Assembly (NCBI GenBank): GCA_020080175.1
Contig: JAGHQL010000110.1
Location: forward strand, 25,232-89,231
DNA: 64,000 nt
Source: Glutinoglossum americanum
Lineage: Eukaryota > Ascomycota > Geoglossomycetes > Geoglossales > Geoglossaceae
Direction of reading: 5' to 3'
The notes under the pieces are model-generated. The model searched no databases. It was given only the letters and a program-made list of their open reading frames with translations, and was not told the DNA's origin. Each line of letters starts with the position of its first letter. Positions within the stretch are counted from its first letter, which is position 1. The position numbers and the translations under genes were made by a program. Of this stretch, positions 1 through 64,000 are shown in pieces.

Positions 1-783
1 CCGTCTCCTGAGTGACAAGTCCGGGACCGATTGAGCGTAGACCCTGCGTGTAACCTACGGCAAGTTAGTGATTTAGGGCCATTCACCTAGTCGGTACAGT
101 AAGGTATTGGCGTACCTCTGCCATGGCAAGTTGCACATGTCTTCGGCTTTGCCTTTTCTTTCCCGCCATTGCCTTTGCAGACCCCGCATACGACATTCTT
201 TGTGCTAGCGAACTTTGTTGTTTTCCCCTTATATAGCTCTTCTAGTGTGACCTCGTATTTTTTTTCTTCGTCTCTGCCTTTCCTAGGCGTCATGGGCCCT
301 CCACCAAAACCAGGGGGAGGATGTCCACCCATCCCCATGCCAAACATATGAGAAATTATATCGTCAAAGTCAACATCTCCACCCATTCCGCTACCGCGTG
401 AAGGGTCAAATGCGGCCATCCCGTGGGTGTCGTAAAGGTGGCGCTTTTCGTCGTCGTAGAGAATCTCATATGCTTGGCTGACGGCTTTAAACTTCATCTC
501 GGATTCGGACCGTTCATCTTCAGGGACCTTGTCAGGATGACTTGAAAGCGCAGCCTGAATATCCCATTAGCGGGCGAAGTCAGACATGATAGAATTTCGC
601 TGGGGCAAAAACCTTATGGTAGGCTTTCTTGATTTCAACTTTGGTTGAAGACCTCTCAACACCCAGAATCTCTAAATTATATCAGACAAGCCTTAGCGTA
701 CTGAAATAAAGGCTGTTGCACTGACCATAGAGATCGATATCCTCAGCGTCGACGGCCACTGTCCGGTTTTTGGGGCTTAGCAT
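1..783 (-). CDS. Type I DnaJ/Hsp40 co-chaperone (Xdj1/Mas5-like), 3' part off the window
   Basis: Class I J-protein that would stimulate Hsp70 ATPase activity and deliver clients. The visible exons are about 783-726, 671-613, 554-116 and 54-1, joined by short introns. The first intron is GTCAG...TTTAG; the second has a weak GTTTTT donor. Spliced, they give an N-terminus with the J-domain (YEILGV, then KKAYHKAALSSHPDKV with the HPD catalytic tripeptide), a Gly/Phe/Met-rich linker (GMGMGGHPPPGFGGG), then CxxCxGxG-type zinc-finger repeats (CGVCKGNG, CATCHGRG). The last visible exon reads GYTQGLRSIGPGLVTQET, typical of the region after the second zinc motif, so the gene runs on past base 1. It diverges from the GluRS gene, with 266 bp between the start codons. 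The HPDKVPEDER signature and the N-terminal extension before the J-domain resemble the fungal Xdj1/Mas5-annotated subgroup; which paralogue it is remains inferred. Confidence 0.88.
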
Positions 784-1001
784 AATCTTGCTTCATATAC
801 TTGCATGAGAAGTGGGACTCACTTTTAGCGACAGGTCAACTGCCAGAGGATGCCTTCACTACTGGAGGGGTGATAGGAGGGGAGAGGCTTGAAATGTGTG
901 TATTACTTCGCCGTTCATGAGCTTCCTGCTAGGTGATGTTTAGACTGTTGAAGGTTTTCTGTTTTGCAGATGGCAGAAGTTTAAAAACCAGAAGGTTTTA
1001 G

Positions 1002-3228
<2,227 letters not shown>

Positions 3229-3367
3229 GCTAGTATTATTGTATCATAGTGCATCTTCGAGACATCTCCTATCCCGCTCTGAACTAGAAGCTAATGTACT
3301 TCAATGAGATGGCCCACAACGCCAGCTCCAGTATGTTGATTTAGTGCGAATACAAACCTGAAATGAA

Positions 3368-4466
3368 TTAAGATTTCTCAGACTTTAGCGTCTTAGCTGG
3401 CCTCTCTAATTCCCCTATTCCGTTAAAGAGTCTATCTTTCACCACCCCAGCCAGAAGACCACTAATCTCCTCTCCCGAAATCTTATTGCTGTCTCGTACC
3501 ACCTTTTCTAGTTGAGTATCCTTCACTCCAACTCCTCCTGACTTTGGTACCGGCATTCCTCGACCATTCGCCTGCACGCTCAGCTCGGCTTTTCTAATCA
3601 TTTGGCTTAGATCTACCATCTGCTTGCTGCTATAGTCCCGATTCGTAAATAATGGACTCTGGCTAAGCGTAGATACCCAGTATTTGTTCCATAACAACTC
3701 CAACAGCTGTGTGTCCAAGCTGCTCTTGAAATGTGACACTTCAAGCGAGTAGTACCTACTGCTATGGGCACCAAAATCTTCGATTTTTGAGAGCGGAATC
3801 GTTTGGTACCCGTCCCCGAACCTTTCGCCTGCCGGTTTGTAGCTCTCCGGGTATGTTCTGAATGCACCGATCTCCACCTTGCCCGCTGATATGGTACGGT
3901 CGGGATCTATTACCACAGCCAGGAATGGATCCTGAAACGACTGTTGCGTCAACTGCGTGCTGACATCCACGCCACTTAGCCAACAACCATAGCCTGGGTG
4001 GCTATGGTACCACCCGACTGCGTTTTCCATCTGTCCGACATCTCTTGATGACTGTAGGTAGTTTGGCATGTACTCATTCGCCTCTTCGTGAGCATTGACA
4101 CGGGTCTCTGTTCCCTCGACTGGCAAACGGAAGGCATCAGTCACGATGAAAGTATCTCCAGCGGTTTTGCCCTGCATAAGTCCCATGACCTCTAGGGGAC
4201 CGCCCGCTCGTGCATGCATGACCATCTTAAGGAGGGCAACTGCCGAAATGCGGACATTTCTGAAGTAACGTGGATTCATCTTCCATGGTTTCTCATCTAG
4301 GATCTTGCTCTGCTCCGCCCCGTCGTATGAGTATAGGGCGTCGCGATTTGAATCAACCAGTTGGACAGCATTGTCAAGTTCTTTATTATTATTGGAACGT
4401 TAGTTGCCAATATGGCGAAAGAACGAACGGAAAAGACCTACCCCAGCTTTTAAGAGAGGCCTCCAT
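3368..4466 (-). CDS. CSN5: COP9 signalosome subunit 5, JAMM metalloprotease
   Basis: Catalytic subunit of the COP9 signalosome (Rri1/CSN5), a zinc isopeptidase that removes Nedd8/Rub1 from cullins. Two exons: a 25-nt coding exon (4466-4442) encoding MEASLKSW, and 4380-3368; 345 residues in total. The second exon continues through [10 protein letters not shown] and [10 protein letters not shown], which is the conserved CSN5 N-terminus, so the ATG at 4279 is internal. The JAMM/MPN+ zinc site is complete: Glu72 in LEVMG, then His134-Ser-His136 in [14 protein letters not shown], with Asp147 completing HxHx(10)D. The length matches fungal CSN5. It diverges from ASE1 (558 bp between starts) and converges on the GluRS gene. 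In this window its functional relative is Cdt2, also a cullin-RING ligase factor, but the two are 17 kb apart and there is no sign of linkage. Confidence 0.96.
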
Positions 4467-5024
4467 ATATCTTTCCGTTATGAAACGCAGCTATAATGCT
4501 AACAACCCTTGAACAATCAGTTGCAGGGTAAAGTTTAGCAATCTTAGCTGAGTAAGCCAGGCATTGTACCCTAAAGCAGCAAGCGATTCAAACGCGGCGA
4601 TCATTCGCCAAGGCCTCCGTTGCCACCACAACAGCCGGATGTAAACATCTCGTCTAGTTTCGTCACAACTCACTACATATGTATCATCATCAACCAACAT
4701 CAATACCGCCTCTTCCACTTCCTTCTATTACTCCTTTTCCTCCTCACATAAGCTAAGCCTAATCTTCGCGAATCAATCCTTCTACAGCCTTCTTCTCCTT
4801 TGGCGCGTAGCAAACATTTTGTTGTTTTACAACTTCGCTAGAGGGGTTAGCTGTGCATCAGGTACCATTCCAGTGATCCCCTTTGCCTCTGCGAAGCATA
4901 AACTACGTGGAACATACGAAGTCCACGTTAAACATGTGGTGTAAACGGGCCCCTTAAATTTTCTGACTCGCAAAGTTAGGCATCGTTCTGGGTTCTACCA
5001 CCTATTTGTTAGGACACTGCGAGC
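4467..5024. promoter_or_regulatory. Divergent promoter region between CSN5 and ASE1
   Basis: Gap of 558 bp between two start codons pointing outward, so it must hold both promoters and 5' leaders. I see pyrimidine-rich stretches (about 4705-4745) but no clear TATA box. No coding potential is convincing on either strand. Confidence 0.5.
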
Positions 5025-7645
5025 ATGGATACAAGCTACTTAACCTCGCAGATCGCGACAATCATTGGCGAGTTGCATGGCTTATTTGATGAAATTGGTG
5101 TTGAACACCATGAGAGAGAAGCTCGAGAGTCCGAGGTAGGTGGAGACGCAAATACATGTCTGCATAAGAGGCAATGGTGACATATTGACTTATCTTCCAG
5201 CTCTTTGCGGCACTGTCAGAGACTTTACATGAACAACTGCGACGAGTTGCCTCGTAAGCCACGACCGTAATGCACCAACCCATATGTTTGAACTGACTGA
5301 CGGTGTTTTGTGGATTTTTAGCGAGAAACATGAAATGACGGAAGAAGTGCATCGCATCATTAAGACCATTAAGCAGATGGAGGCGTCCTTGGATGATGTG
5401 AATGCATCCAATGAGCAGGAAGATGAGGGATTGAGGGTGTCATTTCCCCTTGTAAAGTGCTTACAGTCTCTTAAAGAAAAGTTTGCGACGATCAGCAAAA
5501 TACACAAGGAGAGGTTCGATCAAGTAAAGAGTACGTATCGGGCAGCAAAGCATATTGTCTGTATTATTGGCTTATATGATGCTAACAATTGATAGAGCTC
5601 GTACAAGCCCTCAATTCATACGCGTCGCATCTAGAGTCAACTTTCGTCAAGATCACTCTCCCACCTACATCACCAAATGCGTCCATTCCGCCGACGTTTA
5701 GCTTGTCGCCTTCTTACGTCACGTCACTTGATGTTGAGTTTTCCCGTGTATATGAAGAATATACTCGCCGAGTCGCGACCGTTCAAACTATATCTGAAGA
5801 CATCATAAAGCTCTGGGCCGAACTGGGCACGCCCCAAGCGCAGACGGATGGTGCCATTGTAAAATACTACCGAGATTCACCAGAGCAGTTGGGCCTACGA
5901 GAGGACGATTTGGGGAGGCTGAAGGCGAAGAAAGATAGGTTGGTCGAAGAAAAGCGAGGTCGAGAACGAAGGCTGAGAGAGATCAAGACAATGGTGGAGG
6001 TATTGTGGGATAGACTGAATGTAGAGGAGCATGAGAGGAAGAGATTTCTCAATGGGAACCGAGGTTGCGGAATGAGAGTCATCAACGAATTCGAAGATGA
6101 GCTATCGCGACTAAATGAGCTAAAGAGACAGAACCTTCACCTGTTCGTGGAAGATGCGAGGTGTAGGCTGCAAGAACTATGGGACGGACTTTATTTCTCT
6201 GAAGAAGAAATGCTTGACTTTACACCTGCTTTCTCAGGTGTGCTTCCCCTGCCTATTCTCGAATCCATATGCTGACGATTGGCTCAGATGTGTACAGCGA
6301 TGCTCTTCTTTCTGCACATGAATCTGAAATTGCTCGCTTGGAGGCCCTCAAAGAGCAGCGAGCTCCAACGCTTGATCTTATTGATAAACATCGTTCGTTA
6401 GTTAAAGACCGAGATGATTTAACCGCGTCCAGTCAGGATGCATCGCGGTTGATGTTGCGTGGCCAGAAAGGCGAGAAACGCGATCCAACCCGCCTATTAA
6501 GAGAAGAAAAGATGAGGAAGAGAATTGCCAAGGAGCTACCGAAAGTTGAAATTGAATTAAGGAAAGCCCTAGAGAGATGGGAGAATGAATATGGAAGACC
6601 ATTTCTAGTTCATGGGGAGAGATATCTGGACGAATTGGCTGCCGCGGCGGCCAAAGCGGCTCCTCCGAGATCCAAGACACCGTCCGGTCCGCCCCCAAGA
6701 TCCAAGACTCCTTCCGCCCCACCCGCGCTGAATAACAAGACGTCTAGACCCGCAACGGCGGCTAGTCACCGCAATGATAAGGGAGCAACCAAGGTTCCAC
6801 CACCCCCAAGATCCGGTATGAAGACACCAACAGGAACTGTTAGGCGAATCCCACACACTGGCGTAGTGCAATCGATAGGGCAGGTGAGTCCATCAAGGAT
6901 CCCGGCTAGGGCGCCCCTGGGCAACATGCAAAATTCACCAGAGCGTCGTGGCCTCCCGGAGATTAGAAGCGGTACAGAAACTATCCGAAAGGGGATGCTG
7001 CCGCCAAAAGCCCCACCACCAAAGATGAGAGATTTGTTCATTCCTCCTGCTCCCACGCCGGTGAGCAATCACTACGCCAGTGGGCAACGGAGCGCTAGTG
7101 CAGCTTCTTCAAGCGAAAGTGTGCGACATGTTACCCCTGAAGACGTGTATAACGACCGAGATGTTGAGTCGCAAACACATTCATCATCGGTACGATCGAG
7201 GCCTGGGGAGTACCGAAATGGGATATCACAACAATTAACGCCACAGACCTATCATAGCTTACATTCATCAGCGTCGTACACTGACAGCGCTCAGTACCTA
7301 GAGGCGTACTACCCTAGTCAGTCAGTAGAGGCTAGAAGACAGATATCAACGACCTCTTCCGCTACAAATACGGTATCAGGGTCGGAGAACTGGGAAACAT
7401 ACGACGATGCTTCAGAGCCTGAACTAGATGCGAGTGAAGAGTACTATGCAAAGCTAAGAGCCGTGCGTGGGAAGAGATTTACGCCAGACGATGGGTATGC
7501 TGCACCTCTTGGTGGCGCAGGAAAGAAGTTGAAGGGCATCAGAGCAGCGGGCGTGGGAACGGAAATGCTGATGGAAGCTCAAAGTGGGCAACTGGTAAAA
7601 GTCTCTGGCAGCGAAGCAGGATGGACCGACGAAGAGGCTTTCTGA
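5025..7645 (+). CDS. ASE1: Ase1/PRC1/MAP65 microtubule cross-linker
   Basis: Anti-parallel microtubule bundling protein of the spindle midzone. Five exons: 5025-5135, 5201-5253, 5322-5530, 5596-6237 and 6288-7645, giving 790 residues. The N-terminal half is long helical dimerisation/rod sequence. The central part has the conserved spectrin-like microtubule-binding segment (WDRLNVEEHER, FEDELSRLNELK, ELWDGLYFSEEEM, and then the helix with EIARLEALKEQRAP and WENEYGRPFLVHGERYL). The C-terminal ~370 residues are Ser/Pro/Arg-rich and probably disordered. They include repeated PPPRSKTP-type motifs and many S/T-P sites, as expected for Cdk-regulated microtubule binding. The exon ORF at 5589 starts inside an intron and is not the real start; the ATG at 5025 opens a 37-codon exon ending in a good GTAGGT donor. 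I see no truncation. Confidence 0.93.
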
Positions 7646-9309
7646 GCTTTACGCATCGTGGAGAAGTCGGCTCAGTTAGTCAGGAATTCCTACCTCAACC
7701 GAATGAACAACCAACACGCATAAAACGACCGCAACGAGAGCATCGTTTACTTACGAATTTTCCTGTTCGTGTCTCTATTGAATCTCGAATGTTGAAATAT
7801 TCAGCTCTAGATGGATTGGTTCACCCCCACCCCGTTTTTCTGTTGGGGTCCATTTCCAGTTCTCTTCACATTCCCAGAGGGAACCCCCATATTTGTTTCT
7901 TGCAAATACTTGAATCGATTGGTCCATTTGGAGAGATGAGTGCGAGGAGAAATGCTGGCTCATTAGGTTGTACTTGTTGGGGAGAATTTCTTATTTTGAT
8001 TCGGTCCTGTTGTCTTTTCTTTTATCTTTTCCACTGTTTATCGTTTGTGCTCCCTCTTCTTGTCCCTTCCCTGCGAGTTTTATTGCCGGGCTGAGATGCA
8101 GGCCATACATATTACACTCAAGGAACTCTTCTTCCCTTTGGGTCGAAGGGCTTTACAGATTCAATGCTGTCATATCGCTGCGGGAGAATTTTTCATGCGG
8201 TAGCTTCGGCTGAATAAATGTGTTTTTGACTTTTCCCCTCGCTCTTCGATCTTTTCATGTACTGGTCTCGGTTCGGAAGGTGGTTCTAGGGTTTGCTCTA
8301 GGCGTTAGAGAACCTGGGAGAATTGTAATGCGATTTTATTCATCGGTCCGAGAAACCTAGAGAAAATAAGACCGGCCCGCAAGAGCCAGTCCGAATTAAG
8401 AACCTTATCTGATGGCTCGGACGGCAAGCCGGTAATCGTGATGACCAAGGTAAGAATACGTCTTATATTGAGATGTGATAAGATATGGGTAGGTGGGTCA
8501 TCATACGCATGCGGTGAGTGGGTGCTGTAGCCTGCAGGGTTGTCAAGTTCTCCTGCGGCGTGACGGAATCTGGTGGGTTGGAATGGGCACCGTGTGGGGT
8601 GCATTGGTGGCGATCCAGGCTCGATTGGGCGCGCATATTCGGGGACTCAGTGGGGATGAACTGGGGATAGCTGGGCTAGCCGGATGTGGAGGTAGGTGTT
8701 GCGTAGATTGATCACTGATACGAGGAAAATTGAACCAATGCCGAAGGGTTATCGTAGATTCGGGGAGTTCGATTCCCCAGTGCTTTTTCCCATCGCTATG
8801 CATCTCCCGATTGCCCTATCCCAGGTTGAGCGCAGCAGTCGTGCCCCACCACCGACCAACGCATGCATGCTTCCATGGCATGCCCGCTTCCATGGCTGCA
8901 CCAAGCCGACATTTCCCAAGGAGTGGCGTGGCCCAGTCGCAGGTACCGATGTCTTGGGTCGTCATTTCCAGAGAGGGTTCCTCTAGAGTAAACGCCTTCC
9001 ACGCAACGTTCTACACGCTCTAGGGCTAGAATGGCTGGGGGTGGATCTTTCCGAGAGATAAGAACGCGACGGTCGCACAAAGTAAGCCAAGGCAAGGGAT
9101 GCCGTTGCCCGTCGATAAGACATTCATAAGCGCATCCTATCCTCGCATGCCTGTCTGTTTTGCCCCATTTTATTATTTTTTGGAAAAGAAAATGAGTAGA
9201 AAATGTGAAAAATGAAATGTTGACGCTGGGTTGCGTGGACGATTACCGACAAATCGCCGGAATTGAATACCTGAAATAGGCGATCGCCGGCAGACCTGTT
9301 GCCCTGCAT

Positions 9310-9316
9310 TGACTCA
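9310..9316. promoter_or_regulatory. Possible Gcn4/CpcA-type (AP-1) binding site
   Basis: Perfect TGACTCA heptamer about 505 bp upstream of the start codon of the unknown gene at 9821. This is the established core site of the Gcn4/CpcA amino-acid starvation regulator in fungi. A single copy could occur by chance, so its regulatory role is inference. Confidence 0.25.
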
Positions 9317-9346
9317 GGTTGAGAATTACTTCGTCCTACGTAAATA

Positions 9347-9367
9347 CCGATTCCCGATTCCCGATTC
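9347..9367. repeat. Three perfect tandem copies of a 7-bp unit
   Basis: The unit CCGATTC occurs three times in a row. It lies 31 bp after the TGACTCA site and ~450 bp before the downstream start codon. Function unknown. Confidence 0.8.
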
Positions 9368-9820
9368 TTTAGGCTCCACGTATAAGTCCCTATCTATTGC
9401 TCTCTTATTTGTACCTGTACTTGGACCCGACATAATCAATCCCGACTCTTCCCTGCGCTCCGACAACAATACTACCCACCCGCGCTCTATATTCAAGCCT
9501 TCAAACTTGCTTTTAACGGAGTCGTCCATATCAACCCCCCAACTCCCCGTCTCGCCTGTCGTCTTCTACATCTTTCTGCGGGCCGAGCCATCCTACCGGC
9601 GCCATATCCTCCCCTTTCACATCTGTGCGCAACGATCGAACCTGCTAAACTGCCGACGTCTCCGTGAATGCCTCACAACTCTCACCAGACCGATCTCTGC
9701 GTCGAACTCCTTGACTCGTTCTGCGACGTCAGTTATGATTAGAACTGGATGAATTAAGTAAAACCTGACACCAAGCCAACTCCGAGCCTTTATCACCCAC
9801 CTAGCTGTCGCTGAGGCAAG

Positions 9821-11248
9821 ATGATGGCGACTCAAGCATATCTGCTACCGCCTTCCTCCGCATTATCTCGAGTTGATGTAGTACAGGACAGGAGAAGAGC
9901 GACGAAGAGCAAACTAGAAACCGCATCACCGACAAGCTCTTCGTCAGCCTTATCTCCTTCAAAACCGGTCGTTATACCATCCCGAGGCTCACCATGGAAA
10001 AGCACTCGCGAAGTCGAGAAAACCGGTCGAAGGTCCCAATATCCGCTGCGTTCCTCGCCGGACCTTCATCGGCCTGAGACCGTCCCACCAGCAGTTGCAG
10101 CCTTGCTGGCAGTTACCGCGATCCCGTTGCCAAAGCATGGTACCTCAACACAGCATCGCAGGCATACTGCGGAGAAGCAAGTAGCTTTGAAATTGTTGAA
10201 TGGTCAATTCCAAGGGCGCGATAGAACACCGTTTGCGTCACCGAACACCAAGTCTCCGATGGAGATTTTGTTATCTCCACCAGATGAGCTAGATGAGATA
10301 GATTTCGATACAGCAGATGACAGCACGAATGAAGCTGTTCTATGTGTCCGAACCAAGTCGAGCGATTCTGTCCCTTCGCTGGAGACTGATACCGAATCTT
10401 CTGCATCATGGAGCAGCCCACCAACACCGCGACACAGTGTCAAAAGGGCGAACGGAGACCGGAGGGAGAAGCAGATGTCTTCTCCTCCAGCGGAGGACTG
10501 TGTACTTAACCACCCTCTCTTAAATCCATACTTTGATGCTGAGGCATCTGCACTCGACTCCGCAGACGCAACGAACTCCGCGCCCCTAGCAGGCGTCCCC
10601 GATAATGCTACACGCTCCGAACGGCGGAAGGTCTCACTCAAATCGAACCTTACTGCTTCTTTGCGCGTTCTCAAATCTGCTGCCCGCTCCTTCTCCAACT
10701 TTTCGGCACCCTTCATCCAACCTGATGACTTTCTCACTCGATCAATACTATCTATAACTCCTCTCTATACGGATGAAAAGCGTCCGCTTCCGCTTCAAGA
10801 TGCACCTACTCCTGCTCTACGTCGTTATCTAAATCCTATATCCAGCGCGTCAGCGGATATGTACAGCCACAGGGGCTCAAGTAAAGGCTCCTTGGATAGG
10901 TGTACAGCATCCATACAATTACAGACTTACCGTGTCTCGAGGCCATCTAAGAGGGCGAGCTCATCACCAATCATCAGCCGCCGTTCTAGTCAGAAAGGGG
11001 ACGATGATCCTTTCGCTCAGCCATCATCATCGACAGGGCCTATCCCGCGACAACGAGAGGTTCGAGAAAACAGTGATTTTTTACGGGTGATTGTGCTGGA
11101 AATGAACATGCGGAGAGAAGGCAAATTGAGCGACAAGGCTCAGGGCAAGGCTAAATTCGTTCTTCCACCTCGACAGCCCTGTAATAGATATGTTCTAGAA
11201 GATGGGGTGGTGCCCCTTCGCTGGACCCCCATACTACCTGAAGATTAG
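9821..11248 (+). CDS. Uncharacterised Ser/Pro-rich fungal protein
   Basis: Single-exon ORF of 475 residues starting ATGATGGCG; I assign no function. The composition is Ser/Pro/Arg/Thr-rich and mostly low complexity, suggesting intrinsic disorder with many potential phosphosites. Three stretches look more ordered. One is a hydrophobic PPAVAALLAVTAIPLP segment (about residues 88-103), followed by basic residues. Another is an acidic patch PPDELDEIDFDTADD (~152-166). The third is a C-terminal block REVRENSDFLRVIVLEMNMR followed by LPPRQ and VPLRW. From memory the first and last blocks recur in hypothetical proteins of other filamentous ascomycetes, which would make this a conserved but undescribed family; a database search would be needed to confirm. 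No signal peptide or transmembrane helix is clear. The frame stays open for 134 more codons after the TAG stop. Confidence 0.7.
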   Translation: MMATQAYLLPPSSALSRVDVVQDRRRATKSKLETASPTSSSSALSPSKPVVIPSRGSPWKSTREVEKTGRRSQYPLRSSPDLHRPETVPPAVAALLAVTAIPLPKHGTSTQHRRHTAEKQVALKLLNGQFQGRDRTPFASPNTKSPMEILLSPPDELDEIDFDTADDSTNEAVLCVRTKSSDSVPSLETDTESSASWSSPPTPRHSVKRANGDRREKQMSSPPAEDCVLNHPLLNPYFDAEASALDSADATNSAPLAGVPDNATRSERRKVSLKSNLTASLRVLKSAARSFSNFSAPFIQPDDFLTRSILSITPLYTDEKRPLPLQDAPTPALRRYLNPISSASADMYSHRGSSKGSLDRCTASIQLQTYRVSRPSKRASSSPIISRRSSQKGDDDPFAQPSSSTGPIPRQREVRENSDFLRVIVLEMNMRREGKLSDKAQGKAKFVLPPRQPCNRYVLEDGVVPLRWTPILPED

Positions 11249-12731
11249 ATGGACGAGGTCACCTCTGCGGCGCTCCCATATACCAAACCACCACCAGCCC
11301 CTGACCTCGGACCTTTACCTTTGCGCAAGCAAGATTCTCCAACGTCATCGGTCAAAATTAGAACCAATCCAGTCTCGGTATCCAGTCGCAACTCCAATTT
11401 AATTCGACAAATGGGAATTCGAGGAATCGAGAGATGTATTTTTCCGAGAGTTCATATATTTTCAGCTATAAGTCATGAAGACACGACACCACGCAATCGG
11501 GTTCCCTACGGAGGGTTTCCGCTCATTCCCTACCTCATAGGCCAGCAGGGCTCTAGCCTCTTGTTCTTGGAAAGCTCCGGGCATTTATCCCGCTGCGGTT
11601 CCGCTAGCGACGCAGAACATTCCCCTCCCTTTTTTTTTGGGCCGAAATGGTAGCAAGATTGCCCTGGTTTCTCCGATTTGATATTCCATAAATCCGGCAA
11701 GACATCCCTACTTTCCCAGTCCTTTAAGGCTTGACCTGTCTTAAGATTTTGCTTGGTGTTCTTCTGGTATAGCGAGGCGCTGGCGGGTCTATCTGTCAAA
11801 GCATATAGTTGGGCGGTTTTCCCGAAGTTCACGGTACTTGTTTCACTGTTTGAGTGTGCACAATGTCGATGGGTGTTGGAGTGGAGCGGTATGACGTTGT
11901 TACCGAACAGCAAGAGGAAGCACCCACCTCAGGTAGTGATACCCGCTATCAGGCATGATCGTCCACCTCGGCCTGCCTGGGCTATGTGCATAAATTTTTT
12001 CACTATGGGCCTATTGTTTGATAATGACGGGCAACCTGATCCATTCAGGGTGTGTATGAGCCAAGCATCTACTGCGAGAATTTAGTGCCGCACTGGCACT
12101 CTCTACAAGAATGAGGAAGACTAGATTTACGAGAATCCGACGTTGTTAACACGTGCCACATCGTTGGTCATTGAAATGATCAAATGGGACCCAGCAAAAC
12201 CCCACAGCCCCCTGCAGCCCCACAGAAACGGTGTTACCAAGGAGCGCAACGTTGCCAAGCACTGCTGATGTCCCAGCCACATCCACTAATATCGGCATCG
12301 ACGGTATTTTGCGCAATGCAAGAAAACATAAGTAATGATTTTAGATACAGAAAGCCTTCCTATCTGATTCAGTCTACCTGTAGAGGTTTGGTTATTCTCT
12401 CCTACGGTATTGTAGAAGCGGTAGGCGCCGCCGAGGATATATATTTTTGGAGCTAGCTTATGTAGCCGCCCACTCTACTACATACACGCACACAATTTAG
12501 CCCCCACGTTTGCACTTTTGGGTGCAGCCCTGGCCTAAAGTTCAGCTGCTCAGCCCCGGTTACTTTGCTTATGTATCCCTGGTGCTTAATGTTAGCTGAG
12601 CAAAATGAAAGTCAGAATTCCTACAAGAGCTTCAAAACGTGTCATTATCTTCGCCTCCTACACGAACAAAATCGAATATCTCCCCATCTCACCAGTACTG
12701 CTAGCTGTATAACTTCCATTGCACATTGAAA
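11249..12731. other. Intergenic region between the unknown gene and the calpain gene
   Basis: About 1.5 kb. The first 405 nt continue the upstream reading frame after its TAG stop (134 open codons). The first ~50 of these keep a Pro/Ser-rich composition; the rest looks non-coding. Beyond this I see T-rich stretches and an imperfect C-rich repeat near 12203-12226 (CCCACAGCCCCC / CAGCCCCACAG). No gene or RNA is supportable. Confidence 0.5.
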
Positions 12732-15700
12732 ATGAGCATAATGGAGCCCCCTCTTCCGGCGGCCGTTGTGCTTGAAGGTGACAACAACCCACCAGGCGTG
12801 TACACACAGGCCCAAGTCAAGAAGCCCAAACCGCCACAAGCTCCACAAGATGCTGTCGACCAATTCTGGGCTAATTTCAAGAGCAAGACTCCCGGCAAGG
12901 TCTTCGCCGTTCTTCCGGACAACTACTATGCCAAAGAAGCAGCCGCTGCGCGACCAATTGGTGTAGTTTCAGGGAAGGCTGCAACGGTAAGCTTCGAGCA
13001 AGCTGCGAATGCATGCCGGGCGAAAGTCGAGAAAATCTCCAAGGAATGCCGAAGGGTTAACCAGAAATACCGTGATACCCACTTCGACATCGAACATGAT
13101 CTCCGGATCAGCGCACGGTCTCTGGGGGGGGACCGCTTCTGCTTGGATGGCTTGGACGGTGGGCCAAAGCCTCTCAATGACCCTGATTTTCTCGATCCAA
13201 AATCAGTCAAACGCATTGAGGTGCTCTTCTCTGCGCGGATATTTGTATTGCGCTTGCTGATCGTCGTTGTCAGGATATCTTCGAAGCACCCAAGTTTCTC
13301 ATTGATGGCGCAACAGCAGGTGAGAGGTGATGCGCACCAGTGAGAACACTCCACTAATAGGTTTATCTCAGGTGATGTCAGACAGGGTAGAGTATGTAAC
13401 CCTGCTTAGAGTTAATAAGAGCATGTTTATCCTTTACTAATAACTAATGCTTAGGATGGTGATTGTTGGTTCATGGCGGCTATTGCGACGCTGTCTAATA
13501 TGAAGGGGCTTATCGAAAAGATTTGCGTTGCAAAGGACGAAGGCAAGACTGCTCCTCGTTTTGCATCTTAGGCGTTGTTCAGGCAATCATATTCTACTAG
13601 CCACTCTTCTGCCCAGCCATTGTCCACTGGGAAAGGGACGGTTCCGGGGCCTAAAGCAACTCTTGAGGCCCCGGAGTACTCCCGCTGCTCGTAAGCATCT
13701 TGGGCGCTGGAGGCTAGCCCAGCGATGTTACCCCATCGTGAGTGACTGAGAAGAAACGGCTGCCTAATTTGACTGCCTGAAGACATCTAGCATCGGATAA
13801 ATGGTATGCTGACACTTTAAATGATGCAGCTGTTGGTGTTTATGGCTTTGTGTTTCATCGAGGTTCTGCTCCCCACCTATCGCTTGTTTGAAGCAATCCG
13901 CTGATCCCAGCACAGACGGAGAATGGATATCTACTATAATCGATGATAAACTCTACTTGACAAAGCCTGATTATGACGATCCAAGTATCACGAGAGAACA
14001 ATGGGAGGACCGTGAGCGTCTTGACGGAGAGGAAGAATATCGCAAGACCTATCAAACAGGATCTGGTGCTCTTTACTTTGCACAGTGTCGGGACCCGAAT
14101 GAGACATGGCTTCCACTGCTCGAAAAGGCATACGCCAAAGCTCACGGAGACTACTCTGCCATTTCAGGGGGTTGGGTAGGGTATGCATATTTTATCGCCA
14201 CCGAGGATACAGCCTAGGGCTAATACCTCGAGGTTTTTAGAGAAGGAATCGAGGATCTAACCGGCGGGGTGACGTCTGAGCTCTATACTACTGATATTCT
14301 CGATAAGGAGAAGTTCTGGACAGAAGAGCTAATGAAAGTCAACGAAGAATTCCTATTTGGCTGTGCAACAGGTTTGTTGAGCGGTGGTTACGGCTGGAGA
14401 AGAGGTATAGTTGAAGGTCATGCTTATTCGATTATGAAGGCCAGGGAGATCGATGGCGAGAGATTGCTTCTCTTGAGGTTAGTTAGGAAACCATTTCTGG
14501 TGCCGGCTTCTCTTACCAGTTATTCCAGGAACCCATGGGGCTCCGTTGAGTGGAGCGGACCATGGAGCGACGGTTCCAAGGAGTGGACGCCTGAGTGGAT
14601 GGCAAAACTTCAGCACCGTTTTGGTGATGATGGAGTCAGTCAGCCATATCGGATTTATCATGCATAATTCAACACTAACGTTTTCCCTGCAGGCGTTCTG
14701 GATCCATTGTAGGGTACTTAACCTTTATCTAGGACAGAAAATACTAACCAGAGCTAGATAGAGATTTGCTACGGAAGTACCAGCATTTTGATAGGACGCG
14801 TCTGTTTGGACCAGAGTGGACTGTCACTCAACAGTGGACAACCTTACCCGTTCCTTGGACCGTAGCTTATCATGACACTAAGTTCGAAATCACCCTTACA
14901 AAAGATAGCCCTGTCGTGATTATGCTCGCTCAGGTGAGGCGTTAGTTATGGGCATAGGCTGGCCGTAGCTAACTTCAGCTTCCAGCTAGACGATCGTTAT
15001 TTTCGGGGGCTCGAAGGGCGGTACGCCTTCGAGCTCCAATTCAGAGTCCATAGGAAGGGGGAGCGTGATTACCTTGTCCGAAGCCATGGCAGTTATTGCA
15101 TGAGACGCAGTGTGAGTACAGAGCTGGATCTTGAGGCTGGGAAATACTTGGTCTTGATCAAGGTCATTGCCACCCGATATGATGGGTGGCCATCCGTCGA
15201 GCAGGTATGTCCTCCGGTACCCCTTCTGTAGACTAAATCGACAGGTGTTGATTTGCCTTCAGGTTGTCCGCGACACATCTCGGCGTAAACGAGACAAGCT
15301 GTTGCAAATTGGCCTCAGCTATGACCTTGCACATGCGAAGGCGCAGGTTGAAGAAACGGATGAACAGAAGAAACAGAGAGAAGAGAAGGAAAAGAAGGAA
15401 AAGGAAGCCGAGAGGAAAAAAAGGAAAGAGGAGATGAAGGCCTTGAGAGATAAAATGAGAGAGAAGGAAAGGAAGAGAAAACGCAAGGAAAAGGAACGGG
15501 CCAAACGGGCTCAGAAAAAGCGAGAACTCAGGGAAGCTGCCCAAAAAACGCAAAAGTTGAACACAGAGGCTGAGGAAAGCGGTCGAGCTACTAAAGATGC
15601 AACGGATGCTGCTAAGGATGGAGGAGATCTCGCAAAAATAGGTGGTGATCTAGGATCTAATGTAGCCCCTCATGATGAGAAAGCTCTAGAGCCAAAGGAG

Positions 15701-16381
15701 GAACGAATCACCAATGGGCCGAAGAGTGACGTCGATGCACCTCATGCGAGAGAAACCCTGACCGTGCCAGAGATGCCCAACAACGCCATATCCCCCTCAC
15801 AAAGCCCCGCCTTCCCATACAGCCCATACAGCGACCTCAGCTCTGGCCTCGACGACGACTCGTTTGACGACGACTCAGACTTCTCCACCATTCTATCCCA
15901 CCCTAGCAATCCCCAGCCCGTCCCCGATGTGGTGCCGGACGCCAGCCAAGACGTTGAACCCGAGGAGACCGACCCTTGGAACGCGGTCTGTGTTGTGGGG
16001 CTCCGTGTATACACTAAGGATACGGATGTCTCGGTGCAGGTAATCACACCTAAGGAACCAGATAAGGCGTCGCTAGATGTGGATGATTTGGCGGCCGACG
16101 CTACGAAAGAGGATGCTGATACTGGGCCAAAAGAGGGGCGAAAGGAAGGAAATGAGGCTAAGAAGGTTGTAGATGGGTCCACGAAGGCGGGGGAGGCCCT
16201 AGAGGCAGGCGAGTCCACAAAGGCGGACGGAGTCTCAACAATAGACGAGACCACGGAGCCAGAAGGCGAGGGATCGAAGCCGGGAGACGAGACGCCAAAG
16301 ACAGATAACCCCGACCCAACGACAGTAGGCGAGATCCCAGTCGTAGACTCAAGCTCCAAGACAAGCGAGCCGGGTAAATGA
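12732..16381 (+). CDS. Calpain-family cysteine protease with KEKE-type charged tail
   Basis: Papain-fold thiol protease of the calpain (C2) family. Twelve exons: 12732-13220, 13274-13319, 13372-13391, 13455-13542, 13830-13862, 13916-14180, 14241-14477, 14529-14634, 14693-14708, 14758-14933, 14986-15204, 15263-16381; 937 residues. The triad is complete: Cys189 in GRDGDCWFMAA, His374 in VEGHAYS, Asn394 in RNPWGS. After the catalytic core comes a C2L/domain-III-like beta region (WTVTQQWTT, FRVHRKGERDYLV). The last ~370 residues are a KEKE-type Lys/Glu-rich coiled stretch, then an acidic, Thr/Ser/Pro-rich tail that looks disordered. There are no EF hands, so calcium control through a penta-EF domain is unlikely. 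Two microexons (20 and 16 nt) and a 287-nt GC-AG intron were needed to keep the frame; both support correct family motifs. It lacks the MIT domain of PalB, so it is a different fungal calpain. Confidence 0.9.
13543..13829 (+). other. GC-AG intron, unusually long, with two hairpins
   Basis: The exon before ends GACGAAG and the intron begins GCAAGA, the classic GC-AG donor context. It ends in ATGATGCAG. At 287 nt it is about five times longer than the other introns of this gene. It contains a 10-bp GC-rich inverted repeat (13643-13652 with 13666-13675, arms TCCGGGGCCT/AGGCCCCGGA) and a 6-bp one (13705-13710 with 13719-13724). Splicing here joins DE to VGVYGFVFHRDGEW, restoring the calpain fold. 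Confidence 0.75.
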
Positions 16382-18583
16382 ATCCGCGAGAAATTGGGTC
16401 TCCCCCAAAAAGCAACCCAGGGGATACCCACTACGGTCCTGGCCTCATCTAGACAAGCTTTCAGGAGTTATTATTCTTTTTCCCTTTCAGTTAATCCGCC
16501 ACGACTCAAGCATAGGTATCGTATACATGAGCAGTTATCCGGTTCCATCCACCCCACTTCTCCGAAGCCTAGTACAGCGCGCCGCTACCTATCTCGTTTC
16601 CCAAAACCGCAGTCACTCAGTCTGTCTTAAGCCTAGGAAGAGGGTATCTAGTCGTTCTTTATTGAAGCTATATCGTCCTTCGTTTATTCTTTCCCCCTTT
16701 CTCTCAATAACGGAAAATGACACAAGATGTCTATCGAAAAGTCTTTGCCGCTCTTGTTAAATACATCGCTGGCTCCCTTCGCGTATGGGCGTTTTGGGGC
16801 CAAGACTTCTAATGTTTCCCTGGGGAAACAGCAGCGTTGTAATATTCTGGGTCTAGGGGGTAGTGTCTACGCCACAGCCAGTGTGTTTGCAACGATGTGA
16901 GCGCAAGAGAACTCCCGGCAGCTTACACAGCCGCATACCCCACTACTGTAATACCTCTGAGAAGACTCCTAGCGCGCACAAGGGGCAGACGGCACAACTC
17001 GGATCCCTCCTATCAACGTATCTACACGCTGATTACCTCACGATATTTTGAGTGCCTCCAAAACCCCACAGCCAGGATATCTAGCACCACTACCACCCCG
17101 ACAACTCATGAATGTAGCATACCATAGGAAGCCGCCAACCTCGACATATATACACTCGGATTTCTTTCTGCGTGTTTGTACGTGCTAGTTGGGGTGGCAT
17201 AGCGCACAACACGCCGTGTCGTGATTGATGTTGGGTGATCATACTATTCGCGGTGACACGTACATGTGAGTTGTTAAAAGGGAGGGTGGATCTTTGCACT
17301 GCATTTATCCTGAGGGAAACAAACCCATACCGGTCTATTACCCTTGAAAATAGTTCATGATCCCGTTGGTGGTTAGGTATATATATTGCTGATAGGACAT
17401 AACACAACATGATACGGCTCCATGCCCGTATTCCCTTACTGCACATCCATCTGCTCCATGTGCAACAGCATCCCATTACGCTCCCCACTCTCCAGCATCT
17501 CCTCCGGCTATTAGCGAAAATTCAGCTCCCCTTTCCACAAGTTCAAAACAGGCAGCCCAAAAAAAAACCCTATACACCTCAGGACCCACCCCAAATCCCC
17601 TACCTCCTCCCCAACCCCAATTCCCTGCTCCTCAAACGCTACCTTTCTTCTGTCCCCCTCTCTTCCCTCGCAGCCGCCACCCCGGGATGCACACTAACAG
17701 AACCCTTCTCCCAAGCGATATTATACGAGGATCCTACAAGTGCGGTGCTGAAGGAGATAGTTAGTCTGGGGGTGTGTTTGCTTAGCATAGTTCCTAGGGA
17801 TATGCATAGGATGATGTACGCAATTATGACTGCCGGTATCATCGCGTAGGAGAAGGCTGGAATAGCTTCTGTAAACCCCAAATCGTCAGAATAGATATCC
17901 ACACCCCCCAAAGCCCTCTGTGGCGGTCTTCGCTGAGGTCTTGGAGCGGGAGTAATAGCCCCCAGCTTTAGATCCGCGGCTTTCTGAACTGCAGGCCGTA
18001 CGATGCAAGACTTGGCGTAGACCTGGAGGATATGTTAAAGAGACGATTCGAACATCGGGAGCATAACGGACGGTTGTTGAATCACTAGATGCTCTTCCTT
18101 GACAAGGATGCCTTGGGGGGAGTAAATTAGCTTGGTTAATGCACCTGTGAATTGCGAGCCGCACCACCTCCGATGATTGCGACTCCAATGGTACCCTGGA
18201 TATCCCTCGCAGCTCTGATGGTTCTGTGAGTGGACAAGCTTGTCGTTGAGGGCGATGGGTAGTGATAGTCAGTTCCAATGTTCTCTGCTCTCCTCCGGCC
18301 TTCCACTTTCCACCTAACCCTCCTCCTCTCCTCTTCCACACCTTTTCCATTCTCACCTCTCTATCTTCTTTTCGTATTCAAACCGCAATTGCTATTGTTT
18401 TTCCTCCGCTCGATCTGTTGCTCCGGATAACTCTGACGTCATCCTCGCTTCCCGTGTTCCCAAAATCAAAACAGCCATGCACACAAACCCTAACAAATGT
18501 TCACTACAACTCGAGCCCACCCTCCATCTCCTTTACCCTAACCAAAGTCTGTAATCCGTACTATCTATCCCTATGCTGTCGAG
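16382..18583. other. Intergenic region with unassigned reading frames
   Basis: About 2.2 kb between the calpain stop and the heme oxygenase-like start. The largest item is a minus-strand open frame (about 17639-17990). It encodes a segment with a plausible transmembrane helix (AMIPAVIIAYIILCISLGT) but no family I can name. Another minus-strand frame nearby (about 18160-18190) encodes VAIIGGGAA, which resembles an FAD-binding loop; it stands alone and is not followed by the rest of such a domain. I do not call either a gene. The last ~250 bp before 18584 is pyrimidine-rich and probably promoter. Confidence 0.4.
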
Positions 18584-19818
18584 ATGGCGAAACCAGCAAT
18601 ACCATCCATTGAGAGACATAAACCGTTATCTAAGGAGATCAACGAAGCTACTAGGTGACCCTCTAATTCCCAATGGCTAACCCCATAGCACTATATGCTA
18701 ACAAATCCACCAGGAAGCCCCATACAAATTTAAACCAGCTCATCACGGCTCGACTTCCTCTCGCTCTGCCTCCACACACCACGACCCCTATGCTCTATGC
18801 TCGTGGCTTGCTCCACTTCGCACACATCTATCTGACCTTCGAGACACTCTGGCTCTCCCTTCTCCACTCACCAACTGCAATGGCACCCGCTCTCGAGTTA
18901 CTACCCACAAAATTCCCACTTTCAGATCTCCATCCTGTCCATTGCGTCCAACCTTCGCCTAGTGAAGATCACGGCGGAAACTGCGCAAGCACATCCCGTC
19001 GTGTGCAAGCCTTCCTAGAACGCTTATTACTCCCAGGCTTAATGCGAAGTGAACGCCTGAAGGAAGATCTAGGATACTTGACAGGACTAGGCGCAGCGGA
19101 ACTAGCAGGACGCCTCGATCGCCCTGAAGGCAAGCGTGCAGTGGAAGCCGTGGCGCACATCCGCTCTACCATTCTGGACAAACCACACGTCCTAATCGCA
19201 TACGCATGGGTAATGTACATGGCCATCTTCTCCGGTGGACGCTGGATGCGCGCTCAACTCCTCCTCGCAGGCCCTGACTTTTGGTCCCAACCCAGCACCC
19301 TTGCCAAACCGCCCACAAGCAGCCGAGAAGCCAGAAAAACAACCAGCATCCAATTCTTCCATTTCGAAGGTCCTGAAGATGGCGAGGATATCAAACAAGA
19401 ATTCAAGCGACGTTTTACAGAACTAGACCAGCTACTTACGCCAGATGAGCGGCAAGATGTCGTGTCTGAGGCCTTGCAGATATTTCATTATATTACAATG
19501 ATGGTTGAGGAGTTGGATGGGCTGTATGGACAATCTATTGTTAGCTCGGGGGGCTTCCTATCTCGTGAGGTCGCGAAGTCGTCGTCGCTGGCGGTAGCGG
19601 CAGCTACCCATGATGCGCCATGCGCGAAACAGACAACTGAGAAACTTGCGCCGAGCGCCCCCTGGATCGGGGGGTCGAAGTCCTGGGTCGTGAGCTTGAT
19701 GGACGAGGGTACGGTGCCATCAGAAAAGCAAACTATTACTCCGATAATGAAGTTAGCGACTCTAATTGTTGTCCTGAGCGTTTGTCTCTGGTTCCTCCTT
19801 TCCCGAGCCCCTTTTTAA
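18584..19818 (+). CDS. Heme oxygenase-like protein, C-terminal membrane anchor
   Basis: Alpha-helical heme oxygenase-superfamily protein, 391 residues, in two exons (18584-18654 and 18714-19818). Exon 1 encodes MAKPAIPSIERHKPLSKEIN and ATR. After splicing, the fungal N-terminal motif reads KPHTNLNQLITARLPLALPP, with His27 in the position expected for the proximal heme ligand. Later marks are HIRSTILDKPHVLIAYAWVM and the FSGGRWMRAQLL helix, which corresponds to the Gly-rich distal helix of heme oxygenases. Next come FHFEGPEDGEDIK and a helix ending MMVEELDGLYG. A C-terminal hydrophobic segment (ATLIVVLSVCLWFLL) just before the end suggests a tail-anchored protein, like yeast Hmx1 of the ER. 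Whether it degrades heme is inferred; some fungal members may only bind it. The ATG at 18674 falls inside the intron and is not the start. Confidence 0.85.
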
Positions 19819-21026
19819 AGGGGGCGGAGTTCAATCCGTGGTTTTCTTCTTATTTGTTCCTTGTGCACACTCGTGGCACCCGCTTGGGTGGCCTGGATCA
19901 CGGCAATGTTTTGGGCATGCTAGGGAGTGGGTGAGTGATTGTTCTCTTCTTACAGGGCGTTCTTCCTCGACCCCATAGATGCGGTGGTCTAAAAAAGGGG
20001 TATTGGGGCTGGTTTCGGAGGAATATATAAACCGATTTCCTGGACAGCGAAAGCCTCAAATGTAATTCCACGCCACTGTGATTTTTTTCCCTCAAGCACG
20101 AAGGCATTCAAATTCCACACGCACGCGAAGCTATTTTCTGCTGTGAAATTTTCTTCTATTCGTCATCGTTTGACCTCAGACTAGTACTATCCTGAGCTGG
20201 AAATAAACGCCCGGACGGAAAGGTCATAGTAGGCTACCGTACGGAACCCACGTATAATAGAGCTAGGAAGAAATATAAATGCCAGTCCCATACCTATACG
20301 CCGTGAACCTATGGAGAAAATAGGAAGGACACCGACATACGCGAAGTGGAGTTCTTAGATAGGTAGGGAAAATTGCAGTAGCACCCCACCGGTGAGACCA
20401 CACCGTCAGGGGAGAACGCCCTTCTCGCCCACACATAACCCAAACTAACAACCCTCTCTTCAACCCGGCGGCAACCTAGTGCGAGTTGTCCTGACGCAGG
20501 AAAACACACTAAGTTGTCCCGGCGCGTCAACGGTTCGAACCCGCCATGCCCCAAAACAAAAACGACTTATTCGTAGAAAAAAAAAAAATTAGATAGCTGT
20601 AGAAATAAAATGAAACGCGAGTGAGACCTGCAACTAATAAATAACGACCGGCGGATTACGACAGAAGGATGTAGGATGGAAGTCCGAACCTTTTTTGGCT
20701 CCGGGGGGGGGGGGGGTACTATTCTCCCGCCTCCCTTTTTTTGCCAGAGGAAGGTGTGTGGATTGCGTGCAATAGCGCCGGGGGTGGTTTTAAATAGAGG
20801 AAATGTATCGTCCACCTTTGTGCCATAGTGTCATATGCGAGCACCATCGTCGTTGAAGTGGGTGGTGTTGAACTTAATCACGTTTGGTTGGTGTCAAACA
20901 CATACGTTATTCGGAAGACCTCATCGTGTTGCAGGTGGATACGATATCTATTAATCAGGCTACGGTGTGTATGGCGAGAAGAGAGGGTTGGTGGTGCTTT
21001 CGCCGTACACACTCAACCCTCCTTAC
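19819..21026. other. Convergent intergenic region between the heme oxygenase-like gene and CDT2
   Basis: About 1.2 kb holding both 3' UTRs. It contains a run of 14 G at 20703-20716 and a tRNA-like 3' half at about 20527-20552: a TTCGAAC loop, a 5-nt stem half, then ATGCCCCA. No matching 5' half exists. No coding gene is supportable. Confidence 0.5.
20703..20716. repeat. Run of 14 guanines
   Basis: Homopolymer G tract in the convergent intergenic region. Such tracts are error-prone in sequencing and could form a G-quadruplex; no function is shown. Confidence 0.85.
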
Positions 21027-23380
21027 TCAATCATCATCATCGTCCCTCTCCCAGTCCCCCCCTTCAACCTCCGCCCACCCCCACCCCCACCTCCTTCCCC
21101 CCTCCTCGCCTCCCCTCCTAACCCCTCTTGATTCCTCCCCCTCCCTCCAGCACCTCGCTAGAAAATCATCTCCCACAGTGACTAACTCCCCCTCAGATGT
21201 CCACGATAGACCTGTGACCTCTGTTTGGTGGCCTCGGATTAACGCTGCGCCGTGGTGGTGGATGGGGATTGTGTCGTTGAGGCGGGCAGGGAAGCTGCTG
21301 GTGCCGCCGCTGCTGAGGCTGCTGCTTGAGCGGCTGAGGCCAAGGCGGGGGGTTCGGGGGTTTTCGGGGCTGTTGCCGCTATTGTTACCGGCGGGTGTGT
21401 CTGAGGGGTGGCGACGACCGTAGAGGTGTTTATTCATGTATTGCTCATCCGTAGGAAAGACGACCGCGCATCCATCGCTACTTGCGACGGCTAACATCTC
21501 TGTGTGTATTCCTCGGGCGAAACGGAGCGCGGATTTGACGTAGAAGCTCGTGGCGTGGAGTTTTGGGTGTCGAAAGCCGTAGATAGGCCCTAGGCCTTCC
21601 TTCCCGGCGCCGGCTCCTGATCTCCGTGGACGGGAGGCCGGCGAGGAAAGCTCAGGGGCGCTTCCGAGGATGAGGTGGGATGTGGAGTAGGCGTAGAGGG
21701 TGTTGTCTCTGCAGAGACTGTAGATTCTGGCACCATCGCGGCTGATGTTTAGTGAATTCAGACCGAACTGTCGGTAGCCGTCATGGTTCTCTGGTTGGCG
21801 CGTTGTGGAGAGAGGAACTGCACGACCCCGTCGATGCGTATGTGTGGTGCGGAGATCCCAGAGTTTGATGCACGCGTTTGCCTCTGAAGCTGTGAGGAGC
21901 AGATGCTCTCTTCCTTCTGGAAGGAAAGCCAATGCAGTAATTGAAACGTCTCCCCGCCTACCGGGAGACTCACCTTTGGCCGCTGCTGCATCGAGAGGCG
22001 CGGTAGGCTTGCCGGATGCCACTTGAGGGATCCCAGGCCGACGATCTGCATGAGCATCGTAAATGCTGTTGACTGTTCGAGCCCAGTTTATCTTCCTTGG
22101 TGGCATATCTGGCAGCCCATCTTCGTCAAGGCCCACATGAAAGTCCCGAACGGGCCCGTCCCACCCCTTGCACCTAAGATCCCAGATTTGCACGGTCCCA
22201 TCGCGGCTTGAGGTCGCTATAACGCTGCTAGAGACTAGGCCAGGCTGAAATCTTACCTGTTTGACTGAGGATACATGGCCTGCCAGAACAGCCGAGGTCC
22301 GTTGAGTTGGCATGTCAATGATACGGGCTGTTTGATCACCGGAAGCAGTCGCGAGAAGGGAATCTGAATACGAGAATGCCAGATCCAGAATAGCATTGGC
22401 GTGTGGGCGGAAGCCTAGGTGTGCTTGTTTGAAGCCGTATTTATCGTTCTTCGCGGTCTCAACAAGTCTGATGCCGCCTTCCTCGTCTCCAATAGCAACA
22501 AGAGAGTTTGCTATTAACTTCAGTTAGCCGTAAATGCTAGAGAAACACCTACTATTTGGACTCACTATTACAGCTAGCCGTACAAAATGGCAGAGCTCGT
22601 AGCTGATTCATGCTGACGCTCATACAGAGGTGTGAATCTCCTGGGCGGCTGTAAAAGTTGCCAACCTCACTCCGCCAGTCTGGAGCCATGTTAGCATTAG
22701 ACCAACACTTCAGAGTAGCGGCTGGAGGTGTTCATACCAGCACAGTGGTGCTGTATCATTGGTCCTCCGAAAGCCCCTGGAAACCCTAAGCTCCGTTGAA
22801 ATAATCGAGCACTAACAGTAGCAAGACTGGAACGTTTTATTGGTGCCACAGGGCTATTCTCCTCCTCCTCCCCCTCCTCCTCTTCCTTAACTTTGCCAAT
22901 GGCTTCTTGCCTTACGTCTTCCCCCGCGTCCATTTCATCAACTATAGTCAAACGCTGTACTTTTGTTCTCTTTCCTCCACAAAGTCGATCAGGCGATGTA
23001 TCTGGCGACAGCAAAGCCTTTCTCTTCCCAGCACTTCCCTCACTATATAGCACTTCGATCCCCCCTGCTGAAGTGCGAGTATCGGCAAAAGGACTGAGCC
23101 CCCCTCGGCCGTTCCCTACACAGGTGTGATTGTTGGCACTGGCGGTGATGTTGCGCAGTGCCTGTCTCGCCGCGCTGGCTTTTGTTCCCCTCTTCGAAGA
23201 TAATCGCGGAGTGAAAAACCTCCTGAATGAATTGGGCGTAATTGGTGGAGGCTTCTTTAGTTTAGTGCCTTCCACACTATCTGCCGGAGAGGCAGGCGAG
23301 GGCAGATGGGCCTCTGTTAACACCAGACTCGGGGCCTCGAGTCGCGGTACTAGGACTGCATCCTCCTGATTGAAAGCCAT
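21027..23380 (-). CDS. CDT2: Cdt2, WD40 substrate receptor of the CRL4 ubiquitin ligase
   Basis: DCAF-type receptor that links DDB1-Cul4 to PCNA-bound substrates such as Cdt1. Three exons: 23380-22738, 22679-22566, 22510-21027; 746 residues from the ATG at 23380. The Ser/Pro-rich N-terminal region has a PPPITPNSFRRFFTPR motif also typical of fungal Cdt2. The WD40 propeller follows, with NSLVAIGDEEGGIRLVET, SLLATASGDQTARI, VQIWDLRCKG and IKLWDLRTT; the two WDLR motifs are candidate DDB1 contacts. The motif FGLNSLNISRDGARIYSLCR is strongly Cdt2-like. The C-terminus, after TGLSWTSEGELVTVGDDFLARCW, is Arg/Gly-rich. An in-frame upstream ATG at 23563 would add 61 residues, but it overlaps a CACGTG box and the added sequence is low in complexity, so I prefer 23380. 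The gene lies head-to-head with RRP5. Confidence 0.92.
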
Positions 23381-23697
23381 GTTGGCAACTAACTTGAGGG
23401 AGGCAACAAGACTCAGCTCGCGTGAAGGACAATCGTACGTCGGAAGGGATGGAGCTGGCCCGCGTCTTGTGGAAGAGGTTGGAGAACTTCGCGACTCGCG
23501 AAATAGTCGCGGTGGCAGGGAAAGTCGCGTAAAACCACTTAAATCCCCAACACAGTTAGACATCACGTGAGAAAATCTTGGCAGTAACAACGAAATTTCC
23601 CAAATTCTTTTATCGCCTACGGCGTCACAACACAGGACGAACGCACCGTCTACTGACTGAATTAGATCAATTCTTAGAGGTAGACAGGTCGTTAGCT
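23381..23697. promoter_or_regulatory. Bidirectional promoter of CDT2 and RRP5 with an E-box
   Basis: Only 317 bp separate the two outward start codons (134 bp if the upstream CDT2 ATG is used). It contains the perfect palindrome TCACGTGA at 23563-23570, the established bHLH (Cbf1/USF-type) core. It also holds several CGCG-containing motifs near 23471-23530 (TCGCGA, AGTCGCG), reminiscent of but not identical to MluI cell-cycle boxes. Control through them is inference. Confidence 0.5.
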
Positions 23698-26600
23698 ATG
23701 GCGCCCGTCAAACGAAAGGGCTCACCTACTGAGGAGAAAAGGTCTTCGAAGACTCTACACGCCGACCACCGATCTCCGAAAAGACTACGAAAATTGGAAC
23801 CAGAGTCAGCCAAGGAGAATTCAGAAAAAACACCCGCATCCACAGTGCAGCCAACAAAGCTGTCTACTCTGAGGGAGGAAGAGCCAGCGTTCCCCCGAGG
23901 GGGTGCGAGCGTCTTGACCCCATTGGAATATAAACAAATCCAGATTGATGCAACGAGAGACGTGCTTTTCGAGCAGAATGCCTTGAGGAAATCTGGTGAC
24001 GCTCCTGGTGATGATAGTGAGAAAGCGAATGATACCGTTGGACCTCTGAAGAAGCGAAAAATCCTCAGAGGAAAAAAGATTAAGAAAGCCAATGCTACGA
24101 GAGAAAATGAAGAAAACGAAGTAAGGATAGAGGGTCTGAGTTATAAGGTAAGTTATGTCCGCTGGAGGCATAAATAGGTATTTGCTAAGGACGTGTAGCG
24201 GGCGACACCAGGCACCCTAGTCCTGGGCCAGGTCTCTCAGATCAACGACCATGATATCGCTCTCGCACTTCCGAACAATCTCACCGGCTACGTTCCACTG
24301 ACGGCTATATCCGATCAATTGGATCGCAGACTCGATGATATCATGCGCGATGGTGATGATTCTGGGAGCGAAGGAAGTAAGGAAGATGATATTGACTTGA
24401 AGTCGTATTTTTCTATTGGTCAATATCTTCGTGCATACGTCTCTACTACTAGTGACGATACCAGCACTGTCGCAAAGGGGAAGAAAAGGATCGAACTGTC
24501 ATTGCGCCCTCGGCTCGCGAACAAGGGTTTATCAAAACAGGAGTTAGTTGTCAACAGTATGGTCCAGGCATCCGTTGTTAGCGTTGAAGACCATGGCATG
24601 GTTATGGATCTTGGACTTGACGACTCAAAAGTGAAGGGTTTCATGTCATCAAAAGAGGCTGGGCACAATGTGGACCACTCCCAGATTCAGGAAGGAGCAG
24701 TCTTCCTATGCCTCGTGACTGGGTTGAGCTCCAACGGGAATATTGTGAAGATCTCAGCCGACGTTCAAAAAGCTGGCAACCTTAAAAAGTCAAATTTTGT
24801 GGTAGAAGCACCAACAGTTGACGCTTTCCTTCCGGGCACCGCCGTTGAATTCTTAGTGTCGGGCGTTCGACATAATGGAGTCGTGGGAAAAGTCATGGGG
24901 ATGTTGGACGTCACTACTGACTTGATTCACTCTGGGACTGCCACGTCTGGAAAGAATCTGGATGGTATATTCAAAGCTGGAGATAAATTCAAAGGAAGGA
25001 TAATATTCACGTGCCCAAACTCGGAACCTAAGAAGCTGGGTATCTCAACTAGGCAACATATCCTATCGCTTACGCCTATGCAAGCCTTTCAGGGAAAAGA
25101 CACAAAAGAAAAAAAGGATCCCGTTGAGATGCTCCCAATATCATCTATCGTTGAAGAGGCTGTAGTTATAAGAGTCGAACCCAATGGGGGGCTTTTCGTA
25201 AGTGTCGGGGTCAAAGGCGTTCCGGGGTTTGTCCATATCTCACGGGTGTCGGACGGAAAGATCGAAAGTCTCTCTGAATCAACCGGTCCTTATAAGTTGG
25301 GCTCAACCCATCGATCTAGAGTTATCGGATATAACCCCATGGATGGTCTGTTCCTGGTGTCGATGGAGCAAAAGATTCTTGACCAACCCTTTTTGAGAAT
25401 TGAGGATATAAAGATTGGAGAAGTAGTCAAGGGCCAGGTTGAAAAACTCGTCATTAACGACGCTGGTGCTGCAGGTGTGCTCATCAACCTTGCTGAAGGC
25501 ATTACGGGACTTGTTCCTGAGATGCACATGTCAGACACCAAGCTGGTGCATCCCGAAAAGAAATTTAAGGAGGGGATGAATGTTACTGCACGTATTCTTT
25601 CTACGGAGCCGGGAAAGCGGCAGCTCCGACTTACTCTGAAGAAGACTCTCGTCTATTCGGAGGCACCTATCTTCAAGACATATGAGCAGGTTGCGGTAGG
25701 CTCACAATGTCCTGGGACTATTATCAAGCTCCTCAATTCCGGTGCTGTTGTCCAGTTTTATGGATCCGTTAGAGGCTTCCTCCCGGTGTCTGAGATGAGC
25801 GAAGCCTACATCCAAGATCCCAGCCAGCACTTCCGAATTGGCCAAGTCGTCAGTGTACACATTATTTCTGTTGACACAGCCAATAGAAGGATGCAAGTTT
25901 CCTGTAAAGACCCATCAGCATTTGGTCTGGCTCAGCAGGCCGCATTGAAGAAATTGAAAGCGGGTGAAGTAGTACATGGCCCAGTGACTGAAAAGTCTAG
26001 CGATCATATCATGGTTGAGCTTGAAGGGTCAGGATTAAAAGCGATTCTCCTCCTTTCGCATCTCACCGACGGATCCGAGCAGAAAAACATATCAGCTTTC
26101 AAAAGGGTTAGAGTAGGGCAAATGCTAAGAAATTTGGTAGTACTGGAGAAAGTTGAGAATAAGAGACTCATCACATTGACCAGCAAGCCAAGCCTTGTTG
26201 AATCAGCAAAGGCCGGCAAGCTTCTCACGCAATTCGACGACGTTAAGGAAGGAGAGCTCGTCAGCGGCTTTGTAAAGAGCATAACTTTGAGTGGCGTGTT
26301 TGTGCAATTCGCTGGAGGGCTAACGGGTTTAATATTAAAGCGCTGTCTTCCTGAAGAGGCTATCCGCCTACCAGATTTTGGGATGCGTCAATTCCAATCC
26401 GTCACAGCAGCCATCCAATCAGTGCAACACGGGCAGCAAAGGTTTCTACTCACAATGACAGGCTACGACAAACCCAAAGAGGTAACTGCAAATACAGGCA
26501 CTATCGCCGGTCCTGGTCGGCCAATTATCAATGCAGTCGACGGAAAATCGACGACGGTTAGCGATTTCGATTTTGGGAAGCTTACCAAGGCTAGAATCAC

Positions 26601-29219
26601 ATCAATCAAAAACACGCAAATCAATGTCAGGCTCGCGGATAACATCCCAGGCCGAATAGACATGTCTCAGATATTTGACTCCTGGGATGGGATAGAGGAC
26701 AAGAAGGCTCCACTACGAAAATTTAGCACTAGGCAAGAGCTGCCGGTTAGAGTGATGGGCATTCATGATGCACGTAATCACCGTTTCCTACCGATCACGC
26801 ATCGAGGCGCTAGCGTCCCCACTTTTGAGCTCTCTGCAAAGCCTTCTGATCTAGAGTCTGAGGACATCGACATACTTACCCTAGACAGAGTCAAGCCCGG
26901 GTCAAGCTGGATTGCATTTGTTAACAATGTTGGTAAAGACTACCTTTGGGTGAATCTTTCTCCGAACGTCAGGGGACGGGTAAGGGCATTTGATCTTTCG
27001 GATGACGTCTCATTGCTCAAGGACTTGGACAAGAATTTCCCGGTTGGCTCTGCGCTCAAGGCTCATGTCATAAAAGTCGATCCTCAAAACAACCGACTCG
27101 ACCTTTCAGCAAGATCAACTATATCTCCCAGCTCCCTAGCCTTCGACCAATTAGTCAAAGGCATGGTTTTGCCTGCGCGAGTTACTAAAGTGACTGAAAG
27201 GAGTATCGTGGTACAGCTGAGTGACATACTCTCAGGGCCAGTTGACCTAATTGACCTCTCTGATGACTACGATGAGGCCAACCCTGCGAAATACACTAAA
27301 AACGAAATAATTCGTGTCTGTATAACTGACCTGGATATCCCAAACAAGAGAAAAAATTTGTCAACACGACCGTCTAGGGTCCTCAATTCGTCTCTCCCAG
27401 TCAAAGACCCTGAGGTCACGTCTATCACCCAGATTAGGATCAACAAGATCATCAGGGGGTTCGTCAAGAATGTTGCAGATAGTGGCGTCTTTATTACGCT
27501 TGGGTCAAACGTCACGGCGTATGTCCGTATCTCTGACCTTTCCGACTCATTCATCAAAGATTGGAAAGCAGCTTTCGAGGTTGGCCAACTGGTAACAGGC
27601 AAGATCATTGCTATTGACCCTCTCCTTAATCACGTCCAGATGAGTCTCAAACGCTCAATCATCGACAAAGACTTTGTCCCACCAATCACGTTCCATGACA
27701 TCAAGATGGGACAAATTGTCACAGGGAAGATCCGGAAGGTAGAAGAATTCGGCGTCTTTATTGTCCTCGACGGATCTGCGAATGTGAGTGGGTTATGTCA
27801 TAAAAGCGAGATGGTCGACAAAAGCGCAGCCGCAGTCGATCCAAGGAAGATATACGAGGAAGGTGATGCGGTGAAGGCAAAGGTTTTGAAGATAGAACTT
27901 GAGAAGCGCAGAATCAATTTTGGGTTGAAGGCGTCGTATTTCAAAGAGGAGGGTGGGAGCGAGGAAGGCGACAGTGATTCCGAGGCCATAGAGGGAGGTG
28001 AAGCCGAGGAAACCGCCGATAGCGCTAGCGAAGATGAGCCAGGTGAGCAAGGTGGTGTGGACATCGAAAACGTCAAGGACTTCAACAGCGAGGAAGGTGA
28101 AGATTATGACGAGAAGAGCGATCCAGGCAACGAAACGGAGAACGCCCCTATCGCAAAGGGAAAGGGAGGGCTCAGCGCTGGCGGATTCGACTGGACAGCT
28201 AGCATCCTGGATGAGGGGAACAAACGAACCATGTCGGACTCGGAGAGCAGCCCCGACGTCGATAAGCCCAAAAAGAAGCGAAGAAAGCCGGAGATCAAGC
28301 TTGACCTAACAGGCGAACTAGATGCGAACGGGCCTCAGTCCGTCGCAGACTTTGAGAGGCTCCTACTCGGTCAACCCAACTCGTCATACCTGTGGTTAAC
28401 TTATATGGCGTTCCAACTACAACTCAGCGAGGTTGCTAAAGCCAGGGAAATCGCAGAGAGAGCTCTCCAAACCATCAATATCAGAGAGGAGTCTGAGAAG
28501 ATGAACGTCTGGATAGCGCTTCTAAATCTTGAGAATACATACGGGACCGACGAGACGATTGATGAAGTTTTCAAGCGGGCCAGCCAGTACAACGATGCAC
28601 AAGAAATCCACGAGAGGCTTACAAGCATCTACATACAATCTACCAAAAACGAGGTAATATATCCTTTTCCCCAAACCCTATACCGCCATAATAGCCACTC
28701 TGACAGATTCGCTACCCTATCCAGAAAGCCGATGCCCTCTTCCAAACAATGGTCAAGAAATTCTCCCAATCCCCCAAAATATACCTCAATTATGCCACCT
28801 TCCTCTTCGACAACCACTCCTCCCCCGCCGCTGCCCGCTCCCTGCTCTCGCGCGCATCCCAGGCCCTCCCTCCACACGCCCAACTCGACATAACCTCAAA
28901 ATTCGCCCAGCTAGAATTCAAATGCCATACTGGCGACCCCGAACGCGGCCGCACGATTTTCGAAGGCCTGCTGACTACATTTCCCAAGCGGCTAGATCTC
29001 TGGAACGTGTTATTGGACCTAGAGATCAAACAAGGCGACAGGGAGCAAGTAAGGAGGATCTTCGAGAGAGTGCTAGGTTTACCGTTGAGGGCAAAGAAGG
29101 CGAAGTTCTTTTTTAAGCGATGGTTGGAGTTTGAGGAGAAGATAGGGGATATGAAGAGTGTAGAAGCCGTCAAGGCGAAGGCGGCTAACTACGTGAAGGG
29201 GATTACAGTTGCCGAATAA
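23698..29219 (+). CDS. RRP5: rRNA biogenesis protein Rrp5 (multi-S1 plus HAT repeats)
   Basis: Nucleolar factor needed for pre-rRNA cleavage and assembly of both ribosomal subunits. Three exons: 23698-24147, 24199-28653, 28725-29219; 1799 residues. The N-terminus is Lys/Glu-rich with nuclear-localisation-like KKRK and RGKKIKK clusters. It is followed by a long series of S1 RNA-binding domains, seen as repeated patterns such as GTLVLGQVSQIN, VEEAVVIRVEPNGGLFVSV, VKSITLSGVFVQF, VKNVADSGVFITL and VTGKIRKVEEFGVFIVL. I count about a dozen, as in yeast. An acidic linker (EEGGSEEGDSDSEAIEGGEA and on) leads to C-terminal HAT/TPR-like helices (FERLLLGQPNSSYLWLTYMA, ...WNVLLDLEIKQGDREQVRRI). The long central ORF runs into the last intron, so the correct end is 29219 after splicing at 28654-28724, which joins NE to KADALFQTM. 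Expression is probably tied to ribosome-biogenesis control. No breaks are seen. Confidence 0.96.
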
Positions 29220-30781
29220 ATAGCATAATGCCGTTATGAGAATTGGGTACCTAGATAGAACAACGGGGTATCTTTGACTCCACGAGTGGCTTGGTACACA
29301 CTTCATTGTGCCCACAGAATGCAGCTAGCCAATATCACATACATACGATAGGTGATAAACGCTTACACACTATGATTTCCACTTTATCTCATTAGAATAC
29401 TACACAGCCGCCCGGCCAAAATTTGTAACCTAACAAACATTCTGTTAGCACGCCTACTTAGACAGGGTGAAACGGCTCGCGGTAGGATAATTCGAGAAAT
29501 TATCCCTAAGAACAAAATATCGACGGGCAATAATATTATGATATCCGTCCCCCTTAAAACCCAACCAAAAAAACCCTATCCATCCCGTTCTCACCCAACG
29601 TCTAGCATCCTCGCCACCCACGAGCAAAACCGAACCCTCATCCTCCCCAAAGTAAGAAGGCTAACCAAAAGAGGAGCAAAGGTGCTTCAGTTGCCACCCT
29701 TGGCGTTGGTTGGTCAGCACAACAAAAAACGCGTTCCTACCGCGCCTAAAATCCCACAAGATTCGAAAAGTATTTCCCATCACATATAGTCTCCCTTTCC
29801 CTTCGTTAGTAATAGCCACCCTCTCTAGAACATTAGAGTCGTGTGTTAAGGGAACCTCTAGGCCACGCACCGCTTCAATGAGGTACGGGAAAAATCCATC
29901 TTTCCATTCATATGAGTATATAAGCAGCTATATATACCAGGGGGGGGGTGGGTTGGCCCCCCGCAAAACATATGGCTGAAAAATAAAAACGAAATGGAAA
30001 ATAGGAAGGATAAAGAACACCACCTTTGACACAAACAAGAGATAAAACTATGAAAAAGGCGCTATAGATAATACGAGGGTAATGATTAAAAGATGCGCTC
30101 CGTTCTAAGGTAGATGGATGGATGGATAGGAAGTGCAATGGCGGCTATAAGATATAAAAATAGAAAACTTTTTCAGCTCTTTGTCCCCAACTATTCATTC
30201 CTTTTTATCTCCCCTCAACCCAAGTCATTCATTCCCCCCTTGTGCCGCGTACCGAAACGAGCATCCGGTTTTGGGGATTTCGTAATCATAAAAACAAGCC
30301 AAAAACCCCTATGAGAGAGACAAGGGGTAAAATCGAGTTCGTCCCGTCGTCGCGTTTCTGATTTCCTTTCCCAGAGAATGTGTAATAGAAGAATGTGTTT
30401 AAATAAAAATGATAAGCACACAAAACACCTCCATGACATTTTCCATTTCATTGGGATTTTTCTCAGCATACATCTCATTCCTGTTTCTCCATGTGGAGAA
30501 AAACTTTTTTTTCCAACTCTCTAAGTAGGTGGCGGTGAATACGGTGACTAGACATATGTAGCCTGGGGAATAAAATAAAGAAACCCCGGTCCTGGTAGCG
30601 GAAAATAGGCTGCTAGAGGACGATCCAAACGACAGGAAGCTAAGTGATGTAGGCGCCAGGGATATGAAGCTGAGACTCGGATAAGTGGTTCTCAATCATA
30701 GAAAACCGGACTCTGAGAGTAACCTGAAATTACAGTAAGTAACTGCTTACTAAATCCAGCCGTATCTTGTCGTAGGAAGGG
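29220..30781. other. Convergent intergenic region between RRP5 and the RasGEF gene
   Basis: About 1.6 kb, AT-rich, with several A/T homopolymer runs and AATAAA-like signals. This fits two 3' UTRs and terminators. A GGTGGGTTGG/CCCCCC stretch lies near 29940-29965. I see no coding gene and no structured RNA I can support. Confidence 0.5.
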
Positions 30782-33700
30782 TTAGAAGTACCGGGCAATT
30801 TTTTCATCTTCACGCTCACGAGGTTCCACCGCTAATGACTTATCGTACATCTCATGGACATCACCCGCAGCCTGCATGCTCGAGAGGATATATTCCTGAA
30901 GCTCCGGTACGGGTTGTAGGGGGTACGGTACGTTCTGATACTGTTGGATATCTCGAATAACTTCAGCTGTTTTCGCCCGTTTGGCAAAGTTGATCAGATT
31001 GGTCTTTTTGATTACTGAGGGGATGCCATCCTCGATGAATGTGAGATCCGTAAGATAGACGCCTGATTGTATTAGCTAGCGCCGGGCATAGGATGGGGGT
31101 TTAAGGCGTACCAAAGAATGGAATGCATGGGGGATTTGCTTGCCGCAATGTTTCCCTGTATTCTCCAAAATTCTTTGTGCTTCCCATCAGTGTTCGCATG
31201 CTCTCAAGGACGGTCTGCGTGCGAGTAGGAACCTGATCCCAAGTCCGCTTTAGCCGGTGGATTGGAGCCGTGCCGAACGTAGAGATGATGGAAGTGAGTG
31301 TGGAGAAATTGTTCAACGAGCGGCATTTCTATGTTGAGGTTAGTATCGGATTGGTCTCTTTTCTTGAATTAGATCATACCTCTGCTACAGATATGAAGTG
31401 CTTTATGACCATAACACGCCTTTTAACATCTGCCTGTGTCAAGATCATTTCTGCAACCCAATTTGTCAATTGATTTGAATGCAAAATCAGAGCTTTGACA
31501 TTTTCAGCAGGTTCCACTCCATCTTCTGTATGCTCCTTTTTGTTCGATGTCTTGTTGAGGCACTCGGTGGGTTTGATTTTGCCATAGAGCTTCGATTCGA
31601 TGATCGTTAGCTGTCTGGCAAACTCGGTCGTGTCGATATCGAGGAACTTAAGCTTTCTCATATTTCTGGGTATGATAGGTGGCGGCGCGGAAGTGTTCAG
31701 GGTCAGCACAAGCCTTCTGGCAGTGGAGTCTTGCCCTCGAAGTCGCTGTTCTACAACGGCCATAAGTGGTTGAGCGCCGGGAGTGCCGGTTGTTTCAACA
31801 GAGTCTTTCGCGAAAGCGTGAACTCTCCTTATTAGTTCTTTACTAGACTCATCCTGCCCTTCCATCCAGTAAGTATCAAACCAACTCTTAAGGATATTAA
31901 CTACCCGAAAACGGATAGGTTTTTGCTTCTTGTCTATCCACACTTGGAATTCATCGTGGTTCAAACCTGAAGGTGGCTGAATGCTAAACCTTTTGACTAA
32001 TAGGTCAAAAAGCTCAGAGGCTGATGTAAAGGATCGGTATGTGAGTAGAAAAGTATTGTTGAACGGTGAGTCTAGCCGGTCGTGTCTCGTCAATTGCTCA
32101 ACCAGGCCAATCATTGTTCCGCCTCTTAGCTGAGGGGGGTTGGCCTTCATATCATAAGATATCTCAGTTTCATGGTCAAGCCTTAAGAACCAAGGAGGCA
32201 TGGACGATGCCGGCTCCTCGCCGAAAAACTTCTTCACCTTTGAATTCTCTCCTTTTCGGTAGTTCTCAGTAGCAGGGTCAATTCCCTCCATAATGGCCGG
32301 TCGGTCTTCGGAGAAGCCGCGAGCCTGTCTGGACTGTGATCGTTGGTGTGGCCGTTGAGGATACGCGTTATCTCTAGTAGCCTTCTGGTCGTCACGAGGT
32401 ATCATTTCTTGGAGTAGTTGCAACGAGAAGCTTAGATGCGTCGTGCATGTCTCAAGCTGTTTTGCTATGGCTCTTAAACTATTCAGCCGGCTCTCCAAAG
32501 GGTCACCTCTAACGGCCGCCCACTCGTCGCCAAGCGGACCTGCCACAGCCTGGCAGCCTAACATCAAGTCTGAGATTGAATCGTATAATCGTTGCTTCTG
32601 TATAGCAAAATCGACTAACTGCGGATTCTGCGGACTCGAGCCTAGAGGTGCGAGATTGATAGACTCAACAGCGGCCAAATAGGGCCTGAAGCAGTCAATA
32701 ACCCGTTTAGCCGCAGAGCAGACTGCATCACCAATGGCCTCATGCTTTTGGGTAGTGACTATTTTATCCGTGATCACAAGCTGTTCATCAAGCCGACGAA
32801 TGTTTGTTGATATTATTCTCTTCAGTTCGTCGAGTCTCTCAAGTAAGCTTGAATCCAAAGGGGCGGTTGGCTCTACGGTAGATTCGTAGTCATCTTGATC
32901 GATAAAGGTCGTAGACATTGGGTCTCGCGGGCCTAATCCGTTGTTTCGCCAATTGCCTCCCGTCGTGCTCCCAACAACAAATCCCGGAATCAGCCTAGGG
33001 ATATCCTCACCCCTCTGCTGTCTTGCCACCTCAACATACCCATAGACGCCATGTAGTACAGCATCAGCCTCTTGTAAACATTTTGAGTATGAGTCTGCAC
33101 TTGGCCAATCTGCCGCCGCAATATGCGATGATAGAACCAACTTCGAGAACCTAGACATCATGTCTCGGAAGTGTGGGTAGAGAGCTTTATTGGTGGAGAT
33201 GATTGAGGGAGCACCTGAATGGTTGTCCGTAGTTCCAGAGCCGGCAGCTAGAAGAAGTCGGACATGATCGGATATATCCTCTGCCCGTCTCACATATTCT
33301 GCTCGGTCACCATTGCTGATGGCTTGTCGGTAGGACTCTACAGAAAGACGCACATCCTCAACTAACCTGTCCCAAGTCAGGGGAACAGCAGCACCGTCAT
33401 CAAAGAAAGACCCAGGTATGGCTGCTGCCGGCGGTTGGGTAAGAGGGTTACCAGTGAAAGAGGTGACGTTGGTGCCGAGCGGTTGCATCGAGGCGCTAGC
33501 CTGTAAAGCAGTCATTGATAAGTTAGGGTCAAAGTATGAATCACCCGTGTCATTGCGAGATCTAGATACTGGGGAAAACCCGGTAATTGAGGTCATGGAC
33601 GTAGCTGGTGATACACCATCGGACATGTAGGAGTGGTGACGCGGCTTGAAGGGATAGTTAGCAGAAGTTCACGAACATATCGACATTCGGCTGGAGGTCT

Positions 33701-34592
33701 GGAGACATACATCTAAGGGACCCTGGGAGGCGAGCATGAGAGATTCCCCCTCCCTCTCAGAAGCAGAATTGCCTTCGTCATAGTCAAAATCATCCTCATC
33801 ACGTTCATAGCCCCGCGCCAACATTTCTGCTGGGGGTCGTGTCTGCTCCGGAGCATGGATGTTGTTTCTGTCAAGGGGGCCAGTTTCTGTGGCTGAATTT
33901 GGGCTCTCTAGTGGGAGCTCCATCGTGCTCACTCCCGTCATGGTATTAAAGTAGAACAACCGCCCATCTGGAGTTGCCTGAGGTATCCAGAAGGCTGCCT
34001 CTTCTTGGTTTTGGCCATCAGTCCCTTCCAAAGGCAACTGGTTCGACCCGTCCCGGGGGTTGCCTTCGGAGTCAAGGTCGTCTTCCTCGTAGTCTTCCTC
34101 AAATTCGTCCTCGTCCTCCAACTCTCCGTCTGCATCGTCTGCGTCCCCGGGCTGCCTTCCACCCCTACCATCATCATCGGGCCCAGCGACCAGGGCGCAG
34201 TAATTGCTCGGGAACCACCCCCTAACACCGTTTATCACACCATCCCACCAGCCACTGTCAAGTTGGGTAATAACCTGTATGATGTCCCCTTGGTGAAAGC
34301 TTAAGCTTGTCTGATCGTCCGCTTCGTAGTCGTATAGTGCCCGGACGTACATTCCAGGTGGGGGCGCAATGCCAGAATGTCCATTCATGACGACCGATTT
34401 TTGTCGGCTTGAAGATGAGTTGTCCTTGGAGCTAGTGTAACCGTGTTTCCCACGCTTGGAGTCTGTAGAACTGCGGGTAGCCTTCTCCTCGATGTAGTGA
34501 ACAGTTGTCTCTGTAAAATTAGATTTCGGTGTTGTTTTGACGTTCGAAGAGTCTCGAGGGAAAAATGAAGGTGCACTCTGCGTCACGAACAT
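30782..34592 (-). CDS. Cdc25-type Ras guanine nucleotide exchange factor with SH3 and WW-like domains
   Basis: Activates Ras by GDP release at the plasma membrane, feeding cAMP-PKA or MAPK signalling. Four exons: 34592-33711, 33644-31380, 31328-31112, 31062-30782; 1214 residues. In order: a Ser/Thr-rich start; an SH3 domain (residues ~82-136, YVRALYDYEADD, GWWDG, GWFPSNYC); an acidic linker; a WW-like domain (~201-228, FWIPQ...GRLFYFNTMTG); a long helical middle; a RasGEF-N domain (~795-850, LRGGTMIGLVEQLTRHDRLD); and the catalytic Cdc25 homology domain (~967-1214). Catalytic landmarks include ARQLTIIESKLYGKI, KHFISVAEKCRSLNNF (restored by splicing at 31379-31329) and VYLTDLTFIEDGIPS. The two large ORFs at 33669-34592 and 31374-33626 are one gene, joined by a GTATGT..CAAG intron at 33710-33645. 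The second WW tryptophan is Met (STMELP). Confidence 0.95.
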
Positions 34593-37500
34593 GGCGATGT
34601 TGAAGGTCTAATGAATGAAGAGAAGCTCAGATCGACTTTCGCAGTCATCAGTCTGAGCCAAAAGAGCAATCGTTAACTACCGCACAGTGGGGTGTGTTGT
34701 TCCTATATGCGTATCGAAGTCTAGAAGCGGGCTAGAATAGATTTTCGATAGAAGAAACGACGATCGTGATAAAGGCCCGAAGCTGACTGGACGGAGTTTA
34801 GCCGCCGAAGATCCAAGGCGGCGTTAATTAGGCTGATCCGAAAGGCGAACGCCCCAAAATACGTTCAGCGAATTCCAATGAACGAAAGTGTCGGGCGCTT
34901 CTCCGAACAGCCCTGAGCAGCGTTCTTGTAGGTTCGTTGTGGAGTTCGTGATGGTCGTTAGCAGTTGACCATTGCGGGAGGAGGGGTCTGGTCTTGGGCC
35001 GCCGCTCTTGATTTGGGTTTCGAGGCCCCCTCCAACAACCACGAGCCTCCTTACAGGCAGGTCTGAGATGCGCTGACGAGGTCAATTTGGGGTCCCTGCG
35101 AAAGGACTGAATTTCCCTCGCACCCAATAATGTCTCTGATCAGTAGTGCGGTATGACTGAAGCAAGGAGCTGCTTAAGAGTTGGAGCGACGGTTGGATGT
35201 CGGATGGAGCCTTCTTCCAATCGGCTCGCTATTAGCGAGTAATTCTGCAGCAAAGGACTAATAAGAACTTGCGCGCGGTCAGCGACCTGTGAAGTGCTTT
35301 GCTATCATTAATCAAGATCCGCAGAGCGAGACAAGCGGGCATGGGATGGCGGCACGTTTATCATATAGTCTCGAGCACTCTCCCCGAAGCTTTTCTAGCG
35401 CCCTGACAGATCGGATTGGAAGGCTTATAACTCGCAAAAAGGGTTACTGCCCTCAATGCCTGCCAAAAACCGATGCGGCGATGCAACAAGGATTTAGGAG
35501 ATTAAAAGAGAGCTGAAGAGGAAAGCGAAAATTCACAATCACCATATCGGGATCTCACTATACCCCTCTTACACGCCGCAACTCGACCCGCACACTCTAT
35601 GTAGGTATGTACAGGTCTTTTTGAAAGTCGCTCTGGAACCAAGAGACTTGCTCCATCTACGGGCACCGTCCGAGCAACTCTGGTCCGATTTCACATGTCC
35701 GCCGCTAGCGGAAAATCTTTGGAATGGTCCGGGGGAACCCCAGCCTGAAGTTCGCATTTTGCCCTAGTAGTTATCCTGACCATGGCGGGGACAGGCGGGG
35801 ACAGGCGGGGACTTTGCCAACACTTGCTTGAGAACAAAATTATTTCTTACCCTGTCGCTTGACTAGGAATAATGGCCCCAACTCGATTAAGTTCTTTGTT
35901 GGTATGCGATCAATTGAGCCTCCGGTACGTTGTGCCACTGGTGTGCACCTTCTGCTGTCCAGCACAAGCACCAGAGCTATCTTCACCGCACTTCTACACC
36001 ACACTGGCGCGGTTACGTACAATCGAAATGACACCCCCTATCGATAGCACAGCGAAGAGTAGGAGACGATAAGATACCATACTGGGCACTTATCAGTCCC
36101 ATCAAAAACAAGTACATGCCATGATATATACACGTACGTGGTATACATACGTACTCAAGCGCGCATCGTGCACATACAGACTAGAAATCTTGGCTGCAGA
36201 TGCAACAATTTTCCCACCGCTCGGATTGGCGATACAGCGAAGCGCCAATACTCGATCGTCAGCGACGAGATCAATTTTTGGTATTTTTGATGTCTGCCTG
36301 TTCTCATCCCTAGGAGTTTGAAGTGGATGTGAGCAAGCGAACCATAATCCGGACTATACAAGAATGGGACAAGTGATACTAGTTGGTGGATTAAGACCGA
36401 CACGAACCAGGTAAGCTCCGTTTGGAGCGTGCTCCTAGTCAGCGTGAAGGTATAGACGTTGCCCGATCTGCGTTTTGTCCTGCCTCTAAATGTACAGGAG
36501 GGTCAGCACGCCAAATGAAGAGGAAAGGTAGTCCTTATTACCCTCTTTTTTTCGCTGTGGGGATTCAAAGATCGACCAAAGCCCGACCCGTACTTGCCGA
36601 TCACTGATCCATTCGTGTCTTGATGTTCATCTTATCCTTCACCTCTGCGATGCATAGCCTCAAGGATACTGATTCGCTCCTTGTCCCACAACCTTTTTTA
36701 GCCGACCCGACAAGGTGGGAGCCATGCGCTGTGGATCAGGGTGATATGATGTGATACGGCAAAGAGAGTTGTGCTGCCCGAAAAACTATTTTCCGATACT
36801 ATGTATCCCTTAAACTAAGATAGGACATACCCTGGGTGTCGGTACTCTAGTCCAGTCCAAAAAATTTTCACGGCTAAGCGGAGGGCCAATCGTCAGAATC
36901 GTGTGGGAACGGAAAGTGTTGCTCGGACGGGACCCTTTTTTCTGGAACGGCAAGCGTGCCGAGGCCGTCGCCATCTAGCTCAGGCCCCGCCCGATGGTGT
37001 CGGCTGTCGAGTTATGTAAAGAGTACAGGGCGGGATAGGATTGAGGTGGAGAATTCGACGTGGGATGGCGGACGGCGTGGGGTACCGAAGCCTGATACCC
37101 AAGAGGTTCATCCCGCCTTAATAACGACGAATCTTATTGATAGTCTGAATAACAGGCAGATCTCCCCCAAAAAGAATTCGACTCCACATCTGCACGGATT
37201 CTAGGCATCCATGGAGAGGTGGACACGCTGGAGATAGCTCCTATCGACGCGTTCAGTTTGCGATGCCTCGACCCGTGTACGATGGCTGTGAATGCAGCAT
37301 ACCGCTCACTTTTAGTCTTGGAAAGCCCCACGTATAATGTACTCGCACGATAGATAAAGAGGTTATCGTCCAAAAAAAAAAAAATCATCCCTTTTCCTCC
37401 TCCTTTAGTTTCTCCGATTGACGGCCTGGTTTGCCTCTTTTCTTTGAACCTCGCCCCTGAATCACACGAGAGTTTATGGGACACCCGTCTCTAAAAGTAC

Positions 37501-39076
37501 TCTGGGCATCCAGACTACTCAGCAGGTTTCATCTGACCGCCGTGGCGTAACGAGACGGTTTATAACCTTTCCGAATTCCGCTAAGAAAACCAGAACACAT
37601 TAGGAACCGGGGAAGCTGTTCCTGAAAATTTAGCGCAAGGGTACGCGATCTTTCCATCTTACATGCCAGCACGTGGATTCTTAGTGTAACCAATGATCAC
37701 AGGGCGCCACACGGCAAAATCATCAAAAGGAAGAAAAGAAGGATTTACACGAGAGACCTCGAAGAAAAATTCTTTCTGACCGAATATCCCTAATGGCGAT
37801 CTCCCTAAGCAAAGGGTTGGCACCCGTGATTATTAAGCAGCATGCAGCCAATCGCTACCCGACAAATACGCTGAAATGAAAGTTGACCCTTTATTTTTAT
37901 TTTTTCGGGGCCTTGCCAAAAGCCATTATAGCAGCGACTTGTCCGCTTCGCCTCCTGTGGCACCTTAACGCAGAAAGAGCTGCACGGCAACGAAACACAG
38001 GAACGCTGGGAGTCAAGAGGTGCATAGTGTCCTATGTAACTAGCAATTCCGCCACGGACACGTTGCGACCATCGACACGTCCATGAGTTGAGGCGTGTGT
38101 AGAATGGGCCCGACGGGCGCACCGGAATATACGGTGAACGGTGGAAGCGAGGGGTTACCATAGAAAGTGCAGCGCCAGGGTGAAAGCTCTCCGCATTCTC
38201 AGCCCCCAACCCGCACCGAGTTGGGTCAATCGCCGCTGAGAAAGTCGGATAGCGCTGTCTTGATCCAAGTAAACCCTATTCAACAGGTCTACAGCAGCTG
38301 CGTGTCCTTCGTCTTGACAGTCACGGATGCTCCGCGGCACACCCGCGCACAACAATAGAGAGGCCGGTGTAACCGATGTCTATTAGTAGAAGTCCCTCTG
38401 GTGCGCAGATGCGTAGAGCAGCGATGTAGGTAACCCCGTCAGCAGACCCTTCAGCCACACAGACCAGACCAACCAGCCAGTTATGATACCGGGTACTCGA
38501 CGCTTCGGGGTAAGAAGGTTGAGAAATGTCTGCGAGACCCTATCACCCTGGTCCCTGTCCTCATAATCGCAGAGGCAGAGGGAGCGAGCCACCACCAAGC
38601 AGCACCAGCCCGCCTGTCCCTCCCTGAATTGCGGGGCGGTAATTCCCAGTTCAATTTTTTTTTCAGTTTGCTCTGCCCCCCCTTATTGTCCTTCCCACAA
38701 CTCTAAGCTGAACCCCTCTTCCCCTCCATCTCCTCTCCTTCCCACACACTCTTGTCACTCATTTTTCGTCCATCTGCTCTACCGGACATCTCCCCCGAGG
38801 CATTTTAATCCTTCGCCGTGTAATATTTCCGACTTCTTCGCTATCCCGCACATAGGATTCTTTTTCGCCCGCGAGAATTCGGATCGTGCGAGATACTGCC
38901 CTTTGTGGCCGCTTTACACCTCGCTCAGTCGTATGATAAGGAGAGAAAATCAAGGAATGATACTGAGTCGCAAGCAAAATAATCCCCAAACGCGAAATTA
39001 ACGCAAGAGCGCGTGCGCCCACGCCTGACAGACGATATTCAACCATCGGTCTGAACTAAGGGACAGCTGTTTATAA
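34593..39076. other. Large gene-free region between the RasGEF and zinc-finger genes
   Basis: About 4.5 kb between two divergently oriented regulatory genes. Both strands carry only short frames with no recognisable domain. Seen directly: a 10-bp tandem repeat at 35784-35812, a run of 13 A around 37372-37384, clustered ACGTAC/GTATAC palindromes near 36131-36155, and a C/T-rich tract (about 38640-38760) upstream of the transcription-factor gene. It probably holds long promoters and 5' leaders and perhaps decayed or non-coding elements; no transposon ends or tRNA are supportable. Confidence 0.5.
35784..35812. repeat. Three tandem copies of a 10-bp GC-rich unit
   Basis: The unit GGCGGGGACA is repeated just under three times (the last copy lacks the final A). 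The GCGGGG core resembles binding sites of C2H2 zinc-finger regulators (Mig1/CreA or Sp1-like GC boxes), so this could be a regulatory cluster in the long promoter region. That reading is inference. Confidence 0.7.
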
Positions 39077-41794
39077 ATGCCAGCAGTCGCAGTTATGACC
39101 GCCGCCGCTTCGAGTTCAACCACGCGAAAGTCGAACCTCGCCCCCGAAAAGAGATACAAATGTCAGTTCTGCAGCCGGGCTTTCAGTCGGAGCGAACACC
39201 GTAGTAGACACGAGAGATCGCGTAAGTGCCCTTTATTTTTAGAGAAGAATAGCCGTGGAGGACGTTTTTTTTTTTCTTTCGTTTGTGACAATCATTTCGT
39301 TGCCAGCCCGGTTTACTAACAACGCGAATTACAGACACGAAAGAACGACCCTTCAAATGTTTGAAATGCCGAAGCACTTTCGTCCGACGAGACCTCCTGT
39401 TGCGACATGATCGAACCGTGCATGCAAAGGATGGAGGGGTCCCTCTCCACAGCGAAGTCAAGCGACGAGCTGGGGCAAAGAACCCCCCGATGGCCGGACC
39501 ATCAAAGCCATCGATCACAATCGATACTGCGGCCCTAGAACAGATCGAGGCAAGCAGCGAAGGGATGCTAGATCTTGAGACAGCAGCGATGCTAATGACA
39601 GATATGCACCACAAGGCGACCGCGGCCATGTCTAATCACTCGGCTGCTTTTGGTGCGGGGCTCGAAACAGCCATCTCTCCCAGTGGTGCTGCTCTCCTAG
39701 AGTCCTCCGTCACATATCCCTCGGGCGCAGTGTCGCTCCCTCAAGTGCCATGGGATACCTTCATGCCACAGGACGTGACTGAGTCTAAGGCTCATTCGAT
39801 TTCGTCAAGCGCGTCTGGCTCACAGGACTCGCAATCGTCGCAACTCTCGTTCACCAGTGTAAGCACCCTACAGCCTCCGAATCCTAATCAACTACCCCCG
39901 ATTATGGAGCGATCATTTTCCAACGGTGATTTACTTGCTCCTGTGTTGCAACCACAGTCACACTCGCTGCAAGTTTCCGGCGCTGATACTCCAGGCGCCT
40001 ATTCGCCGTATCCTTACCTGGCTGGACCCGCATCTCCTCTTGAATACCGGAGATCACCTGGCCCATCTGGTGGATCGCCGCCTAAGGCACCTCAAGTTGA
40101 GACCGATGAAGAGCGTGAAACTATCCTTGGCAATATTCGCGAGATTGATTGCGAGGAAGCCGCACTAGATAGCTTCCGCCTCCCGAGTAGGACAGCATTG
40201 AATCGGTATCTGGCAACATATTTCAACTTGTTCCATCACCACATGCCATTCCTACATCCAGCATCCTTCCAGCCATCGACCGTTTCCCCCCCATTGCTGC
40301 TGGCAGTTCTTTCGATTGGTGCTCTCTACACTTTTGAACAAGAGCAAGCATACATGTTTCACATTGGGTCAAAAGTCCTCGTGAACCAATTTTTGCAGAA
40401 GAAAGAGAATTTCAGTTCGCGAAAATGCCCATTGTGGACTATGCAGAGCTCGCTCCTCAACATGATCTTTGCTAGTTGGAGCGGAGATCCAAAAGGTCTC
40501 GAATGGGCATGCTCGATTAAAAGTCTCCTCGCAAATGTCAGTACCCTATCTCACCCCCAGTTTACAACTCTGAATACTAACACGAGCGTAGATGGTCGCT
40601 GGTAATAGGTATGAGCTTAAGTTGCGCACGGAGGGACGTGAAGGCGCCCAACCCAGTCGTGAGGAGTGGGTAGAGGATGAAGGATGTAGACGTACCTACT
40701 ATGCAGTCTACATCTTTTTCGGTCTCCTCACGCTTACCTATAACCATACGCCTGCGATCAACTTCAATGAGTTTGACTCTCTGGAGCTTCCTTCTTCCGA
40801 ATCGCTTTGGAGCGCTGAAGGCGTAGATGATGCGACATGGCGCGAACAGCTCACAGCATCCGCGATTACGAAGTTCAGGGAGGCACACGACAATCTCTTC
40901 CAAGGCGAACCCGCCCGATATAGCGCTTTTGCTACACGTGTCATGATCAACGCTCTTTTCCTTGAGGTGTGGTACATGAAGAGAAGTCCCGAGGCGCTTC
41001 AGGATGTCGTTACGGAATACAAACTTCGGCTTGCTTTGGAGACATGGGAGAAATCCTTGGTCCTTTGCGAGACCGAGACCGTTGTCATCCCATTGAGTGC
41101 ACCCCAAAAAGGCCATCCACTTATCTTCAATGCTATGGCAATGTATCGCAATACTCGTGCACGCTTGGAGGTAGACCTCAAATCTATTCAAGAAGCGCTC
41201 CGGTATCATGACTCGTACGAGGTAGCGGCTGCGATGACCACCGCGCGAGACAATGTTAAGAGGTCTCAAGAGATGATCAAGGTCATCGAACAATGCTTCG
41301 ACTGTATCGAGGTTGCAGCTGTGCAGGGCATTCGCTGGGTCGCGAGAATATCCGCGACAAACTGGAGTGTTGAACACCCTCTGTGTGGCTTGGACTTGAT
41401 GGTCATCCTTAGCCTGTGGCTCTATCGTCTGGAACATGACGAGGAGCCTGCTACCGATGAGGAACTTGCCATGTACAAAAAAGTTCGGAACTTGTTTGAC
41501 GATGACTCTGTCGATATCTACGGTTCCAAATTAAGTTCTATTGTAGCACGACTCTGGGGTAGCATGCTGGATGAAGTAGTTGTCTGGGGGTATGTTCATT
41601 TCTATCCACAAGCAATCGGTCATCGGGCTAACAACGTATACAGAATTACCAAGCTGATGGGGGAATCCTTCAAGCTGCATTCTCAGGCTTTAGTCGGTTA
41701 TGAAGATGCCATTGCGTCATGCTCTGGAGCTTCAACGCCTGGGATGTCTACTCCGAGTGAGGAGTTGGACATTGATAGTAGTAGTGGGTTCTAA
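39077..41794 (+). CDS. C2H2 zinc-finger transcription factor with fungal_trans domain
   Basis: Nuclear transcription regulator of 849 residues in three exons: 39077-39221, 39335-40536, 40592-41794. Two classical C2H2 fingers lie near the N-terminus (YKCQFCSRAFSRSEHRSRH and FKCLKCRSTFVRRDLLLRH). The first intron sits between His of finger 1 and the TKERPF linker, and splicing restores SHTKERPFKC. A long Ser/Pro/Gln-rich activation-like region follows. Then comes the fungal-specific transcription factor domain (from about residue 330; ALNRYLATYFNLFHHHMPFLH, LLLAVLSIGALY, CRRTYYAVYIFFGLLT). The combination of an Adr1/AmdX/Klf1-type finger pair with PF04082 is well known in ascomycetes; the target genes cannot be inferred here. 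The fingers are intact, with conserved Cys2His2 spacing. The 113-nt first intron has a long T tract before its acceptor. Confidence 0.93.
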
Positions 41795-43059
41795 GTTGCT
41801 CTGGAACAGGACGTATTTTTTAATCTCCTTGACGACATTGACGATCTCTTTGTGATTCTGTCCTTCATTTGCTCTCTCGCTAGACATGTTGTCGAAAATT
41901 CCTCTCGTCGCTTCTCAAATCTCCACATCATAACCTCTACTCTTCCGGAGACGGCGTCAGTGGCTTGGTTCCATTATATAGCATTTGGTCGAGCGAAATC
42001 TCGTTTTTTACCCCTTCCTTAATTGTGCATACTCAGATTTCTTAGGGCTTACAAAAGGTTTCGGGCAACATGGGGCTGGTTCGGTTTTACAAAGATTTGC
42101 ACGTTGTTGTTGATTTGTTATCTATACTTAATCCGCGCAACACATATACCGGCTGGCCCTTATAAGTGTTATTACCCCCTGTTCTTTTAGGCTTAAGACA
42201 TCTATGAATCTACAGCTAACTAATAATCTTTCTCTCATACGTCTACTCATTCGAAGATCAAGTTGCTTTATTTTTCTCAACCGATCATGCAAAACATTTT
42301 GCCCTCTCCTTTGTCAGTGTATTTCTATCATGACGCCGCGTCGTGTCCCTCGTTTTGTGGTTTACATTTAAGTCACAGGTTCAAAGAGCGACGGGTTTAA
42401 GATAGACATTTTTCCACATATCACCAGTGTTTATCACTCGGAGAAAAAATATCACTAAGCAAACAAATTTGTTCATTGTTTTATTGCCCTCTGTTGTTGT
42501 ATAAGAGGAATTTGACTAGCCATAAAAAGTATGAGGTGATTTAGAGAGTTATCGTTCATGAACACATAAATCCCGTACCTGTTGCTTTTGGGCCCCGGCT
42601 ATAGGGCCCTAGGCATGCGGCCCCTGGAGAACCAGGAATTCAAGCTGGGGTCTTCTTGCAAGCATTCGTTATAGAGCAAAACGGTGGCCCCTTAAGGAAA
42701 TTGTAGCTCGGTGCAATGTGGGGTTATGTATATAGCAGGCTAGATAAGACCCACCCTTGGTAAGCCTCTCAGACTTATCTTTGTTTTTTTGGTAGCATAT
42801 TTTGGGGGACATGTCGCAACACCTAGCCAATATCAAATTGTCTCGAATCATAACGTTGCTTTATTGTTCTAAGCGGGTGGAGTGAATTTGTTGACCAAAG
42901 TCAGAAGACGCGAACAAAGCAAACCCATGTTGGCATGAATAAGAACGACCTCAGAAGCTTCCTTTCAAAACTCCTTCATGCGCCGCACCAACCTGAACCC
43001 CGACCCGAATCCTTCTGACCACCTGCCCATCAAACTATACCTCTGATGGTCGGAGGACC
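41795..43059. other. Intergenic region between the transcription factor and MED10
   Basis: About 1.27 kb and AT-rich, especially 41810-42560. It probably holds the 3' UTR of the transcription-factor gene and the MED10 promoter. A short palindromic GGGCCC pair occurs near 42591-42609. No gene or RNA is supportable. Confidence 0.5.
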
Positions 43060-43627
43060 ATGGCACCGCTCTCCATCGATGCTGCAGAAAGTATGTTGCC
43101 CCAGATTCTCCAACCTATTGTTTGCGCTATGAAATAACCCCACCACGCGCCGCCAAATAGGACAGCTCCAAACCACCATCCAAGCTCTCTACACCTTACT
43201 CGTACAACTCCACTCCTTCCGCGGACCTGAGACCAGCGCCGCGCTACACACGACCCTCACCTCACTCCTCGCGAACCTCAGCGCGCTCCTGACGACCTCA
43301 CCCTCGCTCGCGGTCTCGGTCCCCCGCGAGATCATCGCCTACGTAGAGGATGGCCGCAACCCGGACATCTACACGCGTGAGTTCGTCGAGCTGGTGCAGC
43401 GTCAGAACCAGTACGTCAAGGGGAAGGCGGAGGCGTTTGCGAGCTTCAGGGACGTGCTGGCGGAGGAGATCAAGAGTGCGCTGCCAGGGTTGAAGGCGGA
43501 TGTGGAGCGAGTGGTCAGGGAGACTGGAGGACGGGAGGAGGGATCCCAGGAGGCGGTTATTGCTGCTGCCGCTGCTGCTGCTGCTGCGGGAGAAGCGACG
43601 CTACCTCGGATGAACGATCTGAGATAG
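43060..43627 (+). CDS. MED10: Mediator complex subunit 10 (Med10/Nut2)
   Basis: Middle-module subunit of the RNA polymerase II Mediator. Two exons (43060-43090 and 43161-43627) give 165 residues. Exon 1 encodes only MAPLSIDAAE plus one base. Exon 2 begins with QLQTTIQALYTLLVQLHSF and contains the diagnostic block VPREIIAYVEDGRNPDIYTR followed by EFVELVQRQNQ. The C-terminus is an amphipathic helix, then an Ala run (nine Ala from GCT/GCC repeats at about 43561-43587) that could vary in length. Exon 2 is far more GC-rich than the flanking genes on its left, especially at third positions. Length and motif order are normal for fungal Med10. The ATG at 43060 is favoured because it gives a good GTATGT donor and keeps the conserved helix intact. 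Confidence 0.94.
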
Positions 43628-43945
43628 ATGTGCATATGCGGATTATTTTTTTAATATTATGCTGCAAAGGTCGGTGCGACCTCAATTCTCGTCGCAGATA
43701 GATTAAAAAAGCGTCCTTCCCCGGGAACATGCCGGTTTCCGCCTCTCCGCCTCCGTGCATCCCACTTTGGCTTACGGAGAGGTCTATGGCCGAACAGAGC
43801 GCCCAACCCCCCCTGGGAGGGGCTTTTTTTGAACCAATTGCTTTCCAAATGCGGGCTAGAATGGTACATGCAGCATGGGGAAATCCTTATTTATTTGTTT
43901 TTTTTGCGTTGATGCATTTTAAGCACTCCAGGTTCCAGTCCTTCC

Positions 43946-43963
43946 TATATATATATATATATA
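43946..43963. repeat. (TA)9 microsatellite
   Basis: Eighteen bases of alternating T and A in the MED10-GH16 gap, likely length-variable between strains. Confidence 0.85.
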
Positions 43964-44575
43964 CAATTTTTTTCCCTTTCATTTGCGTGTTTGGCCGAGC
44001 CTAACAAACGACTCCAATCTATCAGGTCAATCAATCCGATCGACCAATCAATCCAAGGCTATCCATCAACCCCCCCCCCGAACGATGCGGTGGTGGGCGT
44101 GTAGTCTGTTCTCCCTTCCTCTGGCGTACACGCACAATCGCACGGTGTAACCTAGCGGGTCCCTCCTTCCTCTGTGCCCAGGAATCGTAATTGTCGTTCA
44201 GATTATGTGTTCTCCTTTCTAAACTCGGGGGAAATGAAAGGCGTCCTCCCGTAAAGATTCCTGTGTTCCCTTTCGTCTGGACCTGGGGAAGAAAACGATA
44301 ACGGCCACGAAAACGACTGCGCGGGTCTTCCTAGTAGGGTTGGGGCCCCCGAAGCGTTACTAACACGGGGTGGGAAAGTGGTATCGGTCAATCTATCGAG
44401 GAGTGGAGCAGTTGCGACGCGTTGTCTAGTTTTGAAAGGCGCTGTGTATACTCTTGACGTCCCTCACGCCTTCTCTACATCGCCTCGGCTTCACGATCCG
44501 CCCAACTTTGGCTGTTCTTTAAGTTGAATGAATACGTCCTATCCGAAAACTAACGAGTGTTGGCACGTCGGTCCT

Positions 44576-44582
44576 TTATAAG
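44576..44582 (+). promoter_or_regulatory. Possible TATA box of the GH16 gene
   Basis: TTTATAA element 119-125 bp upstream of the ATG at 44701, followed by a pyrimidine-rich leader (CTTTCTC, CTTCATTCACTC) typical of fungal transcription start regions. The position is plausible but unproven. Confidence 0.35.
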
Positions 44583-44700
44583 CTTCATAGATTAGACATT
44601 ACCTTTACGCTTTCTCATTCGTGAACGGGTTTCTTCATTCACTCTTCTATCCATTGCGAGATCTTTTCACTCTGTCTTGTAACTTTTATTATTCGAAAGG

Positions 44701-46102
44701 ATGATGTCTTATGGTACCGTTCGTCGGTTTGTCACAGCTTTATTAGCGTTGCCAGCTCTCCCTGTCTACGGTACGTATGTGTGCTTGGACCTAGAACATT
44801 TGCCAGCCTTACACCTCAATCGCATATCCCTAACATCGTCTTCTCTTTATAGCTGATTGTGAGTGCGGGTATTCCGTCAATGCCACCACTTCGCAACACA
44901 TGGTCTTCACCGACCTCATCGAAACCGACTGGCTGCACATCAAGAATGCTTCTCTAGATACCGATTGGCAGCCTCAAGAGTTCGACGTCAGTCCGCAGAA
45001 TTCTCATGGGCCATATGGCAGAGCTGCGAGGGTCGCCAACGTTATATCCAATCCCCTGAACGATTCCCACTCGAATTCTGGGCATAGCGTTCTCGGTGGA
45101 GATCCGGGGCTTCAGTTATGGGTGAGGGCAAAACCAGAAGGAAATCTCATCTCTACGGGCGAGATTGATACCATGCGGAATGATATACTGTATGGGAGCT
45201 TCCGCGCCTCGATGAAGCTTACGGGCGAGCCAGGCACTTGTGGTGCGTTCTTTTATGTAAGAGCTCCGAGGTTCCGTGTCCCCCTGGACTTCTCCTTAGA
45301 GAACCGTTTTAGGGGTGGAGGATAGTCCCTTTCAATCTTGTGCCGCTTCATGCCGTTACCAAATCCCTTTCGGTTATTATCTCTGTTGACGAGCTCCACG
45401 CGTTTTCTTGTCTCTAACATATGCTGGGTTTCGGGCACCGCTGACATGCTCTTATGGCAGTACTTCAACGATACTCAAGAGATCGACTTCGAGTTCCTCT
45501 CTTCCCAGTTTAATGCCACATCGTCCCCTGTCAATCTCGTCCTCCATTCAAGTTTGTCTCTTCAAGACGGTAACGACGCTAGCCACTCTCCGACGTTTAA
45601 GGTCATGCAGCTCCCCTTTAGGCCTGACGAAGGGTTTCACGAGTATCGGTTCGACTGGACTCCTGATAAAGTCTCCTTTTATGCAGATGGACAGTGGCTT
45701 GTGGATATGATACAAGACGTACCCACCCAATCCGGCCACATTGCGGTCTCACAATGGTCAAACGGCAACGAGCTATGGTCTGGCGGGCCTCCAAAATCAG
45801 ACGCAGTAATGACAATCCAATACATCAAAGCGTATTTCAACTCTTCCCACTCCAATCGGCAGGCGGACTACGCTAGGCGCTGCAGCAACCCTAGTGCCGC
45901 GAAAGCCATTTGTGTTGTACCAGAATTGAGTGGCAGTCCGACATTCGACACATATTTCTTCAGTGAGAATTTCAACCAAACCGTCAATCAGACCGTATAT
46001 AATGATACGAAGAAGAACGACGCACCGCACCCGGGAGAGGGTAGCAACAGGAGTTTCTGGGCTACACTGGTGCTTATGGCCGCTATCATAGCTCTTCTTT
46101 AA
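44701..46102 (+). CDS. Secreted, probably GPI-anchored GH16 family glycosidase/transglycosylase
   Basis: Family 16 beta-glucan-active enzyme, 371 residues, in three exons (44701-44770, 44853-45256, 45461-46102). Residues 1-24 (MMSYGTVRRFVTALLALPAL and VYA) form a signal peptide ending before DCECGY. The catalytic signature ExDxE is present as QEIDFEF (Glu165 nucleophile, Asp167, Glu169 acid/base), followed by a GH16 jelly-roll pattern (FHEYRFDWTPDKVSFYADGQ, SQWSNGNELWSGGPP). Several N-glycosylation sequons occur (NAT, NQT, NSS, NDT). The tail NRSFWATLVLMAAIIALL is a typical GPI-attachment signal, which places the enzyme on the plasma membrane or wall. Intron 2 is 204 nt, longer than usual; its removal joins GAFFY to YFNDTQ. 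The ORF from 45338 starts inside this intron. Substrate specificity (mixed-linkage glucan, beta-1,3-glucan or Crh-type) cannot be decided from the sequence. Confidence 0.92.
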
Positions 46103-47237
46103 TGCTGTAGAAACTTGTATGATGAGCCCTGTGAGCGGTGGTAAAAATTTTCCCCGCTTGACGTTTTGTTATGACAAACACACATGCCCTTCCTCTTGTT
46201 GCATTTTCTGTGATAGGGTTTTCTTCTCTCCTTCTGGCGTCCATGTCCTCTTTTTCTAACGCGGCCCCCTTTTATTTCGATATGCCGCGCATCAAGCCCC
46301 TTTCGTCGTATCAAGCGATTCTCTGTAGCTATTAATCTTCCCCTTTTCTTTCTTTGACAGGCTGCTGATAGCGGAGACAAGAAAAAACCCATTCGATATG
46401 CAATGCATATGTTTGGTGGTTTCGTCACTGGCGGTGTTTTATAGGGCTTGTTAGGTGTGGGGAGAGAGCCTTTGTAATGATAATTGAGAGTTAATTCGCC
46501 CAATTCAAAAACTGGAAGCTGCGGGCCGCTCTGCTGCGTTTATATATCGTTGTGATGTCTGAGAAGGCTATTCTCCTGCGGGGTTGCTGCTTTTCTCAGT
46601 CGGACTGGAGGAGGAATCGCTTGAAGGCCAGCTAAAAGGAGATAAATATTCACAATGAAGGGTGCAAGATATATCAGACTCAGCGAGATCCCCGTTTCAT
46701 TTCACCACAAATGCAAACTAGAGAACCATAAATTACAGTGCCTTTCACACTCGGAGCTCTACCACTCGGATGAATAAAGTCAGATCTCAACCCCCGCCAC
46801 AGGACGGGCTGTCCCGTCCACTCTCACATTCTGTTTTTCGGAAAAAGAGAGGAAAACCCTCGTAACCCAGCCCATTGCCTTAGACACCGCAGCCAAGAAA
46901 ACTCAGGTGCGATAGACAGCACAATAGGCGATCCCTGTTGAACGATGAAAAGGTGTATAGGAATAGGTAGGATTGGGGGGCCTGCCCTTCAACGGCGATG
47001 GAACCAAGGAAAACTCAAGAGGATTAAAAGAACGTCTTAGGTAATGTATGCTTCCCGTATATATATGTCCCCCTTTCCCACCAGATAGGGTAATGGATAA
47101 CGCCGGTTTTTGTATGCATATGCAGGCAAGGAAAACTCCAAAATGAGACTAGGCTACCACCCAAATAGTGATTGGATAAGAGAAAAAAGGGATAGGGGTC
47201 GAAGTGGCTGGGTTAGAATTATGGAAGTGGCTCAGTG
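46103..47237. other. Convergent intergenic region between GH16 and FMP27
   Basis: About 1.1 kb of AT-moderate sequence holding two 3' UTRs. No repeats of note and no supportable gene. Confidence 0.5.
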
Positions 47238-50200
47238 CTAATTTAGAGAACCGAGAATCTTCTTGCCAAGGAGCTTGCTTTTTTTTCGATGGCTAATGGG
47301 AAGTGTCGGTGTTAGCGGCTCTGCCAATACAAAGGGTTCGCTTGATGCTCAATTACCTTTCATCGGACTCATTGGCGCTCCCGTCTTTATGGCGGGATTT
47401 GTGGCTAAGTTGAGAGAGATGGCGACTTAGAGCACTATGGATGAAGCTATGACTCTGCGGTGGATTTTAGCGCGGGTGACTTCAGATACTATGAGGCATA
47501 TGAACTACTTACATCTTCACTTCCGCCGATCACGGTATTATCATTAAGTTGCGATTCGGATCCGTGCAGGCTCGCATTTTCGGATCGGGAACTCGACGCA
47601 AGCGATTCAGTTCTGCACGGAGTGCTGTACCTTTCAGATTGAAATGACCGCCTTAGAGAGGACGACTCGTCTTCGGTGCCAGATGCGTGGATACTAGAAG
47701 CATGCATGCTGGCGGTTTCGCTCCGGTCATGGGGGCTGCCCTGGCCGCTAAGGGTTGGAGAATCTGTAGATGTAATTTCACGTAGTCGGCTCTGCTGTTG
47801 CTGCTGCTTGGAAGGGCGGTGATGGGAAAGCTTGTTGCCGATGATAGCACCCGCGTGAGAAATCAAGGCTTTGGTGACGTCCCTCTTTAGCTGGAGTGCC
47901 AGGTCAAGATTTGACCATGTCTTGTTCCGGTACTCGAGGACGGGCATCCGGAACACAAAGTCATGCACATCTTGAAAGTTTCGTTCGCCCTTTCCCTTGT
48001 AACTTAAGCAAAGTACAACACTAGGGACTTTGACATACGCCAATGTCATATAACTCGACGCCCTGGACATCATCTGAGTCAGGTCGTCAGACCGCTCATC
48101 GCTCTGGTCTTTGCTTCCTAAGCGGTGAAGGGAGAATTTCTTTGGTTTTTCGCTAGTGCCATTTGAGACAGCTAAACTCATTGTCGAACGATCGGTGCCT
48201 TTTCTAGATAGCATCCTCAAGCTCTCATTAGATTTCTGTTTGTGAGGGGTCCGAACTGATGGCGATCTGCTTGTTTTGAATGGGCGAAAATGGTGGCCTT
48301 CCCCAATACCTAAGCCTAACATGGTAGACGACTTGGTTCTGCTCGAGGATGAAGTAACTGGTCGTCTTTCCGGAAGCGTCATTGTTGGCGTGAGTCTTAG
48401 TTCAAGCGAACCTGCTCTAGTGAATGGCTCCTGGCCGTCGCTCATTTTGTCGAGTGACATGAAAGAGCTTTCGTCCAAGAAATCGCCGTCTTCCGGATCG
48501 ATGGTACTCGTGGGGCCGTCTTCGGGGGCATCCGGGTCTACGGAAGGGAAGATGTACTCGAACAATTTCTTTCCAACTTCCCGCTCAAGCTGAATCTTTA
48601 ATGGAAAGAGGTTGACCTCAAAGTGACCCATAACGGGGATACCAGCGATTGCATCCAGCATATTCCAATTGACCTTGAGCATCCTCGCATCATTGCTTTC
48701 CGTGGTAGATCGTGTTTCTCCGAGATAAGGGGATATCATCTCACGATAGATAGCACCTGGAAGAAGATTTAGGCCACGAATATCCTCAACCTCCATGGTA
48801 TTATAGTTAGAGCCATCAACATTGTCGGTCCGGCTGTACGCGGCATTTCTGAGCTGGAATTCAGCGAGGGGCTCGTTACTCTCGCGCATCAGATGCCACA
48901 CGATTTCGGAAGATGAGAGCCACCATTTCAAGAGTCCGTTATTTTGGGAGCGGTCGTCATGCTTACGCTGAGAGGTTGTGATTGCCTTCATCATGAAAAA
49001 TAGCTCGTCCTCGCAGGTGGCCAGGTCTTGCTCCAGTCTTAGACGTTGTTCCCATCCCTGACGGTCAAGGGTTTTTTCATTGATCTGGAAGTACATTTTA
49101 ATTTCTTCCAACTGCCGGATCCTATTCTGCAGGCGAATAACCATTTCTGGCGTGCCTCTGAGATCGCTAAAGTCGGAAGCTAACATGATCTTTTCGAGTT
49201 TTTCGGTGCGTATTTTCTCCAGAGGTTCGTTGTACATTAGAAGGTCGAGAACGATGATGTAGATAGCGTAATATTGAGCAGAATCACAAACAGCTTTGAT
49301 ATACGGAAATTCCACCCAGAGTTGGTCGATTCTGCTCTCTATATTTTCCGGGGATTGAGTCTCAAGGGCGTCTGCATTGGTGACTTCGTCGTTATACTTT
49401 AGCCGGAGGGAGTTGTACTTATCATACCTCAAACTCGCAGAAGTTTTTTGCACCACGCGTGAGAATCCAGACGGGTTAGTCTCGAAGTTGAACATGACCT
49501 CGAATGGAACCCAAGGTGGCCAGACGGAGCCTGCTGGGGCTCCATAACGATTCCCAGAGTATAGCGATAGAGATTGGGTGGAGAATCTCTTCTGGTCCGT
49601 CACAAAAAATTGGACACTGTCCATATCCGCAGAGAACCGGCGTTGCACGAGGCCACTAACATCGTCCGCCACCCGATCTTTGTCCATAATCTGGACGACT
49701 TTCAACTGCATACCTTTCGCGGTCAGCAGCACCGCAGCTTTTGGGTTTTTCTCGCTTTGCAGCTGGATTTGTGGAGCAATCAGTCGAACGTGATAGCTAT
49801 TCTGGGGCGTGAACTCGTGGGCAATATTCTCCCCCAAGTTATCGGTTGTGGCTTTAGGTGCACCACTCGCAACCTCCCTGTCATCAGCGAAAACGAACTT
49901 ATTCGCGTCGTCCAGAAGCTGCTGTATTCGGCCCTCGACCTCGACCTTCGATTCTTGATTTCCGTCCAAAGATGCGGAGAATACTGGCTCCGAAGGATTC
50001 GCTGAGGTGAAGCTTGAGCTTTCGCCAGACTGCTCATTCAACCTGCTCTGCTCTTCTACTATATCTAGGATAAACTTTACTGCCCGCCTCGACATATAAT
50101 AGACAAATCCCCGCCTCTGGCTGACCTGATGAATGTATCGGAGAATGATATTTCTCAGAGAATTACCCCATTTCATCTGCATGTTATGGACGATGAATCG

Positions 50201-53200
50201 ATTATTGAAATCGCTGGCGAAGTCAGCCAGCGGGGTCGCGTCAATGTCCTCCGATTCGGGTACGCCCAAAGAGCTTTGCAGGGGGCTGTTATTGCCTGGG
50301 TCTAAGTCTGTGCCCAGCCCTTGCATCATCTGCTTCAGCATGGCCTCCAAGAAAGCTTTCTTGTTTTGCAGGATACTGCCGCTGTGGCTGAGTAAGTCGA
50401 ACTATGAGATGGTTAGCTAAGTATTACACATGCTCGAATGAAACACATACCTGGGTCCTTAGAACACTATCTTCAGGGGCTTTGATAGTTTCCAACTCAT
50501 ATTCGCCCAAAATACGCGTGTGATTCTCGATTTGCACCTCCAGTTTTTGCAGACGCTCTTTAACCAGATCACATTGAACATGCCGAGGATCTAGGTGGAA
50601 ATTAGGAAAAGTTGCTCAGGAGGTGCTTTAATAATGAAGATGAGGGTACATACCATTGTCTTGTGAAATTATGCAAAAGTGTGATGGTTCATTACCAAAG
50701 GGGCTCATCCGAGCGGTTTCCCCAGATATCGAGTCGGAGTGGTCGGTCTGACGGAAATACGTAAATCTGGGAGCATAGGCAAGTGGCATGATTTTTGTTT
50801 TAGGGTTAGACTCCGCCGGAAGCACCCAGTCTAGCTCAACAAAATCATCCATATCAATCCACGAAAAGTCATTATCGGGAATTGTGAAACGAGCCATGTC
50901 CACCGAGCTGACGATTTCTTGATATGATGCCAGCGTGTCCTCTGTTGCCCGCTTGAGATCTTCTGCTGTAGTACCAGCAATGCTTGCAGATACAGCTCTA
51001 ATGTCGGCGGAAATAAAATCTAGTTGAGTTTGATTGATTCGCATACCGCTCGTAGCTGTGGGCTCTTTCCGGCCCTTAACTTGGGTGAGGAACTCTTCGC
51101 GCCTTTGGTGAAGATCAAGCATGAAGCTGTCCAACTTGACCTTTAAGCCTGTCGCCGAGACGATATTTTCACCTTTTGCATATTCCTCAGCATCCTTGTG
51201 CTTGTAGATATGACTCATGAAAAGAGGAGAGAATAGGACACTGTATTTAATCGTCGCAAGATGGCGGCCAAATTTCTTGCTCGACTTCTCTATCCCTGGC
51301 CAGAGACGCCCCTGGCGGATTGGGAGAGACATTGCTCCTGAAAACAGAGACCACCAGTTGAAAAAATGGGTGAAGAAGCGAGGTGTGAGATGGACCGTGT
51401 TATAACTAGAGGATGGGGTCACATTAGAGACAGACCAATCTCGATCCATCGGCGCCACAATAGAGAGCGAGAGATGGATAAAGTCGCTGCGGAAACCACG
51501 AAAGGCGTCATACTCCTGCATTAAGATTAGTCTAATGAATCCACAAATATGCGGCACAAGTACATACCTGACCATTGGGTGGTTTTGCGTGTTCTGGGGA
51601 CCTCAACGTGACCTCATAATGCGGGGTGAAGTCGAAAGAGCGTTGGTTGTCGTCGACTTTCCTTTCGAACACAAGCCCTGCAAGCCATCTCACATTACCG
51701 GACAGCTTCATGACCACCTTCTTGAATAGCGCGCCGTTTTTGTAACTACTACTACTACTGCTGCTAGAAATACTCTCAGCATCCTGCCCAGACTCCTCAA
51801 TAGACTTGCGGGCTTGGTGGCTAAAATCGGGAATAGCCAAGATATATTCTCCACTGTCGACGGTCATGAATTTCCGGGGATCTGGGTCTTGACATAAGTT
51901 CCAGCGGACATCATTTCGCCAGCACATGGCAAAGCCTGCGCCATGACCTGTAATGACATAGGGGTCACGCGAACCTTTTATACCCATCAGCAAGGGCGAG
52001 TAGGGCCTAGGAGGGAGACTATATACCTTTGAGCAATAAATGCACATCGCCATCGCCTTTCCATGCCACTTTGAAACGGGAATGGAAGACAAGGCGGATC
52101 TTATCCCAGAATCCTGTACGGTCTGATGGGTCGACTTGAGGCTTTGTGAAAGTTTCAATTATTAACATCATATCTTGTATTGCAGGTTGATATGAAGTTC
52201 CCCATGTTATCCGAGTTGGATATGACGTGTTGATATCGATGTTAAAATCAGAGTACGTTTTCACAGGTGATACCGTGCGCCGAACGTTGATTGCAAACCC
52301 GCCTCTTCCAGGCTCGTCGGGCGGCACAATGTTCACTCTAGCAATTCGCGTTGACTGTGAGTCGCGAAATTCTTCCGCAATGATGAAATCTGCAGTTAAA
52401 GACAAGCTTGGTGTACGACTAAATTGGGAGGGCCGCATTGAAGGAACGTGTATTAGTGGCAGAGGGTAATCTCTTAAGTTTATTCGAGCTTCGCCCATGT
52501 CGACCTTGATGCCTAGCGGCACCAGGAGCGAGTATTTCATATCTCGTGGCATGCCCTTGCCGATTTCATGAAGGAATGTTGAATAATCTCGAATCGGAAA
52601 CGAAGGCGTGTCGAGAACGATGTGAACGTCGCTAATCAATGCAGCCATCAAACCAGGTCGTGGGGGAATGGCCAATGTAGTCTCCATATCTTGAACGTCG
52701 TCTGGTAACTCGTCTGAGCCCCAGAAATACTCGCGGATATCCTTCATCTTACTTCTTTGGAAGGCATAGCCGGAATCGATTACTTTCTTCCAGCTTCGAG
52801 AATTATGTTCTTCCAGCTTGTACTCCGCCTCGTCCCGGGAAATTTTGGCGGTCTCACTGAGAGCGCAAAGCCTGTCGGGGTCATAACGCATTCTACAACG
52901 CCCTCCTATGCTAGGTCTTGAGGGCGCTTGTTTTCTGTTGTGCTCTTCATTGCTCTTACTGCGCAGCCTTTGTTCAACATTGGTAGGGATTTGGCTCCTC
53001 CCACGAGGATGTGTTGAGCGAGCGCGAAGACGAGACGGCTCACGACGCTGCTCAAACTCCTCCATCTTCTTGACCTTGACATTGAATGCCTCCTCTCGAG
53101 CTAGGCGCTGCTTCTGCTCAGCTAGCCCCAAGCGATAGATGGTGCCAAGCTTCCATTCAAATGCACTATCTTCAAGCTCAAAGAGCAGAGCCCTGCTTCG

Positions 53201-56200
53201 GATTGAAATTTTAGGAACGGTTTTTGGTCCCTCTGGACCCTTCTCCAGGATGTACTCATTTGTGCCCGTTAAGAACCTATGGTGCAGTTGCTGAACTGAC
53301 TTGGCCGTGTTGACGAAATTGTCAAAGACCTGGTGGACAACAAGCTGATGAGGGACAGCAAGTCTCACACTGTGGGAACTGAAGTCAATAGACCTTTCAT
53401 CATGTAGTGTATCACCAATCTGCCGCTTTCCTTCTCGAAAGTCCACCCGCCCATGCTTTATGCTGACGATTCTCGCCCATACTCGTTTAATCTTCGGTGC
53501 TTCAGCATATAATCTCAAAAGCTTAGTACCGATGAATGGGGCAGCCCATCTGTGGCGTCCGGCATCAAGTGCGTAAATCTGAAGCATCATAGGTGGGTCA
53601 GAGGGCATGTTAGCCTTGATCTGCACAAATGACGCCTTCACATCCAGAGTGATAGATTCCCCCGCTGATACTGGGCTTTGTGTCAATTCGTCGGTCAGGA
53701 GACGTGTGGGCAATCGATTCACACCACCAAATTTCCTTCTCGATGATTTAGCTTTACGGTCATCCTCCACATCTTTGTGCGTAAGAACGAACGCTTCCTT
53801 GAGGACTAGAGTTGCGACTCCAATCGCATAATGCCGATACAGGGAGTACTGGAGGATGAGAGTTTTGATGTGAGAACTGACGTGAAGAACAGGGCCTTCG
53901 GAATCACTTGATGTCAAAAGAGAAACCTCGAAGCGAGGGAGGGACAGGAACGGCTCGGGCTCCCAAGTATCCATAGACTCCACAATGAAGCCTTCCAAAC
54001 CACGGATATGGATAGCCAGCCGCCTTCCATCAGTTGAGTTTTGTTGTCTCTTATGCTTTGAATGTGGTGTATTGAGAAGTGGCTCGTCAGGGACTAGAGA
54101 TAAACTAGGTGCACGTCGTCTTGGTTGGGGTTTTCGATGTGGCTCGGTTCTCTGAGCTCTGTACTCAGCAGTCCACGATTCGAGCTGTAGTGCAACACCA
54201 CGCGTCTTCTCTGAGATATCTGGGTCGATTCCGGCGACCTCGACACCAAAATCTCGGCCGACAAATGAAAATTGAAGCAGCCATGAAGGCATCCTCCTCA
54301 TGAAAGTGTCCTCCTGAGATTCAGCGTCTATTCCAGCTTTTTCTGGCCTAACATACTTTCTTAGCTGACGGACGATCTGGCGGACCCCTTGGCTAATTTC
54401 CGGCCTTATCATATGAATAGAGAAGGTCTGAAAATTTCCAGTTGCCACAACGTGAATCTCTGGAGATGCACTTAGTTGGACTCTGAGCTCCAGCGTTTCG
54501 GTCAACAAGAGGTCGTGCCTAGCGCCAGAAGCTGTTTGATAGTAAAGTTGGTGTGCTGAAACACGAAAGTTGGATGCCAACGAATAGTGAAGATCGCCCG
54601 CGGCTGAATGGGAGGATTCGATATCTAACGATATGGAGGATATGGATGAGATGAGCAAATCAAAGTCGTCCGTGCCCTTCTTCTCCGGCTCCATGCATGG
54701 AAGCACAATCCTTACCACTGGTTCATGCACGGACAGTTTGATGCTTGACTTTGGGAGGAGTCGAGATATAATATGGCTCCGACCGAGATTGCCCTTCGAC
54801 GAAACAGTAGGTGGCTTGGGCAAAGTGTGCTGAAACGCAAAGAATAGGGGTAGATGTTTCGGCTTAAGGTCAATGGACGGAGATGTGAAGACCATGTTTG
54901 CGAAAAGTACATTTGCGTTGCGCTCAGCGGCATCCTTATCCTCGGAGACTTGAAGAGACTTGGCGGGTAAGGTCGTCTTGGAGGTCATAGTGACCATGGG
55001 CAGGTATATCAGCCTGTCCGTCCCACCTCGCCCATCATCAACACCAATGGAGATGGAGATTGCCGCCAACAGAGCCTGATGAGCGATGTCGTTTGGTGCG
55101 AAGTACATGCGGTGAGCTGGGGTATGGGGGTCGAGCCGGTGCAAGTCGATTCCGACTTCTTTCATGGACATATTTAGGTATAGTGGTGACCCGGAAGGCT
55201 GAACGGAATGTATTTCCTTTGAGAGCCCAACGAAACTAACGGCGAACTGTACTTCCTTGATTCCACGTAGTATAGAACTGGCGAATTCATTGGAGTCGGA
55301 AAAAGCCTGCACAATCTTCTCTTCGCGGCTTCCAGGCATCTCCAGTTCCTCCATGATGTCCGTGAGCGAGATTTCGACATTGTCTCGTTTCACCCATGGA
55401 CTCTCTGGGACTCTCCGGTATCGTCGAAGTCGGTTTAGGTAGGTGGTAAAATCGTCATAGGGAATATGCACTCGGCCCAACTTTAACGCAATCGCAGCAT
55501 CCCGCAGCCCATCTCGCTCTTTATACAAAAGTCCATGGACATTGAGAGTGCAGTGATCTAAAATTTCGAGAGATTCCTTGCCTTCAGGAGTAAAGAGAAC
55601 GCTCCTGAGTGTGAACATCCATTCAGCTGGGCGCTGACCGCTTCTCGGGACTTTCCTGTGCTGGAACAGTCGACCTCTATCCACAGTCTGCTGTCTCGTA
55701 TCCACCGCCATCGTGAACGCACCGATTTGTATACAGCCAACATCCGTGACGGAAAACAAAGAATTTGTCGCGACGACATCCACTAGTCTCAGCCAATTTA
55801 TCAGTCGGTGGAGCCGCTTGATCTTCTCCTTTGCCTTTACTAATCTCTCCCAGGTGGGGCTTCGGCCCGATTCTGGTCGAAGCTTCACTTCAGGTGGCTT
55901 GCCCGAAGGGGATCCTGGATTCCGTGCAGAAGTTTGACCACCGTAGTCGTTGACAGATTCGACCCCATCGAGTAGAGAGTCTCCATCACGCTCACTATCC
56001 ATTTCCTTTAGGTCCAGTGTCACTTGAAGCTCCGTCAAGACTATACTCATCCATGTCGGCTGGGCGAAAGTCGGTCGATGAAGCAAAAATCCCAGACCAC
56101 GAATTTCAACCTTGACTCCATCCCTCGGGGTATAGGCAATACGTCGAAGACAGCAATAGCCAATCCGCTGGATCGAAATTCCGGTGAGAATTCGAATGAT

Positions 56201-56275
56201 CGCGAAGAGGATAAACGACGATAGGTAGAGGAGGACGAGGATTCCGAATATAAAGGTAGGGTTATAGATGGCCAT
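47238..56275 (-). CDS. FMP27: Fmp27/Hobbit/BLTP2 bridge-like lipid-transfer protein
   Basis: Giant RBG-repeat protein that forms a lipid-conducting groove at ER-plasma membrane contacts (yeast Fmp27, animal Hobbit/KIAA0100, plant SABRE). Seven exons: 56275-52027, 51974-51568, 51515-50654, 50590-50451, 50401-47513, 47454-47357, 47277-47238; 2894 residues. The N-terminal hydrophobic helix (FIFGILVLLYLSSFILFAII) is the ER anchor. The GFWDK domain is visible at TGFWDKIRLVFHSRFKVAWK, followed by a GHGAGFAMCWRNDVRW motif. The WPPW region is GSVWPPWVPFEVMFNFET. The late region has the conserved MTLAYVKVPSVVLCLSYKGK and a Gln-rich KQQQQQ stretch. The largest C-terminal ORF stops at 47489, but that stop lies past a strong GTAAGT donor. 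Two further exons restore the conserved basic C-terminus (SKLLGKKILGSLN). The ATG at 56275 is preferred; the frame extends upstream only from a non-ATG codon. Confidence 0.95.
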
Positions 56276-57011
56276 GATTGCAAGCCAAAACCACACGCAA
56301 CACCCGACCTCAGAAGTTCACCCTCAAGCTGGCGCACAATATGGTGCCCAGCAAGTCTCGACTCCACTGGAGCCCTTCGCCGTGGACTTGGGGTTTATCT
56401 TGGTCGCAGAATCATTATGCAGCTCACAAGAGGATTCTGAAAGTTCCAAGCGAGCAAGCGCAAAAATGCGGGCTTTCTGAAAGAAGTTAGAGCCGTCCGT
56501 TGAACCAAGTGACTGGGACTACAAAGTGGCATTGGTCGCAATTAAAATATCAAAGTTCAACCCATCGTCAATCTGTTGAGCGATTCGCTTTACGTGGCAG
56601 GACTCCATTCCCAATAACCAGGATGATACAGATATAGCATGTACGTACTTTATTCAGTGCTCTAGTTAGGGATACCTTACCAACTACCAGGTATGCTCAA
56701 GACTAGTCAAATTAGCCGACTCATGTGCGTACAATACAAGCACAAGATCTGGGACGGGATAATAGCGGAGATCTCAATGCATTTTAGGTTTACGTTATTT
56801 TTGGTTGTGACCACACTATATACTATATCTAATGCCATACTTCGAACTAGATGTCATCCTTCGCCTCTAAGCATTCGCTAGAGAAAATGGGTGATCAAGA
56901 GAAATAAGGATATACAGAAGATACTTACGTTGTCGCGGACAGGAGGTCCTACGCATGTATTTACAAAACACACATACATACATACGCCCATACATCTGTC
57001 TCTTCCGCATG
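56276..57011. other. Intergenic region between FMP27 and the Tim17-like gene
   Basis: 736 bp between two minus-strand genes, so it contains the FMP27 promoter and the 3' end of the neighbour. AT-rich, with no features I can support. Confidence 0.5.
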
Positions 57012-57895
57012 TCACCGTTTTGGGATAGATTCACCATCTCTATCTAACCTATTCATAGATGTTGGCCGTTTGGCCTTCTCCTTCAGTATTGCAATGTCTT
57101 CATCGATTAGCGCAATTTCCGCATTCAGTCGTAGTAGTTTTTCTTCCAGCATCTGCTCGTACTCCTTGTCCGACAGTGGCTTTACAGGACTCCATTTTGA
57201 ATTCAGCAGATTTTCCCAAGTGGAGCGCTTCCGAGGACCTTCAAATCCGCTCTGTTGCATATCGGAATGCTTAGCATCCGCAAAGTTGTAAACGCTCTGA
57301 CCTACAAGACCGAATATAGAGAACATAATGGCCCCAGGAAGAGCATTAGCTCGCCCCCCTGCGAGGTGAATTTTGGCTTTGTGAGTAGGACTTCATGAGA
57401 AAAGAAAACCAAGGAGGACGAAAAGCACGAACTTGTTAACAGACCAACGGCTCCCCCCGATAACGCACCAGCTATAGCACTGGCACACGTTCTCTCCTTT
57501 GGAGTGGCCGCGTCAATGCCCCACGCGTGTAGCACGGCGCCTCTTGATGCTAGATTTGGCCTTGAGTATGCATAAAAAAGGTCCATACACAAGACAGATG
57601 AACCTACCCCAAAAAGCACTTCCGAGCGCAAACCACTGGATCCCAGATGCTGCTGCAAACAGCGCGGGTGATGAGGACCGTATTAGACCAGATACGCCCC
57701 CAACGATGACGCCAGAAGTGCCTAGTCCATGGGGTCAGCCGCCAAATACGCTAAAGCTTACATGCTGTAGTCTGAGCCTTGATGAATGTGTTGCAAGAGA
57801 TATAGTCTTTTCTGAAGAAAAAGGCCACTAGGGGGCGAAAAGGCTTTCAGAAGGGAAACGGACCAGTCAAAGCGCCCACCTGAAGAGCCGGCCAT
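57012..57895 (-). CDS. Small fungal membrane protein with Tim17-like Gly-rich helices
   Basis: Conserved-looking fungal protein of 219 residues, rebuilt from five exons (57895-57880, 57827-57762, 57721-57608, 57549-57433, 57358-57012). Exon 1 codes only 16 nt. The spliced N-terminus reads MAGSSVAFFFRKDYISCNTF. Two Gly/Ala/Ser-rich hydrophobic hairpins follow: one with SGVIVGGVSGLIRSSSPALF and FALGSAFW, the other with CASAIAGALSGGAVGLL, RGRANALPGA and MFSIFGLVGQSVYN. These GxxxG-rich helices resemble the Tim17/Tim22/Tim23 fold, which suggests a mitochondrial inner-membrane protein. The C-terminal ~80 residues are charged and coiled-coil-like (KEYEQMLEEKLLRLNAEIAL, DEDIAILKEKAK). It could be an assembly factor of the TIMMDC1/Tim17-domain type, but I cannot name an orthologue. 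Each intron has GT..AG ends and the sum is in frame, so the structure is well supported. Confidence 0.8.
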
Positions 57896-58418
57896 ATCGT
57901 CAAATCCACTGGCGGCCGGTCATGGCGAGGGGCTCTTTCCATGGTAGCGGTTCCACGCAGGTGCTCCTCCGTTGACCCGACGAATTTCGGTGTGGCGATA
58001 CAGCATGCAGAATGGCCGAATGGTGAATTGAAGGTTTTTCGCAGTTCGGGATCTTGGTTCGTGCATCGAAGCTCCGGTAGGGGCTAGGATATCCGTTGTT
58101 TTGTACGCGATAAGCCGATGATTTTTTGTGCGGCCATACATTTTTGTGCAGGCCACACCCAAAGACTTCCGAATGTGGCTTAGCTCCCAAAATTCTTGAG
58201 AAGTCTCACCCACATTTTTTCATCAACCTCGACCACACTTCTTATACAATACTGCGACAGTGACCCGAAGTATATCCACTGCCTCTAAGACTATCAGCCC
58301 TGACACCCACACAACCCTATTCACAACCTCGAATCGACGTGAAAGCAATTTCGCTCTTCAATTCATTCTTCAGACAACGCGTAACATCAAGTTTCGCGTT
58401 GGCTGAACTCTCGCAATC
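57896..58418. promoter_or_regulatory. Divergent promoter region between the Tim17-like gene and eIF4B
   Basis: 523 bp between outward start codons. The part just before eIF4B is C/A-rich (CACCCACACAACCC near 58302-58315), as is common in leaders of fungal translation genes. No TATA box is evident. Confidence 0.45.
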
Positions 58419-60487
58419 ATGGGTGTGTTGCCTGAATCTCGCCTTCCTCGGTGTTGTATCACGGGGATGCAGATCCACCATCGAGCGGCTCACCGCGCTT
58501 GGAGACAGTTGCTGACATGGGTAATCTAGCACCTGCTAAGAAGAATCAGACAAAGATGTCCCTCGGGGCATTCATGACCGATGAGTGTATGCGCCTTGCA
58601 AAGATGATGCACCGGGATGGGGGGGGGCATAGAAGCGGGCTAATTCTGTCATAGCTCTTGGTTCGTGGGCAGATGAGATGGAAGATACACCCATGCCCTG
58701 TAAGTTATGAATCCGCTAGATTTTATTTGCTCAAGCTAACTTGCGTCTTTTAGCGTCAGGTTTGTCGCAACGTTTATTAGCCGCAAATGCGATGTGTACT
58801 ACTGTGCACTGGAATTTTATGTATAGCTAAATTCTTACGTTTACAGATAACCGCTCTGGCTATGGTGAACGCCGCGCATTCAGCTCGACGGATCGCTACG
58901 GAGGCTATGGGGGTCTGTTAACACCTTCATGTTTCGTCGTGCCCTTACTGTGGCGCGCTAACTGGTCGATGTGTAGATCGTGGTTCCGAACGCTTTGGTG
59001 CACGAGAGGAACTTCCTCTCCCCGACAAACCACCGTTCACGGCTCATATTGGGAACCTTTCCTTCGACATAACCGAGTCTGAAATCGAGAACTTTTTCCA
59101 CGATTGTGGCGTGACCAATGTTCGTATCGTTGAGGATAAATTGGAACGGAAGCCCAAGGGATTTGGATATGTCGAATTTGCTTCTGTGGACGGACTGAAG
59201 AAGGCTCTAGAGCTTAGTGGATCTCAATTCAGTGGGAGAAATATTCGCATCAGTGTGGCTGAGCCTCGTAAGTTTCCACGATCGGGTGCACCCAGCGCCA
59301 TCAATCTACGCCGTCCCAACTAATATGTCCGGCCAAACTTAGCAAAAGATCGCGATCGCCCTGACGCTCGCGACTTTGGTGATTGGACTCGGAAAGGGCC
59401 GCTCCCCGATCTCCCATCTAACAATCGCCGTGCCTCCGATCGCGGGTTTGGGCCCCGGAATTTCGAGAGTGATCGATTATCCGACGCAGGCAGCGACCGT
59501 GCCGACCGCCGCCGTTCGCCTTTCAACGAAGGCGACGGTAAAGTTCGTGACTTTGGTAACTGGGAACGAAAGGGGCCTCTGTCTCCACTGCCGCCCACCG
59601 CACCTGCTGCGAGAAATGGTCGACCGACGCACATCGAGGCGGGGGCAGATCGAAAGCGTTCACCTGCCTGGGGTGAAGGACGTTCTCAAGATGGTTCCAG
59701 ACCTCCCAGACGCGATTTTACCGAGAAACCTCACGTCGAAAGAGCTCCAACGGCTCCTGAGCTGGACAATGAGTGGAGATCGAAGATGCGCCCGAACCCC
59801 CCAGCCTCTAAAGAATCAACGCCCTCTCGTGAACAGAGCGGTCCCCCATCACCTGCGGCCGCACCTGCACTTACCGTCCGACCCAAATTGAATCTTCAAA
59901 AACGAACAGTTTCCGAAGCTGAAGGCCCGTCGGCTACATCTACAGCCTCCGACTCTAGAGCTAGCCCGTTCGGCAGCGCCCGCCCTATCGACACCGCTGC
60001 GAAGGAAAGAGAGATTGAGGAGAAGAGACTGCTGGCTCTACGGCTGAAGAAGGAGCATGAAGAGAAGGAAAAACGGCTAGCCAAAGAAGCCGCCAAGGCC
60101 GAGAAACCAGCAACCGCAGTTCCTCTCGCCGGCAAGGACAAGGAGAATGGAGGCGAGACCCTACCGCCAGGGAAGAGTTTCGAAATTCTTAGGAAGGCTG
60201 GTGACGAAGGGGATGTCTCTGACGCTGCCGAAGAGGAAAACGAAGCTGTACAGGAGAGAGTTCCCGCGACCGTTGAGAGACCGGTGAAACCACGTGAGAC
60301 GAAGAACATCCCACCGAGGAAGTCGGAGGGCGCGTGGAGGAGAAAGCCGGATAACAAAAGACCGGAAAATCCCACCGAGCAAGGCGGCCAAGTGCCCGAG
60401 GAAGAAGGATGGAGCACCGTTTCGAAGCCCAAGAACAGTCGGAGAGGGGGTCACCAGAATCAAGCCGCCAGAGCGATCGCTTCTTAG
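58419..60487 (+). CDS. Translation initiation factor eIF4B (RRM protein)
   Basis: RNA-binding co-factor of the eIF4A helicase in cap-dependent initiation (yeast Tif3). Seven exons: 58419-58422, 58530-58586, 58655-58699, 58754-58759, 58847-58912, 58977-59267, 59343-60487; 537 residues. Exon 1 supplies only ATGG, so the protein starts MAPAKKNQTKMSLGAF, matching the conserved fungal N-terminus; the nearby MGNL start is an intron artefact. The RRM is at residues ~81-156, with RNP2 AHIGNL and RNP1 KGFGYVEF. Two related downstream motifs, DFGDWTRKGPLPDL and DFGNWERKGPLSPL, flank a Arg/Asp/Ser-rich region, as in fungal eIF4B. The rest is charged and low complexity, with NLQKRTVSEA, ARPIDTAAKEREIEEKR and a final EEGWSTV motif. 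The 6-nt exon 4 can be skipped without loss of frame. Confidence 0.93.
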
Positions 60488-61741
60488 ATTGGTACTATCA
60501 CCTGCAGGATAATGGACTGGGCGGATGTTTTATCCTAATCTAGTTGACTTGCATCCTACCTCCTAGGCTCCTCCTACTTCACGCCAGCCTGAGTTCGTCC
60601 AGCTGCCGTCCACCATTCGAATTTACCTTCAGTTTCCGGGCGATCCACTTTTACTAGGCGCACAGTTTGTCTGGGGCTTTGTCTGCAACGATTGTGTTTC
60701 GGCCTTTCGAGCTGGGTCTTGTACCTTTGGAGCATGAACTATTTCCGACGTTCCTTTTTCAAAGATGATTTTCGATCGCCTCCTTTCCACAAATCGCTTG
60801 ACATGTTGCGACAAGATGCTCCTCAAAAGATTTCTTATTCTAGGACTATATTGTTCGCCTCGTCACCACGCTGACGGGGTGCGGTATATCACCTGAACGG
60901 GGCTGAGTCTGTCAAGCCGAGGGGTCTTTTGGGTAGGCACTTACGACCTCCGTATCGGTAATGGGACATTGGCGATTCGCATCACTCTACTCATTTGCAC
61001 GTCTCTGGTCATTTTTTTAATGCCCGCTGTTTTCGTTTTATCTTGTCGGGTCACTTCTTACGCTAGCAGGCACGTCCTTAAAAAAAAAAAGGTGATGGTA
61101 ATGGCAAAGGGATGTTGACGCGTCTGGACTGACACTTTCTTGTACTTACGGTCAAGGGGCTTTCATCTTCCAATTTTTCAAATCTTTCGAAATGTTTTTT
61201 TTTCTTCCAAAATGCCCCGATGTTTTTCGTGAGGTGCAGAAGGGAACAGGAGATGATGTGGTGACAGCTTCTGTGCTCGCTTCTCTTTATACTAAGCAGA
61301 AGAGGCAAGCGATAGAAACAGGCATCTTTTCGTTGTTGTGCTACGCAATAGATTTGCAATTGAAAGGTTGAACAAAGTTGCGCGCCGGGCAGGAGTTTGC
61401 CCCGTAATATTTCCGAGTATCGATGCAGTCGATGCGGTCGATGCACTGTGTAGACTTGGTGAGCGAGTTGGAGTTGACAGAGCTACCCCTGCCAAGAGCC
61501 AAAGAGGCTTGGGGGGGGCTGTGCGTTTGCGGTGCGGCAACACGCAGGGTTCTTAAGACAAAAATATATTACCGCAGCGTATATGTTCACGGCGGCTTCT
61601 CGCATCGACAGAAAGAAACCACTTCCTTATTCAAGAGAACCTGTGCGCTTCGTGATCCACACGGCTACTCACGACGGCTCCGGCAAAAACGCATAGAGCG
61701 AAACCCAGAACAGGAGGAACCTTTATCCAGTCCAGCAATAC
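60488..61741. other. Intergenic region between eIF4B and the Sec2-domain gene
   Basis: 1.25 kb containing the eIF4B 3' UTR and the promoter/leader of the next gene. An A11 tract occurs near 61080-61090 and T-rich stretches near 61190-61210. No coding gene or RNA is supportable. Confidence 0.5.
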
Positions 61742-62576
61742 ATGTCGCTAACGTCCGCATCGACCCTCTCGTCCCTGTCCCTAGCTACAGCACCATCACC
61801 GGTGCCAGCAGCAGGCCCGCAATGCCCGAACTGCGGCATCAAGCTACCGCATTCGCACCACCAGGACATTCCCGAAGACGCGCAGCGCCGCATAGAGGAG
61901 CTGGAGGCACAGGTTAAGATCCTCACGACGAAGGCCACAGCAGCAGGTACGCAACCGACACGCATGAAAACTTCCTTTTGAGCAACTGCGGTTTTTTTTT
62001 TTTTTTTTTGGGTTACGGAACAAAGACGAGTCAAGCTGACGAAAAGCTGTGTTTTGTTTCTCTCCAGTGGACAAGCTAGCAGACTACGAAGACGAGCTCC
62101 AGCGCCTCAAAACCACACAGATGACCTACCTCTCATCCTCCCCGTCCGCCGCCGCTCCTCCGGGCAGCATCCCTCCAGACCCCCCCTCCCTCAGCGCCCG
62201 CGCCCAAAACCGCCTCTCCTCCCTCCTCACCTCGCGCAAATCCTCGCCCAACCTCTCCCGCGACGCCGCCTCCCCCCCCTCCTCCTCCCCCGACTCCCTC
62301 TCCGACCTCCAACGCGCGCTGACCCACGAGCGCTCGCTCCGCGCCAAAGCCGAGGGCCAGCTAACGCAGGCGGCCGGCGAGCTGGAGGAGCTGTCGGCGA
62401 GCCTGTTCCAGCAGGCCAACGAGATGGTGGCTACGGAGCGGCGGGAGCGCGCGAAGCTCGAGGCGCGCGTCAAGGTGCTGGAGGAGCGAGATGGGGAGAA
62501 GAGGGTGCGGCTAGAGAGGCTGGAGAGGGCGGTGAAGAGGGTGGAGAGGGTTAGGGGGTTGTTGGTTGGTTCGTAG
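61742..62576 (+). CDS. Sec2-domain protein, putative Rab GDP/GTP exchange factor
   Basis: Short Sec2p/Rabin8-type coiled-coil protein, 237 residues, in two exons (61742-61946 and 62068-62576). The Sec2 helical region lies at the C-terminal end: a heptad-rich stretch beginning LQRALTHERSLRAKAEGQLT and containing the hallmark ELEELSASLFQQANEMV, which is the Rab-binding part of the Sec2 coiled coil. The family activates Sec4/Rab8-type GTPases in exocytosis. Near the N-terminus CPNCGIKLPHSHH may bind zinc (Cys2-His). The middle is Ser/Pro-rich. It is much shorter than S. cerevisiae Sec2 (about 760 residues) and ends soon after the coiled coil, as do several filamentous-fungal paralogues, so it may be a second Sec2-like protein rather than the main exocyst GEF. 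Exon 2 is very GC-rich. The intron contains an 18-nt T run before its acceptor. Confidence 0.88.
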
Positions 62577-63386
62577 GGGTGAGGCGGGGGTTGAACGAAA
62601 GAGGACAGGAAAAGAAAAAGGAAAGGAAGAGAAGGTGTGGGTGTGGGGTTTTTTTGCACCCCCCTCCGCCCCCTCCCAACTCCCACCCGTCTCCTGGTTG
62701 GAGGAGTCGGTCCAGCGAGGACACGTCTATATATACATCGTGAACCCGTACATAGAAGGGAGGGGGCCAGGAGATTGAAAAAACAAAACACACACACGAA
62801 TTACACACACAAATCCAGGTGTGCTTACGAGGTGGGGGCAGTGCAGTATACATCTCCCCGTGTATCCTCTATCCTCTCACCTCTTCAGTTTCCGGTTAGC
62901 GGTGGGGGAGGTGTTTTCACAAGGGGCTTTTTCCCTTTCTCTCCGGTACCCCTGAGGCGGAGGTTCCGGTTTTGGGCTTTTGGCTTTGGTTATGCATATG
63001 TACTTTACTCTACTAGCGCCTTTCTATCTTTATATTTTTTTTTTTTTATTTTTTCTTCGTCCGTTTCGTTTCGTTGCGGGAGTGAAACCGAAAAAAAAGG
63101 GGGGAGGATTGGCGGGCGTATAGACAGACATATAAACTGTACATGACGGGTCTTTCTCTCTCTCTTTCTGTTAGTACACCCAGCAAGGCATGAGCATGAG
63201 CATAACGCGGCGGGAGGTTTTCTTTTTAAGTCGAGGCGAAAAAAGAAAGGGTTTCTATAGTTGATGAAATAAATTTTGAAAACAAAGTGTACACCAAAAA
63301 AGGCCTATATATATGTGCAAAGGAGTCCCCCCTTACAACATCCCATAGACCACCACCACCACTCCCTTAGCTGACTGACTAACCAA
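62577..63386. other. Convergent intergenic region between the Sec2-like and FEX genes
   Basis: 810 bp with mixed homopolymers (T11 near 63038-63048, short G and A runs) and CT repeats (CTCTCTCT near 63155-63165). It fits two 3' UTRs. No gene is supportable. Confidence 0.5.
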
Positions 63387-63836
63387 CTACCCGCACCCCA
63401 CCACGTCCCTATACCCCCCCCACCTAACGGGTCCCATCCCCCCAACCACCAGCCCAACAGCCCCAAGCACGCTAACCCCCCCATAAAAATACGCGTGCTT
63501 CCTCCTCAGCCCCCTCAGCTCCACGACCCACGTGCTGACCGTGGTCAAGCACCCGCAGAACCCATCCTGGACGCCCTGCAGCGCCTGACACGCCAACCCG
63601 GCAGCCAGCCCGAGCCGCGCGGAGCGCTGCAGGCTCCAGCAGACGGCGAGCACGAGGGTGCCGGAGAGGTTTGAGGCGAGGGTCCCGAGGGGCAGCGCGG
63701 GCAAGAGCGGGTTCAGCCGCCGCGAGGCGGCAAAGCGGAGGAAGGTTCCGGGGGGGGAGAGGGCGAGGGCGATGAGCGCAGCGCGGCGGGGGGCCAGACG
63801 GGGGGGATCCCAGACGGCGGCCGCGACAGCCGCCCA
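63387..63836 (-). CDS. FEX1: Fluoride exporter FEX (CrcB family), C-terminal domain only
   Basis: C-terminal CrcB domain of a fungal dual-topology fluoride channel. About 149 codons are open from the TGG at 63836 to the TAG at 63389-63387. Family marks: AAAVWDPPRL, then LALSPPGTFLRFAASRRLNP, then LPLGTLASNLSGTLVLAV. The signature QDGFCGCLTTVSTWVVEL contains the Gly-Phe-Cys-Gly and Thr-Thr-x-Ser-Thr motif. It ends RKHAYFYGGVSVLGAVG, as in yeast FEX1. The complete protein has two such domains and ~370-400 residues, so at least the first half is missing. The frame meets TGA at 63839-63837 and no splice acceptor is visible there. Upstream bases instead encode a GST in another frame. The region is very GC-rich (over two thirds). 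It is a truncated gene, cut by a chimeric join or a rearrangement. Confidence 0.88.
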   Translation of the reverse strand, partial: WAAVAAAVWDPPRLAPRRAALIALALSPPGTFLRFAASRRLNPLLPALPLGTLASNLSGTLVLAVCWSLQRSARLGLAAGLACQALQGVQDGFCGCLTTVSTWVVELRGLRRKHAYFYGGVSVLGAVGLVVGGMGPVRWGGYRDVVGCG

Positions 63837-64000
63837 TCAATTATGTGAGGAACATTAGGAAATGTTAGACCTAGAGAATACTTAGCAGCTTGCCAGTCTT
63901 CACGAGTTTTATAACGACGATCTTCGAATGGGATGCCACAATAGTCGAGGAGAAGTCTTACAATGTGACCACGCCCCTTGAAGTTAAAATATCCGAGGAT
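63836..64000 (-). CDS. Glutathione S-transferase N-terminal (thioredoxin-like) domain, mu-like, fragment
   Basis: The minus strand encodes an uninterrupted stretch of 55 codons that enters from the right edge. In order it reads LGYFNFKGRGH (glutathione-site loop with the early Tyr), VRLLLDYCGIPFEDRRY, EDWQAAKYSLGLTFPNVP and IIDG. This is the thioredoxin-fold half of a GST. The DW..K.SLGLTFPN.P..IDG pattern is that of mu-class enzymes, known mainly from animals and ciliates/protists rather than fungi. The start lies beyond base 64000. The homology ends exactly at IIDG near 63836, where the next residues should continue with a SNAIL/TESxAI-type motif but the DNA becomes FEX instead. Base composition is clearly lower in GC (about 42-45%) than the adjoining FEX part. 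Either this is DNA of another organism joined here, or a rearranged fungal copy. Confidence 0.75.

Follow-up and report, generated by a model that had tools for sequence, protein, structure and literature searches.

A mu-type glutathione transferase fragment abutting a partial FEX gene at a fungal contig terminus: probably a chimeric contig end

At its 3' end, a contig of a fungal genome assembly passes within a few bases from the C-terminal half of a FEX fluoride channel gene into a piece of a mu-type glutathione transferase (GST) gene, both on the minus strand. Judging from the assembled sequence alone, we consider it very probable that this terminal GST scrap is an assembly or library artefact, that is, a chimeric contig end. 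On this view, assembly of the contig would have reached the host FEX gene, whose coding DNA is very rich in GC, and the contig would then have gained about 165 bases from a read that was chimeric or misplaced, or from a ligated fragment, in each case bearing part of a mu-type GST gene; we infer that the fungus itself most likely has an intact FEX gene, which is cut short only in the assembled sequence. A first-pass annotation had put forward a chimeric contig as the simplest explanation, and it is the one best supported by the results below, strengthened by the location of the GST piece at the contig terminus.

The contig, referred to here as C14, comprises 89,231 bases and belongs to an assembly of 317 contigs and 25.8 Mb. 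The window, i.e. the whole stretch of DNA analysed (64,000 nucleotides), corresponds to bases 25232-89231 of C14, and window base 64000 is the 3' terminus of the contig. The GST piece occupies the terminal ~165 bases, with no sequence beyond it, and the join accordingly lies about 165 bases from the C14 terminus, close to a contig end as in a chimeric contig artefact. Among eight long window frames submitted to Pfam, seven matched families of ordinary eukaryotic genes, one of these seven families being fungus-specific by name; the families found include CSN5, RRP5, RasGEF, a fungal-specific transcription factor, Hobbit/FMP27 and Sec2p.

The GST piece (63833..64000, minus strand) consists of 56 codons without a start codon and is open at the contig end. 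Its translation, read from 64000 to 63833, yields 56 residues (ILGYFNFKGRG...FPNVPHIIDG), and the last few bases before the join can be assigned to either side. The earlier reading of the last ~165 bp as a mu-like GST N-terminal domain was borne out by a search of solved structures, in which the best match was the class-mu 1gsu (E 9.2e-12), aligned over nearly the whole length of the piece. This search returned 147 distinct sequences at E up to 1; among the best 60 of these 147, which were inspected, the entries near the top are named mu or plain GST, and within this comparison set of solved structures the domain is closest to mu-class enzymes. We take the solved mu-class chains matching the piece to be of animal origin. 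The Pfam GST_N match was weak (18.8 bits against a curated cut-off of 20.9), and an NCBIfam profile search of the piece gave no match. Like the N-terminal domains of the mu-class chains 1gsu and 7opy, the piece aligns throughout, including the GY start and the PNxPxxIDG motif; unlike them, it lacks a 7-residue insert at what is presumably the site of the mu loop, and contains no C-terminal domain. The mu loop does not define all members of the class, because class-mu 26 kDa chains, which we assume to be from flatworms, match the piece with just two residues more than the query. As for the claim that the domain stops at IIDG, homology does end there, but the frame stays open for 39 more codons of wrong-frame DNA.

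On the other side of the join, positions 63387..63836 of the minus strand encode the C-terminal domain of a FEX fluoride channel followed by its stop codon. The first-pass annotation had recognized here the C-terminal half of a fungal-type FEX, in a different reading frame from the GST piece and missing its first half, and both Pfam (CRCB, E 1e-17) and the solved structures (FEX1 chain, E 2.5e-19, with query residues 21-140 on chain residues 206-330) uphold this assignment. Homology to CRCB and FEX1 starts at residue 21-22, about 63775, the first ~20 residues past the join (63836 to about 63775) being assigned to FEX by open frame and composition only. Compared by eye with the FEX motifs given in PMC5417652, the piece has GxxxR in its first helix and N in its second, as well as YxxxS and the S/T motif TTVSTWxxE, in which W takes the place of F in yeast FEX1; it is a CrcB-like C-terminal domain with pore II motifs. 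Unlike FEX, it has neither the N-terminal domain nor the linker helix, because the contig ends. As the open frame and the compared motifs are kept, no decay is visible in the C-terminal domain, and the appropriate label for this FEX gene, which the contig end interrupts, is partial, not pseudogene.

The join itself can be confined to 63832..63839. Maximum likelihood analysis of the last 400 bases placed the GC change point at 63835, where GC content falls by 0.364 between adjacent 165-base blocks. The sharp drop pointed out previously is thus the steepest step in the window, the next ones being 0.309 at 62128 and 0.261 at both 63389 and 43823. The first open FEX-frame codon is at 63836, and the first upstream stop in the FEX frame, the TGA at 63839-63837, lies beside the join within GST-type DNA. 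There are no gap letters at the join, and each piece has an open frame of its own that reaches it. It is general knowledge that the C-terminal half of a fungal gene could begin at an exon border, in which case the GST piece would lie within a FEX intron or be part of an adjacent gene next to a FEX exon. However, no AG occurs from 63870 to 63774 on the minus strand, so that no splice acceptor there can open the FEX frame, in agreement with the first-pass annotation, and acceptors further upstream would precede the FEX-frame TGA at 63839; we therefore regard an ordinary exon border as hardly credible. One NotI and one BamHI site just FEX-side of the join were considered as signals of a cloning adapter and given no weight, because the window contains three NotI and 15 BamHI sites and the pair at the join sits in open FEX-frame sequence.

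Composition was also considered as proof of a foreign origin of the scrap and rejected, since its codon score falls well inside the host range. The synonymous codon score of the scrap is unremarkable among host sequences: with 14 of the 17 host frames (leaving out 22697-23695, 40577-41530 and 50628-51602), 77% of 1453 overlapping stretches of 56 codons score as low or lower, and in a repeat with all 17 the figure is 80% of 1580; with 16 frames (without the antisense 40577-41530) or all 17, nothing of note was altered. The GC3 of the scrap is low, with about 1% of host stretches as low, and 7% of 6322 168-base stretches of the window have an overall GC content as low. Measured by codon score, the more unusual of the two pieces is FEX (71.6% GC), whose value comes near the host minimum. 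Within the window, whose GC content is 50%, a Sec2p-type coding stretch at 62100-62576 reaches up to about 73% GC, and strong local GC swings are therefore normal here. Since the scrap does not stand out from the host in its codon choice, it is its gene family alone that makes it appear foreign.

The host-like codon choice would also suit a misjoin within one genome, in which a real, otherwise unassembled mu-type GST gene of the same fungus was mistakenly attached to the FEX contig. With its 317 contigs, the assembly may lack parts, and the first half of FEX was indeed not found in it. We nevertheless consider such a misjoin unlikely, on account of the searches for further GST sequences and of the GST classes named for ascomycetes. 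When the 56-residue piece was compared with the assembly in a protein search (E up to 1), the single match was the piece itself, and no second copy was seen. A GST_N search of the assembly gave five matches at four places, in contigs C36, C257, C260 and C309, and did not list the scrap; family searches thus miss divergent members, and their negative results are of limited strength. The relatives of these GST-fold places are of non-mu type: among the solved relatives listed for the four loci (the best 60 of 146 at C257 and of 145 at C260), no entry is named mu. The C36 locus has as relatives a putative GST followed by GSTs, one named theta; the C257 locus a GST-like group including YfcG and, lower down, Ure2p-type chains; the C260 locus an uncharacterised protein followed by GSTs and stringent starvation proteins; and the C309 locus a GST family protein followed by phi-type chains. 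As to published classifications, the GST classes that PMC4470081 names for eight ascomycetes do not include mu, though six of the 23 Alternaria sequences are unclassified there.

The C-terminal half of a mu-type GST was likewise not found in the assembly by GST_C_3 and GST_C searches, which have limited sensitivity. The former gave two weak matches, one in C1, resembling a Xi-class/glutathionyl-hydroquinone reductase type, and one in C285, resembling a glutamyl-tRNA ligase. Four of the seven GST_C matches lie within 600 bases of the four GST_N places and one is again that in C285; the remaining frames are C309:42223, which by eye we take to be of an AlkB-GST fusion type, and C1:27729, presumably an EMAP-type tRNA-binding protein. 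The long open frame near 42223 of C309 spans 1127 residues (601 in the examined locus) and appears by eye to encode an AlkB-type dioxygenase followed by a GST-like domain.

The first-pass annotation had also called for a search of the assembly for an intact FEX gene, and none was found, only the C-terminal half in C14 being matched. A protein search with the FEX piece returned itself as the single match, and a CRCB family search gave one match, at the same place. The N-terminal half was not detected by own-protein, CRCB or pattern searches, whose sensitivity is limited and which had no positive control for a fungal FEX N-terminal half; this half may hold introns in fungi. A degenerate TGFCG[ST] pattern gave five matches, against four for a reversed control, none of them FEX-like in context.

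A true genomic junction would mean that FEX is broken in this strain by an insertion or rearrangement, which might have brought in a mu-type GST gene gained by horizontal transfer; this reading has to be weighed against these results. The absence of another FEX half among the assembly matches agrees with it, as does a sharp join free of gap letters at which each piece is open in its own frame. Yet there is a single junction, after which the sequence ends within about 165 bases at the contig terminus; the C-terminal domain of FEX is still open in frame and retains the compared motifs, with no visible decay; and the searches, within their limited sensitivity, detected no further part of such a GST. 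We hold a true junction to be very improbable. The alternative raised in the first-pass annotation, an insertion or transfer that broke a fluoride-resistance gene, thus found no positive support, with one junction, no far side and no other gene parts found. More improbable still is that the fungus gained a mu-type GST gene, of a class not named for ascomycetes in PMC4470081, via an insertion into FEX by which the first half of the channel was lost or moved elsewhere.

If, as we favour, the contig end is chimeric, the GST DNA may come from a host, from prey or from a contaminant. Table 1 of PMC11925944, which includes no fungus, records mu-class GSTs in one amoeba, in both mammals and in each of the 19 ciliates. 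A literature search joining the terms mu class, ascomycete, fungal and glutathione transferase found nothing. When viral contigs were scanned for relatives of the GST piece, 47 pattern matches were obtained, none of which proved to be related. In bacterial and archaeal genomes the scan yielded 101 pattern matches and a single hit, a likeness of 19 residues within an apparent transport permease of a Desulfobacula MAG, encoded next to an ABC ATPase (proteins named by eye); it was rejected as chance. A 5.8S search of the assembly for signs of a second organism gave two matches, both below the cut-off.

A comparison of contig ends is consistent with the proposed course of events. Both ends of 20 of the 317 contigs, picked by number and not at random, were inspected, C14 having been noticed beforehand; 38 of the 40 ends were readable and two were all N. 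The terminal 165 bases have at least 75% GC in five of the 38 ends, and several ends consist of G or C runs; some contigs therefore stop in GC-rich DNA, while most do not. Within the last 400 bases, no other end of the 38 has a GC step as large as that of the 3' end of C14, which also shows the largest fall towards the end (0.364, the next being 0.236), a pattern that fits a contig running out inside the GC-rich FEX gene to which the scrap was then added. In the same set, two pairs of ends, C2 (5') with C5 (3') and C300 (5') with C50 (3'), share 58 and 50 25-mers, respectively, when both strands are counted, which would amount to some 50 bases per pair if they are contiguous; since the C2 and C5 ends as printed have the same orientation, the contigs probably break at a shared repeat.

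Terminal scraps such as that of C14 call for caution, as they can give rise to false claims that genes have been transferred horizontally or fused, or that fluoride resistance has been lost; before this contig is annotated, its last ~165 bases should be flagged. Although the C14 end was evaluated here solely on the sequence as assembled, in which it differs from the chimeric and contaminated contigs of draft assemblies treated in PMC8862208, it resembles them in the features that define the join: a short piece of an unrelated gene, out of frame with its neighbour and set off from it by a step in composition.
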